NCBI GenBank assembly: GCA_030425705.1
Contig: JAUHZU010000005.1
Location: forward strand, 1-64,000
DNA: 64,000 bases
DNA from: Phycisphaerae bacterium
GTDB lineage: Bacteria > Planctomycetota > Phycisphaerae > Phycisphaerales > Phycisphaeraceae
Reading direction: 5' to 3'
Shown: positions 1 through 64,000 of the stretch, piece by piece
How the letters are laid out: each line of letters starts with the position of its first letter
Position numbering within the stretch: position 1 is the first letter of the stretch
Position numbers and translations under genes: made by a program
Notes under the pieces: model-generated
The model's database searches: none
The model's input: the letters and a program-made list of their open reading frames with translations, nothing else
Told to the model about the DNA's origin: nothing

Positions 1-15
1 GCGTTCCCGGCCGCC

Positions 16-70
16 TCGGATGCTGACCCTCCGGTCGGGGCTGCGCCCCTCCCTCCGGCTCAGCATCCGA
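16..70. repeat. Nested palindrome at the end of the broken methylase frame
   Basis: An 11-bp perfect inverted repeat (TCGGATGCTGA at 16-26, its complement at 60-70) encloses a second hairpin, GGGGC/GCCCC at 37-49, and a direct repeat CCCTCCGG at 27-34 and 51-58. The element touches the stop codon that closes the methylase fragment at 71. It could be a REP-like element or a cruciform terminator; I have no other copy in this window. Confidence 0.6.
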
Positions 71-322
71 TCACACCACCCCCGATTCTCTCATGACAAC
101 TGGCCCAAAGAACCCGAGGGGGTCATCAGCATCTGCCCAAAGTTTTTGGTGCTGAGCCAGTTCTGCAACGGCAGCCGAAAGAAACGCCCCATCACCACAG
201 CTAGGCTCTAGGACTCGTTCCCGCCCGGAATTAATCGCCCAGCTAGCCATCCACCGGGCCACCTCGGCCGGGGTGTAGTACCCACCGCGCAGCTTGTCAG
301 TACTGTTGGCAACTAGGGGCAT
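71..322 (-). pseudogene. N-terminal fragment of an N6-adenine DNA methylase
   Basis: The 83-residue product has the opening typical of Type I/IIG-like adenine methylases: GGYYTP at residues 13-18, then VLEPSCGDGAFL at about 42-53, which is motif I of the SAM-binding fold. Similarity appears to stop soon after residue 60, and the frame closes at a stop beside the palindrome at 16-70. The catalytic NPPY-type motif and target-recognition domain are absent. The fragment therefore cannot be an active enzyme; it looks like a remnant of a restriction-modification or BREX/PglX-type gene. Any continuation would lie left of base 1 in another frame, so a frameshift cannot be told from a true truncation. 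Its closeness to the tRNA-Cys 3' end suggests a decayed mobile region. Confidence 0.6.
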
Positions 323-714
323 TTGGGCATCCTATCTCACGAAAAACAGCGTTGGGGCCCCAACTGACGGTCCCCAACAGCGTTGAGCCCGTCAACTCGA
401 CAGCCCAACATATTGTGCCCGGCTTGGTATGATAAGGCAAGTGTTGGGTGCTTGCCCGTCTTGCGGACTGCAGTGCTGGCTGAGCTCGGCTGTTTTTCTG
501 ACGATTGGTGAGCCAGGCAGCAGTTGGGGCACTGACCGCAGGCCAAAGCACTCTCAGTCTTGGCGGTGCCTTGGACAGGCCACCATGCCTTGAGGGATTA
601 TTGGCCACCATCTAGACAGCCCGTGCGATTCGTTGATGTTGATGAGGCTCCCGCACAGTGTGGCACCGAATAGATCGGCCGTAATTCTAAGCGAACGAAC
701 CGGAGAACTGCCTG
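323..714. other. Intergenic stretch with short palindromes and repeats
   Basis: No convincing gene is visible in these 392 bases. They hold a perfect 14-bp palindrome GTTGGGGCCCCAAC at 351-364 and two copies of AACAGCGTTG at 345-354 and 376-385. The short frames on the minus strand have no recognisable composition or motifs. The base composition is more AT-rich than the core genes to the right. Confidence 0.4.
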
Positions 715-939
715 ATGTCTTGGGAAATTGACGGACAGACGAGGCACTCTTGCCCTTGTGGGCAGGGTACATGGGTTGAGGTACGTGAGAGCGATGACTG
801 GGGGCGCTCTCGGAGTTCTGCATCAATCGAATGCCCAGTATGTCAGAGGACACACCGTATGAAAGAGGTGCATGGTGACCGCAAGGGGATGCCTACCGTT
901 TCCTATCGCGTGGTATCTATAGAGGAGTCGAAGACGTAG
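715..939 (+). CDS. Small zinc-ribbon-like hypothetical protein
   Basis: This 74-residue protein has two cysteine pairs, CPCG near residue 13 and CPVC near residue 40, the spacing of a small zinc ribbon that may bind nucleic acid or protein. I do not recognise a named family. The start is supported by GGAG at 702-705, nine bases before the ATG. There is no signal peptide or membrane segment. It faces the candidate nuclease-fold gene at 982-1746 tail to tail and lies in the AT-richer accessory stretch beside the broken methylase, so a role tied to a former defence or mobile locus is possible but unproven. Confidence 0.5.
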   Translation: MSWEIDGQTRHSCPCGQGTWVEVRESDDWGRSRSSASIECPVCQRTHRMKEVHGDRKGMPTVSYRVVSIEESKT

Positions 940-981
940 TGTTGCCTACGCGCATCTGTATTCGGGGATCTTACTCATTAG

Positions 982-1746
982 CTACTGACCATCGGTAAAC
1001 CGATACTCTGCGATCTGGTCTAGATCTTCACCAGTTTTGTCTAACGCGAGAGTCGGCCCACCGACTATATCTGCCAAGTGATTAAACCAGCCAACCTTGA
1101 GTTTATCCAGAAGATCTCGGGGAATCGCTGCTCGTTTTTCATCTCCATCATCAATCACCAAGTCCGTCCAGATTTGTGTAGGGCAAGGCATGTTCGGTCC
1201 CAACACAGGATGGTTGGCCGTAAAGAACAATACCGTGTTGATGTGCCGGAAGCGTTTCTTGAGTATGCGGCAAAGCAGGTGCAGAATACTGTCAAACTCG
1301 AAGATCATGTCGCCATCATTCACGAGAACCAATAGCCCTGTGGCGTTGGGTAGATTTAACTCATCTTTTGTCTCTTCTATCTGCTTGTTTGCCTTCTTCA
1401 CAAGCCTCTGCAGCCGGGTTTTTAGAACCTCAAGTATCTGCTTTGCACACTCAATCGGAAGTTCTGCGGAGTTGATACGAAACCGTTCTCCTATCCCAGG
1501 CGGAGGTGGCGGGATCACACCATCTCGCACCCATGTCCAATACATTCCGGACAACTTTTTTAGAAATGCCCCCTCGGAGCGTGTGTCCCGCTCCATGCAT
1601 TTTAGTTCGGCTACGACATTATGATTCCGAAAGAGGTAATCGGCATTTGCAAATGATGGAGAGGGGCCAAGCTCGTCCTCCAGGACAACCCCACCGATTT
1701 TGCGGATGCACCTTGCCAATTCGCACTCAACGTCAATTTTCGACAT
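982..1746 (-). CDS. Hypothetical protein, candidate PD-(D/E)XK nuclease fold
   Basis: A protein of about 254 residues from the preferred start MSKID. Residues 33-49 contain an Asp in the segment NADYLF (D36) followed by VVAELK (E47, K49). This D...E-x-K arrangement on predicted beta strands is the signature of the restriction-endonuclease-like fold, though many unrelated proteins also match it. The rest is helical, with basic segments near 110-125 and a central strand-rich part (GLLVLVNDGD). A longer frame opens at 1824, but its extra 26 residues look non-coding. Codon use and base composition are less GC-rich than in the core genes. The neighbouring methylase remnant makes a restriction or defence origin plausible. 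I cannot name the family. Confidence 0.5.
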   Translation of the reverse strand: MSKIDVECELARCIRKIGGVVLEDELGPSPSFANADYLFRNHNVVAELKCMERDTRSEGAFLKKLSGMYWTWVRDGVIPPPPPGIGERFRINSAELPIECAKQILEVLKTRLQRLVKKANKQIEETKDELNLPNATGLLVLVNDGDMIFEFDSILHLLCRILKKRFRHINTVLFFTANHPVLGPNMPCPTQIWTDLVIDDGDEKRAAIPRDLLDKLKVGWFNHLADIVGGPTLALDKTGEDLDQIAEYRFTDGQ

Positions 1747-1931
1747 GACATCCCAGCAGCCTAGTGTTTGCGTCCTTTGATTTCCCGCCTCGCGATCTCT
1801 CTGTGTGCTATGCCCCACGGGCACAGTACTATCTTATCCTGCGGTGCCTGCACAAGCTCTCCCCCAAACGCAGCCTCCCCGTAGCCTAGCCCCCACCCCC
1901 TCCGCAGCCCTCAGTAAGCCCCACCGGGCAC

Positions 1932-1965
1932 AAAAAACCCCTAACTCCTTCCAGAGCTAGGGGTT
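1932..1965 (-). terminator. Rho-independent terminator of tRNA-Cys
   Basis: Read on the minus strand, a 12-bp stem (AACCCCTAGCTC with its partner, one G-T pair) and a 6-base loop are followed by a run of six T. It lies just after the 3' end of the tRNA-Cys gene. Confidence 0.85.
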
Positions 1966-1974
1966 CCGTTGGAA

Positions 1975-2057
1975 AGGCCGCGGAGGGATTCGAACCCTCG
2001 ATAGCTTACGCTAGCGGATTTGCAATCCGCCCCCTTGGTCCACTCGGGCACACGGCC
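1975..2057 (-). tRNA. tRNA-Cys (anticodon GCA) with a long variable arm
   Basis: The cloverleaf is complete. The acceptor stem GGCCGTG pairs with CGCGGCC (one G-U), the anticodon stem GCGGA/TCCGC holds loop TTGCAAA, and the T arm is GAGGG-TTCGAAT-CCCTC. The discriminator base is U73, the main CysRS determinant, and CCA is not encoded. Unusually, the variable region is 14 nt and forms its own stem TAGC-GTAA-GCTA, and the D stem is only three pairs. Both are class II features, normal for Ser and Leu tRNAs but not Cys. A downstream terminator follows on the same strand. Confidence 0.9.
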
Positions 2058-2217
2058 GTGCGAAGCGGCGCATTGTAGGCCCCGCCCCGCCGGCTGCCAA
2101 ACGCCGAAAACCGCATCACCCGGCTTCCCGTCATGCCTTATGGCGTGGACCCGCGCGGGCCGTTCGACGGTCGGGCCACCCCAACGCTACGATGCCCGCC
2201 CTGTCGCCCCGGCCCGG

Positions 2218-3870
2218 ATGCGCCCGCCGATGCCCACCGAAACCACCCCCGACCCGTCGGCCGCCGAACCCAAGCCGGTCCGCGCCCCCAGCGCACTGGT
2301 CATCCTCATGGGCGTGGTCGTCCTCGCCGGGCTGGCGACGCTGGTCCTCCCGCAGGGCAGCTACGAGCGGGTCGAGAAACGCTTCCCCAACCTCGTGCCC
2401 TACACCGTCGCCGAGGGCGATACGCTCGATACGATCAAGGCCACGATGGGCGGCGACTTCGAGGCCGTCGGCGATCTCCGTCCCGCGAGCGACCCCGCGG
2501 CCGCCCTCGACGCGCTCCGCCCCGGCGAGCGCATCTTGATCCCGCGCGGGGGCCTGACCCGCAGCGCCGTCGTGCCCGACACCTACGACCGCATCCCGGC
2601 GGACCAGCGCGCGTCGCTGTCACAACAGGCCGGCCGCAGCGCCGCGAACATCACCCTCGCGCCGATCCGCGGCTTCACCGAGCGGGCCCAGATCATCGGC
2701 TTCGTGCTCATCATCGGCGGGGCCTTCGGGCTCATCCTCGCGACCGGCGCGATCGACGACGGGCTCCGCTGGGTCGTCCTGGTCCTGGGCAACGGGCCCG
2801 CCAAGTGGGCGGTCATCCCCGTCAGCTTCACGCTGTTCTCCCTGGGCGGCGCGGTGTTCGGCATGGGAGAATCCACGATCGCGTTTGTGCTGATCACCGT
2901 CCCGCTCGCGCTGCGCCTGGGCTACGACACGCTCACCGGCATCGCGATGTGCTACATGGCCTCGCAGGTCGGCTTCGCCGGGGCTTTCTTCAACCCCTTC
3001 ACCGTCGGCATCGCGCAGAGCATCGCGGAGCTGCCGTACCTCAGCGGCTCGGGGTTCCGCTACGTGATGTGGGCGGTCGTGACCCTCGCGGGCATCGCGT
3101 TCGTCATGTGGTGGGCACGCCGGGTCGAGCGTGACCCCGGCCGCTCGCCGACCTTTGCGATCGACCAGGTGCTGCGGGCCAAGCTCGCGGCGGTCGAGGT
3201 CGGCATCCCGCCACGCCCGACCCTGATGCAGGGGCTGGTCATCGCCGTCGCGTTCGGCTCGGTCTTCGTCAGCGGCTTCGGCGTCGCGCGCTGGGACTGG
3301 TACATCGATGAGATGGCGGCGCTGTTCTTCGTGTGCGCGTTGATCTGCGGCGTGCTGTCGGGCTTCGGTACGCGCCGGATGGCCGACGAGTTCGTCAAGG
3401 GCACGGGCATCATGATCGAGCCGTGCCTGATCATCGCGGTGTCGGCGGGGATCGTGATGGTGCTGCAGGAGGGCCGGGTGCTGGACACGATCCTGTACGG
3501 GCTGGCGACGCCGCTGGAGCAGGTTTCGCCCGAGCTCGGCGCGATCGCGCTGATGGGCGTGCAGGCGGTGCTCAACTTCTTCGTCCCCTCGGGCAGCGGG
3601 CAGGCCGCGATGACCATGCCCATCGTCACCCCGCTGTGCGACCTCATCGGCCTCGAGCGGCAGGTCGGCGTGCTCGCGTTCCAGTACGGCGACGGGTTCG
3701 GCAACGTGGTCATCCCGACGTCGGCAACGCTCATGGGCGTGCTCGGGGTGTCGCGCGTGCCGTGGACCGTCTGGGTCCGCTGGGTCTGGCCGCTGGTGCT
3801 GGTGCTGCACCTGCTGGGCGCGCTGTTCCTGGTCGCCGCGATCAACGGGCCCGACGGCTGGATGCGCTAA
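2218..3870 (+). CDS. YfcC/DcuC-type carrier with a LysM-like insert
   Basis: A polytopic membrane protein of about 550 residues in the YfcC family of the ion transporter superfamily, whose members carry C4-dicarboxylates, basic amino acids or similar solutes. Family blocks are clear: the first helix ends with LPQGSYER, then GGAFGLI..TGAID, and near the C-terminus SGSGQAAMTMPI and GDGFGNVVIPTSA. Between helix 1 and the rest, residues about 57-106 counted from the ATG at 2230 read like a LysM module: YTV-x2-GDTL at the front and LRPGERILIP at the end. That would place a glycan-binding domain outside the membrane. A longer frame opens at 2020 inside the tRNA gene, so the true start is 2218 or 2230. 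The substrate is unknown. Confidence 0.85.
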   Translation: MRPPMPTETTPDPSAAEPKPVRAPSALVILMGVVVLAGLATLVLPQGSYERVEKRFPNLVPYTVAEGDTLDTIKATMGGDFEAVGDLRPASDPAAALDALRPGERILIPRGGLTRSAVVPDTYDRIPADQRASLSQQAGRSAANITLAPIRGFTERAQIIGFVLIIGGAFGLILATGAIDDGLRWVVLVLGNGPAKWAVIPVSFTLFSLGGAVFGMGESTIAFVLITVPLALRLGYDTLTGIAMCYMASQVGFAGAFFNPFTVGIAQSIAELPYLSGSGFRYVMWAVVTLAGIAFVMWWARRVERDPGRSPTFAIDQVLRAKLAAVEVGIPPRPTLMQGLVIAVAFGSVFVSGFGVARWDWYIDEMAALFFVCALICGVLSGFGTRRMADEFVKGTGIMIEPCLIIAVSAGIVMVLQEGRVLDTILYGLATPLEQVSPELGAIALMGVQAVLNFFVPSGSGQAAMTMPIVTPLCDLIGLERQVGVLAFQYGDGFGNVVIPTSATLMGVLGVSRVPWTVWVRWVWPLVLVLHLLGALFLVAAINGPDGWMR

Positions 3871-3903
3871 CCCGCGGACCGATCCCGGTATCATGCCCCG
3901 ACG

Positions 3904-4905
3904 ATGGCGCAACTGATCAACACCCCCCCGCTGCCGCACCTGCCCTGGGAGCCCAGGCCCGCCGGCTGCGGCGAACCGATCTGGCGGTACTCGGGCAACC
4001 CGGTCGTCACCCGCGACGACAAGCCCGGTTGCAACAGCATCTTCAACAGCGCCGCCGCCGCGTTTGACGGCGGGGGCAGCACCCGCTTCGCCGGCGTCTT
4101 CCGCTGCGACACCCGCGAGCTGCGCATGGTCCTGCACGCGGGCTTCTCCAGCGACGGGCTGAAGTGGGACATCGACCCCGAGCCGATCCGATGGGCCGTG
4201 CCGCCGGGCGTCGACCCGGTCGGCGAGTGCTACGACCCGCGCGTCGTCCGTATCGGCAGCCGGTACTACATCATCTGGTGCAACGTCTGGCACGGCCCGA
4301 CCGTCGGGCTGGGCTACACCGACGACTTCAAGACCTTCCACCTCATCGAGAACGCCACCCTGCCGTACAACCGCAACGGCGTGCTGTTCCCCCGCACGTT
4401 CCCCGCGGCGGACGGCGGGGAGGACTACCTGCTGCTGTCCCGGCCGTGCGACGCGGGGCACTCGGCGCTCGGCGAGGTCTTCCTCAGCCACAGCCGGGAC
4501 CTGGTGCACTGGGGCCGGCACCGCTACGTCATGGGCCGGGACCAGCCGTGGGAATCGACCAAGGTCGGCGCGGGCCCGGCACCGATCGAGACCGACGCGG
4601 GCTGGCTGCTGCTGTACCACGGCGTGCTCACGACCTGCAACGGCTACGTCTACCGCATCGGCGCGGCGCTGCTCGACCGGGACCGGCCGTGGAAGGTCGT
4701 CGCCCGCGCCAAGCCCTACCTCATGGGGCCGTGGGAAGACTACGAGTGCGTCGGCGACGTGCCCAACGTGACCTTCCCCTGCGCCGCGCTGGCGGACGGC
4801 GCGAGCGGGCGCATCGCGGTCTACTACGGCTGCGCCGACACGGTCACCGGGCTGGCGTTCTGCGAGGCCGATGAACTGGTCGCGTGGATCATGGACAACC
4901 GCTGA
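3904..4905 (+). CDS. Glycoside hydrolase family 130 protein
   Basis: A 333-residue five-bladed beta-propeller enzyme of the GH130 type. Members phosphorolyse beta-1,4-mannosides or beta-1,4-mannosyl-GlcNAc, and some hydrolyse them. Family motifs are NPVV..D..PGCNSIFNSA near residues 32-50, FAGVFR at about 62-67, and GECYDPRV at 107-114, where D111 is the expected catalytic acid. There is no signal peptide, so the enzyme is cytoplasmic, which fits phosphorolysis after import. It lies 33 bases after the YfcC-like gene and just before a sugar ABC importer on the same strand. Its likely substrate is an imported mannoside; whether it is a phosphorylase or hydrolase is not settled by these motifs. 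Confidence 0.87.
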   Translation: MAQLINTPPLPHLPWEPRPAGCGEPIWRYSGNPVVTRDDKPGCNSIFNSAAAAFDGGGSTRFAGVFRCDTRELRMVLHAGFSSDGLKWDIDPEPIRWAVPPGVDPVGECYDPRVVRIGSRYYIIWCNVWHGPTVGLGYTDDFKTFHLIENATLPYNRNGVLFPRTFPAADGGEDYLLLSRPCDAGHSALGEVFLSHSRDLVHWGRHRYVMGRDQPWESTKVGAGPAPIETDAGWLLLYHGVLTTCNGYVYRIGAALLDRDRPWKVVARAKPYLMGPWEDYECVGDVPNVTFPCAALADGASGRIAVYYGCADTVTGLAFCEADELVAWIMDNR

Positions 4906-4953
4906 CACCACCCGGCACCGGACCCTCGGACCTGTACCCCACCCGGGAGACGC

Positions 4954-6492
4954 GTGACCCCCGACCCCGCCCAGCACGACCGACACCCCGGCGAGACCGG
5001 CCCGGTGATGTCGCGGCGCGACGTGCTCCGGCGCGCGGGCGCGGTCGGGGCCGGCCTCGCGCTCAGCGCCCCGGCCCCGCTGCTGACCGGCGGGTGCGTA
5101 CGGCACGAGGACCGCTACACGCCCGACGGCCGGCTGATCCTCAGCTACTGGGAAAAGTGGACCGGCTTCGAGGGCGACGCGGCGCAGGCGCTGGTCGACG
5201 CGTACAACGCCTCGCAGGACGAGGTCTTTGTCCAGCGCTCGACGATCAGCGACATCCAGAACAAGCTGATGCTCGCGACCGCGGGCGGCAACCCGCCGGA
5301 CATCGCCGGCACGTGGAGCTGGGTCGTCGTGCCCTACGCCGAGAAGAACGCGCTCACGCCGCTGGACGGGTACATGCGTGACCTCGGCGTCGTGAAGGAC
5401 GACTTTGTCCCGGTCTTCTGGGACATGTGCAGCCATCGCGGCTTCCTCTGGGCGATGCCCAGCACGCCCGCGTCGCTCGCGCTGCACTACAACCGCGCGC
5501 TGCTGCGCGCCGCCTACGACGAAGACCCCGGCTACTTCGACCGCCACGGGCTGGACCCCCACGCCCCGCCGCGCGATATCGCCGGCTTCGAGAAACTCAA
5601 CGACCTGCTCACGGTGGTCGAGGTCCGGCGTGACGGCGCGACACAGGCGGTGCGGTACGCCCACCTCACCGAAGAAGAGAAGCGCCGGCCCGACGAGCGG
5701 TTCGCCATCCGGTCCATGGGCCACAACCCCTACGAGCCGGACTGGTACGTCGCGACGTTCTGGCTGTTCTTTGGGGGCCGGGTGTGGGACGGCCGGGACC
5801 AGGTCACGCCCGACGACCCGGGGCTGACCGCCTGGCTCGGATGGATCGAGAGCTACCCCCGGCGGTTCGGGCCCAACAACCTGCAACGCTTCGCCTCGGG
5901 GCTCGGGGAGTTCGGCGGGGCGCAGAACCCGTTCATGTCCGGCCAGGTCGCGATGCAGCTCCAGGGCGTCTGGATGTACAACTTCATCAACACCTACGCG
6001 CCGCACCTGGAGTGGGACGTACAGGCCTTCCCCGCGCTCGACCCCGAAGCGCTCGACGCGCCGACGCTCGTCGAGTCGGACGTGCTGGTCATCCCCAACG
6101 GCGCGCGTCACCCCGAGCAGGCCGCGCGTTTCATCGCCTTCGCCGCGAGCATGCAGGGCCAGGAAACCCTGAACCTCGGCCAACGCAAGTTCAGCGCCCG
6201 CAAGACCCACAGCGACCGCTTCCTCCGCGACCACCCTAACCCGCACATCGAGACGTTTATCGAGCTGTCGCGCAGCCCCAACGCTCGGCCGACGCCGGCG
6301 ATGGGCATCTGGAAACAATACGACGAGGAGCTTCGTCAGGCGTGCTCGAGCGTCTACAAGCTGACCAAGACCCCCGAGGCCGCGCTGCGGGACGCGTGCG
6401 CCCGGGCGCAGTGGAAGCTCGACCGCGAGCAGCAGCGGTGGGACCGCGTCGGCGCGGCCCGGCTCGAAGAGTGGCGGGAGGACGTGCGGTGA
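4954..6492 (+). CDS. ABC sugar importer, substrate-binding protein
   Basis: A family 1 extracellular solute-binding protein of about 512 residues. The N-terminus has a twin-arginine signal (MSRRDVLRRAG from residue 19) and a possible lipobox ending in GGC, so it is probably exported folded and anchored as a lipoprotein. The body shows the usual two-lobe pattern: SYWEKWTGFEG, ATAGGNPPDI, and the late block LVIPNGARHPEQAARFI. The GTG at 4954 has GGGAG just upstream, and the ATG at 5008 is the alternative start. It overlaps the first permease gene by four bases. With the GH130 gene just upstream, the likely ligand is an oligosaccharide, possibly a manno-oligosaccharide. Confidence 0.87.
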   Translation: MTPDPAQHDRHPGETGPVMSRRDVLRRAGAVGAGLALSAPAPLLTGGCVRHEDRYTPDGRLILSYWEKWTGFEGDAAQALVDAYNASQDEVFVQRSTISDIQNKLMLATAGGNPPDIAGTWSWVVVPYAEKNALTPLDGYMRDLGVVKDDFVPVFWDMCSHRGFLWAMPSTPASLALHYNRALLRAAYDEDPGYFDRHGLDPHAPPRDIAGFEKLNDLLTVVEVRRDGATQAVRYAHLTEEEKRRPDERFAIRSMGHNPYEPDWYVATFWLFFGGRVWDGRDQVTPDDPGLTAWLGWIESYPRRFGPNNLQRFASGLGEFGGAQNPFMSGQVAMQLQGVWMYNFINTYAPHLEWDVQAFPALDPEALDAPTLVESDVLVIPNGARHPEQAARFIAFAASMQGQETLNLGQRKFSARKTHSDRFLRDHPNPHIETFIELSRSPNARPTPAMGIWKQYDEELRQACSSVYKLTKTPEAALRDACARAQWKLDREQQRWDRVGAARLEEWREDVR

Positions 6493-7403
6493 CCCGGAAG
6501 ACCCGACGCGACACGCTTACCGCGCTGTTGTTCATCAGCCCCTGGCTGGTGGGGCTCGCGGCGTTCACGCTTTATCCGCTGGCCGCGTCGCTCTACTACT
6601 CGTTCACCGATTTCGACGTGCTGTCCGAGCCGGTCTGGATCGGCATGGGCAACTACGCGGACATGGCCGGCGACGCGGTGTTCTGGAAGTCGCTCTACAA
6701 CACGCTGTTCTACGCCGCGTTCGCGATCCCGCTGGGGCTGGTGCTCTCGTTTCTCGTCGCGGTGCTGCTGAACCAGACGGCGCGGGGGCGCTCGGTGTTC
6801 CGCACGCTGTTCTTCCTGCCCTCGATCGTCCCGCTCGTCGCGGTAGCGATGATCTGGATGTACGTCTTCAACGGCGGGTTCGGGCTGCTCAACCACGCGC
6901 TGGGGCCGGTGCTGATCGCGGTCAACGCGGTGCTCGGCACGGACCTCCGCCCGCCGAACTGGATGGCCGACCCGTACCTCACCAAGCCGACGCTGATCCT
7001 CGCGGGGCTGTGGCAGATCGGCGGGACGGTAGTGATCTTCCTCGCGTCGCTGCAGGACGTCCCTCGCTCGCTCTACGAGTCCGCGGAGCTGGACGGCGCG
7101 GGCCCGGCCCGCCGGCTCTGGCACATCACCGTGCCCCTGGTCTCCCCGGTCATCTACTTTAACCTCATCATCGGCATCATCAACGCGCTGCAGTTCTTTG
7201 TCACGCCGTTCATCCTCATGCCCGACGGCGCGACCGACCGCTCGGCCCTGATGTACACGGTCTACCTCTACGACAACGCGTTCCGCTACAACCAGATGGG
7301 CTACGCCAGCGCGATGGCGTGGGTGATGTTCCTCCTGATCGTCGTGCTGACGTGGCTGGCCACGAAGCTGTCGCGTCGGCATATCTACTACGCGGGGGCC
7401 TGA
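6489..7403 (+). CDS. ABC sugar importer permease (MalF/UgpA type)
   Basis: An inner-membrane permease of about 304 residues with six predicted helices. It starts at the GTG that overlaps the stop of the binding-protein gene in a GTGA arrangement, so translation is probably coupled. The first helix (LLFISPWLVGLAAFTLYPL) and the following YYSFTDFD are typical of CUT1 sugar permeases. The EAA loop that docks to the ATPase is present as ESAELDGAGPARRLWHITVPL in the last third. No ATPase gene follows; in many bacteria one shared MsmX/UgpC-like ATPase serves several such importers, and that is the likely arrangement here. Confidence 0.93.
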   Translation: MTRKTRRDTLTALLFISPWLVGLAAFTLYPLAASLYYSFTDFDVLSEPVWIGMGNYADMAGDAVFWKSLYNTLFYAAFAIPLGLVLSFLVAVLLNQTARGRSVFRTLFFLPSIVPLVAVAMIWMYVFNGGFGLLNHALGPVLIAVNAVLGTDLRPPNWMADPYLTKPTLILAGLWQIGGTVVIFLASLQDVPRSLYESAELDGAGPARRLWHITVPLVSPVIYFNLIIGIINALQFFVTPFILMPDGATDRSALMYTVYLYDNAFRYNQMGYASAMAWVMFLLIVVLTWLATKLSRRHIYYAGA

Positions 7404-7409
7404 CGCAAC

Positions 7410-8849
7410 GTGAAGCCGAGGCCGGCACGCATCCTGACATACACGCTGCTGCTCCTCGGGGCCGGGCTGTTCTCGTTGCCGCTGGTGTGGATGGTGCTGA
7501 CCGCGCTGAAGCCAGCGGACCAGGCGCTCTCCAACCCGCCGACGTGGGTGCCCCACCGCTGGACCACTACGCTCGACGACGAGACGGTGCAGGTCGGTGT
7601 CGGCGAGCTGCCGGAGGCCCCGACGGACACCACGCCGGTCCCGGTGCAGCTCGTGCAGCAGTGGCGCTACCCGGTCGACGGCGACGGGGTGCCGGCGCGG
7701 CTGCTGCCCTCGGCCGAGGCAGGGCCGGGCGTCCCCGTGACCGACGAGGTGCTGGTTCAGGTCAGCGTCCGTCGTCTGGTGAACCTGGACGCGTCGACGA
7801 TCGACGCGATGCCGATCCCAGAGCGCAAGCGCCAGCTCGCCCGCGGCTGGCTGATGGGCCGGGACCTGCCGGTGCGTGTGGTCGACGACGCCAACGACCC
7901 GCCCCCCGCGGGGCAGGTCACCTGCGCGTTCTACCGCACGGACGGCACGTATCTGCTCCGTCTGCCCGTGCCCGAGGCGATGCTGCAGACGGTCTACAAC
8001 ACCACGCGCGACCAGATCGCCGCGTCCTACAGCACGACCGAGACGCGCAACGCCGCCCGTGCTGACCTGTTGCTCGTCACGCTGCCCTGGGACGAGCACG
8101 AGCGGGTCCCGTTCGAGGTCACGGCCACGGCCGAGGTGCCCTACGGTTCACTGACCCGGTCCGTCGATCCACGATTCGAGAACTTCGGCCGATCCATCGA
8201 CGAGATGGAGATGTTCGGCACGTACCTGTTCAACACGCTGGTGCTGTGCCTGCTCACCGTGGTAGGGACGGTCGTGTCGAGCGCGTTGGTGGCGTACGGG
8301 TTTTCGCGCATCGACTGGCCGGGCCGGGATAAGCTTTTTGGCGTCGTACTGGCGACAATGATGATCCCCTTCCCGGTGCTTATGGTGCCGTTGTATGCGC
8401 TGTTCCGCGAAATGGGGTGGGTCGGCACGCTGCGGCCTCTGTGGGTGCCGTTCTTCTTCGCCGGGGCGTTCAACGTGTTCCTGCTGCGGCAGTTCTTCAT
8501 GACGATCCCCCGCGACATGACCGAGGCCGCACGCATCGACGGGTGCAGCGAACTGCGCATCTTCCTGCGGATCGTCGTCCCCCTCGCCAGGCCGGCGCTC
8601 ATGGTCGTCGCGCTGTTCCAGTTCATGGCCACGTGGAACGACTTCCTGGGCCCGATCATCTACCTCACCGACCAGGAAGACTTCACCCTCGCCCTCGGGC
8701 TGCTGCGCTTCCAGAGCCAGCAGGGCGGTACGCCCTGGCACCTACTCATGGCCGCGAGCACGATCATCACCCTGCCCGTAATCGTGCTGTTCTTCTTCAC
8801 CCAGCGCAGCTTCATCGAGGGCATCTCGATGACCGGCAGCAAGGGATGA
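7410..8849 (+). CDS. ABC sugar importer permease (MalG type) with a large insert
   Basis: The second permease of the CUT1-type importer, starting at a GTG six bases after the first. At 479 residues it is about 200 longer than usual (roughly 275-300). The first helix and the PADQALSNPPTWVPHRW block are normal, but the usual NY/NF block arrives only at about residue 256 (FENFGR). The extra segment (about 52-255) is non-hydrophobic and beta-rich in appearance and would lie outside the membrane beside the binding protein. The C-terminal permease domain is intact, with the EAA loop EAARIDGCSELRIFLRIVVPL. The gene runs convergent to the DUF1501 gene with 13 bases between them. Confidence 0.9.
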   Translation: MKPRPARILTYTLLLLGAGLFSLPLVWMVLTALKPADQALSNPPTWVPHRWTTTLDDETVQVGVGELPEAPTDTTPVPVQLVQQWRYPVDGDGVPARLLPSAEAGPGVPVTDEVLVQVSVRRLVNLDASTIDAMPIPERKRQLARGWLMGRDLPVRVVDDANDPPPAGQVTCAFYRTDGTYLLRLPVPEAMLQTVYNTTRDQIAASYSTTETRNAARADLLLVTLPWDEHERVPFEVTATAEVPYGSLTRSVDPRFENFGRSIDEMEMFGTYLFNTLVLCLLTVVGTVVSSALVAYGFSRIDWPGRDKLFGVVLATMMIPFPVLMVPLYALFREMGWVGTLRPLWVPFFFAGAFNVFLLRQFFMTIPRDMTEAARIDGCSELRIFLRIVVPLARPALMVVALFQFMATWNDFLGPIIYLTDQEDFTLALGLLRFQSQQGGTPWHLLMAASTIITLPVIVLFFFTQRSFIEGISMTGSKG

Positions 8850-8862
8850 CCCGCCGCGGTGG

Positions 8863-10353
8863 TCAGGCGAGGATGCCGCGCACCACCCGCGCCTCTTCGA
8901 CGCCGGTGAGCTTGACGTCCAGCCCCTGGAACTTGACGGACAGGCGTTTGTGGTCGATGCCGAGTTGGTGGAGCATCGTCGCGTGCAGGTCGCGGACGTG
9001 GACCGGGTCCTCGACGGCGTTGTAACCCAGCTCGTCGGTCGCGCCGTAGCTGATGCCCGGCTTCACCCCGCCGCCGGCGAGGAACATGGAGAAGCCCTTG
9101 ATGTGGTGGTCCCGGCCGGGGTCGCCGCCCTCACCCTGGGACATCGGGGTCCGGCCGAACTCGCCGCCCCAGATGATCAGCGTGTCGTCGAGCATGCCCC
9201 GGCGTTTGAGGTCGTGGATAAGCGCGGCGGTCGGCTGGTCGCAGTGCCGGCAGCAGATGTCCATGTACTGCTTGAGCCCGCCGTGGTGGTCCCAGCCGCG
9301 GTGGTAGAGGTGGATGAAGCGGACGCCGCGCTCGGCGAGCCGACGCGCGAGCAGGCAGTTGCTGGCGAACGAGCCGTCGCCGGGCGTTGCGCCGTACAGG
9401 TCCAGCGTCGCCTGCGACTCCCCGGACAGGTCCATCAGTTCGGGCACCGAGGCCTGCATGCGGAAAGCCATCTCGTACTGCGCGATGCGCGACTCGATCT
9501 CGGGGTCGCGGACCTCCTCGTCGCGCATCCGGTTGAGGTCGCGGACCGCGGCGATCAGGTGCTCCTGCCGGTCGTCGGTCACGCCCGGGGGGTTCGCGAC
9601 GTAGTGGACCGGGTCGCCCTTGCTGTTGAACTCGACGCCCTGGAACTGGCTGGGCAGGCAGCCGCTGCCCCACTGCCGCGCGGCGATCGGCTGCGGGCTG
9701 CGCCCGCCGGTGCTGGTCAGCACGACAAACCCCGGCAGGTCCTCGCTCAACGAGCCGAGCCCGTAGTTCACCCACGCGCCCATGCTCGGCCGGCCGGAGA
9801 TAATCGACCCGGTGTTCATGAACGTGTGGGCCGGGTCGTGGTTGATCTGCTCGGTGACCATGGACTTGACGATGGCGATGTCGTCGGCACAGGTCGCGAT
9901 GTGCGGGAGGTAGTTGCTGATGCGCTGGCCCGACTCGCCGTACTCGGCGAAGGTCGCGCGCGAGCCCAGGCAGTTCAGCGGCTTGCCCTGGAGCTGGGCG
10001 AGGGGCATGCCCTCGGTGAACGACCCGGGCATCGGCGTGCCGGTGAGCCGCTGCAGCTCGGGCTTGTCGTCGAAGGTCTCGAGCTGGCTCGGGCCGCCGG
10101 CCATGCACAGGAAGATGACCCGCTTGGCTTTCGGTGCGAAGTGGGTCGGAGAGACGACCCCTGTATACGGCCCGCCCACGGCCGCAGCGGCGCGGCCTGC
10201 CGCGGAGTCGGCGGTAGCCAAGGCGGGCCCGGCGAGGTCGCCCAGCGCGGCCGCACCGATCCCCAGCGACAGCTTGCCGAGGAACTGTCGGCGGGTCGTT
10301 CGCTGCATGAACTGCGCGAAGCTGGCGGGGTCGTTCGGGTCGTCGTGCGGCAT
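8863..10353 (-). CDS. DUF1501 protein (sulfatase-like, Tat-exported)
   Basis: A DUF1501 protein of about 496 residues, a family greatly expanded in planctomycetes and related to the alkaline phosphatase/sulfatase fold. The N-terminus carries a Tat signal, TTRRQFLGKLSLG, then an Ala-rich stretch. Family blocks include KRVIFLCMAGGPSQLETFD, FIHLYHRGWDHHGGL, LIIWGGEFGRTPMSQG and the late HATMLHQLGIDHKRL. Its biochemical role is unknown; such proteins are almost always encoded after a PSCyt1/PSD1 protein, as here, 22-46 bases downstream depending on the start. The pair is usually proposed to act on complex polysaccharides outside the cytoplasm. The ATG at 10377 is an alternative start. Confidence 0.9.
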   Translation of the reverse strand: MPHDDPNDPASFAQFMQRTTRRQFLGKLSLGIGAAALGDLAGPALATADSAAGRAAAAVGGPYTGVVSPTHFAPKAKRVIFLCMAGGPSQLETFDDKPELQRLTGTPMPGSFTEGMPLAQLQGKPLNCLGSRATFAEYGESGQRISNYLPHIATCADDIAIVKSMVTEQINHDPAHTFMNTGSIISGRPSMGAWVNYGLGSLSEDLPGFVVLTSTGGRSPQPIAARQWGSGCLPSQFQGVEFNSKGDPVHYVANPPGVTDDRQEHLIAAVRDLNRMRDEEVRDPEIESRIAQYEMAFRMQASVPELMDLSGESQATLDLYGATPGDGSFASNCLLARRLAERGVRFIHLYHRGWDHHGGLKQYMDICCRHCDQPTAALIHDLKRRGMLDDTLIIWGGEFGRTPMSQGEGGDPGRDHHIKGFSMFLAGGGVKPGISYGATDELGYNAVEDPVHVRDLHATMLHQLGIDHKRLSVKFQGLDVKLTGVEEARVVRGILA

Positions 10354-10399
10354 AGGTTCGGCTCGATCCGCGATCAATCGCGGTCTTTCCGGGGCGGTG

Positions 10400-12904
10400 C
10401 TATCCCCGCGTGATGGTCTCGTGCAGGTTCAGGATCGCGCGGGCGGCCTCGGCCCACGCCGCGTGCTCCACCGGGTCCAGCGCCGCGTCCCGCGGCGCGA
10501 GCCCAACCCCCAGCAGCCTCCCCGCCTCCTCCGGGTGCTCCCGGTAGTAGCTCCGCGCCGCGTCGAGCAGGCCCCGCAGCACCGCGACCTCGTCGGCGGA
10601 CGGCCCGCGCGCGGTGGCGGTGCGCATAGCCCACGCGATACGCTGCGCGTCGTCGCCCTGCGCCTCCGTGAGGATGCGCTGCGCGAAGCCGCGCGCGGCC
10701 TCGACAAACGTTGGGTCGTTGAGCAGGTTCAGCGCGGCGAGCGGGGTGTTCGAGACCGGGCGCTCGGCCGTGCATTCCTCGCGCGTCGGCGCGTCGAAGG
10801 CCTTGAGCATCGGGTGCAGGAACTGACGCTGCCAGTGCATGTACACGCCCCGCCGCCACTGGTGGCGGGTCGTGTCGTGTTTGTACTCCCGCACGGGGAA
10901 ATTGAGGTGGCTGTAGTAGCCCGCGGGCTGGTATGGGTGCGAGACCGCGCCGCCCAGCTCGTCGACCAGCAGCCCGCTCACCGCCAGCGCGGTGTCGCGG
11001 ATCATCTCGGCGGGCATGCGCTGCCGGGACTGCCGAGCGAACAGCGTGTTCAGCGGGTCCTGCACCGCGACTTGATCCGAGGGGATCGACGACAGCCGGT
11101 AGCTGCGCGACATGACCATCCGCTTGACCATCGCCTTGATGTCCCAGCCGGAGTCGATGAACGCGAGCGCGAGGTGGTCGAGCAGCTCGGGGTGGTTGGG
11201 TGGGTTGCCCTGCCCGCCGAAGTCGTCGAGCGAGGGGCAGAGCCCGCCGCCGAAGAACTGCGCCCACAACCGGTTCATGAAGACCCGTGCGGTCATCCCG
11301 CCAACCCCGCCGTCGGCTTCGGGCGTGACCAGCCAGCGGGCGAGGTCCAGCCGGTCGGCCCGTCCATCGGTGTCGAGCGTGCCGAGGAACGCGGGCACCG
11401 CGGGCTCAACGATCGGGCCGGACTCGTCCATCCAGTTGCCGCGGGGCAGCAGGCGGACGGGCCGGGGCTCGCCGGCCCGGGTGACCATGACCTTGCGCGG
11501 GCGGATCGCGAGGACCTGCGCCTCCAGCAGCGCCCGCTCGCGCGGGTCGGCCGACGGATCAAGCGCATCAAGCTCGGCCTGGAACCGCTCGATGCGCTGG
11601 CGGTCCAGCGGCGAGAGCGCCGTGATCTCCGGCTCACGCGGGGTGGGCAGGCGGTTGTAGATCCCGCCGTTGGGGTCACGGATGTGCTGGACATCGTCGA
11701 TGTCGGCGAAGAACGCCGCCATCGCATAGAAGTCGTGCGCGGTGTAGGGGTCGTACTTGTGGTCGTGGCACTGCGCACACCCGAGCGTCGCGCCCATCCA
11801 CGCACCGGAGACACTCCGCACGCGGTCGGCGTTGTAGATCGCCAGGTACTCCTTGAACTGCACACCGCCCTCGTGCGACGTCTGCAGCAGCCGGTTGTAG
11901 CAGCTCGCGATCAGCGAGTCGTCGTCCGGGGCGTCCACCAGGTCGCCGGCCAGCTGGTGGATCGTGAACGTGTCGAACGGCAGGTTCGCGTTGAACGCCC
12001 AGATGACCCAGTCGCGGTAGGGCGCGGCGCTGTGCGTCTGGTCGCCGTGGTACCCCACCGAGTCGGCGTAGCGCACCAGGTCGAGCCAGAACACCGCCAG
12101 CCGCTCGCCGAAGTGGTCGCTGGCGAGCAGCCGGTCGACGACACGCTCGTAGGCGTTCGGCGAAGTGTCCGCGAGGAAGGCGTCCAACTCCGCCAGCGTC
12201 GGCGGCAGGCCGGACAAGTCGTACGTTACCCGCCGCAGCAGCGTCGCGCGGTCCGCGTCCGCCACCGGTGCCAGCCCCTCGGCCTCCATCCGGTGCAGCA
12301 GGTACCGGTCGATCTCGGTCTCCGGCCAATCGGTATCGCGCACCGTCGGCGGCGGGGTCACCATCGGTGGTACATACGCCCAGTGTGGCTGATACGCCGC
12401 GCCCTGCTCGATCCACCGGCCCAGCAGCGCACGCTCGGCGTCCGACAGCGGCTTGTGGTGATCGCGCGGCGGCATCGGGTCACGTTCATCGTTGACCCGG
12501 GCCCAGAGCACGCTCGATGCTCGGTCGCCCGGCACGATCGCGGCACCGCCGCTGTCCAACGCGGACGTCGCGGCTTCGAAGGTGTGCAACTGCAGCCCGG
12601 CCTGGACCGTGTGGGCGTCGGGGCCGTGGCACGCGAAGCACTTGTCCGAGAGGATCGGCCGGATATCGCGGTTAAACCGCACCTCGCGCGGGACGGCTTC
12701 GCGTCCGCTGACCGGCCGGACGGCTGGGATGTCAGGCCCGCTATCGGCCGAGTTGCTGGCGCGGTCCCCACCCCCGCCCTGCTCCCCCCCGCACCCGGCC
12801 AGGGCCCCCAGCCCCCACGCCAGGCACAGCCCGGCCGCCATCCGTACGGGCCTCCTGAGTCTTGGGACAAACGTTCGCGTCGCGGGCCGGCTCGGCATCC
12901 CCAT
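10400..12904 (-). CDS. PSCyt1-DUF1549-DUF1553 (PSD1) planctomycete cytochrome-like protein
   Basis: An 834-residue secreted protein. After a likely lipoprotein signal (AGLCLAWGLGALAGC) comes a c-type haem site, CFACHGPDAH, the PSCyt1 domain. The DUF1549 domain follows (WPETEIDRYLLHRMEAEGL, YDLSGLPPTLAELDAFL, ERLAVFWLDLVRYADS), then after a linker the DUF1553/PSD1 domain (TARVFMNRLWAQFFGGGLC, GWDIKAMVKRMVMSRSYR). A second CxxCH, CAQCHDHKYDP, lies in the middle and is also typical. Function is unproven; the family is linked to carbohydrate degradation because it clusters with sulfatases and DUF1501. It forms a two-gene unit with the DUF1501 gene downstream. Confidence 0.92.
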   Translation of the reverse strand: MGMPSRPATRTFVPRLRRPVRMAAGLCLAWGLGALAGCGGEQGGGGDRASNSADSGPDIPAVRPVSGREAVPREVRFNRDIRPILSDKCFACHGPDAHTVQAGLQLHTFEAATSALDSGGAAIVPGDRASSVLWARVNDERDPMPPRDHHKPLSDAERALLGRWIEQGAAYQPHWAYVPPMVTPPPTVRDTDWPETEIDRYLLHRMEAEGLAPVADADRATLLRRVTYDLSGLPPTLAELDAFLADTSPNAYERVVDRLLASDHFGERLAVFWLDLVRYADSVGYHGDQTHSAAPYRDWVIWAFNANLPFDTFTIHQLAGDLVDAPDDDSLIASCYNRLLQTSHEGGVQFKEYLAIYNADRVRSVSGAWMGATLGCAQCHDHKYDPYTAHDFYAMAAFFADIDDVQHIRDPNGGIYNRLPTPREPEITALSPLDRQRIERFQAELDALDPSADPRERALLEAQVLAIRPRKVMVTRAGEPRPVRLLPRGNWMDESGPIVEPAVPAFLGTLDTDGRADRLDLARWLVTPEADGGVGGMTARVFMNRLWAQFFGGGLCPSLDDFGGQGNPPNHPELLDHLALAFIDSGWDIKAMVKRMVMSRSYRLSSIPSDQVAVQDPLNTLFARQSRQRMPAEMIRDTALAVSGLLVDELGGAVSHPYQPAGYYSHLNFPVREYKHDTTRHQWRRGVYMHWQRQFLHPMLKAFDAPTREECTAERPVSNTPLAALNLLNDPTFVEAARGFAQRILTEAQGDDAQRIAWAMRTATARGPSADEVAVLRGLLDAARSYYREHPEEAGRLLGVGLAPRDAALDPVEHAAWAEAARAILNLHETITRG

Positions 12905-13226
12905 AGTTTACCCCCGTCTCTCGGCCTGTCCGGGCTTACGGGCCAACCCACGCGTCCTGCCGGGGCTTTGGGCAAACGTTGCTTGGGGCCGTATAGGCGA
13001 GGGCGTGATGTCGGGCCTATCACCCCCTAAGCCGGCCGGCCCGGTTCCCCCGAAACGGTGAGATTCCGGTTTTTTGGGCTGTTATCCCCGTTTTGCCGTG
13101 TAATTTGATAAAAAGATCGTATTATGGTATTTAGATGGCCGAACACACAGAGGTTGCCCTGGCCAAGGCACCCGCACCCGCCGAAATCGCGGCACCAAAC
13201 GCACCGAACCCCCCGAAAGCAACGCC
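12905..13226. other. Divergent promoter region upstream of the cbb3 operon
   Basis: These 322 bases separate the PSD1 gene (-) from ccoNO (+). The right part is AT-rich and carries the promoter-like pair at 13105-13133. I see no other gene. The open frame from 13135 is short and overlaps ccoNO out of frame. Confidence 0.5.
13105..13133 (+). promoter_or_regulatory. Predicted sigma70-type promoter of the cco operon
   Basis: TTGATA (13105-13110), 17 bases, then TATTTA (13128-13133), in the only AT-rich patch before ccoNO. The overlap with ATAAAAAGAT (13108-13117), also present upstream of the outer-membrane protein gene, hints at a shared operator. No good FNR/FixK box is visible. Confidence 0.45.
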
Positions 13227-15581
13227 ATGTCTCAAGCTGCCATCCCCACCGACCCGCCGCCGCAAGCGGATGCCTCCGCCTCCCACCTGGACTCGTTTTC
13301 TTACGACGACGCGATCTGCCGGATGTTCATGTCCGCCATGTTCATCTGGGGGCTCGTCGCGTTCCTGGTCGGGATGATCCTCGCGATCCAGCTCCCGTTC
13401 CCCTACATCCCCGGGACGGATATCCCCACCAACTTCAACCTCGAGTGGTTCACGTTCGGCCGGCTCCGCCCGCTGCACACCAACGCGGCGATCTTCGCCT
13501 TCGCGGGCAACGCGATCTTTGCCGGCGTGTACTACTCCACGCAGCGCCTGTGCAAGACGCGCATGTGGTCGGACCTGTTCAGCCGGCTGCACTTCTGGGG
13601 CTGGCAGCTGGTCATCGTCGCGGCGGCGGTGACGCTCCCGGCGGGCATCACCCAGAGCAAGGAGTATGCCGAGCTCGAGTGGCCGGTCGACCTGCTGATC
13701 GCGGTGGTGTGGCTGGGGTTCTTCGGGGTGAACTTCCTGATGACGCTGCTGAACCGGCGCGAGCGGCACATGTACGTCGCGCTGTGGTTCTACATCGCGA
13801 CGATCGTGACGGTCACGGTGCTGCACGTCTTCAACAACCTGGTGATCCCGGTCTTCGGGCCGGGGCTGGTAAAGAGCTACCCGGTCTACGCGGGGGTGCA
13901 GGACGCGTTCATGCAGTGGTGGTACGGGCACAACGCGGTGGCGTTTTTCCTGACCACGCCGTTCCTGGGGATGATGTACTACTTCCTGCCCAAGGCGGCG
14001 GAGCGGCCGGTATTCTCGTACCGGCTGTCGATCGTGCACTTCTGGTCGCTGGTGTTCATCTACATCTGGGCGGGGCCGCACCACCTGCAGTACACCGCGC
14101 TGCCGGACTGGGCGGCGTCGCTGGGCATGGTGTTCTCGCTGATGTTGTGGATGCCGTCGTGGGGCGGGATGATCAACTTCCTGCTGACCCTGCGGGGCGC
14201 GTGGCAGAAGGTCGCGAGCGACCCGATCCTGAAGTTCTTTGTCGTCGCGATCACGTTCTACGGCATGGCGACATTCGAGGGCCCGATGCTCTCGATCAAG
14301 AGCGTCAACGCGCTGTCGCACTACACCGACTGGACGATCGCCCACGTCCACGCCGGGGCGCTGGGCTGGAACGGCTTCCTCGCGTTCGGCATGATGTACT
14401 TCCTGCTGCCCCGGCTGTTCCAGGCCAAACTGTTCAGCCCGAAGCTGGCGAACCTGCACTTCTGGCTGGCGACGGTCGGCATCCTGCTCTACATCATCCC
14501 GATCTATGTCGCGGGCATCACCCAGGGGCTGATGTGGCGGGCGATGACCGAGACCGGCCAGCTCGCGTACCCCGACTTCGTCGAGACCGTCATCGCGATC
14601 AAGCCGATGTGGATGCTGCGGATCCTCGGCGGCGGGTGCTACATGGCCGGTGCCCTGATCGGCGGGGTGAACCTCTACAAGACCTGGGCCGCTCGGCCGA
14701 AGACCTACGACGTGCCGGTCATCCAGGCCGCCCCGCTGAGCAAGCTCGAGGGCGTGCCCGAAGCCAAGCCCGAGCCCACGATCGACGGCGTCGCCGACAT
14801 CGCCAAGACCCTGAACGTCTGGGCGACCGGCTGGTGGCACCGCAAGTGGGAGCGGCTGCCGATCCGCTTCACGGTGTGGGTGGTGATCGCCGTAGTGGTC
14901 GCGTCGCTCTTTGAGATCATCCCGACGTTTTTGATCCGGTCGAACGTGCCGCAGATCGAGTCGGTCAAGCCGTACACGGCGTTGGAGCTGTACGGCCGGG
15001 ACATCTACGTGGCCGAGGGCTGCTACAACTGCCACTCGCAGATGATCCGGCCGATCCTCGCGGAGGTGGAGCGGTACGGCGAGTACTCCAAGCCCGGCGA
15101 GTTCATCTACGACCGGCCGTTCCAGTGGGGCAGCCGGCGGATCGGCCCGGACCTCGCGCGGGTGGGGCTGACCCGGCCGCAGGCGTTCTGGCACGCCGAG
15201 CACTTCGAGGAGCCGGACCGGATCGTGCCCGGCTCGATCATGCCGCCCTACCCGTGGCTGTTCGACAAGGAGATCGACTGGCGTTCGCTGGAGAAGCGGA
15301 TGCGCGCGATCAACCTGCTGCACGGCGGGGAGGCCTACACCGAGGAACAGCTCACGAACGCCGAGGCCCACGCCCGTGAGCAGGCCGAGCGCATCGCGGC
15401 CCAGATCGAGACCGACGGCGGCCGCGGCGGCCTGAGCGAGAAGCAGGTCGTGGCGTTGATCGCGTACCTGCAGCGGATGGGCACGGACCTCAACGCCCCG
15501 CCCGAGGCACCGGCCGAAGAGCCCGCGCTCGACGACGCGACCGCGTCGCTGCACACCACACCGGCGGAAGGGGGCGAGTAA
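13227..15581 (+). CDS. ccoNO: cbb3-type cytochrome c oxidase, fused subunits I and II (CcoNO)
   Basis: A 784-residue fusion of the catalytic subunit CcoN with the monohaem subunit CcoO. The CcoN part (about 20-500) has the haem and CuB histidines in RLRPLHTNAAIF, GHNAVAFFLTTPF, WAGPHHLQYTALPDW and AHVHAGALGW, with about 12 hydrophobic segments. A linker of roughly 45 residues leads to the CcoO part, which has a membrane anchor (FTVWVVIAVVVASLFEIIP), GRDIYVAEGCYNCHSQMIRP with the haem site C599-xx-C602-H603, and the distal Met region VPGSIMPPYPWLF. The enzyme reduces oxygen with high affinity and pumps protons. NO fusions are known in Bacteroidetes. The stop overlaps the ccoQ start. Confidence 0.96.
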   Translation: MSQAAIPTDPPPQADASASHLDSFSYDDAICRMFMSAMFIWGLVAFLVGMILAIQLPFPYIPGTDIPTNFNLEWFTFGRLRPLHTNAAIFAFAGNAIFAGVYYSTQRLCKTRMWSDLFSRLHFWGWQLVIVAAAVTLPAGITQSKEYAELEWPVDLLIAVVWLGFFGVNFLMTLLNRRERHMYVALWFYIATIVTVTVLHVFNNLVIPVFGPGLVKSYPVYAGVQDAFMQWWYGHNAVAFFLTTPFLGMMYYFLPKAAERPVFSYRLSIVHFWSLVFIYIWAGPHHLQYTALPDWAASLGMVFSLMLWMPSWGGMINFLLTLRGAWQKVASDPILKFFVVAITFYGMATFEGPMLSIKSVNALSHYTDWTIAHVHAGALGWNGFLAFGMMYFLLPRLFQAKLFSPKLANLHFWLATVGILLYIIPIYVAGITQGLMWRAMTETGQLAYPDFVETVIAIKPMWMLRILGGGCYMAGALIGGVNLYKTWAARPKTYDVPVIQAAPLSKLEGVPEAKPEPTIDGVADIAKTLNVWATGWWHRKWERLPIRFTVWVVIAVVVASLFEIIPTFLIRSNVPQIESVKPYTALELYGRDIYVAEGCYNCHSQMIRPILAEVERYGEYSKPGEFIYDRPFQWGSRRIGPDLARVGLTRPQAFWHAEHFEEPDRIVPGSIMPPYPWLFDKEIDWRSLEKRMRAINLLHGGEAYTEEQLTNAEAHAREQAERIAAQIETDGGRGGLSEKQVVALIAYLQRMGTDLNAPPEAPAEEPALDDATASLHTTPAEGGE

Positions 15582-15778
15582 TGTTCAAGGATGTCCTGCG
15601 AGCGATGGACTTCACGCTGCTCAGCCAGATCGCGTTGGTCCTGTTTTTTCTGGTGTTTGTGGCGGTCGTGATCCGCACCCTGCTCCGCCCGCGGCAGGAG
15701 ATGGACCGCCAGGCGTCGATCCCGCTGAGCGATGCGCCCGTTGAACCCCGTGGCCCGGAGGCCCAGAGCCATGAGTGA
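15581..15778 (+). CDS. ccoQ: CcoQ-like small cbb3 oxidase subunit
   Basis: A 65-residue protein with one membrane helix (residues about 14-34, IALVLFFLVFVAVVIRTLL) followed by a charged cytoplasmic tail. Size, topology and place between ccoNO and ccoP fit CcoQ, a single-helix protein that stabilises the oxidase complex. The ATG shares one base with the ccoNO stop, and the end overlaps the ccoP start by eight bases, so translation of the set is probably coupled. CcoQ sequences are poorly conserved, so the assignment rests mainly on position. Confidence 0.8.
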   Translation: MFKDVLRAMDFTLLSQIALVLFFLVFVAVVIRTLLRPRQEMDRQASIPLSDAPVEPRGPEAQSHE

Positions 15779-16385
15779 CCCCATCCCGCCGACCCCGACC
15801 GACGACGACGCGCTGCCCAAGGGCGCGGAGATGCTGACCGGCCACAACTACGACGGCATCCAGGAGTACGACAACCCCACGCCGGCGTGGTGGACCTGGA
15901 TCTTCATCGGCTCGGTCGTCTTCGCGGTCGTCTACCTGTTCTTCGTGCTCTCGGCCGGCGACGAGCTGAGCCCGCACGGCCAGTTCCGCCGCGCCTCCAT
16001 CGCGAACACCGAGAAGAAGTTCGGCGAGCTGGGCGACCTCGAGCCCGACGCCGCGACAATCATCGCATACATGGACAACGAGCAGTGGATGGCCTTCGCC
16101 GGCAACGTGTTCAAGACCAACTGCATCGCCTGCCACGGCGCGAACGGCGAGGGCGGCACCGGCCCGAACCTGACCGACGACGCCTACATCCACGTCGCTT
16201 CGATCGAGGACATCGCTGCTGTGATCCGCGACGGCGCGGCGAACGGCGCGATGCCGCCCCACGAGACCCGGCTGCACCCCAACGAGATCGTGCTCGTCGC
16301 GTCCTACGTCGCCGCGATGCGCGGGCAGAACCGGCCGGGCAACCCCCCCAAGGGCGAAGATATCCCGCCTTGGGAAACGCCGTAA
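15771..16385 (+). CDS. ccoP: cbb3 oxidase subunit III (CcoP), single-haem form
   Basis: A 204-residue protein. The N-terminal block is typical CcoP: HNYDGIQEYDNPTPAWWTWIF leads into one membrane helix (about 42-62). The periplasmic part has only one haem c site, C118-IA-C121-H122 in NCIACHGANGEGGTGPNL, with a distal Met near AMPPH. Usual CcoP has about 290 residues and two haem c domains; one is missing here. It passes electrons from soluble cytochrome c to CcoO. The ATG at 15771 overlaps the end of ccoQ. Confidence 0.92.
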   Translation: MSDPIPPTPTDDDALPKGAEMLTGHNYDGIQEYDNPTPAWWTWIFIGSVVFAVVYLFFVLSAGDELSPHGQFRRASIANTEKKFGELGDLEPDAATIIAYMDNEQWMAFAGNVFKTNCIACHGANGEGGTGPNLTDDAYIHVASIEDIAAVIRDGAANGAMPPHETRLHPNEIVLVASYVAAMRGQNRPGNPPKGEDIPPWETP

Positions 16386-16397
16386 CCACACGCCGCC

Positions 16398-17903
16398 ATG
16401 AGTAGTAACACCCCCCCACTCCTGGAGCCCGAAGAGCACGTCCTCTCCACGCTTGAGCGCGACGGGTCGCGGCGTTGGCTCAAGCCCAAGGTCTCCAAGG
16501 GGCGGTTCCTCAACCGGCGGCGGTGGGTCGCTTATGGGCTGATCGCGCTCTTCACGCTGCTGCCCTACATCCGGATCAACGGGCGACCGGCGGTCCTGCT
16601 GGACGTGATCGGCCGGGAGTTCCACATCTTCGGCGGCAGCTTCCGCCCGACCGACTCGCTGCTGCTCGCGCTGCTCATGCTCACAACCGGGCTGACGATC
16701 TTCCTGGTCACCGCGCTGCTCGGCCGGGTCTGGTGCGGGTGGGCCTGCCCACAGACGGTCTACATGGAGTACGTCTTCCGCCCGATCGAGCGTCTCTTCG
16801 AGGGCCGCCGGGGCGTCGGCGGCAAGCCCGCCCGGCCACCCGCCGCGTGGCGCACCGTCGCGAAGTACATCGTCTTCTTCCTGATCTGTGTGCACCTCGC
16901 CCACATCTTCATGGCCTACTTCGTCGGGGTGGACCAGCTCTTCGCATGGTCCCGTGGCAACCCGCTGAACCACCCGTTCGCGTTTGTCATCATCGCCGCA
17001 GTCGTCGGGCTCATGATGTTCGACTTCTGCTTCTTCCGAGAGCAGCTCTGCATCGTCGCCTGCCCCTACGGCCGGCTGCAGTCGGTCATGATCGACAAGC
17101 GCTCGATGATCATCAGCTACGACCCGACCCGCGGCGAGCCCCGCGGCAAGCTCGGCCGAAAGAAACGCGACGCCCTGGCCGACAAAGACAAGCCCGAGGA
17201 CGAACGCACCGTCGGGCTGGACATCCTCCAGCAGTACGGCGGCGACTGCATCGACTGCCACGAGTGCGTGACCACCTGCCCCACCGGCATCGACATCCGC
17301 GACGGGCTACAGCTCGAGTGCATCGGCTGCGCGCAGTGCATCGATGCCTGCGACCCGATCATGGACAAGATCGGCCGGCCGCGTGGGCTCATCCGCTACA
17401 CCTCGCAGGAAGCACTGGCCGGGCAGCACACGCGCATCCTCCGGCCGCGCGTGGTGATCTACCCCACGATGATCGCCGCGGTCGCGTCGCTGTTCCTGTT
17501 TATCCTGGTGACAAAGGCCCCGGCCGACGTCACCATCCTCCGCCAGGCGGGCATGCCCTTCATGCTCGTCGAGTCCGGCCAGGTGCAGAACACCATGCGC
17601 CTCAAGGTCGTGAACCGCGACAACACGACGCACAGCTACACCGTGTCGGTGAAGGAGCCCGCGGGCGTCACCGTCGCGATGGTCGAGGGCGACACCATCA
17701 CGCTCGGCCCCGGCGAGAGCTACACCGAGCCCATCCGTGTGCTCGCCCACCCGGGGCTGTTCAGCGACGGGCGGCTGAGCGTCACACTGACCGTGACCGA
17801 CGGAGCGGACTACAGCGAGGACACCTCGTTCGAGCTGCTCGGCCCGCGCGACCGCACCCCCAGCAGCACGGATGAAGACCCACAGGAGCCGGGACATGAA
17901 TGA
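16398..17903 (+). CDS. ccoG: Cytochrome c oxidase accessory protein CcoG (FixG)
   Basis: A 501-residue membrane ferredoxin-like protein needed to deliver reduced copper to cbb3 oxidase. It begins with a cytosolic segment and a helix (VAYGLIALFTLLPYIRINGRPAVLLD), followed by the WCGWACPQTVYMEYVFRPIE block characteristic of FixG/RdxA. The two [4Fe-4S] clusters are in CIDCHECVTTCP and CIGCAQCIDACDP. More helices follow (YPTMIAAVASLFLFILVT), then a periplasmic Ig-like domain near the C-terminus. It follows ccoP by 12 bases and its stop overlaps the fixH start. Confidence 0.95.
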   Translation: MSSNTPPLLEPEEHVLSTLERDGSRRWLKPKVSKGRFLNRRRWVAYGLIALFTLLPYIRINGRPAVLLDVIGREFHIFGGSFRPTDSLLLALLMLTTGLTIFLVTALLGRVWCGWACPQTVYMEYVFRPIERLFEGRRGVGGKPARPPAAWRTVAKYIVFFLICVHLAHIFMAYFVGVDQLFAWSRGNPLNHPFAFVIIAAVVGLMMFDFCFFREQLCIVACPYGRLQSVMIDKRSMIISYDPTRGEPRGKLGRKKRDALADKDKPEDERTVGLDILQQYGGDCIDCHECVTTCPTGIDIRDGLQLECIGCAQCIDACDPIMDKIGRPRGLIRYTSQEALAGQHTRILRPRVVIYPTMIAAVASLFLFILVTKAPADVTILRQAGMPFMLVESGQVQNTMRLKVVNRDNTTHSYTVSVKEPAGVTVAMVEGDTITLGPGESYTEPIRVLAHPGLFSDGRLSVTLTVTDGADYSEDTSFELLGPRDRTPSSTDEDPQEPGHE

Positions 17904-18441
17904 AGCATTGCACGAGTTGTCGCAGCCGCCGAAGACATCGGCCCGCCGGTTCGTGATGCCGGCCGTCGTGCTCGGGTTCCTGGGCGCGCACATGCTGTTC
18001 GTGTTCACCGCGATCACGCTGGCGGTCGGCGACCCGTCGTTCGCGGTCGTGCCGGACTACTACCAGAAGGCTGTGGACTGGGACGAGCAGAAGGCCGAAC
18101 GCGCCGCGAGCGAGGCGCTGGGCTGGACCGTGGAGGTCATCCCGTCGCGCGACGTATCGATCCGAGGCGAGCGGGACGTGGAGGTGGTCGTCCACGACGC
18201 CGAGGGCGGACCCGTCATGGGTGCGGCGGTGTCGGTCACGGTCTACCACCACGCACGGGCCTCGCACGTCGTCGAGGCCGACCTGTCGCCCGCCGATGAG
18301 CCGGGGCACTACGCGGCGACGCTGGACATGCGCAGCGAGGGCGTGTGGGACATCACTCTTACGGTCACCCATGACGACGACCGCTATGTCCAGACGGACA
18401 AGACCTACGTCCGCGGGGCTTACGAAGGGGGGACACGTTGA
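17896..18441 (+). CDS. fixH: FixH (CcoH)-family oxidase maturation protein
   Basis: A protein of about 181 residues with one N-terminal membrane helix (VMPAVVLGFLGAHMLFVFTAI) and the motif DPSFAVVPDYYQKAVDWDEQ, which is diagnostic for FixH. The rest is a periplasmic beta domain. FixH/CcoH is needed for stable assembly of cbb3 oxidase. The start at 17896 is chosen because AGGAG lies at 17884-17888; a start at 17872 is also open. It overlaps ccoG by eight bases and is followed, also overlapping, by the SafE-like gene. Confidence 0.92.
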   Translation: MNEALHELSQPPKTSARRFVMPAVVLGFLGAHMLFVFTAITLAVGDPSFAVVPDYYQKAVDWDEQKAERAASEALGWTVEVIPSRDVSIRGERDVEVVVHDAEGGPVMGAAVSVTVYHHARASHVVEADLSPADEPGHYAATLDMRSEGVWDITLTVTHDDDRYVQTDKTYVRGAYEGGTR

Positions 18442-19244
18442 CCGCGTTGATCGTTGCGGTGTTCGTGGCGAGTCTGCTCGGCTCGCTGCACTGCGCGGGC
18501 ATGTGCGGCGCCTTCGTCGCGTTCGCGGTCGGTGGGTTCGATACCCCCTCGAAGCAGCGTGTCCGGCTGAACGCCGCGTACAACGGCGGCCGGCTGGTGA
18601 CGTACGTCCTGCTGGGCGTGGTCGCCGGGTCGGTGGGCGCGCTGGTGAACTTCGGCGGCGCGCTGGCCGGGATCAGCCGGGCCGCCGCGGTCCTGGCGGG
18701 GCTGCTGATGGTCGGCTTCGGCGTGATCGCGCTGATGCACGCGGCGGGCCGGTCGTCGATGCGCTGGCCCGTCCCGGCATTCATGCAGCGCGCGATGATC
18801 GCCGGCCAACGCTTCGCCATGACGCTGAGCCCCACCCGCCGGGCGCTGGTCATCGGGCTGCTGACCACGCTCCTGCCGTGCGGCTGGCTGTACGCCTTTG
18901 CGATCACCGCCGCCGGCACCGCGAGCCCGCTCTGGGGCGGGGTGACGATGGCGGTCTTCTGGCTCGGCACGCTGCCGGTCATGGCGTCGCTGGGCGCGTG
19001 CGTTCAACAATTCACCGGCCTGCTCGGCAAGAAGCTGCCGGCGATCACATCCCTCGCCGTCATCGCGGTCGGGCTCTGGACCCTCGCCGGCCGGGCCGGG
19101 CTCGACGCGCAGGCGCTCCTGGAAACCCAGGCCCAGGCATCCGCCTCCGCTGCGCCAAGCAGCGACGCCGCCGATGCCGAGGTACAGCGTGTGCAGGGGC
19201 TCCACGAACAGACCCCCGCCTGCTGCGAGCACGATGAGCATTAG
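18438..19244 (+). CDS. SafE/DsbD_2-like membrane protein of the cco operon
   Basis: A 268-residue polytopic membrane protein of the sulfite exporter TauE/SafE-like group (DsbD_2 domain) that is regularly found in cbb3 gene clusters. It opens with SLLGSLHCAGMCGAFVAFAVGG, whose conserved cysteines may bind copper or do thiol chemistry, and has the paired block LGLLTTLLPCGWLY-like (GLLTTLLPCGWLYAF) in the middle. The start is a TTG overlapping the fixH stop (TTGA). The C-terminus ends in a His/Cys-containing tail (CCEHDEH), a possible metal-handling sequence. A role in copper supply to the oxidase with the downstream ATPase is inferred. Confidence 0.87.
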   Translation: MTALIVAVFVASLLGSLHCAGMCGAFVAFAVGGFDTPSKQRVRLNAAYNGGRLVTYVLLGVVAGSVGALVNFGGALAGISRAAAVLAGLLMVGFGVIALMHAAGRSSMRWPVPAFMQRAMIAGQRFAMTLSPTRRALVIGLLTTLLPCGWLYAFAITAAGTASPLWGGVTMAVFWLGTLPVMASLGACVQQFTGLLGKKLPAITSLAVIAVGLWTLAGRAGLDAQALLETQAQASASAAPSSDAADAEVQRVQGLHEQTPACCEHDEH

Positions 19245-21795
19245 CCCCGCTATCCCGGCCATCGAACCCGCGGCACCGGCCCCGCCGCGCTCGGTCGCAT
19301 GCACGCACTGCGCGCTGCCCGTGCCCCGTGGGCTCATCGAGCCCGGCGCGGACCAGCAGTTCTGCTGCGCCGGGTGCCGCGCCGCCTACCAGGTCATCCA
19401 TGGCTGCGGGCTCGACGCCTACTACCGACTGCGCGATACGTCCGGCGGTGTCGGCGAAGCGCTCGGCCGCAGCGACGCGGTACAGCAGGGCCGGTTCACG
19501 TCGTTCGACACCGAAACCTTCCACGCGGCACACGTCCGGCCGATGCAGAGCGGGCTGTGCTCGGTCGACCTTCGGCTGGAGGGTGTGCACTGCGCGGCGT
19601 GTGTGTGGCTGATCGAGAAGCTGCCACGCGTTGTGCGCAGCGCGTATGGCGAAGACGCGGGCGACGGCGTGGTCGAGGCACGGCTCAGCATGCGGCAGGC
19701 GACGGTCCGCGTCACCTGGGACCCGACGCGCGTCAAGCTCTCCGCGATTGCGCAGGCGCTGGACACGCTCGGCTACCGCCCCCACCCGGCCAAGGGTCTG
19801 TCGCGCCAGGCCGCACGCCGCAACGAGGAGCGCAAGCAGCTCATGCATATCGGCCTGGCCGGGGCGCTGGCGGGCAACATCATGCTGCTGGCGATCGCGC
19901 AGTACGCCGGGCTCTGGGGCGGGATCGAGCGGCAGTACGACCAGTTCTTCCGCTGGCTGGGTGCGGGGCTGGGGGCGGTGGCGCTGCTCGGCCCGGGCCG
20001 GGTGTTCTTCCGCGGCGCGTGGGCGGCGTTGGTCGCGCGGAGCCCGCACCTGGACCTGCCGATCGCGCTGGCGCTCGGCGTCGGCGGCGTGGCCGGCACG
20101 GTCAACGTCGTGCTCGGCCAAGGCGACATCTACTTTGATTCGCTGGCGGTGCTCGTGTTCCTGCTGCTGGTCGGGCGCTACATCCAGTTCCGCCAGCAGC
20201 GGTTGGCCGACGACGCGGTATCGCTCATGGCCTCGCTCACGCCTGGCGACTGCCGACGCCGCGACGCGTCGGGTGCATTCGAGACCGTGCCGCTCGAGGC
20301 GCTGACGGTCGGCGACGAGGTCGAGGTCCTGCCCGGGGGCATCGTCCCCGCCGACGGTGAGGTCCTTACCGGGAACGCGTCGGTCGTCGCGGCGCTGCTC
20401 ACCGGCGAGTCCCGGCCGGTCCACATCGCGCCCGGCGACGACGCCCACGCCGGGACCCAGATCGTGGGCCGGCGCATCACCCTGCGCGTGACCCGGCTGG
20501 GCGGCGACACCCGTGTCGGCCGGCTGATGACGCTCGTCGAGGACGGCCTGGAGAGCAAGCCCGCGATCGTCCAGGCCGCCGACCGGATCGCCGGCTGGTT
20601 TGTCGTGGCGGTATCACTGATTGCGCTGATGGTGTTCGCCGCGTGGAGCGTCGCCGACATCGGGCTGGCGGTGGACCACACCGTCGCGCTGCTGATCGTC
20701 GCGTGCCCGTGCGCGCTGGGGTTGGCGACGCCGCTGACGTTCGCGGTCGCGATCGGCCGGGCAGCCCGGCGGGACATCCTTGTCAAGTCCGGCAGCGCGC
20801 TCGAACGCGCCGCGAGGGGCGGGCTCATGCTGCTCGACAAGACCGGCACGCTCACCACCGGGCGGATGCAATGGCTCGGCTGGGACGGCGACGCGTCGCT
20901 CAAGCCCTGGCTAGCCCACGCGGAGTTGACCTCCACGCACCCGGTCGGGATCGCGCTGGCGGCGGGCCTGAAAGACGACGCGGCACCCGACGGCTCGGGC
21001 GTGGGCGACGTCACGACCACCCACCACCCCGACGGCATCGAGGCTAACCTGCCCATCGGCCGGCTGACCGCGGGCTCGATCGGCATGATGCAGCGCCTGG
21101 CGGTTGCGGTGCCTGAGCGATTCGCGCATCGTGCGGCCGAGGCCGCGGCCCAGGGTCACACGCCCGTGCTGGTGGCGCTCGACGGATGCGTCGCCGGGCT
21201 CGCCCGGGTCGGGGACGGCATGCACGCCGACGCGTCGGCCGCGCTCCGCCAGGCCCGGCGGATGGGCTGGCGGCTGCAACTGGTGTCGGGCGACCAGCCG
21301 GACATCGCACGGCGCGTCGGCTCGGCGGTCGGGCTCGACGATGCAGACGTGCTCGGCGGGATCCCACCCGAGGGCAAGCTCGAACTCGTCCGCGCGGCTC
21401 AGCACGGCCCCGCCGGCCATCAGGCCGTGGCCATGGTCGGCGACGGCGTGAACGACGCGGCCGCGCTCGCGGCGGCGGACCTGGGGATCGCGGCGAGCGG
21501 CGGGGCCGAGGCATCGCTCGCCGCGGCGGATGTCTACCTCGCCCGCCCGGGGGTCGCGCCGCTCGCCGAGTTCCTCGCGCTCAGCCAGCAGACCCTGCGC
21601 ACAGTAAGACGGAACCTGGCCGTCTCGCTGGGCTACAACGCGCTGGTCGTCTCGCTGGCCGCGGCGGGGATGATCACCCCCCTGCTCGCCGCGGTGCTCA
21701 TGCCGCTGAGCAGCGCGACCGTGCTCACCCTCGCCCTCGGCGGTCAGTGGCGCGCGCCGCGCACGCCGGACCCGGATACGCTGGAGCCCGCGTAA
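19234..21795 (+). CDS. ccoI: Copper-exporting P-type ATPase CcoI
   Basis: A P1B-type ATPase of 853 residues that moves copper out of the cytoplasm for insertion into cbb3 oxidase. The N-terminus has a cysteine-rich metal domain (CTHC...FCCAGC) and an HMA-like site, [12 protein letters not shown], typical of CcoI. The ATPase core is complete: LLTGESRPV in the actuator domain, the membrane motif [13 protein letters not shown], the phosphorylation site DKTGTLTTG, an HP pair in [10 protein letters not shown], and [12 protein letters not shown]. The ATG at 19234 overlaps the end of the SafE-like gene, and the stop overlaps ccoS by one base. Confidence 0.95.
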
Positions 21796-21971
21796 TGTCC
21801 GTGCTCTACCTCGTCATCCCGATCGCGCTCGTCCTGGCCGGCACCGGGCTGGCGGCGTTCCTGTGGGCGGTGCGGCGGGGGCAGTTCGACGACCTGGACA
21901 CCCCGGCCGTGCGCATGCTGTTTGACGACGACACCGACGAGCCGGACAGCAACCGCGAACCACGCGCATGA
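21795..21971 (+). CDS. ccoS: Cbb3 oxidase assembly protein CcoS
   Basis: A 58-residue protein with one N-terminal membrane helix ([23 protein letters not shown]), then the signature [20 protein letters not shown], which is diagnostic for CcoS. CcoS is required for cofactor insertion into CcoN. The ATG shares one base with the ccoI stop codon (TAATG). It is the last gene of the operon and runs towards the Rrf2 gene on the other strand, with 37 bases between them and no clear terminator hairpin. Confidence 0.95.
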
Positions 21972-22008
21972 CCGCAGCGGCAACCGCACCCTCCCGTCCG
22001 AGCCCTTC

Positions 22009-22479
22009 TTAGTCTGCGGGGATCTGGTTGCCGTCGATCGTCGGCAGCGTCATCCCGAGGATGTCGAGCTTCTTGTTCAGCGCCTTGCTCATGTCCGCCA
22101 GCGACGTGTTATTCAGGTAGCTGAGGATGCGTTGACGGATCGCCTTGAAGTGTTCGTGCTGCGGGCAGGGCTGCTTGTCGTTGCACTGCTCCAGACCGAC
22201 AACGCACTGCTGGTACTGCGCGATGCCGTCGATTGCATCGACGATATCGAACAGCCGGATCTCCTTCGCCGGCCGTGCCAGCGCATAGCCCCCGCCGCGC
22301 CCCTTGGCGCTCTTGAGCAGGCCCGCGCGAACAAGGTCGCGGAAGATCTTCGCGACGAAGTACGACGGCAGCGCGCTGCCCTCACAGACCTCCTGGATAC
22401 GGACGTAGCCCTCCGGGTCGATGAGCGCGAGCCGGCAGAGCGCGCGGATCGCGTAGGAACAGGTGGTGGAGTACATCAT
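22009..22479 (-). CDS. Rrf2-family Fe-S transcription regulator
   Basis: A 156-residue winged-helix regulator. The N-terminal block MMYSTTCSYAIRALCRLA and the wing GRGGGYALARP are standard for Rrf2 proteins. Three cysteines, C92, C99 and C105, match the spacing and even the numbering of the cluster ligands in IscR (C92, C98, C104), so an Fe-S cluster is likely. It would respond to iron, oxygen or nitric oxide. It sits downstream of the outer-membrane protein gene on the same strand and converges on the cco operon, so it is a candidate regulator of either. The double ATG at 22479/22476 leaves the exact start open. Confidence 0.9.
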   Translation of the reverse strand: MMYSTTCSYAIRALCRLALIDPEGYVRIQEVCEGSALPSYFVAKIFRDLVRAGLLKSAKGRGGGYALARPAKEIRLFDIVDAIDGIAQYQQCVVGLEQCNDKQPCPQHEHFKAIRQRILSYLNNTSLADMSKALNKKLDILGMTLPTIDGNQIPAD

Positions 22480-22655
22480 GGGCGTCGTCCGACTGCCCGC
22501 GACACGGCAGGTGTCGCGGCACCCGGATTGTACCCGATCAGACGATCTAACCATCGGAACATCCTTAAAACCGGCGCCGGCCAGCCTCCTCCACTGACCG
22601 GACACCGGCTTCCTCAAACGCCGCAGACACGCCTGCCAACGCTGCAGGGCAGAAC

Positions 22656-23548
22656 TAGAACTCCCAGGCCAGGGACAGCGTCCACCGGTCGCCGAACAGG
22701 TCGATATCGTCCGTCAGCGGGAACTCGTAACCGATCCGCAGGGAGAGGTCCTCGCTGAGGCGGAAGGCCCCACCGATCCCCATCGTGATCACGTCTTCGG
22801 ACTCCCCGCCGCCGAGGTTGGTGACATCGATGCCGGTAAAAGGCAGGGGCATCGTGCTGCTCGCATCGATCGTGTGGTAGCCGTTGAACTCGATGACCGG
22901 GCTGAAGCACTCGCAGAGGTAGTAGTCGAGGTGGACGTGCCAGGAGATGCGCTCCGCGTCGCCGAGCGCGTCTTCGCCGCCGGTCGGATAGAAGTAGTTG
23001 AAGGTGAAGCCCACGTGCAGGTCGTCGAAGCCCTTGTCGGCGGAGAACCACAGACGCAGTTCGTCGTCGTCCTGCAGCACATCGTCGTCGCCGGCCGCGA
23101 TCTCGTAGCCCACGCCCAGCGCCATGCTCAGCTGCGCCTCAAGGTCGCGGTAGAAGTTCCACTTCAGGCCGGCCGCGATGTCCATCATCCCCTGGTCGTT
23201 GACAACGGTGTCGTCGAACCACGCGTAGCCATCCTTATACGCCACCAGCTGAAGCCGATCCGTCAGCGCCAGGCGGACCTGTACCGCGGCGACCTGCACG
23301 TCCCCGCCGAGCACGTTGTTGGGGAACTCGTGATAGAGGTACCAGGCGCGCACGTCGCTGGTGATGAACGAGTTCTCAGCGAAGTACGGGGAGGTGACCG
23401 GGGCTACGAACCGCTGGTTTGCGGGCACTGCGGCGGCGTCCGCGTCGGGCTCGCCGAACAGCACGAAGTCGGCGTGCTGAGCCGCGGCGGGCAGCGCGAG
23501 CGCGGCGGCAAGGAGCGGGAGGGTCCGGGCGACACTGAAGCGTTTCAT
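22656..23548 (-). CDS. Predicted outer-membrane beta-barrel protein
   Basis: A protein of 297 residues with a clear signal peptide (RTLPLLAAALALPAAAQ) and then many short alternating strands rich in Tyr, Phe and Trp, such as VRAWYLYHEF, LKWNFYRDL, GFTFNYFYPTGG and HLDYYLCECFSPVIEFNGYH. The chain ends in a Phe (LSLAWEF), the usual BAM signal for outer-membrane barrels. It resembles the transporter/MetA-like porin group in general form, but I cannot give a substrate. A good promoter lies upstream and the Rrf2 gene follows 177 bases downstream on the same strand. A GTG one codon earlier is possible. Confidence 0.7.
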
Positions 23549-23610
23549 CACGATACCTCGGGTGAGTGTGCGGTCCGGCCCGTGGACGGGCCGGGTGGGT
23601 TGACGCCCCG

Positions 23611-23639
23611 AGCGTACCCGACCCGGCGGCCTATGTCAA
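23611..23639 (-). promoter_or_regulatory. Predicted promoter of the outer-membrane protein gene
   Basis: On the minus strand, a perfect TTGACA (complement of 23634-23639), 17 bases, then TACGCT (complement of 23611-23616), about 60 bases before the start codon. The 10-mer ATAAAAAGAT lies upstream on the same strand (complement of 23657-23666) and also occurs at the cco promoter. Confidence 0.55.
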
Positions 23640-23850
23640 GATATTGCGATCAGTTTATCTTTTTATAATCGCCCTCCCCCCCCGGCCCGTTGAGCCCACC
23701 CCACTCACCCACCCCCGCCATGCGGCCAGGCAACGCGCACCGGCGAAGGGCGCATACCTGTTGGCCCAGGCCGGGGCCGGTATAGTTTGCAGGTGCGCGT
23801 CCGCGGATTGCGAGACGGCCCGGGCTGACTCCGCCAACGGACCCAATGAC

Positions 23851-24318
23851 ATGACGACCCCTGAATTGCCATATGAAGAAGTGATCGCCGCCGCCCGCCG
23901 GGTGATGGAGGCCCGGATCGTCGGAGCGCTGACGACGGTCGCCGGCGACGGCACACCGCACACCCGATGGATGGCGGGCGTGCCGGACGGACCGGGCCTG
24001 TCTCGCGTGCTCTCGCTGACGGTGCGCGGCAGCCGCAAGCTCGACCACCTCACCAACAACAGCCGGGTGTGCTGGCTGTTCTCCGACAGCCGGGACGAGG
24101 AGGTCGTAAAGCTCACCGGCACGATGCGCGTCCTCGAGAGCCAGACCATGGTCGAGCCGGTCTGGCAGCAGCTCGAAGCCGCCGCGCGCCAGTACGCGAT
24201 GAACCTCCTCAGCGAACCGGAAAACCTCTGGTTCGTCGGGCTGGACACCCTCGTGGATTCGGTCGAGTACATGGCCCCCAAGAACGGCCTGACCCACCCG
24301 GTCGTCTACCCCGTCTAG
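23851..24318 (+). CDS. Pyridoxamine 5'-phosphate oxidase-like flavin-binding protein
   Basis: A protein of 155 residues with the split-barrel fold of the PNPOx-like/general stress protein 26 group. The pattern is typical: an N-terminal helix (EEVIAAARRVMEA), strands with TTVAGDGTPHTRWMAGVPD, SRKLDHLTNNSRVCWLF, EVVKLTGTMRVLES, and a C-terminal strand VEYMAPKNG. Such proteins bind FMN or F420 and act as small redox enzymes, but substrates are usually unknown. A longer frame opens upstream at 23566, yet it has no protein-like character there. The gene is divergent from the outer-membrane protein gene. Confidence 0.85.
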   Translation: MTTPELPYEEVIAAARRVMEARIVGALTTVAGDGTPHTRWMAGVPDGPGLSRVLSLTVRGSRKLDHLTNNSRVCWLFSDSRDEEVVKLTGTMRVLESQTMVEPVWQQLEAAARQYAMNLLSEPENLWFVGLDTLVDSVEYMAPKNGLTHPVVYPV

Positions 24319-24425
24319 GCGACCCACCGCCGCAGTCGCGCGCCCCTGCCGTCTCAATCTGCACGTCCAAGCGAAACCACGCCCCTCGCTGAATCCCCCA
24401 CAGTGGCCGCCCTGTTTCTCCACAT

Positions 24426-24460
24426 AAAAAAAGGGACCTGCGATGACGCAAGTCCCTTTC
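24426..24460 (-). terminator. Rho-independent terminator of the initiator tRNA
   Basis: On the minus strand a 13-bp stem with a single mismatch (24430-24442 with 24447-24459) and loop TCAT is followed by a T run. It lies just after the tRNA-fMet 3' end. Confidence 0.9.
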
Positions 24461-24470
24461 AGAGCTGGAA

Positions 24471-24544
<74 letters not shown>

Positions 24545-24661
24545 ATCAGGTTGGCCCGGCATCATAGGACGCGGGGCGAGGCGTGTCAATCCGGCGCTAA
24601 CAACCAACGAAACGCCCCTCCGGGGTTTCCAACCAAGCAGGACAGGGACCACCAGATCTCA

Positions 24662-24682
24662 ATTGCCTAAATTTTAGGCAAT
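24662..24682. promoter_or_regulatory. Perfect 21-bp palindrome upstream of glnN, likely operator
   Basis: ATTGCCTAAA and its exact complement TTTAGGCAAT flank a central T. The palindrome is AT-rich in a GC-rich genome and is centred about 75 bases before the expected transcription start of the glutamine synthetase gene, a position suited to an activator or a looped repressor. The binding protein is unknown. Confidence 0.65.
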
Positions 24683-24711
24683 CATGCTGGATTTGGTCTA
24701 CTGGGACGGCA

Positions 24712-24740
24712 TTGCGTGGCTGATGCCGCCTGTTTATACT
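24712..24740 (+). promoter_or_regulatory. Predicted sigma70 promoter of glnN
   Basis: TTGCGT (24712-24717), exactly 17 bases, then TATACT (24735-24740). It lies 84 bases before the ATG of the type III glutamine synthetase and downstream of the 21-bp palindrome. Confidence 0.65.
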
Positions 24741-24823
24741 TCTGCACGGAACCGATCCGCCGCGAGAATGGACGGATTGTTGAACCGTAAACCCCCCTTC
24801 CCCGCACCTGGAGCTTGCTAGAG

Positions 24824-27007
24824 ATGAGTGGTAGCGCATCCCGTATGGACGCCATCAAGGCCGTGACGTCGATCAAACCCGTGGACCAGGCCTTCTCGTT
24901 TCAGGAGGTCCACACCGGCGAGGTGTTCGGCGAGAACGTGTTCTCGCCCCAAATCATGAAGCAGCGGCTGCCCAAGGCGGCGTATAAGTCGCTGATCAAG
25001 ACGATCGAGTCCGGCTCGCCGCTGGACACGGACCTGGCGGACGTCGTGGCCTCGTCGATGGTGGCCTGGGCGCTGGAGAAGGGCGCGACGCACTACGCCC
25101 ACGTCTTCTACCCGCTGACCGGGTTCACCGCGGAAAAGCACGACTCGTTCATGGTGCCCGACAGCGAGGGCGGCTCGATCGCCGAGTTCTCCGGCGAGCA
25201 GCTCATCCAGGGCGAGCCCGACGCGTCGTCGTTCCCCAACGGCGGGATCCGCCAGACCTTCGAGGCCCGCGGGTACACGGCCTGGGACGTGACGAGCCCG
25301 GCGTACATTCTGGAGAACCCCAACGGCGCGACGCTGTGCATCCCGACCGTCTTCGTGTCGTGGACCGGGGAGGCGCTGGACCTGAAGACGCCGGTGCTGC
25401 GTTCGATGTCGGCGCTGGACTCCGCGGCACAGCGGGTCCTCAAGCTCTTCGGCACGGAGGTCAAGGGCTCGATCAAGGCGACCGCCGGCGCGGAGCAGGA
25501 GTACTTCCTGGTCGACGCAAACTTCTACTACGCCCGGCCCGACCTGGTGACCGCCGGCCGGACGCTGTTCGGTGCCCCGTCGCCGAAGGGCCAGGAGTTT
25601 GACGACCACTACTTCGGCGCGATCCCCGAGCGTGTGCTGGCGTTCATGCTGGAGACCGAGCGCGAGCTGTTCAAGCTGGGCATCCCGGTGAAGACGCGGC
25701 ACAACGAGGTCGCGCCCGGGCAGTACGAGATCGCCCCGATCTTCGAGACGGCCAACGTCGCGACCGACCACCAGCAGCTGGTGATGATCGTGCTGGAGAA
25801 GCTGGCGAAGAAGTACGGCTTGGCCTGCATCACGCACGAGAAGCCGTTCGCCGGCCTCAACGGCTCGGGCAAGCACCTGAACTGGTCGCTGGGGAGCTCG
25901 GAGGTCGGCAACCTGCTGGACCCGGGCGACACGCCGCACGACAACGCGCAGTTCCTGGTGTTCTGCACCGCGGTGATCAAGGCGGTCTACAAGCACGCCG
26001 CTCTGCTGCGGGCGGGCATCGCGTCGGCGAGCAACGACCACCGCCTGGGCGCGAACGAGGCGCCGCCGGCCATCATCTCGATCTTCCTGGGCGACCAGCT
26101 CACCGACGTGTTCGAGCAGATCCGCAAAGGCGGCGCGAAGTCGTCCAAGAAGGCGGGCACGCTGAAGATCGGCGTCGACTCGCTGCCCCCGCTGCCCAAG
26201 CACGCCGGCGACCGCAACCGCACCTCGCCCTTCGCGTTCACGGGCAACCGCTTCGAGTTCCGCGCCGTCGGGTCCAAGCAGTCGCTGGCGGGCCCGCTGG
26301 CGTCGCTGAACACCGCGCTGGCCGAGTCGCTGGACGAGCTCGCCGCCGAGATCGAGTCCAAGACCAAGGGCGACCCCAAGAAGCTGAACGACGCGGTGAC
26401 CGCCGCGATCAAGTCCGCGGTCTCCGAGGCCTGGCCGGTGATCTTCAACGGCGACGGCTACTCGGACGCCTGGCACAAGGAGGCGGAGAAGCGCGGGCTG
26501 CCTAACATCCGCACGACGCCCGACGCCCTCACCGCGTACACCACCAAGTCCACCATCGACCTGTTCAAGAAGTACAAGGTCCTGACCAAGCGCGAGCTCG
26601 AGTCGCGTCAGGACACGTTCCTCGAGCAGTACATCCTCAACCTGAACGTCGAGTCGAAGCTGACCCGGCGGATCGCGAAGACGATGATCTTCCCCGCCGC
26701 GATCCGCTACCAGAGCGAGCTGGCCGCGACGTGCACGGCGCTGCAGACCGTGGGCTACGAGTTCGACACCGACACGCTGGACTACGTGACGAAGCTGGTC
26801 AAGCAGCTGCAGACCCGGATCGTGGAGCTGGAAGAGGCGATGGCCAAGGACAGCTTCCGCTCGGTCCTGGCCCACGCGCAGCACTGCTGCGACACGGTCA
26901 AGCCGGCGATGGAGGCGGTGCGCGAGACCGCGGACGCGCTGGAGCAGGTCGTCGCCGACGACCTCTGGCCTCTGCCGACGTACCAGGAGATGCTGTTCAT
27001 CAAGTAA
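24824..27007 (+). CDS. glnN: Type III glutamine synthetase (GlnN)
   Basis: A cytoplasmic enzyme of 727 residues, the usual length of GSIII, that makes glutamine from glutamate, ammonia and ATP. Diagnostic GSIII blocks are [43 protein letters not shown] (the GAEQE signature), [10 protein letters not shown]-like ([18 protein letters not shown]), the ATP-site [33 protein letters not shown] and [20 protein letters not shown]. The start at 24824 follows GGAG at about 24810; a TTG at 24815 is also open. It is a single-gene unit with its own promoter, an upstream palindrome and a strong terminator, so it is probably under nitrogen control. Confidence 0.96.
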
Positions 27008-27040
27008 CCCCGACGCACCGCGTTCGGCTGACACACAACA

Positions 27041-27067
27041 AGCCCCCGGCCACGGCCGGGGGCTTTT
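27041..27067 (+). terminator. Rho-independent terminator after glnN
   Basis: An 11-bp GC-rich stem (AGCCCCCGGCC with its complement) ends in TTTT, 34 bases after the glnN stop codon. Confidence 0.92.
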
Positions 27068-27107
27068 CATTTTCGCTCGTTCGTTTGAAGGCCCTTGATA
27101 GGCCAAC

Positions 27108-27731
27108 TCAGGCCTGCTGGGCACGCTCCAGGACGATGGACATGCGCACCAGTTCGGCCAGCGAGCCGGCCTGCATCTTCTCCATCACGTGGGCGCGGTG
27201 GACCTCGATGGTCTTGTGCGACAGGCCTAGCTCGGTCGCGACCTGCTTATTGAGCATGCCCTGCACCACCAGCCCCATGACCTGCACCTCGCGGGGCGTC
27301 AGGCGGTCGGCACGGGCGGTGATCTCACGGCGGTACTCCTCGGACTCGTACTGCTCGACGTCGATCGCGAGCGCGGCGCGGATACGGTCGAGCAGGATCT
27401 CGTCGTTGAAGGGCTTCTCGATGAAATCGATCGCGCCGGCCTTCATCGCGCGGACCGCGGCGGACACGTCGCCGTGCCCGGTGATCATGATCGACGGCAG
27501 CTTGACCCCGCGGCGCTTGAGCTGGTCCATCAGGTCCAGCCCGGACATGCCCGGCAGGCGGAGGTCCACAACGAGGCAGCCGCGCCACTCTTCGTTCGCC
27601 TCGGCGAGCAGCTCGTTGGCGGAGGCGAACCCTTTGACGTTGAGCTCGACCGATTCGAGCAGCCACTGCAGCGACTCCCGGACCGCCGAGTCGTCGTCCA
27701 CCACATACACCGTCTGCTCACTCTTCATCAT
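27108..27731 (-). CDS. fixJ: FixJ-type response regulator
   Basis: A 207-residue response regulator. The receiver domain (1-125) has the acidic pocket at D12-D14, phospho-acceptor D56 in LVVDLRLPGMSG, a switch Thr in ITGHGD and K106 in IEKPF. After a linker, residues about 140-205 form a LuxR/NarL-type helix-turn-helix (LTPREVQVMGLVVQGMLNKQVATELGLSHKTIEVHRAHVMEKM), the FixJ pattern. It probably activates transcription when phosphorylated by the PAS kinase encoded just upstream (about 97 bases). Candidate targets include the cbb3 operon, by analogy with rhizobia. Confidence 0.9.
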   Translation of the reverse strand: MMKSEQTVYVVDDDSAVRESLQWLLESVELNVKGFASANELLAEANEEWRGCLVVDLRLPGMSGLDLMDQLKRRGVKLPSIMITGHGDVSAAVRAMKAGAIDFIEKPFNDEILLDRIRAALAIDVEQYESEEYRREITARADRLTPREVQVMGLVVQGMLNKQVATELGLSHKTIEVHRAHVMEKMQAGSLAELVRMSIVLERAQQA

Positions 27732-27828
27732 GCCTGCTCTGCGGGTCACCTGGGGGCCGTGTCGGGACGCGGGCGCGGCGGCACCGTCACCGGGCCACAC
27801 ACGTTTATAACCTAGAAAATAACCATTC

Positions 27829-30234
27829 TCAATCGGTTCCGCTGGCCGGTAGGGTAATCCATAGGGTTGCGCCGGCGTCGGGGTTGTTGCGTGCCCGCAG
27901 CCGGCCGCCGTGGGATTCGATGATGGACTGGCTGATGGTCAGGCCCATGCCCATGCCCTGTTGCTTGGTGGTATAGAACGGGTCGAACAGGTGGTCGAGC
28001 TGGTCGCGGGTCAGCCCCACGCCGTTGTCGCGGACCGCGATGACCACCGACTCGCATTCGAGCGAGGTCGTGACCTGGATCGTCCGGTCGGTGCCCTTGG
28101 GGCAGGCGGACATCGCCTCGGCGGCGTTGCGGATCAGGTTGAGGACGACCTGCTCGATCTGAATCGAGTCGAGCAGCATCTCCGGCAGGTTCTTGGCCAG
28201 CGCCGTCTTGACCGATGCGCCGTGCTCGGCGACGTCGCGCGAGGCCAACGCGATGACGTCCTTGACCAGCGCGTTGATCTGTACGGTGGAGCGGTGGGTC
28301 GCGCGCTTGGTGACAAAGTCGCGCAGGCGGCGGATGATCTCGCCGGCCCGCGCGGCCTGGGTCACGATCTGCCGGATGGCGGGCTCGACCGATTCCCGGC
28401 GCGCTTGCCCGGCGTCGAGGCGGCGGAGCACGCCCTGGCCGTAGTTGGCGATCGCGGCGAGGGGCTGGTTGAGCTCGTGCGCGAGGCCCGACGCCATCTC
28501 GCCCATCGTGCTCAGGCGGGTGACGTGGGCCAGCTCGTTCTGGTGGAGCTGGGCCAGCTCGGCATCACGCTTGCGCTGGGTGATGTCGCGCATGACGGTC
28601 ACCCAGTGCGTCGGCCGACCGCTCTGGGAGAGCAGCGGCGTGAAGGTCAGCTCGGCGTCGAACGGCTCGCCGTCAGCGCGGTGCAGCCCCATCTCGATAT
28701 CGAACGGCAGGCAGGCGTGGATCTGGCGGCGGAGGTTCTCGATCACGGTGTGAGAGACCTTTTCGCCGTAAAGCATGCTCGGCTCGCTGCCCAATAGCTC
28801 GTCGAGGGCGTAGCCGGTGAGCCCGACACAGGCGGGGTTGGCGTAGACGATCGGCTCGTGGTTGCCCTCCCGGCTGGGCGCGGTGATGACCACGCCGTCG
28901 GCGACCTGCTCGACGGCGGCTTGGATGAGCTCGAGGCGTTGCTCGGCCAGGCGGCGCTGGGAGATGTCCGTCAGCATGCCCGCGATCTCGCTGGGACGGC
29001 CGTCGGGGCTGCGCGAGAGCCGCAACTCGTCACGGACCCACTTGTACTGGCCCGACCCGTGGAGGAAGCGGTACTCCAGCGCGGCGGTGCCGTGGGTCTT
29101 GAGCCGGCGGACCTCTTCGTTGACCCGGTGCAGGTCCTCGGGGTGGATCCGGCTGCGGAGGAAGAACGGGTGCGAGACCGCCCGGCTGGGCTGGTAGCCG
29201 AACAGCGAGAGCAGGTTCGGGCTGACGTAGCGCGTGGGCATCTCGCCCTCGGCCGAGGCGATGTAGGTGACGGCCGGGCTGGACTCGAGCACGGACTCCA
29301 GGCGTCGCCGTGCCTCCTCGAGCTGCGCGGTCCGCTCGCCGACGCGGGCCTCGAGCTGGGAGTTCAGGCGGCGGACGGCCTCCTCGGCCTGCTTGCGGTC
29401 GGTGATGTCCTGGGTCGTGCAGATCACCTTGAGCACAACGCCGTCGTGGTCGACCAGCGGCAGGAGCACGATGTTGTGGACGCCCTGGAGGCCGCTGGGC
29501 ATGTGGAAGGCGAGGTCGAACTCGACGCGCTGCTTGTCTTCCGCGGCCCGCTCGATCGCGTCGCGGACCTGCCGGCCGCCCTCGTCGCCGTAGGCCTTGA
29601 GCGCCGCGTCCAGGTCGGGCTGGCCCCGGGCCGGGTCGCGCTCGAACTGGCGGAACAGCTCCATCGACCACTGCAGCGCGCCGGTGGCCAGCTCGTACTC
29701 CCAGCTGCCGATGCGGCCGATGCGCTGGGACTGGCGGAGCTGGCGTTCGTTGTCGCGGAGGGCCCGCTCGATCTGTTTGCGTTCGCTGATGTCGCGCGCG
29801 ATCGACATCGCCAGCGGGCCCTGCTGCGTGTGGATCAGCGAGGTCGTGACCTCCACGTCGATGCGCGTGCCGTCCTTGCGGATATCGATCGTCTCGAAGG
29901 AGTGGCCCGCGTGCCGCTCCAGCTCGTTCTCGATCACGGTGCCCTGCTTGCCCCGGCGTTCGGGGGCCTGGAGCTGGTTGACGTGCATGCCCGACAGCTC
30001 CTCGCGGGTGTAGCCGTACAGCTCGCACGCCGCGAGGTTCGCATCGATGATGCGGTCCTTCAGGTCGCTGATAAAGACCGCATCCATCGCCCGCTCGAAC
30101 AGCAGCCGGTAGGGGAAGTCCTCGGTCGGCGGGCTGTTGGTCGAAGAGACGTCCTGCGCGGGCGGCGCGGCCGCGGCCTCGGTGCGGGGGTCGGTCGTCG
30201 TCCTGGGCGGCTGGCGTGGGCTCATCGGTTGCAA
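27829..30234 (-). CDS. FixL-type histidine kinase with four PAS modules
   Basis: An 801-residue sensor kinase without membrane helices, so cytoplasmic. Four PAS/PAC modules lie in tandem: about 35-155, 165-285, 305-425 and 430-560, each ending in the DI(S/T)xRK-type segment. They are followed by a HisKA domain with H586 in GLAHELNQPLAAIANYGQG, the form shared by FixL/DctB-like kinases, and a HATPase domain with N box NLIRNAAEAM, DNGVGL and GMGMGLTISQSI. It pairs with the FixJ-type gene downstream. In rhizobia FixL senses oxygen through PAS-bound haem. I cannot identify the heme-binding His here with confidence, so the signal may be oxygen or something else. Confidence 0.88.
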   Translation of the reverse strand: MQPMSPRQPPRTTTDPRTEAAAAPPAQDVSSTNSPPTEDFPYRLLFERAMDAVFISDLKDRIIDANLAACELYGYTREELSGMHVNQLQAPERRGKQGTVIENELERHAGHSFETIDIRKDGTRIDVEVTTSLIHTQQGPLAMSIARDISERKQIERALRDNERQLRQSQRIGRIGSWEYELATGALQWSMELFRQFERDPARGQPDLDAALKAYGDEGGRQVRDAIERAAEDKQRVEFDLAFHMPSGLQGVHNIVLLPLVDHDGVVLKVICTTQDITDRKQAEEAVRRLNSQLEARVGERTAQLEEARRRLESVLESSPAVTYIASAEGEMPTRYVSPNLLSLFGYQPSRAVSHPFFLRSRIHPEDLHRVNEEVRRLKTHGTAALEYRFLHGSGQYKWVRDELRLSRSPDGRPSEIAGMLTDISQRRLAEQRLELIQAAVEQVADGVVITAPSREGNHEPIVYANPACVGLTGYALDELLGSEPSMLYGEKVSHTVIENLRRQIHACLPFDIEMGLHRADGEPFDAELTFTPLLSQSGRPTHWVTVMRDITQRKRDAELAQLHQNELAHVTRLSTMGEMASGLAHELNQPLAAIANYGQGVLRRLDAGQARRESVEPAIRQIVTQAARAGEIIRRLRDFVTKRATHRSTVQINALVKDVIALASRDVAEHGASVKTALAKNLPEMLLDSIQIEQVVLNLIRNAAEAMSACPKGTDRTIQVTTSLECESVVIAVRDNGVGLTRDQLDHLFDPFYTTKQQGMGMGLTISQSIIESHGGRLRARNNPDAGATLWITLPASGTD

Positions 30235-30240
30235 TCCACT

Positions 30241-31077
30241 CTAGCGCGTTGCGGCCGCGCAGGCCGCCTCGACCACGGCGCGGACGCGCTCGGGGTCGAC
30301 CGGGCGGGCGACATCGCCGTGTTCCTTCACGGACGTGCCGACAATCAGCCCGCCGGCGTGCTGCGCGAGCGCCGCGGCCGACGCCGCATCGACACCGCTG
30401 CCGACGAACACCGGCCGGCCCGCGCAGTAGCCGGCGACCTCTTCGAGCAACCGCGGGTCGGTCGGCTTGCCCGTCCCGCTGCCCGAGACGATCACGCCGT
30501 CGGCCCCGGCCCGCAAGACCAGCTCCTCGACCTCGTCCTGCAGGTCGCGCTCGGCCAGCGCGGCCGCGTGCTTCACCCGCACGTCGGCCAGTACCTTCAC
30601 CTCGGCCGCGCCGAGCGCCGCCCGTCGGCGCATGACCTGCGCGGCCCGGCCTTCGATCACGCCCTGGTCGGTCAGGGCCGCGCCGCTCAGCACGTTGATC
30701 CGGATGTACGCCGCCCCGACCGCCGCGGCGATGCCGAGCGCCGATTCGCCGTCATTGCGGAGCACGTTGATGCCCAGCGGCAGGCCCACCGCCCCGCGGA
30801 CCGCGGACGCGGCGGCCGTGATCGCCGCGACCGTCTCGGCCGGGACCGGGCCCTTGAAGAACGGCACGTCCCCGAAGTTCTCGAGCATCAGCCCGTGGAC
30901 CCCGCCCTGCTCCAGCCGCTCGGCGTCGCGCACCGCGGCGGCGATGACCGGCCGCATCGACCCGCCGTAGCCCGGCGCACCGGGCAACGCCCGCAGGTGC
31001 ACCATGCCCACGACCGGGCACGCGACACCCGCCCACGCGGGGCACAGCGGCGGGACGGGCGTGCGGTCTACAGCCAT
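30241..31077 (-). CDS. BtpA/SgcQ-family protein
   Basis: A TIM-barrel-like cytoplasmic protein of 278 residues in the BtpA/SgcQ family. Family blocks are VVGMVHLRALPGAPGY near the start, GVHGLMLENFGDVPFF, INVLRND, IRINVLSG, and in the second half ADGVIVSGSGTGKPTD and PVFVGSGVDAASAAAL. BtpA affects photosystem I stability in cyanobacteria, but in non-phototrophs the role is unknown and may be a sugar- or nucleoside-related activity. In-frame starts at 31092 and 31167 are also open; the family begins shortly before VVGMVHL, which favours 31077. It follows the FixL-like gene's start on the same strand, upstream of it by six bases. Confidence 0.9.
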   Translation of the reverse strand: MAVDRTPVPPLCPAWAGVACPVVGMVHLRALPGAPGYGGSMRPVIAAAVRDAERLEQGGVHGLMLENFGDVPFFKGPVPAETVAAITAAASAVRGAVGLPLGINVLRNDGESALGIAAAVGAAYIRINVLSGAALTDQGVIEGRAAQVMRRRAALGAAEVKVLADVRVKHAAALAERDLQDEVEELVLRAGADGVIVSGSGTGKPTDPRLLEEVAGYCAGRPVFVGSGVDAASAAALAQHAGGLIVGTSVKEHGDVARPVDPERVRAVVEAACAAATR

Positions 31078-31181
31078 GTTGGGGTCCGGCATCGGGGCGG
31101 GGCGCGGCGTGTTGCCAAGCACGGGCGGGGCTGGGATACTCCGTGGGTGCCCGGCAGCGTCGGGCACAAGAGTCTCGGCCG

Positions 31182-31216
31182 CGGCCGGTGTACGTCGCTA
31201 AAGCATACACCGGCCG
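31182..31216. promoter_or_regulatory. Perfect 11-bp inverted repeat between divergent genes
   Basis: CGGCCGGTGTA (31182-31192) and its exact complement (31206-31216) flank a 13-base spacer in the region between the divergent btpA-like and RNase Z-like genes. It may be an operator or the stem of a leader hairpin. Confidence 0.5.
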
Positions 31217-31345
31217 GGACGGGTGGCGAATCGGATCGCCGCCCGGCGGGTTCGATCCCCGCTCGGCCTGTTCCTGCCGGCCCGCAGCCGTCCCACGGTC
31301 AGCACCTGTGCCGCCGGCCCACCCCGCTGACCGTGTGGACCCGAC

Positions 31346-32263
31346 ATGCTGCCCAAAGAACCCGTCCGCCGACCCCAGCTCGGCTTCATCTACGCGCCGC
31401 CCTACCGCATCCAGGGCGTCTCCATCGCCGGCGAAGCCACCGCCGTCCAGGTCCCCGAGCTGGACCTGTGCTTTGATATCGGCGAGTGCCCGCGGGCGCT
31501 GCTGTCGTCCAACATCATCGCCCTCTCCCACGGGCACATGGACCACATCGCCTCGCTGATCTACTACTTCTCGCAGCGCCACTTCCAGGGCATGGGCACC
31601 GGCACCGTCGTCTGCCACCCCGACCTCGAACAGCCCATCCGCGGGCTGATGGATGCGCTCGTCGGCATCGAACGCCAGCGCACGCCCTACGAGATCGTCA
31701 CCCTCGAACCCGAGAAACAGGTCCCGCTCAAGGGCAACGTCGTCCTCCGCGCCTTCAGCACGGTCCACACGGTCCCCTCGCTGGGCTACGCCTGTGTCGA
31801 GCTCCGCAGCAAGCTCCGCGCCGACCTCGTCGGGCTCCCGCAGGAGCAGCTGGTCAAGCTCAAAGACAAGGGCGAGGCGATCACCGAGACCCACGAGATC
31901 CCGCTGGTCACCTACATGGGCGACACGCTCTGGGGCAGGCACTTCGACCGGCCCGAGGTCCTGGACGCGAAGGTGCTCATCACCGAGTGCACCTTCCTCG
32001 AGCCGGGCCACCGCAAGCGCGCGAGCATCGGCAAGCACCTGCACCTGGACGACATCGTCCGGCTGCTGGAGATGTCCTCGTGCCCGACGGTCATCCTCAC
32101 GCACCTGTCCCGGCGGACGCACCTGGCGCAGGTCCGGCAGGTGCTGGACGACGCGATCCCCGCGCAGCACCGCGACCGGGTCCACGTCCTGATGGACAGC
32201 CGGACCAACAAGCAGCGCTACGAGCGTCAGCTCGCCGAGGCCGAGGCCAACGCCAGGGACTAG
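31346..32263 (+). CDS. RNase Z-like metallo-beta-lactamase-fold hydrolase
   Basis: A 305-residue cytoplasmic protein. The zinc motif is clear, H62-x-H64-x-D66-H67 in LSHGHMDHIASL. Further metal ligands probably lie in FSTVHTVPSLGY, TYMGDT and TECTFL, and a final His in LTHLSRRTHL. The layout (flexible-arm-like segment RADLVGLPQEQLVKLKDKGEAI, then a GDT motif) is that of ribonuclease Z-type proteins, which trim tRNA 3' ends. Because neither tRNA gene in this window encodes CCA, such an enzyme would be needed. It could also be an RNase Z paralogue with another substrate, so no symbol is given. Confidence 0.82.
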   Translation: MLPKEPVRRPQLGFIYAPPYRIQGVSIAGEATAVQVPELDLCFDIGECPRALLSSNIIALSHGHMDHIASLIYYFSQRHFQGMGTGTVVCHPDLEQPIRGLMDALVGIERQRTPYEIVTLEPEKQVPLKGNVVLRAFSTVHTVPSLGYACVELRSKLRADLVGLPQEQLVKLKDKGEAITETHEIPLVTYMGDTLWGRHFDRPEVLDAKVLITECTFLEPGHRKRASIGKHLHLDDIVRLLEMSSCPTVILTHLSRRTHLAQVRQVLDDAIPAQHRDRVHVLMDSRTNKQRYERQLAEAEANARD

Positions 32264-32313
32264 CGGTTCGTCCGTAGAGTGGAGAGAGTTCGTCCGTGAG
32301 CGCGACCCACCAT

Positions 32314-32409
32314 GGCAACGCCCCGCCGCGTGTGACGCGGCGGCTATTCCAAGACGCTTGTTCTATCGCACTAGGATAGCCGCCGCGTCACTCGCGGCGG
32401 GGCGCTGCC
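32314..32409. repeat. GC-rich inverted repeat element, copy A (intergenic)
   Basis: Two arms of 36-37 bases differ by only two mismatches and one indel and flank a 23-base spacer (32351-32373). Each arm is itself a hairpin, with CCGCCGCG and CGCGGCGG around TCACA or its variant. The core TAGCCGCCGCGTCAC recurs in copy B within tgt (38755-38839), as does GCACTAG near the right arm. It lies between the RNase Z-like and rsmJ genes. Confidence 0.85.
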
Positions 32410-32477
32410 AAACAAGCCCACCCCACACTGCGGACAACGCTCGCCAACCCGCCTGCCCCACGCAACACGACCAAGAG

Positions 32478-33257
32478 ATGCCTTTCACGATCGCCCTCTC
32501 CGCCGACCCGCCGTACGACCAGCGGCTGATCGAGCGTGCCGACGCGCTCGCCGGCACGCTCGGGCTGCCCGTCCTCCGGCTCGGCGACCCGGGGTGCGCG
32601 TTGCGTCTGGTGGTGACGCCGGCCCGCCTGGAGCTGCGCGTCGAGCGGGGCGAGCTCGCCGGCGGCAGGCCGGTCTACGCGGACCTGTCGAAGCTAGACA
32701 CGACCTCGCCGGCCGGGCGTTCGCTGAACAACCCACTGCTCAAGGCGGTGGGCATCAAGAAGGGCAACGCGCACCGCCCGCGCGTCGTGGACTGTACCGC
32801 CGGGCTGGGCGAAGACGGCTGGCTGCTCGCAGCGAACGGCTGCGTGGTCGAGGCGTTCGAGCGTCAGCCGGTCATCGCGGCGCTCGTGGAGGATGCGCTA
32901 GCGCGGGCGGCAAAAACCCAGCCCGAAACCGCGGGCCGGATCACACTGCGTCACGGCAACGCGATGCAGGCGTTACAACACCCCTCAAACGAACACGACA
33001 ACCCCGACGTCATCGTCCTGGACCCGATGTTCCCGCAGGGGCGCCGGGCCGCGGAACGCAAACCGATGCGCGTGCTGCGGATGCTCGCGGGGGACGACGA
33101 CGATGCCGACGCCCTGCTCGCCGCCGCGCTGGCGACCGGTGCCCACCGTGTCGCGGTGAAGCGCCCGCTGCACGCCCCCCCGCTGGACGCCGGCCGGGCA
33201 CCGAGCGTGGTCCACAAGGGCAAGGCCGTGCGCTTCGACGTCTACATCCAGACGTAA
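32478..33257 (+). CDS. rsmJ: 16S rRNA (guanine-1516-N2) methyltransferase RsmJ
   Basis: A class I SAM-dependent methyltransferase of 259 residues. RsmJ blocks are present: LLKAVGIKKG at about 88-97, motif I in VVDCTAGLGEDGWLLA, FERQPVIAALVEDAL, the catalytic segment VLDPMFPQ, RKPMRVLRMLAG and VAVKRPLHAPPL. RsmJ modifies G1516 of 16S rRNA in enterobacteria; in planctomycetes the family is present but less studied. The ATG at 32478 fits the family start; a longer frame begins at 32358 inside the repeat region. A 9-bp stem-loop follows the gene. Confidence 0.87.
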   Translation: MPFTIALSADPPYDQRLIERADALAGTLGLPVLRLGDPGCALRLVVTPARLELRVERGELAGGRPVYADLSKLDTTSPAGRSLNNPLLKAVGIKKGNAHRPRVVDCTAGLGEDGWLLAANGCVVEAFERQPVIAALVEDALARAAKTQPETAGRITLRHGNAMQALQHPSNEHDNPDVIVLDPMFPQGRRAAERKPMRVLRMLAGDDDDADALLAAALATGAHRVAVKRPLHAPPLDAGRAPSVVHKGKAVRFDVYIQT

Positions 33258-33261
33258 ACGC

Positions 33262-33292
33262 ACAAGGCCGCGGCGTAGCGCCACGGCCTTGT
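33262..33292. terminator. Stem-loop between convergent rsmJ and secDF
   Basis: ACAAGGCCG pairs with CGGCCTTGT, and after one mismatch GGCG pairs with CGCC around a TAG loop. There is no T run on either side, so this is a possible bidirectional, weak terminator. Confidence 0.5.
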
Positions 33293-33319
33293 CGTTGGAT
33301 TGGATTGGCGCGTCTGACG

Positions 33320-36300
33320 CTACACCACCGGCTCGGCGGTGTCGGGGGCGTCGAGCACGTCCGGCCGCGGCTCGGGCCGCGACACCGGCCCGCCGGTCGG
33401 GCCCTGGCCCTTGGTCCCGATGATGAGGATCGGGCTCGCGATCGCCACCGACGAGTAGGTCCCGACGAGCACACCGATCACCATGGCGAACGCGAAGCCG
33501 TGCACGCCCGGCCCGCCGAGCACGTACAGCACGATCACCGCGAGGAACGTCGTCAGCGACGTCATCAGGGTCCGGCTGATCGTCTGGTTGATCGAGTCGT
33601 TGATGATCGCCGGCGTCGCCCGGCTGAGCCGGCCGCGGTTCTCTCGGATACGGTCGAACACGACGATCGTGTCGTTCAGCGAGTAGCCGACGATCGTCAG
33701 CAGCGCCGCGACGATCGCGAGGTTGACCTTGAACGGGTCCAGCAGCAGCAGGTTGGAGATCGCCGAGTCCTCGCCGAGCACCTTGTACGCCCAGCCCGCC
33801 AGCGCGATCATGCCCAGCGAGATCGACACATCGTGGACCAGCGCGGCGATCGCGGCGAGCCCGTAGCGGATGCTGCCGAACCGGACCCAGATGTAGACCA
33901 CCACCGCCAGCAGCGACAGGAACATCGCGACCAGCGCGGTCTGCTTCATCGTCCCCGACACCTGGCTGTTGAACACGGTGACGTCGCTGAAGCTCGCGTC
34001 CCGCTGCATCGCGTCGCGCACGAGCGCCCACTCCGTCGCCGCCAGGCCCTCGGCGTTGTTGAAGTCGGCGAGCTGCTGGTCGTAGTCCGTGTAGTCGTCC
34101 TTCACCACGACCGCGACCGCGTCGTACAGCAGGTTGCCGTCGGCGTCCGCGCCGCCCTGGTCCGCGCGGGTCAGGGGGATCACGTCGTAGCTGCGGGCGC
34201 CCAGCGTGTCGTGCGGGGGCTGGCGGCGCATCCGGGAGACGCGGTCCAGCACCTGCTCGGCGCTCTGGGGCGGGCTCATCCCGTCGATCACGATCGCCAC
34301 GCCGCCGCGGTACGCCGACACGTCGTCGCGGTCGCCGTCGGCGCGGTACGCCCCGTCGAACACCCGCTCCAGCGAGTTGTCGGTGATCGCCTGGACGAAC
34401 TTCGCCGCCTGCGCGACGCTCAGCTCCTGGCCGTCGTAGCTGACGACCTGCGTCGTCTCGAGCTTGTCGTCGAACGCCAGCTTGAGCAGGCCCGTCACGC
34501 CCCGGCTGTCGGTGATGAGCATCGAGGCGCTGTAGCCCGAGCCCGCCTGCCGGCCGGTCGTCACGAGGTTGTCGCCATCAAAGTTGGCGTAGTCGATCAT
34601 CGGCTCGGGCTCGGGCAGCGAGGCCCGCGCGTCCGCCACCCGGTCCACCACCGCCTTGTAGTAGGCGTCGGCCGACTGCTTCTCTTCCAGGCCCGCGACG
34701 ATCGCCGACAGGTCATCGGCCACGTCCGCCTGCGCCCCGCCGGCCAGCACGTTGCTCACAATCCTGGCGAGGCGGTCCGCGTCGCCCTCCATGTCCAGCA
34801 TCCGCGCCAGCCGCTCGTGGTACTCCGCGACGCGCTCGGCGTGTTGCGTCCGGGCCTGCTCGACGACGCCCGCGACCTGCGCGTACAGCGCGTCCGCGTC
34901 CAGCTCCGTGCCCGTGAGCTCGATCAGCCGGCTCAGGTCCTCGGCGACGGACGCCTGCCCGGCGTCTTCCTGCACCGCCTCCGCCACCTCACCGAACAGG
35001 TTGATCCGCTCGCGGACCTCGTCGATCGGCAGCGTCTCGAGCACCGGCTCGCCGTTTTCTTCCTCGCCGGTCGGCTTGAACTCGAAGCCGACCTGCGTGC
35101 CCGAGCGGAACTCGATGTCCAGCAGGTCCGCCCCGCGGTTGAACGCCTCCGCGAGCCCGAGCACCAGCAGCAACAGGCTCACCGGCACGAGCACCTTGCT
35201 CAGCTTGATCCAGTTCACCTCGGGGTGCAGCAGCTTGCTCAGCCCGGGCACGGCCAGGGGCAGCATGTGCAGCGTCTTCGCCTTGCTGAACCGCACATAC
35301 AGGTCGATGATGACCTTCGTGCAGAACAGCGCGGTGAACAGCGTCGCGAGGATGCCGATCCCCAGCACGACGGCGAAGCCCTTGACCTCGCTGGTCGCGG
35401 TGTACCCGAGGATCACACAGGTGATCAGGGTCGTGATGTTCGCGTCGAGGATGGTCGACAAGGCCTTGCTGTAGCCCTGCCGCACGGCCACCTCGAGCGA
35501 CTGCTTGGCCATCAGCTCCTCGCGGATACGCTCGAAGATCAGCACGTTCGCGTCGACCGCCATGCCGATCGTCAGCACCATGCCCGCGATGCCCGGCAGG
35601 GTGAAGGTCGATTGGATCATCGCCATGATGCCCAGGATGAGCACCATGTTCACGGCCAGCGCGAAGTTCGCGACCAGCCCGCCGAAGAAGTAGTAGACCA
35701 TCATGAAGACCGCGACCACGAGCAGCGCGATCAACGCCGCCTCGATGCCGGCCTTCAGGTTGTCCTCACCCAGCTGCGGGCCGGTCGTCTTCTGGCTCAC
35801 CGGCAGCTCGGAGAGCTGGCCCTCCAGGGCCCCGGCCTGCATGGTCTGCTTGAGGTAGTTGACCTCGGCCCGGGTGAAATCGCCGGAGATCTGCACGTTC
35901 GTGCTCAGCGCCTGGTTGATCCGCGGCGAGGTGAGCACCATGTTGTCCAGCAGCACCGCCATCGGCCGACCGACGTTGGGCTGGGTCATCCGCTGCATCA
36001 GGCCCGAGCCCCGGCCGTCCAGACGGAAGTCGACCGTGGGCCGGCCCAGCTCGTCGGCGCCGATCGAGACGGTCTGCACCTCCCAGTTGTCCGCCCGCGT
36101 CATCGCCTCGTCATCGGTGTTGTGCAGCAGCACGTACAGCCGGCCGGCGTACGCCCGCGCGACGACGTTGCGGTACGTCTCGAAGAACGAGGTGACCGCC
36201 TCCCGCGCGGCCGCGGCCTCCGCCTCGTCGGGCGACAGGGTCTCGCGGAGCATGCCCTGGACCTGTTCGAGCTCCTCGGCCTCGACATACTTGGACAGGT

Positions 36301-37390
36301 CGTCGACCTCGAACCAGCGGTAGTCTTCTTCCGCGCCGGCGCGGGGGCCGTCGTTGTCCAGCCGGGCGATGGCTCCGCGGTGGTTCAGCGCCGGGTCGGC
36401 GGCGATGCGGAACTCAAGCACGCCCGAGCCCTGCAGCAGCGCGATCAAGTCCTGTGGGTCGTCGAGCGGGCCCTTCACGTCTTCATACGCCAGCAGCGCG
36501 TCGTAGGCGGCCTGGAGGCGGTCGGCGTGGTTGGGGTAGAACGTCTTGAGCTCCGCCAGCCGGTCCTCGCGCGGCGTGGTCTCGCCCGCGGCGCGGCGCT
36601 CCTCGCTGAGCTCCTCGGCCGGCAGGTCCACCAGCATGTCGAACTGCCCGATGCTGAACGCGTACGCCCGCAGCGTCTCGGTCTCGACGGCCTGGAACGC
36701 CAGCTCGGCATCGATGAAGGCCGTCTCCGCGTCCTCCAGCGCCTCAAACACGTTCATGTTCTCATCACGCAGCTCAGCGGGCACGGCGTTCCACTGCTGC
36801 TGGGCCTCTTCATATCGTGCGTCTGCGGCTTCCTGCGCGTCGAAGAGCGCGGCGATCTCCCCGAGCCGGGCCCGCAGCTCCGCGTTGCCCCCGGCCAGGC
36901 GATCGAGCATCGCGTCCCGGCTGGCGGGTTCGGCGCGGACGGCGGCGTCTAGGTCGCCGCGGGTCAGGTTGCCGGTGGTCAGCGCGGTCCGGGCGGCGTC
37001 GTAGGCCTCGCGCGCGTCGCGGACCTCCTTGTTCGCCAGGGCCATCTGCACCTCGATGCGTTGGCCCGCGACGCGACGCCAGATCAGGTTCCGCGTGCCC
37101 GTCGGGTCGACGCGTTCGGCGAGGACCTCCATCGTCCGCTCGATCACGTCCGACGCGAGCTGCCCCTCGGGCACGGTCACGTCGTAGACCAGCGTCGTCC
37201 CGCCGACCAGGTCGATGCCGCCCTTGAGCCGCTGCTGCGGGCCGTACTCGCCCGGGACCCAGAGCATGGCCACGGCCCCGAAGACGACGCCGGCGATCAG
37301 CGAGACCTTCCACCAGTGCTGGTTGAGGACGTACAAAACAATCGCGCCAAAGAGCAGCGCCAGGAAGATGCAGAGGAAGAGAATGGCCAT
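33320..37390 (-). CDS. secDF: Fused protein translocase SecDF
   Basis: A 1356-residue membrane protein combining SecD and SecF, which use the proton gradient to help proteins leave SecYEG. The SecD part has the GIDLVGGTTLVYD motif near 57-70, the P1 domain and six helices with GMAVDANVLIFERIREEL. The SecF part (from about 1120) has VQ-type VSGTMKQTALVAMF, IVGYSLNDTIVVFDRIRENRGR and a last helix pair. Two features are unusual: a helical, Glu/Ala-rich insert of about 190 residues in the P1 head (roughly 118-315), and a second long soluble segment (about 775-1000) between the SecD and SecF membrane halves. It follows yajC on the same strand with 134 bases between. Confidence 0.95.
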   Translation of the reverse strand: MAILFLCIFLALLFGAIVLYVLNQHWWKVSLIAGVVFGAVAMLWVPGEYGPQQRLKGGIDLVGGTTLVYDVTVPEGQLASDVIERTMEVLAERVDPTGTRNLIWRRVAGQRIEVQMALANKEVRDAREAYDAARTALTTGNLTRGDLDAAVRAEPASRDAMLDRLAGGNAELRARLGEIAALFDAQEAADARYEEAQQQWNAVPAELRDENMNVFEALEDAETAFIDAELAFQAVETETLRAYAFSIGQFDMLVDLPAEELSEERRAAGETTPREDRLAELKTFYPNHADRLQAAYDALLAYEDVKGPLDDPQDLIALLQGSGVLEFRIAADPALNHRGAIARLDNDGPRAGAEEDYRWFEVDDLSKYVEAEELEQVQGMLRETLSPDEAEAAAAREAVTSFFETYRNVVARAYAGRLYVLLHNTDDEAMTRADNWEVQTVSIGADELGRPTVDFRLDGRGSGLMQRMTQPNVGRPMAVLLDNMVLTSPRINQALSTNVQISGDFTRAEVNYLKQTMQAGALEGQLSELPVSQKTTGPQLGEDNLKAGIEAALIALLVVAVFMMVYYFFGGLVANFALAVNMVLILGIMAMIQSTFTLPGIAGMVLTIGMAVDANVLIFERIREELMAKQSLEVAVRQGYSKALSTILDANITTLITCVILGYTATSEVKGFAVVLGIGILATLFTALFCTKVIIDLYVRFSKAKTLHMLPLAVPGLSKLLHPEVNWIKLSKVLVPVSLLLLVLGLAEAFNRGADLLDIEFRSGTQVGFEFKPTGEEENGEPVLETLPIDEVRERINLFGEVAEAVQEDAGQASVAEDLSRLIELTGTELDADALYAQVAGVVEQARTQHAERVAEYHERLARMLDMEGDADRLARIVSNVLAGGAQADVADDLSAIVAGLEEKQSADAYYKAVVDRVADARASLPEPEPMIDYANFDGDNLVTTGRQAGSGYSASMLITDSRGVTGLLKLAFDDKLETTQVVSYDGQELSVAQAAKFVQAITDNSLERVFDGAYRADGDRDDVSAYRGGVAIVIDGMSPPQSAEQVLDRVSRMRRQPPHDTLGARSYDVIPLTRADQGGADADGNLLYDAVAVVVKDDYTDYDQQLADFNNAEGLAATEWALVRDAMQRDASFSDVTVFNSQVSGTMKQTALVAMFLSLLAVVVYIWVRFGSIRYGLAAIAALVHDVSISLGMIALAGWAYKVLGEDSAISNLLLLDPFKVNLAIVAALLTIVGYSLNDTIVVFDRIRENRGRLSRATPAIINDSINQTISRTLMTSLTTFLAVIVLYVLGGPGVHGFAFAMVIGVLVGTYSSVAIASPILIIGTKGQGPTGGPVSRPEPRPDVLDAPDTAEPVV

Positions 37391-37399
37391 GGCAGAGTA

Positions 37400-37423
37400 G
37401 GGTCTGGGGTCTGGGGCCTAGGG
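37400..37423 (+). other. Potential G-quadruplex between yajC and secDF
   Basis: Four G runs with short loops: GGG-TCT-GGGG-TCT-GGGG-CCTA-GGG. The G-rich strand is the template strand for the secDF transcript, and the motif lies 10 bases before the secDF start codon. The same stretch forms an imperfect 7-base tandem repeat (GGGTCTG-like) that continues to about 37440. Confidence 0.55.
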
Positions 37424-37524
37424 TCTAGGCCGGGGCAGGGATCGTTGCACGGGTGCACCCGCCGCATGCGGCTCAGCGCATCGCGTCCCGGCCTGTTGAA
37501 ACGCCGGGGACACGGGGTCGGTTC

Positions 37525-37962
37525 TTATTTGCTGTCGCCCGAGGAGCTGTCGCTGACGACGGTGCGGATGGCGTCCTTGGAGAAACGCAGGCGGGTGTTG
37601 GCCGACTCGTCGACCTTGACGAGCACCTCGTCGTCACGGACCTCGACGACCGAGCCCTTGATCCCCCCGATGGTGATAACCTTCGAGCCCTTGGTCATGG
37701 AGGCGAGCAGCTCGGCCTGCTTCTTTTTCTGCTTGCGCGACCCGCCACCGAGCAGGAAGATCCAGAGGACCACCATGCCGAGCATGAGGATCCAGAACCC
37801 GTTGCCGCCGAGGAACCCGCCGGACTCCTTGGTCGTGTTGCCGTCGCCGGGCGTGCTGTCCTGTCCGGTGGTGCTGCTGGTGTTGTCGCTGCCGGGGCCG
37901 GCCGCGGCGCCGCCCTCGTCCGAGAGCTGCGCGAGGGGGATCGACAAGGGGTCGAACGTCAT
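37525..37962 (-). CDS. yajC: Preprotein translocase subunit YajC
   Basis: A 145-residue protein with one membrane helix (about 55-72, WILMLGMVVLWIFLLGGG), then RKQKKKQAELLASMTKGSKVITIGGIKGSVVEVRDDEVLVKVDE, the conserved YajC core. YajC binds SecDF and assists export. The N-terminal 50 residues, Ser/Gly/Thr-rich, are longer than in most homologues. The gene sits directly before secDF and after tgt on the same strand, the common tgt-yajC-secDF order. Confidence 0.94.
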   Translation of the reverse strand: MTFDPLSIPLAQLSDEGGAAAGPGSDNTSSTTGQDSTPGDGNTTKESGGFLGGNGFWILMLGMVVLWIFLLGGGSRKQKKKQAELLASMTKGSKVITIGGIKGSVVEVRDDEVLVKVDESANTRLRFSKDAIRTVVSDSSSGDSK

Positions 37963-38046
37963 GGTGTCTGGCCCTGTGGGGGTCGGGAACAGGCCTCGCC
38001 GACCGAGACCCCGGCGTCAGCCGGCGGGATCGGCGGGGCGGACGCG

Positions 38047-39351
38047 TCAAAACGCGACCGGCCAGTCCCGGGCGAGGAAAGACCAGTCATTGTCCCTGAT
38101 CGCCCGACGGATGTCCAACAGCAGGCGCTGGAAGTGCCGGAGGTTATGGAGACTCACCAGCGTCGGCCCGAGCATCTCCTCGGCCTTGAACAGGTGCCGG
38201 AGGTAGGACCGGCTGAAAGGCGGGTCTGCCCCGCCACAGGCCTGGCAGTCGCAGCCCTCGACGATGGGCCGCGGGTCGTCCCGGAACCCCGCGTTCTTCA
38301 GCCGGATCGGGCCCGTCGGGGTGAACGCCACGGCGTTCCGGCCGTTCCGCGTCGGCAGCACGCAGTCGAACATGTCCACCCCGGCCCGCACGGCCGCGAC
38401 GATATCCCGCTCGTAGCCCACCCCCATCAGGTACCTCGGCCGGTCCGTGGGCAGCTTCGGGGCCGTGTGCTCGACAACCCGCCGGATCTCGTCGGGCCCC
38501 TCGCCCACCGCGACCCCGCCGATCGCGTAGCCCGGGGCGTCGTGCTGGGTGATCCGCTCCAGGCACCAGTCCCGCTGGGCTAGGTCGGTCCCGCCCTGCA
38601 CGATCGGGAACAGCGCCTGCACCGCGTCGCGCCCCGAGCCGCGGTGGTAGGCCATGCACCGGTCCAGCCAGCGCAGCGTCCGCTCGTTGGCGAGCTTCAC
38701 GCGCTCGGTGTAGGCCCGGTCGTCCATCGCGCCGGGGGCCGCGTCTTGATCCTTGGCACTAGCCGCCGCGTCACACGCGGCGGAGCCCCCGCCGTGGCCC
38801 GTGGCCCGACCGCCGCGTGTGAGGCGGCGGCTGTTGGCCTTGGTGTGTGCATGCGACGCGCGGCGCTGCTTGAGGTGGTCGCTGAGGTCCTGCGCCGGCG
38901 GGCAGTCGTCAAACGCCATGATGATGTCGGCCCCCAGCTCATGCTGGACCTGCATCGACCGCTCGGGGGTCAGCGCGATGGTCGAGCCGTCGAGTTGGCT
39001 CTTAAACCGGACGCCGTCCTCGTCGATACGGTTGGTCTTGGCCAGCGAGAAGACCTGGAACCCGCCGGAGTCGGTGAGCATTGGCCCGCGCCAGCCGGTC
39101 CACTGCTGGAGCCCGCCCATCTTCGCGACCAGCTCGCTGCCGGGACGGAGCAGGAGGTGGTAGGTGTTGCCGAGGACGATCTGCGCGCCGGTCGCGCGGA
39201 CCTGGTCGGGGGTGAGCCCCTTGACGGTGCCCTGCGTGCCGACGGGCATGAACGCGGGGGTATCGAAGCTGCCATGCGGCGTCGTGACCCGGCCGAGCCG
39301 GGCGTGAGAGGACGTGTCCTGGTGGAGGAGTTCGTAGGTCAGCGCGGGCAT
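38047..39351 (-). CDS. tgt: tRNA-guanine transglycosylase Tgt with an inserted repeat
   Basis: A 434-residue enzyme that swaps the wobble guanine of GUN-anticodon tRNAs for preQ1 on the way to queuosine. The general acid D94 (TDSGGFQV), FDDC at 147-150, GGVAVGE at 278-284, the nucleophile region DMFDCVLPTR (326-335) and the zinc site C367, C369, C372, H402 are all present. The usual length is about 375; the extra sequence lies at about 155-210, between FDDCPP and ERTLRWLDRC. Residues 171-197 of it are encoded by copy B of the GC-rich repeat, in frame. The insert falls in a surface region, so activity may be kept. The ATG at 39351 matches the family start. Confidence 0.94.
   Translation of the reverse strand: MPALTYELLHQDTSSHARLGRVTTPHGSFDTPAFMPVGTQGTVKGLTPDQVRATGAQIVLGNTYHLLLRPGSELVAKMGGLQQWTGWRGPMLTDSGGFQVFSLAKTNRIDEDGVRFKSQLDGSTIALTPERSMQVQHELGADIIMAFDDCPPAQDLSDHLKQRRASHAHTKANSRRLTRGGRATGHGGGSAACDAAASAKDQDAAPGAMDDRAYTERVKLANERTLRWLDRCMAYHRGSGRDAVQALFPIVQGGTDLAQRDWCLERITQHDAPGYAIGGVAVGEGPDEIRRVVEHTAPKLPTDRPRYLMGVGYERDIVAAVRAGVDMFDCVLPTRNGRNAVAFTPTGPIRLKNAGFRDDPRPIVEGCDCQACGGADPPFSRSYLRHLFKAEEMLGPTLVSLHNLRHFQRLLLDIRRAIRDNDWSFLARDWPVAF
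38755..38839. repeat. GC-rich inverted repeat element, copy B (inside tgt)
   Basis: Arms of 23 bases (38761-38783 and 38810-38832) match with one mismatch and flank a 26-base spacer; GGC/GGCC ends extend them. The core CCGCCGCG-TCACA-CGCGGCGG and the flanking GCACTAG are shared with copy A at 32314-32409. It keeps the tgt reading frame open. Confidence 0.85.
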
Positions 39352-39380
39352 GGGCGGGCGATTATGCCGTATGTTGCGTA

Positions 39381-40394
39381 TCAGTGCCCGCGCAGCCGCT
39401 CGGTGTCCTGCTTGAGCAGCTTCTGCTCCTTCTTGGTCAGCGACTGCAGGCCCTGCTCGGAAACCTTCGCGAGGATACGGTCGATCTCGGCGCGGTCGAC
39501 GGCCTGCTTCTTTCGGGCTTTCGCTTCCTTCGCGGCACGGCGGCCTTCTCGCGGTGCGCGGATTGAGGGCTCGCTCTGCACGGCGTAGTGCCCGTCGCTC
39601 ATCATGGCCTCGGCCCTTAGAGCTTGCAGCCTCCTGTAACACTCGAACAGGCCGAAAAGCGCGATGTAAAACAGCATGCGCTGCCCGGAGAGGAAGCCAA
39701 AGACACCCACCGCAATCGAAGCCCAAAGCCCGATCCGGGCCGACCAGTACAAGCTTGCGTAGTAGCCGATCTTCAGCCATAGGACGACCTGAAACAGGCG
39801 GCCGCCATCAAACGGGTAGAAGGCGAGGGCGAGATTGAGCAGGAGCAGCAGGTAGTTCACGATGAAAACCAGCCCAACGATCTGGAGCCAGTCACTCGCG
39901 ACATATCCTGCCCAAGGGTTGAAGGGGTTCCAGCCGACCGGCATGTCGGCCTCGACCGTGAACCAGAGTGTCGCGTACGCGGCAACGAGCAGGATCAGGT
40001 TGACCAGCGGGCCCGATGCGGTCGTGACAAAATGCGCGGCGGGGGTCCTCGGCGGCGAAGTCGAGGCGAGCCCGCCTAGCGGCCAAAGCAACACACGGTC
40101 CGCTTTGCCCTTCATCCAACGGCAGCCGATGCAGTGGCCAAACTCGTGCAGCAGCACACTGATGAACAGCACCGACATCACCTTGACCGTCCAGAGCAGG
40201 CTGTCGCCGGTCACCAAAAGGTAGAGGATGAAAGCAAAGAACAGGAAGTGGATACGGACCTGGATGCCCCACACCCGCCCGAACGAAAGCGACCAGTCCA
40301 GCAACCGCATCAACCGAGCAATCTGATCGTTCGGGGATACACCGCGGCTGCTGTACGGGTCCCTGCGTGGTGGACCGTTCTCGCCCCACTTCAT
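39381..40394 (-). CDS. Site-2-protease-like M50 metallopeptidase
   Basis: A 337-residue polytopic membrane protein with the zinc motif HEFGH at 83-87 in SVLLHEFGHCIGCRWM, followed by a long-range Asp candidate in the AFYPFDGGRLF block, where Asp is the third ligand. It would cut membrane proteins within the bilayer. The C-terminus (about 295-330) has a soluble basic helix pair, AEIDRILAKVSEQGLQSLTKKEQ, the short DUF6576-like tail. The same tail closes the neighbouring rhomboid. The start overlaps the end of that rhomboid gene by four bases, so the two are translationally linked. Confidence 0.9.
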   Translation of the reverse strand: MKWGENGPPRRDPYSSRGVSPNDQIARLMRLLDWSLSFGRVWGIQVRIHFLFFAFILYLLVTGDSLLWTVKVMSVLFISVLLHEFGHCIGCRWMKGKADRVLLWPLGGLASTSPPRTPAAHFVTTASGPLVNLILLVAAYATLWFTVEADMPVGWNPFNPWAGYVASDWLQIVGLVFIVNYLLLLLNLALAFYPFDGGRLFQVVLWLKIGYYASLYWSARIGLWASIAVGVFGFLSGQRMLFYIALFGLFECYRRLQALRAEAMMSDGHYAVQSEPSIRAPREGRRAAKEAKARKKQAVDRAEIDRILAKVSEQGLQSLTKKEQKLLKQDTERLRGH

Positions 40395-41320
40395 TGCCGG
40401 TCCTCGACCTGTTGGGCCTGTGTCGCCTGCTGCAGTAGCTTCTTCTCTTTCCGGGTGAGGCTGGCCAGCCCCTCGCCACGGACCTTATCCAGGATACGGT
40501 CGATCTCCTGCTGATCCGGCCCCTTCGCGACACGTCTCTTTCGTTTGCCTGCACCCCCAGCGCGAGCGGTCCCGGACCCCACGAAGTTGAGCAGGCCGGG
40601 ACGGCGGATGAGCAGGTAGCCTGCGAGGCAGCCACCGAGGTGTGCCGCCTCGCCGCCGGCGTTCGAGCCCTGCTCGAACCCGCGGAAGAGCACGGTAAAC
40701 GCACCGATCCCCACAATCACCCAGGCAAGCGTCTTGAGCCGAATCGGTATCGGCGGGAACAGGAGTTGGACCCGCGTCTCGGGCGCAACCGTCGCCGCAC
40801 CGATCAAGACCGCTAGCACCCCTGCCGACGCGCCGACCAGGGGCGTGATCGGGCTGGACAGGATCAGCCCTGACAGCCAGAACAGAATGTAAAACAACGA
40901 CCCGACCGCCCCGCTGAACAGGTAGAACACGAGGAAACGACGCGAACCCAGATAGTGCTCGATCATCGGCCCGAAGAAATACAGCCCCAGCATGTTAAAG
41001 AGAAGGTGGCCTATCCCGGCGTGCAGGAACTGGAAACTCAGGAATCGCCAGGCCTGGCCATGCTGCACTGCGAAGTATGCAGAGAAATGACCCCACTGCT
41101 CCAGCGGCCCCATCCGGCCCAGCGTGATGGGCTGACCGTTGCTGGCAATGAAAACCAGTTCACCCCCAATCCCCGCCGACAACAGGACCTTGTCGAGCAC
41201 AAACACGGCGATGTTGATCGCGATTAGCCAGAAAACCACCGACCGACCACGCACAGACAGTACGGGCCCGGCGCCGCCGGGTCCAGCATCCTGCGCATAC
41301 TCACGATCTTGCCAGCCCAT
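40391..41320 (-). CDS. Rhomboid protease with a DUF6576-like tail
   Basis: A 309-residue rhomboid with about six helices. The catalytic dyad is S165 in VGASAGVLA and H227 in EAAHLGGCLAGYLL; the conserved HxxxN is in GHLLFNMLGLYFFG (H105, N109). The last 35 residues (EIDRILDKVRGEGLASLTRKEKK) repeat the tail of the next gene, the M50 peptidase, implying a shared partner or regulation. It is an active-site-complete intramembrane serine protease. It is encoded 48 bases after a second rhomboid gene on the same strand. Confidence 0.93.
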   Translation of the reverse strand: MGWQDREYAQDAGPGGAGPVLSVRGRSVVFWLIAINIAVFVLDKVLLSAGIGGELVFIASNGQPITLGRMGPLEQWGHFSAYFAVQHGQAWRFLSFQFLHAGIGHLLFNMLGLYFFGPMIEHYLGSRRFLVFYLFSGAVGSLFYILFWLSGLILSSPITPLVGASAGVLAVLIGAATVAPETRVQLLFPPIPIRLKTLAWVIVGIGAFTVLFRGFEQGSNAGGEAAHLGGCLAGYLLIRRPGLLNFVGSGTARAGGAGKRKRRVAKGPDQQEIDRILDKVRGEGLASLTRKEKKLLQQATQAQQVEDRQ

Positions 41321-41368
41321 CCAAACATCCTATCGGCTGATTCCGACACGCGGCGTGCATGACAAACG

Positions 41369-42115
41369 CTACGTATCGATGCCGCCATCGCCCGGCGGGT
41401 CGAGGCGTGGGGCCTTGGGGTCGACCCAGTCCAGGGACCACGGCCGCTTGATCAGGATGAAGCCAAACAGCGCGCCGCCCAGGTGCGCGGCGTTGCCCCC
41501 GCCGTTCCAGTCGATCAGCAGGCCGGCGGCGGAGATGACGAAGAAGACCGCCGCGAGCCGGCGGACGGTGATCCACATCGGGGGGAGGATGAGCTTGACC
41601 TCCAGCTTCGGGGCGACCAGCGCGACGCCGACCAGCAGCCCGAAGACCGACCCGGACGCGCCGACCAGCCAGCCGGCCTGGCCGGGCTGGGCGTGGATCA
41701 GCGGCGTCCACGCGAGCACCGCCATGAGCCAGGCCCCGCACGCCCCGCACAGCAGGTAGAACACGATGAACCGCTTCGTGCCCCACCACTTCTCCATCAT
41801 GGGCCCAAAGACGTAGAGCGCCATCATGTTCAGCCCGAGGTGCACCACCCCGCCGTGCAGGAACTGGTAGGTGAACAGCCGCCAAAGCTCCCACTGGTTC
41901 ATGGCCTGGGGGATGTTGAAGTTGCCGTAGTACCGCAGCACACCGGTCTGGAACGACCCGCTCATCGCGTGGACCTGAATCTGCAGGACCAAATCGATCA
42001 AATAGACCGCGATGTTCAGGTACAGCAGCCAGCGCACGGCCGGCGACTGGTCGAGCGTCGGCAGCGGGTCGTCGTCCGCGTCGGGCGGGATGACAGTGGC
42101 CTTGCGGTCGTACAT
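41369..42115 (-). CDS. Rhomboid family intramembrane serine protease
   Basis: A 248-residue rhomboid, paralogous to its neighbour. Active-site residues are present: S154 in VGASGSVFGLL and H211 in NAAHLGGALFGFIL, with the HxxxN box at H92-N96 (VHLGLNMMALYVFG). It lacks the C-terminal DUF6576-like tail found in the other rhomboid and the M50 peptidase; its tail is short and Pro/Asp-rich. It is the first gene of a three-gene run of membrane proteases. Confidence 0.93.
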   Translation of the reverse strand: MYDRKATVIPPDADDDPLPTLDQSPAVRWLLYLNIAVYLIDLVLQIQVHAMSGSFQTGVLRYYGNFNIPQAMNQWELWRLFTYQFLHGGVVHLGLNMMALYVFGPMMEKWWGTKRFIVFYLLCGACGAWLMAVLAWTPLIHAQPGQAGWLVGASGSVFGLLVGVALVAPKLEVKLILPPMWITVRRLAAVFFVISAAGLLIDWNGGGNAAHLGGALFGFILIKRPWSLDWVDPKAPRLDPPGDGGIDT

Positions 42116-42211
42116 GCGTGGGATTGTAGGGGGATGGGGCCGAGGGGCCAGCGGCCGAGGGGCAAGCGGAACTCCAAAATGCCAGACCGCAAACGCTCGG
42201 CCCCTGCCGCA

Positions 42212-43282
42212 TCACGCCAGTTGCACCGGCGGGACGTACTGGCTGCGGACGGCGCCGCCCTCGGCGAAGGTGCTCTTGTGGTCGCAGGGGTGGGCGCGAT
42301 CGCCCAGCCCGAAGTCGTCGGCGTACCACGCGGCGATCTGGTCCACCATCTCCGGCGGGAGCGGCTCGCCGGTGCAGCCCTTCGCGTAGTCCTCGACGTC
42401 CGCGACGCTGAGGATGTTCGGCTCGATCGACACCATCGCCGGCTGCATCGCCAGCCAGCGCATCGCGAACTGCCGGAGGTTCAGCCCCAGCGACTCGGCC
42501 ATCGGGCGGACCATGTCGTTCTTCTTCAGCCCGTACACCAGCCAGTCGCGGTCGCGGAACTTGCGGTGGTCGTTCTCGGGGAACACGTGGTCGGGCGAGT
42601 CGAACTCGTCGTCGAGCATGCCGGAGTTGGTCGGGACGCGGGCGATCACCCCGCCGTGGCCCACGTGCTCACAGCACTCGCCGAACTCCCGGCCCAGGTC
42701 CTGCTCGTACATGTTGTAGACCGTCTGGATCGTGTCGACCTTGTAGCGCAGCACGGCCGCGTGGCCCTCCTCGCGCCAGCCGATCGCCGGGCCCAGCGCC
42801 ACCCCCCAGTAGCCGATCTTGCCCTCCTGCTTCAGCTCGTCCATCGCCTCGAACAGGTCGTCGGTGTAGTGGGCGTGCTTGAGGTTGTGCGCCTGGTACA
42901 GGTCGATGCGGTCGATCCCCATGTTCGCCAGCGACAGCTCGCACTCGGCCTTGATGGCCTGCTTGGAGAAGTCCTGCCGGCGTTCGCGGTGGCTGCCCTC
43001 CTCGCCGGGGTCCTGCTTCAGCGCGTAGCCGAACTTGGTGGAGACGACGATGCTGTCGCGCCCCGCGTAGCGGATCGTGTCCTTCATCAGCTTCTCGGCC
43101 CGCCAGTTCCCGTAGGCGGGGGCCGTGTCGAAGAACGTCACGCCGAGGTCGACCGCGGCGTTCTGGATGGCGATCGCCTCGGCGTCGGTGACGTCGATCC
43201 ACCAGTTCACGCCGAAGGTGAAGTTGCCGAACGCGAGGAGGGAGACGGTCAGGTCCGTGCCGGGGACGGTGCGGTAGTCCAT
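42212..43282 (-). CDS. Aldo/keto reductase
   Basis: A 356-residue NADP-dependent oxidoreductase of the aldo/keto reductase family with a TIM barrel. The catalytic tetrad is visible: D52 and Y57 in FFDTAPAYGN, K83 in VVSTKFGY and H132 in LYQAHNLKH. Further typical parts are RIDLYQ, GKIGYWGVALG and, near the C-terminus, FAMRWLAMQPAMVSIEPN. The long C-terminal segment has PEMVDQIAAWYADDFGL. The physiological substrate cannot be told from sequence. It is probably a single-gene unit. Confidence 0.92.
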   Translation of the reverse strand: MDYRTVPGTDLTVSLLAFGNFTFGVNWWIDVTDAEAIAIQNAAVDLGVTFFDTAPAYGNWRAEKLMKDTIRYAGRDSIVVSTKFGYALKQDPGEEGSHRERRQDFSKQAIKAECELSLANMGIDRIDLYQAHNLKHAHYTDDLFEAMDELKQEGKIGYWGVALGPAIGWREEGHAAVLRYKVDTIQTVYNMYEQDLGREFGECCEHVGHGGVIARVPTNSGMLDDEFDSPDHVFPENDHRKFRDRDWLVYGLKKNDMVRPMAESLGLNLRQFAMRWLAMQPAMVSIEPNILSVADVEDYAKGCTGEPLPPEMVDQIAAWYADDFGLGDRAHPCDHKSTFAEGGAVRSQYVPPVQLA

Positions 43283-43376
43283 GGGGATACTCCGATCAAA
43301 AGACTGCGGAGTCTGATGATAGCGGGTCGGCGGTGGGCTGTCTCGTCCGGTGGGCGCGAGCGCTGAAAAACCGCCG

Positions 43377-46300
43377 CTAGTTCAGGTGGCGGTTGTACAG
43401 CTCCTGGAACCGGGGCTTGAAATCGGGGCCGCCCAGGTCCTCGCTGACCCGGTTTTCCAGCATGCGGACCTTGTCGGGGATCTCACGGGCCGGGTTGCCG
43501 CCGACGTAGTCGAGGGTCTGCAGCGCCTTGAGCCAGGCCTCCCAGAACCGGCGGGGCTTCTCGCCGGGCTGGCTGTTGTAGTAAAGGATGACCTTGTAGT
43601 AGAGGTCCAGCGCGGGGCTGATGGTCTCGACCGAGCGGTCGCCGGTCTTGCGGGCCGCGGCGATGCGGCAGTCGGCGGTGAGCAGAACGACATCGAAGTT
43701 GTTGGGGAACTCCTCGAGCCAGGCGTCCATGAGCGGCACCGCGTCGCCGGGCCGGTTGGCCAGGAGCAGCGCCCGGGCGAGGCCCAGCTCAAAGGGCAGC
43801 AGCCGGCTGCCGGTGTAGCCCTGGTTCTTGGCCCAGGTGACCAGCAGCTCGCTGAGCTGGGTGGCGACGCCGGCGAGGCGGGTGATCTGCTGCTCGGCGT
43901 CCTGCCGGTTGATCGGGAGCAGCGCCTTGTCGCGGACCTGCTCGTAGTTGCGGATCTGCTCCTCGATGCGTTTCAGCACGCCGTTGACGACGCCGGCCGC
44001 GACGTCCGGGTAGCTGGCGATCATCGACCGCGCCTCGTCGCCGATGCGGTCGAGCTGGCCCCCGGCCACCAGCGCAAGGATGCGGCGCTCCTGCGCGGAC
44101 TGGATCAGCCCGTCGAGCTGCTCCCGCGCCTTGGCCGGGTCGGCCTGGGCCTGCACAAGGCCGGCCAGCGGGCCCTCGGGGTTGTAGTCGATCTCGAAGC
44201 CGTCGAGCAGGTCCAGCGCGGCCTCGGCGTCACCGCCGTCCGACTCCATCGCCGCGATGGCGATCAGCGCCCCGCCCTGCGCCGTCGCCGCGGAGAACCG
44301 CCGACGCGGCTCGCGGCCGTTCTCCGCCTCGTCTTCGGCATCGATCATCAGCAGCTCGGCCACACTCAGCAACTCGCGGCGCATCCGCTCCTGCTCCTCG
44401 CGCAGCCGGCCCAGCTCGTGCTCCAGGTTCTCCCGCGCGACCTCCGTGTCTTCCGCCGCGCCGGTCATCTCTTTGCGGTGGAGCTCGTCGCTCAGGTTGT
44501 CGTACACCTTCTGCATCGCCAGCACCATCTGCCGGCGGGCCTCGAAGTAGTCCGGGTGGCCCTGGGGCATGCCCTCGTACACGGCGATGGCCTTCTCCAG
44601 GTCGCCGGACAGCTCGTAGACGAAGAACCCGGTGTAGACCCGCAGGGCGTGGGCCGTGTCGTTGCTCGGCCAGTAGCGGTACATCACGTCGATCGCGGCG
44701 CGGTACGCGTCGCGGTAGTCGCTGTTGGTCACGCCGCCGGGGCCGGTGTTCGTGAGCTGGTCGAACTGCTGCAGCAGCGTGACCGCGAAGCCGGTGGCCT
44801 GCTCGGCCTGCTCGGTGTCGGGCAGCTCGATGCCGATGCGTGCCCAGAGCTGGGCGACCTCGAAGTACGGCCCGATGCTGTCGCCGCCCTGCCCGCCGTA
44901 GTACTTCGCCAGCTCCGCGAGGTAGTACTTCGCGAAGCCCAGCGACATCAGCCCCCGGGCGCGGACGGGTGCGTCGATCGTCTCGTCCGTCAGCGTCTGG
45001 TTGAACCGCACGGCCGTCGTCAGGTCGCCGCGGGCCTGTTCGAGCAGGCCGGCACGGCGGCGTTCCTCACGGTCGCGCTCGGCGGGGATCGCGATACTCT
45101 CCAGCGGCGCATTGTTCGCCAGGTAGATCAGCTCGTTGGACGGCACCGAGCCACGTTCGGTCATCATCTGGCCGACGCCCATGCGCACCATCGGCGGCAG
45201 CACCGCGGGGTCCTCGGCCGGGTCGACCTGCTCGGCCCACCGGCGGTACAGGAACGGGCCGAAGAAGCTCGCCGGGTCGTTGTTGACCAGCGGCAGGTAC
45301 GGCTTCTCGTAGGCCTCGGCCAGCAACGCCATCCGGTCCGCCCCACGCGCCCCCTCCGCGGGCTTGAGCAGCAGCCGGTAATGCAGGTCCGCGACGATCA
45401 GCCGAGGGTACCCGTTGCCGTTGGCCAGTTGCTGGGTCACGAAGGTGTGCTTGGCCATCCCCTCAAGGATCTCGGTCGCGGTGTCCAGCTCGCCCACGGC
45501 CTCGCGCCCGCGTGCCTTCGCCAGAGACGCAAGAAAACCCTGCCAGCTATCCGACGCACCGGTGATCACCGGGTCCAGGTACGCATCGACGCCCTCGTCC
45601 ACCCGGTCCGGGTCGTCCATCCGCACCAGCGCCCGGCCGCCCAGGAGCTTGATCGACAGCCCGACGCCCGGGTCGTTCTGCAGGTTGCCGGCGGCGACCC
45701 CCTCGACCTGCTCGAGCAGACGCAGACGCTCCTCCGCGGGGGTCCGGGCCTGGTTCCGCATCGCGGGGTTGTTGCCCAGCGAGCGGTAGTAGGTGTGCGA
45801 GTCCGGCAGCGTCGCCACGTAGTACGCGGCGTGCGCGAACCAATAGGGCGTGCGGCGCTGGCCGTACTCCTGCCGCAGGTCGAAGAAGATGTTCATCTCT
45901 TCCAGGCGGGCACGCAGCGCGCCGCCGTCGGCCCCCAGCCGGCTGGTCAGCGACTCGATGCGGGACCGCGCGTCCGCCGCCAGCTCCAGCGCCTGCACCG
46001 CCGAACGCTCGAACGCCTCTGCCTGCTCGGGCGTCGCCACACCGAAGTCGTAGAACCACGACGCGTTGTTGAAGTACGTCGGCAGGTAGGTGTCCAGCAG
46101 CATCGCCGCCAGGTCCGTCTGCCACATCGGGACCCGCTCGTCCTGCGGGTTCTCGTCGATCAGCTTCTGCTGCTCCTCCAGCATCTGCTCGTACGACGCC
46201 CGGCTCTCGAGGAACAGCGCCTGAGCCCGCTCGGGGTCGACACCGTTCTGCGCGACCGCACGCTTGAAGCTGTCGCTCGCCGCGAACTCGTGCAGCGCGA

Positions 46301-46529
46301 CCTGCAGCTGCCGCTGGGCGATCGGTTCGAGGCCGCCGCGTTCGTCCACCTGCTCGACGAACCGGCCGAGCAGCTCGGACATCCCCGCCTCGCGCAGGCC
46401 CTGGATGAACTGGTCGTCGTTGCGGTAGAGCTGCTCCATCTGCGCCGACGCGGCGGGGCCGACCACCGCCGACACCAGCACCAGCGGGGACAACAACCAA
46501 CGGCGGAGAGCGGATCGGGTCACGGGCAT
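43377..46529 (-). CDS. Large secreted TPR-like repeat protein of the ExbB/ExbD-vWA cluster
   Basis: A 1050-residue protein with a signal peptide (LLSPLVLVSAVVGPAASA) and no later membrane helix, so periplasmic. It is almost all alpha helical, with irregular TPR-like pairs such as LRVYTGFFVYELSGDLEKAIAVYEGM and FELGLARALLLANRPGDAVPLMDAWLEE. Residues about 690-730 form a coiled coil (ARENLEHELGRLREEQERMRRELL). I do not recognise a named family. It is the last gene after ExbB and two ExbD genes on the same strand (71 bases apart) and may be a periplasmic scaffold for that motor. Homologues in planctomycete ExbB/D clusters would be expected. Confidence 0.75.
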   Translation of the reverse strand: MPVTRSALRRWLLSPLVLVSAVVGPAASAQMEQLYRNDDQFIQGLREAGMSELLGRFVEQVDERGGLEPIAQRQLQVALHEFAASDSFKRAVAQNGVDPERAQALFLESRASYEQMLEEQQKLIDENPQDERVPMWQTDLAAMLLDTYLPTYFNNASWFYDFGVATPEQAEAFERSAVQALELAADARSRIESLTSRLGADGGALRARLEEMNIFFDLRQEYGQRRTPYWFAHAAYYVATLPDSHTYYRSLGNNPAMRNQARTPAEERLRLLEQVEGVAAGNLQNDPGVGLSIKLLGGRALVRMDDPDRVDEGVDAYLDPVITGASDSWQGFLASLAKARGREAVGELDTATEILEGMAKHTFVTQQLANGNGYPRLIVADLHYRLLLKPAEGARGADRMALLAEAYEKPYLPLVNNDPASFFGPFLYRRWAEQVDPAEDPAVLPPMVRMGVGQMMTERGSVPSNELIYLANNAPLESIAIPAERDREERRRAGLLEQARGDLTTAVRFNQTLTDETIDAPVRARGLMSLGFAKYYLAELAKYYGGQGGDSIGPYFEVAQLWARIGIELPDTEQAEQATGFAVTLLQQFDQLTNTGPGGVTNSDYRDAYRAAIDVMYRYWPSNDTAHALRVYTGFFVYELSGDLEKAIAVYEGMPQGHPDYFEARRQMVLAMQKVYDNLSDELHRKEMTGAAEDTEVARENLEHELGRLREEQERMRRELLSVAELLMIDAEDEAENGREPRRRFSAATAQGGALIAIAAMESDGGDAEAALDLLDGFEIDYNPEGPLAGLVQAQADPAKAREQLDGLIQSAQERRILALVAGGQLDRIGDEARSMIASYPDVAAGVVNGVLKRIEEQIRNYEQVRDKALLPINRQDAEQQITRLAGVATQLSELLVTWAKNQGYTGSRLLPFELGLARALLLANRPGDAVPLMDAWLEEFPNNFDVVLLTADCRIAAARKTGDRSVETISPALDLYYKVILYYNSQPGEKPRRFWEAWLKALQTLDYVGGNPAREIPDKVRMLENRVSEDLGGPDFKPRFQELYNRHLN

Positions 46530-46600
46530 GCCTCTTAGATAGCGTCAATTCTGCGCGGAGCCGCCTCCGCATGGTAGCGCGGCGGGCCGCGCCGGGGCGG

Positions 46601-47113
46601 TCAGTTCGGCGTCGCGAACCCGACCTTCTCCAGGTCCGCGCGGGTGCACGCGTTGAACACGTTCACCACGTGCTGCCAGCGGACACGGCCCTGCGGACGG
46701 ATCTGGATATCCGAGTCCTTCTCGATCCGATTGCTCGCGAGCTGCGCCGCGAGGTAGCCGTGCAGTTCGCTCGCGCCGCCCGGAACCGCCCGCTGGTCCA
46801 CCAGGATCGAGTAGGTGACCCCGTCGTCGGCCGACACCAGGTCGATGTAGACCGGCGGGTCGGGCGTCTGGATCTCTTTAGGTGGCGCGCTCTGGCCGGG
46901 CATCGTCGCCTTGATCGTGCCCTCGTCGATCATGAAGTTCGCGGTGATCACGAAGTAGATCAGCAGCTGGAAGATCACGTCGATCATCGACGTGAGCTGC
47001 AGCTCCATCTCCGGCTGGTCCTTGCGGCGCTTTTTGCGCTGCGAGGTGTGGTGGACCACCTGCGTCTCTTCCGCGTCGTCGGGGACGGCCGGGATGTCGT
47101 TGGGTTCAGCCAT
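46601..47113 (-). CDS. exbD: ExbD/TolR-family biopolymer transport protein (2)
   Basis: A 170-residue ExbD/TolR protein with a charged cytosolic N-terminus, one helix (MIDVIFQLLIYFVITANFMI) and a periplasmic domain. The essential Asp of the family is the D in TSMIDVIFQLL. It ends with ALF-type variants of the usual domain (IQIRPQGRVRWQHVVNVFNACTRADLEKVGFATP). It pairs with ExbB to convert proton flow into motion. It follows the first ExbD gene by seven bases. The N-terminal 40 residues, rich in basic amino acids, are longer than in most ExbD proteins. Confidence 0.93.
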   Translation of the reverse strand: MAEPNDIPAVPDDAEETQVVHHTSQRKKRRKDQPEMELQLTSMIDVIFQLLIYFVITANFMIDEGTIKATMPGQSAPPKEIQTPDPPVYIDLVSADDGVTYSILVDQRAVPGGASELHGYLAAQLASNRIEKDSDIQIRPQGRVRWQHVVNVFNACTRADLEKVGFATPN

Positions 47114-47120
47114 GTTCAGC

Positions 47121-47663
47121 TCAGTCCTTGGGCATGTACGCCACGATGTCGATCAGCGTCTCGCCCTTCTCGGGGTCCAGCCCGGCGTCGGCCATCGCGC
47201 TCTGCAGCGCGTCCATCACCGGCACGACCTGGTAGTAGTAGATCGTCGCGTCCACCCGGAAGATGAAACGCAGGTCGCCCTTCGCCCGGCGGGCGTTGAT
47301 CGCCTGCTCCATGAACTCGCGGAAGTTGGTGAGGTACTCGGGGTCGTCGACCGGGAACGTCCGCCCGCCGACCTTCACCGACTCCGCCTCGCCCTGCCGG
47401 CCCAGCACCTGGCCCACCGGCGTGCCCGGGCCCGGGTCGCCCTCCCACATCTCCTTGGGCACGATGTTGATGACCAGGCGGTTCTCTTCCGCCACCTGCC
47501 GGGTCTCGGGCTTCTCCAGGTCCGGCAGCTTCAGCGGCGGGGCCTCGTCCGTCACGATGTTGTTGACCAGCAGGAAGAAGACGATCAGCAGGAACACCAC
47601 GTCGATCAACGGCGTGATGTTCAGCGTCGGCTTCACGGCCCCGCGTTTGGTGACATTCGACAT
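47121..47663 (-). CDS. exbD: ExbD/TolR-family biopolymer transport protein (1)
   Basis: A 180-residue ExbD/TolR protein. It begins KPTLNITPLIDVVFLLIVFFLLV, where the family Asp is in PLIDVVF. The periplasmic domain is longer than usual and contains a loop about 60 residues from the helix (EMWEGDPGPGTPVGQVLGRQGE) before RFIFRVDATIYYYQVVPVMDALQSAM, the typical last part. Two different ExbD proteins per ExbB suggest a hetero-dimeric rotor shaft, as ExbD acts as a dimer. It lies 58 bases after exbB. Confidence 0.94.
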   Translation of the reverse strand: MSNVTKRGAVKPTLNITPLIDVVFLLIVFFLLVNNIVTDEAPPLKLPDLEKPETRQVAEENRLVINIVPKEMWEGDPGPGTPVGQVLGRQGEAESVKVGGRTFPVDDPEYLTNFREFMEQAINARRAKGDLRFIFRVDATIYYYQVVPVMDALQSAMADAGLDPEKGETLIDIVAYMPKD

Positions 47664-47721
47664 AGCGGCTTCTGCGAGGGATCAGGGGGTCAGTGCAACG
47701 GTCACACAATCACGCACGGGC

Positions 47722-48522
47722 TCAGTCGGGCTTGGGCGTGGCGCGCGGGCGGTCGGCCCGGCCGGGCGCGCCCGAGGCCGCGGACTTCTTCTTCCCGCTG
47801 GGCTTGAACGGCGCGATGATCTCCTCGACGATCAGGATGCCTTCGGCACAGTGCGCGTCGATCTTGTTGCGGATCAGCGAGTACGCCGATAGCGCCGGGA
47901 TGGCGACGATCAGCCCCCAGAAGGTGGTGACCAGCGCGGTGGAGATACCGCCGGCCAGCTCGACCGGGTCGGCCCCGCCGCCGCCGGAGACCAGCGCCTG
48001 GAAGGCGACGATCATGCCGAACACCGTGCCGAACAGCCCGATCATGGGCGAGATGTTGCCCATGACGTTGAGGTACTCGATCGGCCGCAGGAGCTTGACG
48101 GCCTCGGCGTCGCCGGCCTCCTCGACGGCGCGCTCCATCGCGGCGTAGCCGTTGCTCGCCTCGTTGAGCGCGGCGCTGACGACCTGGCCCAGGTACGACT
48201 CGTCGTCCTGCGCGAACTCGATCGCCTCGCGGTACTTCTTCTCCGCCAGCAGGGCCTCGACCTCGTCGCGGGTCTCCTCGGGGAGGATCTGGTTACGGCG
48301 GTGCTTGAAGATCAGCATCAGCGTGAAGCCCATGACCGTCGCGGACATCACCAGCAGCAGCAGGATGATGAGGTTGCCCAGGATCGGGCCGTCGGGCCAG
48401 AAGAACGCCTTGAACCAGCTCTGGGTCTCGGCGGCGGGCTGGTCGTCTTGCGCAAATGCGGCGGCGGGCCACAGGGCGACCCCGGATAGGGCGAGGCTCA
48501 GCTTGGTCAGGGTCGTTCGCAT
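47722..48522 (-). CDS. exbB: MotA/TolQ/ExbB-family proton channel protein
   Basis: A 266-residue ExbB-like protein with a cleavable signal peptide (LSLALSGVALWPAAAFAQ) and three helices: residues about 48-70 (GNLIILLLLVMSATVMGFTLML), 168-192 and 210-230. The conserved proton channel domain is clear in NVMGNISPMIGLFGTVFGMIVAF and GGISTALVTTFWGLIVAIPAL, with the family Thr residues. Together with the two ExbD proteins it should form a proton-driven motor. The N-terminal signal peptide variant is known in other bacteria. It lies 89 bases after the secreted helical-repeat gene. Confidence 0.95.
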   Translation of the reverse strand: MRTTLTKLSLALSGVALWPAAAFAQDDQPAAETQSWFKAFFWPDGPILGNLIILLLLVMSATVMGFTLMLIFKHRRNQILPEETRDEVEALLAEKKYREAIEFAQDDESYLGQVVSAALNEASNGYAAMERAVEEAGDAEAVKLLRPIEYLNVMGNISPMIGLFGTVFGMIVAFQALVSGGGGADPVELAGGISTALVTTFWGLIVAIPALSAYSLIRNKIDAHCAEGILIVEEIIAPFKPSGKKKSAASGAPGRADRPRATPKPD

Positions 48523-48611
48523 CGGTAGGCGTCTCGGGGAGGAAGGTGCGGGGAAAGTTCAGGCACGGCCGCCGCGGCACTCGTCGGCAGACCGGGTTGA
48601 CTCGGGGGGTC

Positions 48612-49772
48612 TTACTCTTCGGGCTCTTCGTCGTCGGGGGTCGGCAGCGGCTCGTCGATGATCTGGTAGTACCGGCGGTAGTACTGCGGGTAGGTCTCCG
48701 GGTCGTCGGCGAACGACAGCGACAACCCGTCGTCGAAGAGCAGCTTCTGGTAGAGGTCTTCGCGCCCGATCGCGCGGTGGACCAGCGCGACCTCGAGCCG
48801 GGCCGGCGCGATGAGCGAGGTCGTGCCCGGTTTGTAGTGGACGACCAACCGCATGAAGGTGAGCCCGGCATCGAGGTAGTCGTCGCGCTCGCCGGTTTCT
48901 TCGGCGATGGCGAGCTGGGCCCGGCCGAGGATAAACAGCTTCTGCGGCAGCGCACTGGGGTTTCTGAGCCAAGGCGTGATCGCCTCGATCGCGCCGGCGG
49001 GGTCGCCCTCGATCAGGAGGTTGACCGCGGCCCACCGCTCTTCCGCGTCGTCCTCGTCGAGCAGGTCCCAGATCTCGTTAGGCAGGATCACCGCCGACGC
49101 CGTGCGGTCCGGGCCGTCGCCCGCGCCGGGGGTGCCCGGGGCGGGGTCGATGTCGGGCATCTGGCCATCACCCACGACCAGCCGGAGGTAGCCCTGCAGC
49201 GCGGCGCGCGAGGGGCCCTCGGTGTCTTCGATGACGTCCATGATCTCCGTACGGATCCGGCCACGCTGCGCTTCATTCGCGTCCTCCAAGGAGGCGACCG
49301 GCGGCTGGCTGAGAAAATACGGGTCGGCCCCGTCCCGCGCGATGGCCAGGTAGACCTCCGCCGCGTCGGTCGGCTCGCCGCGCTGGTCCAGCGCCTGAGC
49401 GAGGTAGAACCGGGCGTAGTTGCGGACCCAGGCGGCGCTGGATTCCTCGATCACTTCGGTGAACGCGCCGACAGCGCCGCGGTAGTCCTCGGCGACAAAC
49501 AGCTCGTACGCGTCAAAAAACTTTGGGTCTGTGTCGAGCTTGAGCGGGCCGACCTCGTCCAGCGGGATGCGGCGTTCGCCACCCGTCGGCGGGCGGTACA
49601 CCAGCTCGCCATCGTCGACGCCGACGATCGTGACGTTCAGGGGCTGGCCGTTGCGCTCGATCTCGTCCGCCTGTGCCCCGGCCGCGGTCAGGAGGAGCAG
49701 CACACACGCCAAGGCCCACCGGCGGAGCCGATTCGTAAGCCGCGGGGTCGTGCGCGTGAGGCGTTGGGGCAT
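48612..49772 (-). CDS. Secreted helical-repeat protein of the ExbB/ExbD-vWA cluster
   Basis: A 386-residue protein with a signal peptide (RWALACVLLLLTAAGAQA). A short beta domain follows, VTIVGVDDGELVYRPPTGGERRIPLDEVGPL, then helical TPR-like pairs including FDAYELFVAEDYRGAVGAFTEVIEES and FYLAQALDQRGEPTDAAEVYLAIA. I cannot name the family. It lies between the first vWA gene (22 bases upstream) and exbB, all on one strand, so it is probably a periplasmic partner of the same machine. The C-terminus is very acidic (PDDEEPEE). Confidence 0.7.
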   Translation of the reverse strand: MPQRLTRTTPRLTNRLRRWALACVLLLLTAAGAQADEIERNGQPLNVTIVGVDDGELVYRPPTGGERRIPLDEVGPLKLDTDPKFFDAYELFVAEDYRGAVGAFTEVIEESSAAWVRNYARFYLAQALDQRGEPTDAAEVYLAIARDGADPYFLSQPPVASLEDANEAQRGRIRTEIMDVIEDTEGPSRAALQGYLRLVVGDGQMPDIDPAPGTPGAGDGPDRTASAVILPNEIWDLLDEDDAEERWAAVNLLIEGDPAGAIEAITPWLRNPSALPQKLFILGRAQLAIAEETGERDDYLDAGLTFMRLVVHYKPGTTSLIAPARLEVALVHRAIGREDLYQKLLFDDGLSLSFADDPETYPQYYRRYYQIIDEPLPTPDDEEPEE

Positions 49773-49794
49773 CGGGGTCTCCGTCGTCGCGGGG

Positions 49795-50856
49795 TCAGCG
49801 CAGGTTCAGCTCGCGTTCGTCCAAGAACTTGTACGTCCCGCCGGTCTCGTTGGCGATCCGCTCGAGCGTGCCGGTGAGCCCGGCACGGATCAGCGGGTCG
49901 ACGTACACGAACTGGATCGTGTTGATCTTGGCGGGTGGGGTGAAGTCGTTGGCCTCGGCGATGGACTCCATCAGGTCGGCCTGGAAGATCTCGTGCTGGG
50001 TTGCGCCCTGGCCCCCGCCGGTGAGGTTGTCCGAGAGCAGGAACACCAGCTGCGGGCGGTAGGACAGGGCCTGCTCGATCGCCGCGAGCGCGTGGGCCGA
50101 GCCCCGGCCGACCGACTCGACGTTGTGGTTGTCCAGGGTGATCCAGGAGGACGACTGCTGCTTGAACTCGGCGGTCGCGGAGCGGAGCCCGGTGCGTCGC
50201 CCGCCGCCGGGCACCTCGAAGACGCCCTCGCCGGTGAAGAAGATAATCGTGAACTTCTGGGCTTCCTTGAGCTCGTTGATGACGCGCTTCAGCTCGTTGA
50301 TCACGAACGGGAGCACGCCGACCATCGAGCCGGAGGCGTCGACGACGAAGGCGATGTTGCGTGCGTTGCCGCCGTTGCCGAAGACGTTGGTGCCGAACTC
50401 GCCGTTGCCGTTGGTGTTGCCGAAGGTCCCGCCGGTGATCCCGCCGGAGCTGGTCAGGCCGATGGAGGTGGTTTGGATGTTGGTGTTGTTGACAACCGGG
50501 GTGGGCGGGTTGGTGGTCGGGTCAACCGTGGGCGTGGTGCGGGGTGACTCGGAGGACTCTTCCTGGACCGACTCGATGGGGTCGGGGGCGCCGGGGGTAT
50601 CAGAGAATGTCGCGTCGGGGATGATGCCCTCTTCCTCGGGCTGGAGGATGACCTGCCAGACAAAGAAGAACGCGGCGACGACGAGGACGACGTGGAAGAG
50701 GATGGAGATGCCCCAGGGCATCAGGGCGACGAGGGTGTCGCTGATCTCGTCACCGATCGTTTCCTCGTCGTGGAACTCGTCGTCGAGGTCGGGGTTCGGC
50801 CCGAGCGGCTGGCCGGGGGCCGGGGGTCGGGTCTCAGCAAAACCGAGGTGGAACAT
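49795..50856 (-). CDS. TonB-like membrane-anchored vWA protein (1)
   Basis: A 353-residue protein. After about 45 cytosolic, acidic residues comes a single helix (47-70, PWGISILFHVVLVVAAFFFVW) that holds S51-x3-H55, the TonB/TolA motif used to couple to ExbB/ExbD. Residues 75-165 form a Ser/Pro/Thr/Asn-rich linker, and 166-353 a vWA domain with MIDAS residues D173, S175 and S177 (VVDASGSM) and D276 in LLSDN. The combination suggests that the motor encoded downstream acts on a metal-dependent binding domain in the periplasm. It is close to the second vWA protein upstream in order and length. The evidence for the motor link is inference from this motif plus gene order. Confidence 0.85.
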   Translation of the reverse strand: MFHLGFAETRPPAPGQPLGPNPDLDDEFHDEETIGDEISDTLVALMPWGISILFHVVLVVAAFFFVWQVILQPEEEGIIPDATFSDTPGAPDPIESVQEESSESPRTTPTVDPTTNPPTPVVNNTNIQTTSIGLTSSGGITGGTFGNTNGNGEFGTNVFGNGGNARNIAFVVDASGSMVGVLPFVINELKRVINELKEAQKFTIIFFTGEGVFEVPGGGRRTGLRSATAEFKQQSSSWITLDNHNVESVGRGSAHALAAIEQALSYRPQLVFLLSDNLTGGGQGATQHEIFQADLMESIAEANDFTPPAKINTIQFVYVDPLIRAGLTGTLERIANETGGTYKFLDERELNLR

Positions 50857-50984
50857 GGCACATTCCTCCGCGTGACGGCGGGCAGTCCGGTCCGGGGTCG
50901 GCCGGCGGGGTGTGTTCGACCGCCGAGGGCGGCATCGCCGGCGGGGCTGCCGGTCGGTCCAAGCCGGAGCCGGCAGGGGTTGCC

Positions 50985-51014
50985 GGCCGTCTGCGCCGGG
51001 GGCGCAGACCGGCC
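50985..51014. repeat. Intergenic stem-loop between the two vWA genes
   Basis: A 9-bp perfect stem, extended to 13 pairs with one bulged C, encloses a GGG loop (50998-51000). A perfect AACAC-T-GTGTT palindrome lies beyond it at 51025-51035. It may serve as a terminator or attenuator within the minus-strand cluster; no T run is present. Confidence 0.5.
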
Positions 51015-51107
51015 TGGGCCGGTGAACACTGTGTTATTGAACACGATCGGCGCCGAATTGTCCAGCGAATCCGCCCGTACGGGCCACAGGGCCCGCCGAG
51101 CACCCCG

Positions 51108-52106
51108 TCAACGCAGTTGCAGCACCCGATCGTCCACAAACCGGTAACGCCCGCCGGTCTCCTCGGCCAGCCGGCGTAGTGTGCCTGCTCGGCCGTAGGC
51201 CTCCTGCGGATCGGGGTAGACAAACTGCACCGTGTGGATCACAGTTGCCCGGTCCCCGCGGGCAGACATGACGCGCTCAACCAACTCGTCGGTGCCGATC
51301 TCGTACACGCCATGCCCGGTGATGTTGTCCGACAGCAGGATGACCGCGTCGGGTCGCAGCGAAAGAGCCAGTTCGATCGCGGGGAGGGGCGAGGTCGAGC
51401 CGCCCGGTGAAACCGTATCCAGCCAGGCGATCGTGCGGGCGACTTGATCGGTGTCGGCCGAGCGGAGCCCGCGGCGGTCCTGGGTGAGCACCTCCCCGTC
51501 TCGGAAGAAGACCACGGCATAGTCGTACGGCCGGGGGTGCCGGCCCGACGCGGCCTGGCGCTGCTGCTCGGCCTTGGCTAGCTCGCGCAGCAAACGCTTG
51601 AGCTCGTTGACCACCAGCGGGAACGTGTCGATCAGCGAGCCCGAGGCATCGATCACGAACACCGTCCGCGGCGGGACCGAGCCAAACACGCCGGACCCGG
51701 GATCGAGGCCGGTGTCGGTCCACGGCGCGGGTCGTGCATCGGGAAGGGTAGGCGGCGGGCTGCCGAGGATCGGCCGGTTAGAGCCGGGATTGCGCAGGAT
51801 CGGCTGGGGCACTTCCAGTTGCTGCAGCGCGGGGGAAGTGTTGCGCAACGGCGCTGGCGTGGGGTCTACCGGGGTGTCCTGGACCGGCGACACGTTCGGC
51901 GACGGCTGGAAGGAGACCTCACCATTCCACGCCTCTTCTTCCTGAGTCAGCACGGTCGTCCACACCAGGAAGACCGCGAGCACGACCAGAAGGACATGGG
52001 CCCCGATCGACACGGCCCAAGGCATCAGCCCCGCCAGCGTCTGCCGGACCTCGCGGCCGAAAGAAGCGTCATCGCGGTCGCGCGGGGCGTTGGGCGGCGT
52101 AGGCAT
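51108..52106 (-). CDS. TonB-like membrane-anchored vWA protein (2)
   Basis: A 332-residue paralogue of the next gene. The single helix at 29-52 (PWAVSIGAHVLLVVLAVFLVW) again has S33-x3-H37. A Pro-rich linker (60-140, including repeats of PILRNPGSN-like Pro/Asn text) leads to a vWA domain with D153, S155 and S157 (VIDASGSL) and D260 in ILLSDN. The preferred ATG is 52106; a longer frame extends to 52403 but its sequence is not protein-like there. It is the first gene of the cluster on this strand and 251 bases before the first vWA gene. Both vWA proteins together imply a hetero-oligomer or a duplicated function. Confidence 0.82.
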   Translation of the reverse strand: MPTPPNAPRDRDDASFGREVRQTLAGLMPWAVSIGAHVLLVVLAVFLVWTTVLTQEEEAWNGEVSFQPSPNVSPVQDTPVDPTPAPLRNTSPALQQLEVPQPILRNPGSNRPILGSPPPTLPDARPAPWTDTGLDPGSGVFGSVPPRTVFVIDASGSLIDTFPLVVNELKRLLRELAKAEQQRQAASGRHPRPYDYAVVFFRDGEVLTQDRRGLRSADTDQVARTIAWLDTVSPGGSTSPLPAIELALSLRPDAVILLSDNITGHGVYEIGTDELVERVMSARGDRATVIHTVQFVYPDPQEAYGRAGTLRRLAEETGGRYRFVDDRVLQLR

Positions 52107-52278
52107 CGGCGGGCTCCGAAGGGGTGATTGGCGGGGGCGATCGGGGGACCGCCTCCTTGTTGTACCGTGACGTGATCGGGGTGTCGATGGTTTTCCGAGA
52201 CCCCGCCCGGTTTGCGGCGCATGACCGTCCCGCGACAATGCGGCCCCCCACCGCCCTACCCGGCAGGAGAACACACGC

Positions 52279-53364
52279 ATGGCCAGACGCACGCCCCAAC
52301 GCCCGCTCCGCCTGGCCTTCATCGGCACGGGCCTGGTCGCCGGGCTGCAGATCGACTCGCTCAAACGCGTGCCGGAGATCGAGGTCACCGCGCTGTGCGA
52401 CATCGACCCCCAGGCCCTGGCGAGGACGGCGGAGAAGACCGGGCTGCCCGCGTCCGCGTGCTTCGCGGACTACAAGAAGATGCTTAGACACGCCGAGTAC
52501 GACGCGGTGAGCGTGTGCACACCCAACGGCGCGCACCTGGCCTGCACGGTCGCCGCGCTCAAGGCCGGTGCCCACGTGCTGGTCGAGAAGCCGATGGCGC
52601 TCAACGCCGGGGAATGCCGGAAGATGATGGCCGCCGCGGAAGAGGCCGGCCGGAAGCTGGTCGTCGGGTTCCAGTTCCGCTACGACCCGAAGACACAGTA
52701 CCTCCGCCGGCAGGTCGAGGAGGGGGTGCTGGGCGACATCGTGTTTGGCCGGGTCCAGGCCCTGCGCCGTCGGGGCATCCCCAACTGGGGGGTGTTCGGC
52801 CGCAAGGACCTGCAGGGCGGCGGGCCGCTGATCGATATCGGCGTGCACATCCTGGAGATGGCCCACTACACGATGGGCAGCCCCCGGCCCGTGGCCGCGT
52901 CGGGCCTGGCGAGCACCTACCTGGGCAACCGCAAGGAAGCGACCCGGACCGTCTGCAAGTGGCCGGGCTGGGACTATAAGACGTACACGGTCGAGGACCT
53001 GGCGGTCGGGCACGTCCGTTTCGAGAACGGCGCGGTGATCCACCTGGAGGCCTGCTTCGCCGGGCATTTCGAGAAAGACGTGTGGGACTTCCAACTCATG
53101 GGCACGCGGGGCGGCTGCCGGTGGGACGGGGCCCAGGTCTTCACGGACCGGAACGGGTACCAGGTGGACGAGACGCCCGGCTACCTGCCGGACATGGACA
53201 TGTTCACGACCGGCTTTTCCGCGAAGCTGGCCCAGTTCGCCGACCACTGCCTGAACGACGCCCCCGCGATGGTGCCGGCCGAGCACGGGCTGATGGTGCA
53301 GCAGATGCTCGACGGGGTGTACCGCTCGGCCGAACGCGGGGGCAAAGAGGTCGCGATCCGCTGA
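52279..53364 (+). CDS. Gfo/Idh/MocA-family oxidoreductase
   Basis: A 361-residue NAD(P)-dependent oxidoreductase. The Rossmann motif is IGTGLVAGLQI near residues 15-25, with VTALCDIDP as the nucleotide-ribose strand, and the family motif EKPMALNAGECRKMM follows at about 102-116. The C-terminal alpha/beta domain carries VLGDIVFGRVQALRRRG and GGGPLIDIGVHILEMAHY, with the catalytic His in that last block. Such enzymes oxidise or reduce sugars, inositols or related compounds. No signal peptide is seen, so it is cytoplasmic. It is divergent from the second vWA gene. Confidence 0.93.
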   Translation: MARRTPQRPLRLAFIGTGLVAGLQIDSLKRVPEIEVTALCDIDPQALARTAEKTGLPASACFADYKKMLRHAEYDAVSVCTPNGAHLACTVAALKAGAHVLVEKPMALNAGECRKMMAAAEEAGRKLVVGFQFRYDPKTQYLRRQVEEGVLGDIVFGRVQALRRRGIPNWGVFGRKDLQGGGPLIDIGVHILEMAHYTMGSPRPVAASGLASTYLGNRKEATRTVCKWPGWDYKTYTVEDLAVGHVRFENGAVIHLEACFAGHFEKDVWDFQLMGTRGGCRWDGAQVFTDRNGYQVDETPGYLPDMDMFTTGFSAKLAQFADHCLNDAPAMVPAEHGLMVQQMLDGVYRSAERGGKEVAIR

Positions 53365-53533
53365 GCCGTCGGCTTGAAGGTAGGCAATCTCTCAGGATGG
53401 ACAGCCGCCAGGGGGCTGCGAACAAATCCGGCGGTGGAGCGTCTTACCTAACGGGCAGCCGACGCTTGGGGTCCGCCGCCGCGCGGTTACACTGGAGCGG
53501 TCCGGCCGCCGCATCTTGAGATAGGGTCCTGTT

Positions 53534-55807
53534 ATGGCGATACCTCTAGTCTGCCTGCCACCCGCCCGCGTGCTGCCGCGCCGCGTGTGCCGTCCCGGGG
53601 CGGCGGTGGCGTGGGTGTTTGCGGCGGTTGCCTGGCCGGCCGGGCCGGCCTATGGCCAAGCCCAGACCGTTCAGGTGCAGGTGGATGACATCGCCATCGA
53701 GGCCGACGCACCGGGCGATCAGCTCGAAGACATCCTCGGACCGGACTACCAGCCGGGCTTCTCTGTGCTGCGGGGCGACAACATCGAGTCGGTTGATGAT
53801 GCGCTCCACGCGTTCCACGCCCACCTCGAATCGGGTGCCTGGGAGAAGGCCTTCCGCCAACTGATCGACCTCTCCGAGTCGACCCGGCACGTGATGGTGC
53901 CACTGGAGGGCTCGCCGGTCTACGTGCCGATCCACCGGTCGATCCAGCAGCGTCTGCGTTCGCTGCCGCCCGAGGGCCGGCGTGCGTTCCAGCAGTTCTA
54001 CGATGCGCAGGCCCGGGAACGGCTGGCGGCGTGCCTCGCGCACGCCCAGCCCGGCTCGGACGCGCAACTCGCCGAGGCACGGCAGGCGTACGAGTACTTC
54101 CTGCTCGCTTCCAACGGCGACGCGATCGCCAACCTGCTGGGCGACCTCTACTTCGAGCGCGGCCGGTTCGCCCAGGCCGCGCAGTGCTACGACGCGGTGC
54201 TGACCTACCACCCGACCACATCGCTGCCGGAGCTTGGGCTGCAGTACAAGCGGATCCTCGCGCTGCAGCGTGCCGGCGAAGCAGAGCAGGCCCGCGAACT
54301 GGTCAACCAGCTCGCGGTGCGGTACGAGGGCCGGGCGGTCGCCTACGGCGGGGGCGACGCCAATGCGCTCGACACCCTGCGTCACGCGATCGGTGACGCC
54401 GCGCCACGCCACGCCGAGGCCACGCCCCACCGCGTGCCCGCGGCGCTGCCCGAGCCGGAGGCCCAGCCGGTCTGGCAGATGACCTTCGCCGACGATCGCA
54501 CCCGCCTGGCCGTCGAGAACTCGGGGGGCAACCGCAGCTACTACGCCCCGGCCGACCTGCTGCGGCATATCCCTGTTGCCGCCGCCGACGACCGCGCGCT
54601 CTACGCCCAGTGGCACGGGCTCGCCTTCGCGCTGGACCTGTCGACCGGCAAGCTGCTCTGGCGCACCGGCCGGTTCACCGAGGTCGCCGCGTCGATCGCC
54701 TTCCGCATCAACACCGCCACAGGCAACCCCCGCGGCTACACGATCGCCCTCACCGACACGCACGTCCTTGTGCAGTCCGCCCCGCCGAATAACCGCGTCC
54801 GCTCCCCCAACGCCGGCTTCGTGCTCCGGGCCCACGACAAGGCGACCGGCGCGGTGGCCTGGGATACCTCGGCGATGCCCGCATGGGAGGGCCACAGCTT
54901 CTGCGGCAAGCCGCTGGCTATCGGCGACACGGTCTACGTCATCACCCACACCACCGGCCTGGACAACAACGCCAGCGCCAACCGCGGCGGGCTCAACGCC
55001 GCGGCCGCCTTCCCCGACGACGAGCCGTTCCGCCGCAGCACCCGCCTGCTCACGCTGTACCGGATCGACCCCGCCAGCGGTACCCCGGTCTGGGGCGTGC
55101 CCCTGGGCGAGGCCGAGGTCCGCGCGATCCAGTACTCCGACTTCACCTGGATGCCCCAGCCGCGGATCGTTCTGGACAACGGCCAGCTCCTGATCCTGAC
55201 CAACAACGGCGCGCTCCTGTGCGTCGACCCGGTCGCGCAGGAGGTGGCCTGGGCGGTCCGGCTCCAGGTCCCCGAAGGCATCAGCCAGGACGACTTCGGC
55301 CAGATCAGCTCGCCGACCAGCAACGTCCAGAACCCCGGCGAAATCATCCGCCTCGGCGACCGGGTCGTCGTCAAGGAGGCGTGGAGCCGGCGCGTCTACA
55401 TGATCGACACCGAGCGTGCCCGCCTGCTCGGCGAAGACGAGGTGCCCGCGGAGACCTCGCTCGTCGGTGCCGACGCCGACCGGCTGTATCTCATGTCCTC
55501 CCTCGTCCGCGCCTACCCGGCCGACGGGCAGGGCCGGATGCTTTGGAACAATAATCAGATCGGCGGCCCCGGCACCGGGTCGGGTATCCTGACCGACGAC
55601 GCGCTGTATGTTCTGGGCGGGAACAAGCTCCACGCCCTGGCGCTGGACAGCGGCGACCCGGCCGTCGAGCCCTTCACCAGCCGGCTGCTGCGCGGCAACG
55701 GGGGCACGCTCCTGATGGCCGGGGACAAGATCATCTGCATCACCGACCGGGATATCACCGCGTTCCGTGTGCCCACAAAACCCGCTTCCACGGGAGAACT
55801 GCCTTGA
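53534..55807 (+). CDS. Secreted PQQ-like beta-propeller protein
   Basis: A 757-residue protein with a signal sequence (AWVFAAVAWPAGPAYG). The first third is helical, with a TPR-like pair, LLGDLYFERGRFAQAAQCYDAVLTYHP. The second two thirds (from about residue 330) are a beta-propeller with PQQ-like repeats: VWQMTFAD, FALDLSTGKLLWRTGRF, LRAHDKATGAVAWDTSAMPAW, LTLYRIDPASGTPVWGVPLGE, LLCVDPVAQEVAWAVRL and LHALALDSGDPAVEPF. No PQQ enzyme active site is visible, so it is more likely a binding or scaffold protein. Its stop overlaps the TTG start of the SIMPL gene. Confidence 0.82.
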   Translation: MAIPLVCLPPARVLPRRVCRPGAAVAWVFAAVAWPAGPAYGQAQTVQVQVDDIAIEADAPGDQLEDILGPDYQPGFSVLRGDNIESVDDALHAFHAHLESGAWEKAFRQLIDLSESTRHVMVPLEGSPVYVPIHRSIQQRLRSLPPEGRRAFQQFYDAQARERLAACLAHAQPGSDAQLAEARQAYEYFLLASNGDAIANLLGDLYFERGRFAQAAQCYDAVLTYHPTTSLPELGLQYKRILALQRAGEAEQARELVNQLAVRYEGRAVAYGGGDANALDTLRHAIGDAAPRHAEATPHRVPAALPEPEAQPVWQMTFADDRTRLAVENSGGNRSYYAPADLLRHIPVAAADDRALYAQWHGLAFALDLSTGKLLWRTGRFTEVAASIAFRINTATGNPRGYTIALTDTHVLVQSAPPNNRVRSPNAGFVLRAHDKATGAVAWDTSAMPAWEGHSFCGKPLAIGDTVYVITHTTGLDNNASANRGGLNAAAAFPDDEPFRRSTRLLTLYRIDPASGTPVWGVPLGEAEVRAIQYSDFTWMPQPRIVLDNGQLLILTNNGALLCVDPVAQEVAWAVRLQVPEGISQDDFGQISSPTSNVQNPGEIIRLGDRVVVKEAWSRRVYMIDTERARLLGEDEVPAETSLVGADADRLYLMSSLVRAYPADGQGRMLWNNNQIGGPGTGSGILTDDALYVLGGNKLHALALDSGDPAVEPFTSRLLRGNGGTLLMAGDKIICITDRDITAFRVPTKPASTGELP

Positions 55808-56655
55808 CCGCACCCCTATTCAACCCCGCCTCGGCCCGCCGGCTGCTCTCGGCGGTCGTGTTCGCGCTGCTGCTTTCGCCCGCCGCTTTGGCGCAGCAGG
55901 GCATCACCGTCACCGCCGTCGGCGAGGCGTACGCCGTGCCCGACGTGCTGGTCATCGCGGGCACGCTGTCCGAGTCCGCCGAGTCGGCCGAGGACTCGGT
56001 CGTCGCGTTCCGGGACTCGCGTCGGCGGGCGATCAAGGCGATCGAGCTGCTGGACCTGCCGGGGCTGCGGGTGTCGCCGGGCGCGCTGCGGGTGACGCGG
56101 GGCGGCCTCGCGGGCGCCGGGATGGGCATCGCCGTGGCCGGCGGCATCGCGGGTGAAGACGTCATGCCCGGCAGCACGGTGATCAGCCAGTCGGTGGTGA
56201 TCGAGGTGCCCGGGATCGACGCGATGGAGCAGGAAGCGGTGATCGACCTGATCCTCGCGATCACCAGCGCCGCCGCGGACGCGGGCATCGCGATCGGCGA
56301 GATGTCCAGCGAAGACATGATGATGATGCAGTTCGGGCAGGGCGCACCGGCGACGGACCTGGCGGGGTTCAAGGTGTCCGAGCCCGACGCCGCCGCGCAG
56401 CAGTCCGCCGAGGACGCCATGGCCCAGGCCCGCGCCAAGGCCCAGCGGCTGGCCGACCTCGCAGGCGTCCGGCTGGGGCGCGTCACCGCCATCGTCGAGA
56501 CCCCCGTCACCGACGAGGCCGACAGCACCAACGGCTACATGGAGCTCATCTGGGGCCTCACCGGCGAAGACAACGCCGACCCGGACACCCACCCCGCGCT
56601 GGAGCCGATCCCCGTCCGCACCCAGCTCACCGTGACCTACGCGATCGAAGACTAA
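55804..56655 (+). CDS. SIMPL (DUF541) domain protein
   Basis: A 283-residue secreted protein with a signal peptide (LLSAVVFALLLSPAALAQ). The SIMPL/DUF541 domain follows: GITVTAVGEAYAVPDVLVIAGTLSESAESAEDSV, a variable middle, SQSVVIEVPGIDAMEQEAVIDLI, AMAQARAKAQRLADLAGVRLGRVTAIVE and a closing RTQLTVTYAIED. The domain forms large oligomers in some species (BP26), but roles are little known. The start is TTG, overlapping the stop of the propeller gene (TTGA), so translation is coupled. It ends 33 bases before the prenyltransferase-repeat gene. Confidence 0.9.
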   Translation: MTAPLFNPASARRLLSAVVFALLLSPAALAQQGITVTAVGEAYAVPDVLVIAGTLSESAESAEDSVVAFRDSRRRAIKAIELLDLPGLRVSPGALRVTRGGLAGAGMGIAVAGGIAGEDVMPGSTVISQSVVIEVPGIDAMEQEAVIDLILAITSAAADAGIAIGEMSSEDMMMMQFGQGAPATDLAGFKVSEPDAAAQQSAEDAMAQARAKAQRLADLAGVRLGRVTAIVETPVTDEADSTNGYMELIWGLTGEDNADPDTHPALEPIPVRTQLTVTYAIED

Positions 56656-56688
56656 CCCCGCCGCGCTCACCTCCCTACCCTAACCATC

Positions 56689-57843
56689 ATGCGTAAGCAC
56701 CCCTCTACCCCGCTCTGGCTCGCTCTACTCGCGGTGACCATGCTGGGCGTCTGGCCCGCCGCCGCGCCCGCGCAGGAGGCGCCGCCCGCCGAGGCCGACA
56801 CCGACGCTCAACCCGCCGACGACGACGCCGGCAGCGACGTCGAGGTCGTCTTCGACGAGGACGGCAACATCATGCCCCGGCACTTCACCGCCGCGACCCA
56901 GCGCGCGATCGAGCGCGGGCTGGCCTACCTCGCGCAGACCCAGAGCAACGACGGGAGCTGGACCGGCACGCGCGACGGCGCGACCTACCCGGTCACGATG
57001 ACCGCCCTGTCGGGCATGGCCTTCATCGCCGGGGGCAACACCACCAGCCGCGGCCCCTACGCCGACAACGTCAGGAAGGCCGTACGCTACATCATGCGGC
57101 AGGCCAACCCGCAGACGGGCGTCATCGCCGCGGGCAACGAGAACGGCCGGGTCATGTACCCCCACGGCTTCTCGCTGATGTTCCTCGCCTGTGCCTACGA
57201 CATGGAGAGCGACGAGCGCGTCCGCGAGCAGATGCGCATCATCATCCGCAAGGCCATCGCGCTGACCAGCCAGGCCCAGTCGCCCCTGGGCGGGTGGATG
57301 TACATGCCCAACTCCGGCGACGAGGGGTCGGTCACCGTGACCCAGCTCCAGGCGCTGCGGGCCTGCCACAACGCGGGCTTCGTCGTGCCCGAGGAGACGA
57401 TCCAGCAGGCGGTCAACTACCTGGAGATCTGCCAGACCCCCGAGGGCGGGATCTGCTACAGCTACGGCTCGCGCGGCGTCCGCCTGCCGATCTCCGCCGC
57501 GGCACTGCCCTGCCTCTACGCTGCGGGCGAGTACGAGTCGGACATGGCCGAGGCCTGCCTCGCCTACGTCGCCAGCGAATACATCGAGAACGGCAACAAC
57601 CGCCAGTTCAGCAAGGGCCACGGCCACGACTTCTACGGCCAGTACTACGCCGCCCAGGCCTTCTACCAGGCCGGCGACGAATACTGGGACAACTACTTCC
57701 CCTACGTCCGCGACCAGCTCATCAACATGCAGCAGCAGGACGGCTGGTGGAACGGCGACGGCGTGGGCCCGGTGTACGGCACCGCCCTGTCCCTCACCAT
57801 CCTCCAGCTCCCCTACAAGTACCTGCCGATCTACCAGCGCTGA
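56689..57843 (+). CDS. Secreted prenyltransferase/squalene cyclase-like repeat protein
   Basis: A 384-residue protein with a signal peptide (LALLAVTMLGVWPAAAPAQ) and an acidic linker. The rest is an alpha/alpha toroid of the prenyltransferase/squalene oxidase repeat type, with a QW-like motif QTQSNDGSW near residues 85-95 and repeats such as QGGWMY-like SPLGGWMYMPNSGDEGSVTVTQLQALRACHNAGF and CQTPEGGICYSYGSRG and QQQDGWWNG. The catalytic Asp box of true cyclases is not seen, so a binding or structural role is likely. In planctomycetes such proteins are commonly encoded next to MoxR/DUF58 genes, as here (88 bases before moxR). Confidence 0.85.
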   Translation: MRKHPSTPLWLALLAVTMLGVWPAAAPAQEAPPAEADTDAQPADDDAGSDVEVVFDEDGNIMPRHFTAATQRAIERGLAYLAQTQSNDGSWTGTRDGATYPVTMTALSGMAFIAGGNTTSRGPYADNVRKAVRYIMRQANPQTGVIAAGNENGRVMYPHGFSLMFLACAYDMESDERVREQMRIIIRKAIALTSQAQSPLGGWMYMPNSGDEGSVTVTQLQALRACHNAGFVVPEETIQQAVNYLEICQTPEGGICYSYGSRGVRLPISAAALPCLYAAGEYESDMAEACLAYVASEYIENGNNRQFSKGHGHDFYGQYYAAQAFYQAGDEYWDNYFPYVRDQLINMQQQDGWWNGDGVGPVYGTALSLTILQLPYKYLPIYQR

Positions 57844-57931
57844 TCCGAATCGGGTGGGCGCTCAAGAACCCAGACGCGCCACGCCCCGTACCTAAGACTT
57901 CCCCCACGTGTCCCCACCCCCGGAGTTCCCT

Positions 57932-58990
57932 GTGACCGAACCCAACGCCCACCCGGCCCCCGACCTCCAGGACCTGGAGTACCTCAAGACGTCCTACGAC
58001 AAGATCCGCGAGCAGATCGCCAAGGTCATCGTCGGGCAGGACGAGGTCATCGAGCAGCTGCTCGTCTCCATCTTCGCGCGGGGCCACTGCATCCTCGAGG
58101 GCGTGCCCGGCCTGGCGAAGACGCTGCTGGTCTCCACCCTCGCCAAGTCGCTGTCTCTGGACTTCACCCGCATCCAGTTCACCCCCGACCTGATGCCCAG
58201 CGACATCACCGGCACCGAAGTCATCGAAGAGAACAAGACGACCGGCCACCGCGAGTTCAAGTTCGTCAACGGCCCGGTGTTTACCAACGTCCTGCTCGCC
58301 GACGAGATCAACCGGACCCCACCCAAGACCCAGGCCGCGCTGCTCGAAGGGATGCAGGAGCGGCAGGTCTCGGCCGGCGGCACGCGGTACGTGCTGCCCG
58401 ACCCGTTCTTCGTCCTCGCGACGCAGAACCCCATCGAGCAGGAAGGCACGTACCCGCTGCCCGAGGCGCAGCTGGACCGGTTCTTCATGAAGGTGTTCGT
58501 GAACTACCCGACGCCGGACGAGGAACGGCGGATCTATAAGATGATGACCGGTGCCCCCGTGGCCGAGCCCGAGCCGCAGCTCAGCGCCGAGGCGGTGCTC
58601 AAGCTGCAGGAGACGGTGCGCCGCGTGCCGATCAACGACATGCTGCTGGACTACGTGATGCGGTTTATCCGCGCGACGCGTCACGGCGAGCACGACGCGC
58701 CGGACTTCATCAAGCGCTGGCTGCTGTGGGGCGCGGGCCCGCGCGGCGGGCAGGCGCTCATCATGGCGGCGAAGACCCGCGCCGCGCTGCAGGGCCGGCC
58801 GGAGGTCGGCGTCGAGGACCTGCACGCGATGGCCGTCCCCGTACTGCGCCACCGCATCGTCGTCAACTACAACGCCGAGGCCGAGGGCCAGACCCCCGAC
58901 ACAGTCATCCAGAAGCTGATCGAGACCGTCTCGGTCGGCGGCGCCGCGGGCGCGAGCGACCCGGCCGTACAAAGGACCCTGACGGCGTAA
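57932..58990 (+). CDS. MoxR-family AAA+ ATPase
   Basis: A 352-residue MoxR ATPase. Walker A is EGVPGLAKT (A replaces the usual G, normal in MoxR), Walker B is LLADEINRTPPKTQAALLEGM, and sensor 1 is LATQNPIEQEGTYPLPEAQLDRF. A lid domain closes the protein. MoxR ATPases act as chaperones for metal and vWA-domain proteins. The GTG at 57932 with GGAG at 57922 is preferred over the GTG at 57908. It leads a run of MoxR, DUF58, BatA-vWA and a second vWA gene. Confidence 0.95.
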   Translation: MTEPNAHPAPDLQDLEYLKTSYDKIREQIAKVIVGQDEVIEQLLVSIFARGHCILEGVPGLAKTLLVSTLAKSLSLDFTRIQFTPDLMPSDITGTEVIEENKTTGHREFKFVNGPVFTNVLLADEINRTPPKTQAALLEGMQERQVSAGGTRYVLPDPFFVLATQNPIEQEGTYPLPEAQLDRFFMKVFVNYPTPDEERRIYKMMTGAPVAEPEPQLSAEAVLKLQETVRRVPINDMLLDYVMRFIRATRHGEHDAPDFIKRWLLWGAGPRGGQALIMAAKTRAALQGRPEVGVEDLHAMAVPVLRHRIVVNYNAEAEGQTPDTVIQKLIETVSVGGAAGASDPAVQRTLTA

Positions 58991-59070
58991 GGCGGGCACC
59001 CTTGCTCCAAGCCCCTGCTTGCTGAAGCTAGCAGGCCCAGTGTCCGCACCCCCAACCCGCTCTGTTTTTC

Positions 59071-60015
59071 ATGGCCCAACGCTCCCCCTTCCTCGACCCC
59101 GAGTTGCTCGCACGCATCACGCCCCTCGGGCTCAAGGCCGCGCGCGTCGTCGAGGGCTCCATCACCGGGCTCCACCGCTCGCCCATGCACGGCGTCTCGC
59201 CCGAGTTCGCCGAGCACCGAGAGTACACGCCCGGCGACGACGTCAAGAACCTGGACTGGAAGGTCTGGGCCAAGTCGGACCGCTACGTCATCAAGCGCTA
59301 CGAGGAAGAATCCAACCTCCGCTGCACGGTGATGCTGGACTGCTCCCGGTCGATGCAGTACGCCGGGAAGGGCGCGCAGCAGGGCCGCAGCAAGTTCGAC
59401 GCGGCCGCGACGCTGACCGCCTGCCTGACCAAGCTGCTCATGGGCCAGCGCGACTCGGTCGGGCTGATCACCATCGACACCAAGCCCCGCCACGTCCTCG
59501 CGCCCAAGGCGACCAACCGCCAGTTCGCGCAGATCCTCGACACGCTGGACACCACCCAGCCCGGGGGCGAGACCGACCTGGGCCCGGTCATCCTCCGCGC
59601 GGCCGACCAGCTCAAGCGCCGCGGCATGGTCGTGCTGATCTCCGACTTCCTCTGCGACCTCGAGAACCTCTACGAGGCCCTGGGCAAGCTGCAGCACAAC
59701 GGCAACGAGGTCATCGTGCTGCACGTGCTCGACGGCGATGAGATCGACCTGTCGTTCAACGACTCGATCATCTTCAAGGACATCGAGGGCAGTGAAGAGG
59801 TCTTCGGCGAGCCGTGGGCCTTCCGCAAGGCGTACAAGCTGGCGATGCGGGACTTCGTCGGGCAGCTGCAGAGCCGCTGCCAGTTCGCGGGCATCGACCA
59901 CGTGCTGGTCCGCACCGACGAGGACATGGCCCAGACGATGTCGCACTACCTGCACCGCCGGCAGCGCATGGCCGCGAGCACCGCCGGCCGCGGGCGGATG
60001 GGGGGCGGCCGATGA
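59071..60015 (+). CDS. DUF58 domain protein
   Basis: A 314-residue cytoplasmic protein. The DUF58 signature appears as EHREYTPGDDVKNLDWKVWAKSDRYVIKRYEEE at about 48-80, and a vWA-like metal site follows, LDCSRSMQYAG. DUF58 proteins usually work with MoxR ATPases. It lies 80 bases after moxR and its stop overlaps the start of the BatA gene (ATGA). Confidence 0.94.
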   Translation: MAQRSPFLDPELLARITPLGLKAARVVEGSITGLHRSPMHGVSPEFAEHREYTPGDDVKNLDWKVWAKSDRYVIKRYEEESNLRCTVMLDCSRSMQYAGKGAQQGRSKFDAAATLTACLTKLLMGQRDSVGLITIDTKPRHVLAPKATNRQFAQILDTLDTTQPGGETDLGPVILRAADQLKRRGMVVLISDFLCDLENLYEALGKLQHNGNEVIVLHVLDGDEIDLSFNDSIIFKDIEGSEEVFGEPWAFRKAYKLAMRDFVGQLQSRCQFAGIDHVLVRTDEDMAQTMSHYLHRRQRMAASTAGRGRMGGGR

Positions 60016-62144
60016 GTTTCCTCGCACCGCTCCTGCTCGGCGGGCTCGTGTTCGCGTCGGCGCCGCTGATCATCCACCTGCTCAACCGTCGGCGGTTCAA
60101 GCTCGTCGAGTGGGCGCCGATGGAATACCTCAAGCTCACGCTGCGGACCAACCGCCGGCGTCTGCAGCTCGAGCAGTGGATCCTCCTGGCGCTCCGAACG
60201 CTGCTGATCCTGCTGCTCATCTTCGCCGTGGCCCGGCCGCTGCTGAACGCGAACGCCGCGGCGTCGTGGCTGGCGATCGGCGGACGCACCAGCCGGGTGC
60301 TCATCATCGACGACTCGCTGTCGATGGGCCTGCGCCACGGCGGGACGACCGCCTTCGACAAGGCCAAGGAAGAGGCCGCCATCGCCATCGAGTCGCTGGG
60401 CACGCAGGACTCGCTCACCGTCGTCACGACGTCGGGGATGGACCGGCCGCTGCAGCGCGACACCGCGCTGGGCGCGGGCGAGGCAGAGCAGCTCGCCGAG
60501 CGCGTCCGCGCCCTGGAGCCCAGCGATACGGCGAACAACTGGTCGGCGACGCTCGCGCAGGTCGCGGACATGCTCGAGGGCTCGGCGTACAGCAACCGGG
60601 AGGTCCGCATCCTCACCGACCAGCGGGCCGAGGGCTGGTCCGCCGACGCGAGCGAGCAGGCCCAGCGTCTGGCGGAGATGGGCGTCAAGGTGACGATCGT
60701 GAACGTCGGCGAGGCCTCGCCGGGCAACGCCGCGCTGCTCTCGCTGGAGCAGACCACGGGGGTCGCGCTGGAGAACACCCCGGTCGTCTTCACCGCGAAG
60801 ATCAAGGCGGACGGGGACGCCCAGCTCGCCTCGCAGCAGGCGGTGCTGGTCGTGGACGGCAACGAGAACCCGCTGGAGCTGCCGAGCATCACGCCGGGCC
60901 AGGAGGTCTCCCTGCCGATCGAGCTCATGTTCAAGGAGGCGGGCCAGCACACCGTCGAGCTGCGGCTGCCCGACGACGCGATGGTCGGCGACAACGCGCG
61001 GTCGCTGGTCGTCAACGTCTCCGAGGCGGTGAACGTCCTGCTCGTAGACGGCGAACCGTCGATCGAGCAGCGCGACAGCGAGACGTTCTTCGTCGCGGTG
61101 TCGCTGCTGATCGGGGACGTGCCGTTCCGGCTGACGATCCTGCCGGACAGCGACTGGCTGAACGCGCCGGGGGTCGGGGTGTACGACCTGATCATCCTGG
61201 CGAACGTCGCACAGGTGCCGGCCGAGCGTGCGAACCAGCTGCGGGAGACGGTGGAGGCGGGCACGGGGCTGATGGTGTTCCTGGGCGACCAGGTGGACCC
61301 GGACGCGTACAACCTGAACCTGTTCGCCGATGGCCGGGGCGTGCTGCCCGGGCGTGTGGAAGAGGGCGAGACGATCGAGGCCGAGGGGCTGGTGGTGGAG
61401 CCGATCGACGGCTCGCCACTGTCGCAGCTGGGCCGGCTCGCGCCGCGGGTGCTGGCAGAGATCGTGCCGCTGAAGGCCGCGCCGGTCGAGCTGGACGACA
61501 CCGAGGACGTTCAGGTGCTGGCGCGATGGAACAACACGGACCTGCCGGCGGCGGTGGTGCTCAAGCGCATCGGCCGGGGGCAGTCGATCCTGTGGACGAT
61601 GTCGGCGGACCGCGCCTGGGGCGACTGGCCGACGCAGTTGTCGTACGTGCTCGCGGTGCGTGAGGCGGCGTTGGCGATCGCGGGCGTCGGCGAGGAGGCT
61701 GGCAACCTGACCGCCGGCGAGCCGATCCGCCAGCCGGTCTCCGCCAACACCCCGCCCAGCCAGGCGAAGGTGCAGCACCCCGGTGAGGAGGCCACGACCG
61801 CCGCGACCATCGACCTCGAAGAACCGACCCGGCCCCGCGTGACCTACAGCGACACCGCCCGGGCCGGGCTCTACCGCCTGACCTGGGACAAGCCCGGCAG
61901 CGCCGACCAGCAGCGCTTCTTTGCCGTCAGCCCCGACGCCCGGGAGAGCGAGCTCCGCCGGCTGTCGTCCACGGAGCTGGAACAGATCATGACCGGCGTC
62001 GACCTGCAACTGGTCGACCTCAGCGGCGACACCCCCGAGGCCGAACGCGGCGGCAAGGAGATCTGGCGCACGCTCGCCACGCTGCTGCTGGCGATGGTCG
62101 TCATCGAGTCGTGCTTCGCCGCCTGGGTCGGACGCGAACACTAA
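60012..62144 (+). CDS. BatA-type vWA membrane protein
   Basis: A 710-residue protein. The N-terminal BatA domain has a helix (LLLGGLVFASAPLIIHLLNRRR) and EYLKLTLRTNRRRLQLEQWILLALRTLLILLLIFAVARPLL. The vWA domain begins at LIIDDSLSMGLR with D-D-S-L-S as MIDAS. Two glutamine amidotransferase-like or Ig-like regions follow, and a C-terminal helix (LATLLLAMVVIESCFAAWVG) closes it. It is the likely client of the MoxR ATPase encoded upstream. The ATG overlaps the DUF58 stop by four bases. Confidence 0.93.
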   Translation: MSFLAPLLLGGLVFASAPLIIHLLNRRRFKLVEWAPMEYLKLTLRTNRRRLQLEQWILLALRTLLILLLIFAVARPLLNANAAASWLAIGGRTSRVLIIDDSLSMGLRHGGTTAFDKAKEEAAIAIESLGTQDSLTVVTTSGMDRPLQRDTALGAGEAEQLAERVRALEPSDTANNWSATLAQVADMLEGSAYSNREVRILTDQRAEGWSADASEQAQRLAEMGVKVTIVNVGEASPGNAALLSLEQTTGVALENTPVVFTAKIKADGDAQLASQQAVLVVDGNENPLELPSITPGQEVSLPIELMFKEAGQHTVELRLPDDAMVGDNARSLVVNVSEAVNVLLVDGEPSIEQRDSETFFVAVSLLIGDVPFRLTILPDSDWLNAPGVGVYDLIILANVAQVPAERANQLRETVEAGTGLMVFLGDQVDPDAYNLNLFADGRGVLPGRVEEGETIEAEGLVVEPIDGSPLSQLGRLAPRVLAEIVPLKAAPVELDDTEDVQVLARWNNTDLPAAVVLKRIGRGQSILWTMSADRAWGDWPTQLSYVLAVREAALAIAGVGEEAGNLTAGEPIRQPVSANTPPSQAKVQHPGEEATTAATIDLEEPTRPRVTYSDTARAGLYRLTWDKPGSADQQRFFAVSPDARESELRRLSSTELEQIMTGVDLQLVDLSGDTPEAERGGKEIWRTLATLLLAMVVIESCFAAWVGREH

Positions 62145-62268
62145 CGCAAGACGGATCGAGACAAACGCAAGCGACACGGAACTGAACTGAAAACCCGGTG
62201 CGTACCACGGCCCGACGCCAGGGCCCATCCAACGCGGACACCGGACACCGAACATCGGATGCCCCTAC

Positions 62269-64000
62269 ATGGTTCGTTTTTTCCAATGGCTGATCGGCAT
62301 CGACTCGGCGGAGCACGTCGAGGGCGGTTCCTGGCGGCTGGACCTGCTGGCCCGGCCCGGCGGGGACACGATGCTGCTGGTGCTCGTCGGGCTCGCGCTC
62401 GCCGCGGCCCTGTTCTACTGGCTCTACAAGCGCGAGGGCGGGCAGCTCACCGCCAAGGCCCGCGCCTTCCTGCTCACCCTCCGCGTCCTGCTGCTCGCTA
62501 TCGTCGCGTTCATGCTCATGGAGCCCGCGATCGTGCTCAGCAAGCAGGAGCAGCGCCCCTCCCAGCTCCTGGTCCTGATCGACACCTCCCCGTCGATGGG
62601 CATGTCCGACGCCTGGGTCGACCCCGAGCGTGCACAGAACGCCGCGCGCAACGCCGGGCTCGCCGACGTATCGATGCTGTCGGAGACCGCGCGGCTCGCG
62701 CTGGCACAGGGCGTGCTCCGGCAGGGGCTGCTCGATGAGCTCCGGCAGGACGGCGACCGCGAGCTACACATCCACACCTTCGATGAGAGCCTCAGCCGCG
62801 GTGAGCTGCAGACACAGTCCCAGCGCAACCCCTCGGCCGAGGGCGAGACGCCCGACACCGACGCCGGCGACGAACTGGCGGGCATGCTTGCGCTGTCGGG
62901 GCGGAGCACCGGGCTGGGCGAGGCGATGCAGCAGGCGTTGCAGGCCTACCGCGGGATGCCGCTGGCGGGCGTGGTGATCCTCACCGATGCGCAGAACTCG
63001 ACGCCCAACTCCCTGCCGGTGATGAAGGCCGCCGAGCAGGCCGCGGCCGACGGCGTGCCGGTCTACCCCGTGGGCATGGGCACGGTGCTGGGCCCGCGCA
63101 ACGCGACGGTCGCGCAGCTTGAGAGCAACGACATCGTCTTCATCCGCGACACCGCCCGGCTTGTCGCGACGGTCCACTCGCGTGGGCTGGAGGGCGAGCC
63201 GGCCCGGGTCGTGCTCGAGCACCTCGTCGAGTCGGGCGAAGAGGACGAGGACGACATCTGGGCCCCGGTCCCCCTGCCCCCGGGTGCCAACGGCGCGGCG
63301 CGGTTCGTCGAGCCCGTCGAGGTGGAGCTCCTGGGCAACGGCCAGACCCAGCCGGTCGCTTTCGAGTTCTCCAGCGACAAGGAGCAGACGCTGATCTTCC
63401 GCGCCCGGCTCGAGCCGGTGGACGGCGAGATCGACCCGCTGGACAACACCGCGATCAAGCAGGTCAACGTCGTCCCGGACAAGACCAAGGTGCTGTTCAT
63501 CGCCGGCTACTCGTTCCCCGAGGTGCAGTTCCTGCGGAACACGCTGCTGCGGGACAGCAGCGTGCAGGTGTCGACCTGGCTGCAGGAGGCCGTCGCCGCC
63601 AACGCCAACGACGCGAGCAAGGACTGGGAACAGCCCGCGACACCCGGGCACCGGCTCAACCGCCTGCCGCGCACGATCGAGGAGCTGGACCAGTTCCACT
63701 GCATCGTGCTCTACGACCCCGACCCCGCCGCGCTGCCCCCGGGCTTCTCACAGATGCTCGAGGAGTTCGTCGCCGTGCGCGGCGGCGGGCTGGTCTACAT
63801 CTGCGGGGAGCGGAACACCGCGAACATGTTCGCCCGGCAGGGCAGCCCGGACGTCTCGTTCCTCGACCTGCTGCCGATCGAGCGCGACCCGGGGCTGTTC
63901 CCCTCGGCCGTGCAGATCTCCCTGTCGATGCGCCAGCCCTGGAAGCTGCTTGTCACCGAGACGGGGATGCGCGACCCGGTGTTCGCCTTCCACCGCGACG
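62269..64000 (+). CDS. vWA-domain membrane protein, cut by the window end
   Basis: An open frame that reaches the end of the window, so at least 577 residues. It begins with two membrane helices (DTMLLVLVGLALAAALFYWLY and FLLTLRVLLLAIVAFMLMEPAI), then a vWA-like domain with MIDAS D-T-S-P-S in VLIDTSPSMGMSDAW, GVVILTDAQNSTP, and a later segment FHCIVLYDPDP...FVAVRGGGLVYICGE that resembles a glutamine amidotransferase-like domain. The set resembles the partner of BatA proteins. It follows the BatA gene by 124 bases. Confidence 0.88.
   Translation, partial: MVRFFQWLIGIDSAEHVEGGSWRLDLLARPGGDTMLLVLVGLALAAALFYWLYKREGGQLTAKARAFLLTLRVLLLAIVAFMLMEPAIVLSKQEQRPSQLLVLIDTSPSMGMSDAWVDPERAQNAARNAGLADVSMLSETARLALAQGVLRQGLLDELRQDGDRELHIHTFDESLSRGELQTQSQRNPSAEGETPDTDAGDELAGMLALSGRSTGLGEAMQQALQAYRGMPLAGVVILTDAQNSTPNSLPVMKAAEQAAADGVPVYPVGMGTVLGPRNATVAQLESNDIVFIRDTARLVATVHSRGLEGEPARVVLEHLVESGEEDEDDIWAPVPLPPGANGAARFVEPVEVELLGNGQTQPVAFEFSSDKEQTLIFRARLEPVDGEIDPLDNTAIKQVNVVPDKTKVLFIAGYSFPEVQFLRNTLLRDSSVQVSTWLQEAVAANANDASKDWEQPATPGHRLNRLPRTIEELDQFHCIVLYDPDPAALPPGFSQMLEEFVAVRGGGLVYICGERNTANMFARQGSPDVSFLDLLPIERDPGLFPSAVQISLSMRQPWKLLVTETGMRDPVFAFHRD

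Follow-up and report, generated by a model that had tools for sequence, protein, structure and literature searches.

Seven genes on the (−) strand, running from position 52106 to 43377 of a 64-kb planctomycete window (the whole stretch of DNA analyzed), make up the cluster (Table 1): two code for vWA proteins that carry an S-x3-H helix at the N-terminus, two for TPR proteins (386 and 1050 aa), one for ExbB and two for ExbDs. The initial annotation had placed the same genes at these positions, and Pfam agreed on the motor, with ExbB matching PF01618 (E = 1.4e-28) and both ExbDs matching PF02472; the transmembrane (TM) Asp residues that it had called essential were seen by eye in both ExbDs. Its two secreted helical-repeat proteins are TPR proteins, each with an N-terminus that resembles a signal peptide by eye. 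The first gene of the cluster, vWA2, begins with an ATG that has GGAG upstream. The 386-aa TPR protein gave a weak, below-cut-off match of the YbgF type (E = 4.2e-4), and a fold search with it was uninformative, returning general TPR matches with low TM-scores (best, BamD, E = 2.1e-4). Next to the cluster lie an aldo/keto reductase gene, downstream on the same strand, and a GFO/IDH/MocA oxidoreductase gene on the other strand.

Table 1. Genes of the motor-vWA cluster and their main features
Feature	Position	Strand	Remarks
vWA transducer 2 (vWA2, putative), 332 aa	51108..52106	-	Leads the cluster; S33-x3-H37 helix followed by linker and vWA domain
vWA transducer 1 (vWA1, putative), 353 aa	49795..50856	-	S51-x3-H55 in helix 34-70, linker ~71-165, vWA ~166-346
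TPR protein, 386 aa	48612..49772	-	Signal-like N-terminus, small beta region ahead of TPR helices
ExbB/TolQ-like motor subunit, 266 aa	47722..48522	-	Ser60 corresponds to E. coli ExbB Ser34 in alignment
ExbD/TolR-like subunit 1, 180 aa	47121..47663	-	TM Asp21
ExbD/TolR-like subunit 2, 170 aa	46601..47113	-	TM Asp45
Large TPR-repeat protein, 1050 aa	43377..46529	-	Signal-like N-terminus

Anatomy of the vWA proteins

The AlphaFold2 model of vWA1 comprises the N-terminal helix, a low-confidence linker and a single vWA fold, and the latter matched inter-alpha-inhibitor H1 (VIA Z 17.6). Model and fold comparison together bear out, for vWA1, a TM helix followed by a disordered, Pro-rich linker and a C-terminal vWA domain. 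Since the Pfam vWA scores of the window proteins fall under the curated cut-offs, the vWA assignment rests on the fold. vWA1 and vWA2 share 35% identity, and the hydrophobic cores of their helices contain no Asp. Both had been credited with intact MIDAS residues, which is correct for DxSxS and the later Asp, present in each, but not for the position occupied by Thr in vWA2, where vWA1 has Ala; the set of positions that we take to form the MIDAS (DxSxS, Thr and the later Asp) is thus incomplete in vWA1. DxSxS occurred in 79 of 91 motor-linked frames, a set not chosen by that motif. The invariant D-S-G-S columns of a larger alignment (67 of 83 frames, L182 included, plus the two window proteins; the 16 omitted were unlinked, incomplete or lacked a clear motif) are circular, because a DxSGS pattern had served to find its loci, and the invariant S and H of that alignment are subject to selection bias.

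Conservation of the S-x3-H motif

The Ser and His positions reported by the initial annotation for both vWA proteins were correct, and it had named conservation of the motif in homologues beforehand as a test. We counted S-x3-H unconditionally among 228 distinct vWA frames: 167 were classed as linked, with ExbB no more than 5 kb away, 35 as unlinked and 26 as ambiguous. Ahead of a hydrophobic stretch, the motif was present in 156 of the linked frames, for which block shuffles gave a mean of 11.6 and a maximum of 17, while the control patterns S-x2-H, S-x4-H and H-x3-S were found in 1, 8 and 3 of the 167, respectively. These counts, which come from related sequences and not from independent draws, together with the shuffles rule out a chance occurrence. 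The motif was also present in 13 ambiguous frames and in 20 of the 35 whose fetched stretch contained no ExbB, and therefore extends beyond linked genes. The 11 linked frames without a counted motif include A-x3-H copies (L036 twice, L037, L130 and L041), the short or cut L085 and L146, and L196; in the remaining L081, L118 and L043, S-x3-H is there, yet below the hydrophobicity cut used in the count.

When the helix columns were anchored on His, Ser stood at −4 in 154 of 161 frames, and the next best column was Trp at −7 (118/161). The motif had been likened to that of TonB and TolA. This likeness holds for the Ser and His of the pattern Ser-x3-His-x6-Leu-x3-Ser (SHLS), whereas its Leu and second Ser are not kept in the family. 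A motor-box-like motif after the helix was found in 49 of 161 anchored frames, a modest excess over shuffles (mean 20.4, maximum 31), so most anchored frames lack it by the pattern used. A further alignment consisted of 24 rows taken from 98 frames preselected for S/A-x3-H, and its invariant His accordingly counts as no evidence.

Conservation of the motor subunits

In the cryo-EM account of PMC12215075, Ser16 and His20 of TonB contact Ser34 and Trp38 of ExbB. Among the 142 ExbB rows that we aligned, the Ser34 position was Ser in 137 and was the best-kept position of TM1 (next best among positions 22-46, 0.71). T148 and T181 were present in all 142 rows and P190 in 135. The Trp38 position, by comparison, was Val, Ile or Leu in most rows, with Trp in 3 of 142; where E. 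coli ExbB has Glu176, Thr was found in 65 rows, Ile in 30 and Val in 25. A TM Asp was found in 287 of 288 ExbDs, a weak count because the pattern was permissive.

Gene neighborhood and spread in the class

A vWA1 relative was detected in 140 of 150 genomes of the class. We fetched the best locus for 80 of these 140, plus five at single loci; because the 80 were drawn from the stronger hits, the linkage rates that follow may not hold for the remaining genomes. Of the 59 loci flanked by 7 kb or more on each side, 53 contained ExbB and 52 contained at least two ExbDs; a relative of the 1050-aa TPR protein occurred in 59 of 81 loci (window counted). The vWA genes adjoin exbBD in most loci examined, as the initial annotation would lead one to expect. 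Some other planctomycete loci are ordered B-D-D-V. Tandem vWA genes of the S-H type were found in 22 of 142 loci (23 with L043, whose second frame belongs to the other system), and duplication of the transducer looks repeated. Locus L132 of strain ZRK34 (CP050848) has the tandem form. TonB_C was matched in 68 and the TonB-dependent receptor plug in 58 of the 150 genomes; in the cluster's own genome, the TonB_C match sits on another contig. With a single profile (PF04052), TolB_N was matched in 1 of 150 genomes and in 0 of the 126 more complete ones, and the cluster's own genome gave no match to it.

Proposed mechanism and alternative explanations

We give a probability of about 0.82 to the reading that the cluster encodes an ion-driven motor of the ExbBD/TolQR type with two vWA force transducers. 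The initial annotation had proposed a proton-driven ExbBD machine acting through S-x3-H-anchored vWA proteins; the sequence tests support this proposal, and the prediction of docked, motor-driven vWA transducers is well supported by them. What the analysis shows directly is the gene content, the helix-linker-vWA build of vWA1, the conserved S-x3-H and its Ser counterpart on ExbB, linkage and paralogy. In the mechanism that we infer, from docking and force to stoichiometry, partner and ion, the single TM helix of each transducer would dock outside the ExbB pentamer, as those of TonB and TolA do, with its Ser and His facing the Ser that is conserved on TM1 of ExbB. As ions pass the Asp of ExbD and the two Thr residues of ExbB, the transducer would be turned or pulled. 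Its flexible arm would span the periplasm and bring the vWA domain to a partner, which may be an outer-membrane protein or the TPR proteins. With two unlike ExbDs and two unlike vWA proteins, a single asymmetric motor could carry two unlike arms.

Several features run counter to a motor-transducer reading, namely the changed Trp38 and Glu176 positions of ExbB, the lost Leu and second Ser of SHLS, the presence of S-x3-H in unlinked frames and the mostly absent motor box. Two of these would fit vWA proteins that are anchored beside the motor but not driven, as assembly factors or sensors, with S-x3-H kept by common descent: the motif persists in 20 of 35 frames with no ExbB nearby, and the dock has lost its Trp38. 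We consider this very unlikely, as the Ser at −4 stands out in a divergent helix (even if the rows are His-anchored), and so does its counterpart on TM1 of ExbB. Another conceivable role is to energize the uptake of large substrates via an outer-membrane complex that is not a TonB-dependent receptor; vWA1 relatives exceed receptor plugs (140/150 vs 58/150), which leaves many genomes without a detected receptor for the machine to serve, but the operon has no recognized transporter gene or substrate link, and this role seems improbable. The Agl/Glt gliding machine of Myxococcus is the AglRQS-Glt gene set. By analogy to Myxococcus, section 8 of PMC12204202 suggests surface adhesion or gliding, in which motor-moved vWA domains would act as metal-dependent binders. 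The vWA fold and the frequency of DxSxS are consistent with this suggestion, which we nevertheless regard as unlikely for this cluster: the MIDAS set of vWA1 is incomplete, no surface partner is recognizable, and the arm begins at the inner membrane and would need to exit through the outer membrane.

It is possible, and we propose it tentatively, that the class uses this machine instead of Tol-Pal: the vWA arms would pull an outer-membrane or peptidoglycan partner and hold the envelope together, and TPR proteins would take the part of CpoB. The spread of vWA1 relatives against that of TolB_N, the weak similarity of the 386-aa protein to the YbgF type and the TonB_C and plug counts point in this direction. 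On the other side, the TolB_N count comes from one profile and is no proof that Tol-Pal is absent, the window neighbors are oxidoreductase and not envelope genes, and the link to ExbB covers 80 of 140 genomes (plus the five at single loci). A broader version is rather doubtful: a general envelope force machine of the class, standing in for Tol-Pal, that would combine two types of ExbD with, in many cases, two unlike arms. The arms would have been duplicated several times independently, and the machine would pull a TPR/outer-membrane scaffold instead of TolB-Pal. For bacteria that have two membranes, a patchy Ton system and few traces of Tol-Pal, the vWA motor set offers a concrete candidate for energy transfer to the outer membrane, and the putative S-x3-H/Ser34 dock gives a hypothesis that point mutants can test.

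Comparison with known systems

The cluster resembles TonB-ExbBD and TolA-TolQR in its motor type, S-x3-H helix and long flexible arm; in contrast, its arm ends in a vWA domain and not in a TonB/TolA C-terminal domain, and the operon contains neither TolB nor a TonB-dependent receptor. A TonB or TolA protein with a degraded C-terminus was ruled out by the vWA fold (Z 17.6). Zorya and the other listed defense systems were also rejected: PADLOC gave a weak ZorA2 match of ExbB alone (E = 3e-4), and at E = 0.001 the remaining six proteins matched neither ZorA/ZorB nor further Zor models. The TPH-vWA family, as given in the legend to Fig. 4c and d of PMC12204202, shares paired genes and a vWA gene with a tolQ-like gene, but is described there without tolR/exbD and with an Asp-bearing pore helix, whereas the cluster has two exbD genes and the S-x3-H helix.

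The same genome carries a second motor-TPR-vWA locus (contig C5, locus L118) that encodes an ExbB (310 aa), an ExbD (138 aa), a TPR protein (843 aa) and a vWA protein (583 aa). Like the cluster, it combines motor and TPR genes with a vWA domain and an S-x3-H (SVVLH) near the N-terminus. Its vWA protein has a TIGR03788-like C-terminal part, which we presume to be akin to YfbK. Its motor is distinct from that of the cluster: in a quickly built tree with 57 selected rows, its ExbB grouped with two near-identical ExbBs (SH-aLRT 100), apart from the window ExbB. Relatives at E < 1e-90 were found in 7 of 150 genomes of the class, its own included.

The initial annotation knew of no described system with this layout, a claim that does not stand. 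In section 8 and the Fig. 4 legend of their June 2025 paper, Williams-Jones et al. (PMC12204202) predict, for planctomycetes among others, vWA force transducers that are linked to a motor, have a helix of the TonB/TolA type and accompany tolQ-like, paired tolR-like and TPR genes, with AF3 docking via His. The cluster has this synteny and shares the TM helix with its Ser-His motor motif, the disordered linker and the C-terminal vWA domain. The exact layout (tandem upstream vWA genes, one small vWA domain and two TPR genes) does not appear in that section or legend, and no second paper on it was found in the open-licence PMC literature. The PVC vWA genes described there often lie downstream of the TPR, tolQ-like and tolR-like genes, whereas those of the cluster lie upstream and come first in the operon; the order at the second locus, B-D-TPR-V, is nearer to the description, though with one ExbD. 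The published fold is said to resemble YfbK; the vWA1 model has one small vWA domain. The family is described with a TPR gene, to which the cluster adds a second, large one. The paper sets its vWA transducers against a second family of mostly heterologous pairs; at relatives of the cluster, the S-H type is sometimes tandem. The full SHLS motif is stated for many predicted members and the cluster's branch keeps the S-H half alone, for which reason we file the cluster as a variant of these transducers. Judged by the published description, the cluster seems to represent a distinct branch of the kind predicted in 2025 and not a new principle. What is new here is the S-x3-H statistics, the conservation of ExbB Ser34, the class-wide spread of vWA1 and the repeated-looking duplication of the transducer, which extend that prediction by an apparent second branch with conservation on both faces of the putative dock.

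Gene content and conservation of the vWA-ExbBD cluster

The initial annotation described ExbB/ExbD motor genes beside two vWA proteins, vWA1 (353 aa) and vWA2 (332 aa), and read the cluster as a proton-driven machine acting through vWA domains. The seven genes lie as placed there, with intergenic gaps of 251, 22, 89, 58, 7, and 71 bases from vWA2 to the gene for the large TPR protein, and a vWA1 relative (E of 1e-5 or better) was found in 140 of the 150 class genomes. The cluster is real and conserved. In the AlphaFold2 model of vWA1, a single long helix (residues 34 to 70) is joined to the vWA domain by a linker of low confidence; of the 20 blocks of ten residues beginning at residue 161, 13 reach a pLDDT of at least 90. 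The top structural matches (Z 17.6, 161 residues aligned at rmsd 2.2) were to inter-alpha-inhibitor heavy chain 1, in its vWA domain, and to 9c4f chain I, by name inter-alpha-trypsin inhibitor heavy chain H4.

Genes of the window cluster, its neighbors, and a second locus in the same genome (Pfam vWA and TPR matches in the cluster are weak)
Feature	Coordinates	Strand	Remarks
vWA2	52106-51108	minus	first of seven genes, 5′ to 3′
vWA1	50856-49795	minus	second gene; weak Pfam vWA match
TPR protein, 386 aa	49772-48612	minus	third gene; weak Pfam TPR match
ExbB	48522-47722	minus	fourth gene; Pfam E 1.4e-28
ExbD1	47663-47121	minus	fifth gene; Pfam E 6.3e-16
ExbD2	47113-46601	minus	sixth gene; Pfam E 1.5e-17
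TPR protein, 1050 aa	46529-43377	minus	seventh gene; weak Pfam TPR match
Aldo/keto reductase	43282-42212	minus	downstream of cluster
GFO/IDH/MocA oxidoreductase	52279-53364	opposite	upstream of cluster
Second ExbB-ExbD-TPR-vWA locus	L118:8298-13958 (contig C5)		S-x3-H helix; TIGR03788-like C-terminal part

For 80 of the 140 genomes, the ExbB link was inspected at the best locus, where profiles made from the fetched loci themselves detected ExbB in 70 and ExbD in 67 (71 and 68 when the window is counted as the 81st locus). Among the 59 loci flanked by 7 kb or more on each side, ExbB was present in 53, at least two ExbDs in 52, a large TPR gene in 45, a small TPR gene in 28, and at least two vWA frames in 18, so that vWA genes do lie near exbBD elsewhere; a recurrent order was vWA (one or two), small TPR, ExbB, two ExbDs, and large TPR. 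The profile search did not find ExbB in six of the 59; three of these genomes (G013, G032, and G046), as well as G003, whose first locus lacks ExbB and sits at the start of a contig, have a second vWA locus adjoining ExbB and ExbDs. Of five further genomes, viewed at one locus each, three had vWA linked to ExbB (G008, G017, and G134) and two did not (G097 and G102). A second set of 80 loci, retrieved from the GTDB collection with a vWA pattern, came from genomes that partly overlap the class set and are titled mostly Phycisphaerae or unspecified planctomycetes; 59 of these loci had ExbB, and several of the other 21 end close to the match. The order ExbB-ExbD-ExbD-vWA occurred in Aquisphaera insulae (L191) and two other loci (L196 and L203).

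The S-x3-H anchor and its dock on ExbB

A set of 228 distinct vWA frames was scored for S-x3-H that precedes the vWA domain and has a hydrophobic stretch after it. The motif occurred in 156 of the 167 frames linked to ExbB (within 5 kb), against a mean of 11.6 and a maximum of 17 in block shuffles of these frames; the control patterns gave 1 (S-x2-H), 8 (S-x4-H), 3 (H-x3-S), and 7 (A-x3-H) in the linked set. Of 35 frames having 5-kb flanks but no ExbB, 20 carried the motif, as did 13 of the 26 ambiguous ones; 10 of the 15 motif-less unlinked frames were at least 566 aa long. The one of these that was scanned, from the window's own genome (L120:6824-10657; C12:111323-115156), combines an FHA domain and a hydrophobic helix with long acidic and Pro-rich segments, and its vWA domain belongs to the same family; it lacks S-x3-H, and the fetched stretch contains no ExbB. 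In 161 helices anchored on His, Ser occupied position −4 in 154 and Trp position −7, the next best column, in 118, while the Leu and second Ser of the SHLS motor motif were not conserved. The predicted conservation of S-x3-H thus held, and an ExbBD motor acting via S-x3-H-anchored vWA proteins is supported as far as sequence tells. Ala-x3-His replaces Ser-x3-His in both copies of L036 (8354-10515) and in the upstream copy only of L037 (10542-12029), L041 (10534-11766), and L130 (6326-7804).

On the motor side, PMC12215075 reports that E. coli TonB Ser16/His20 contact ExbB Ser34/Trp38, with Trp38 touching Pro190. Among 142 aligned ExbBs, all from loci with linked vWA genes, Ser34 (137; the best conserved of positions 22 to 46, the next being 0.71) and Pro190 (135) were kept, as were Thr148 and Thr181 (142 each), whereas position 38 was Trp in 3 and mostly Val/Ile/Leu, and position 176, Glu in E. 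coli, was Thr in 65, Ile in 30, and Val in 25. The transducer dock therefore seems partly kept and partly remodeled, judging from the alignment. Because E. coli TolQ also has Ser at position 34, this residue is common to Ton and Tol motors and not special to the vWA family.

Two vWA frames (linked, at least 250 aa) were present in 23 of 142 loci, including L043, where the second system adjoins. Many pairs came out as sisters inside one locus or one small clade when the vWA domains were placed on a quick tree, and the label "upstream copy" requires 14 changes there, of which starred branches force at least 11 (shuffles, 19.2). The vWA arm thus looks to have been duplicated several times; we put no exact figure on it. 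The window's upstream copy grouped with those of L037, L041, and L130 (SH-aLRT 92); its other copy lay near their other copies in a weakly resolved group. Since one motor carries two TolA in the E. coli TolA-TolQ-TolR structure, two arms on one motor would be possible by analogy.

Other envelope systems and relation to known transducers

Among the families searched, the vWA relative was the most widespread in the class; profile searches found TonB_C in 68 of 150 genomes, the TBDR plug in 58, and TolB_N in 1 (a single profile, by which absence of TolB is unprovable). Given this ranking, the vWA machine may replace Tol-Pal, the ExbB link having been viewed in 80 of 140 genomes plus five. The window's own genome has a single TonB_C, adjoining a TonB-dependent receptor, and a MotA/MotB-like pair (MotA by match) amid genes that look flagellar by eye. 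On contig C14 (L119:9380-11910), a MotA/ExbB-like gene precedes a PDZ protein gene; the locus gave weak matches to ZorA (best E 3.2e-7) and ZorB (E 8.6e-4), with a RecQ-like helicase (by eye) close by.

The C5 locus encodes ExbB, ExbD, an 843-aa TPR protein that passes the cut-off of the YbgF model, and a vWA protein of 583 aa that contains SVVLH and barely aligns with vWA1 (E 0.022). In a quick tree of 57 chosen rows (SH-aLRT without bootstrap), its ExbB formed a group with the ExbBs from two further loci of this type, almost identical to each other, away from the window type (SH-aLRT 100). In L043 and L137, from two related genomes, both systems adjoin in divergent orientation; no second-system vWA frame was found within the fetched stretch of L137.

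The initial annotation knew of no described system with this layout; however, vWA force transducers were predicted in PMC12204202 (June 2025), so the kind of system is already known, as a prediction, and is not new. That paper gives deletion phenotypes as not reported so far. Literature searches among open-licence PMC papers returned no further paper on this layout, and a word search of a 2026 review of Ton/Tol motors, which cites PMC12204202, did not find vWA. In the window ExbB (47722-48522), TM1 is preceded by an N-terminal extension that looks like a signal peptide, recalling the long Serratia marcescens ExbB described in PMC9008036. The gene order of the C5 locus fits the description in PMC12204202 better than that of the window cluster, which looks like a distinct branch of the known kind; what is new is the supporting evidence for this vWA-transducer branch.
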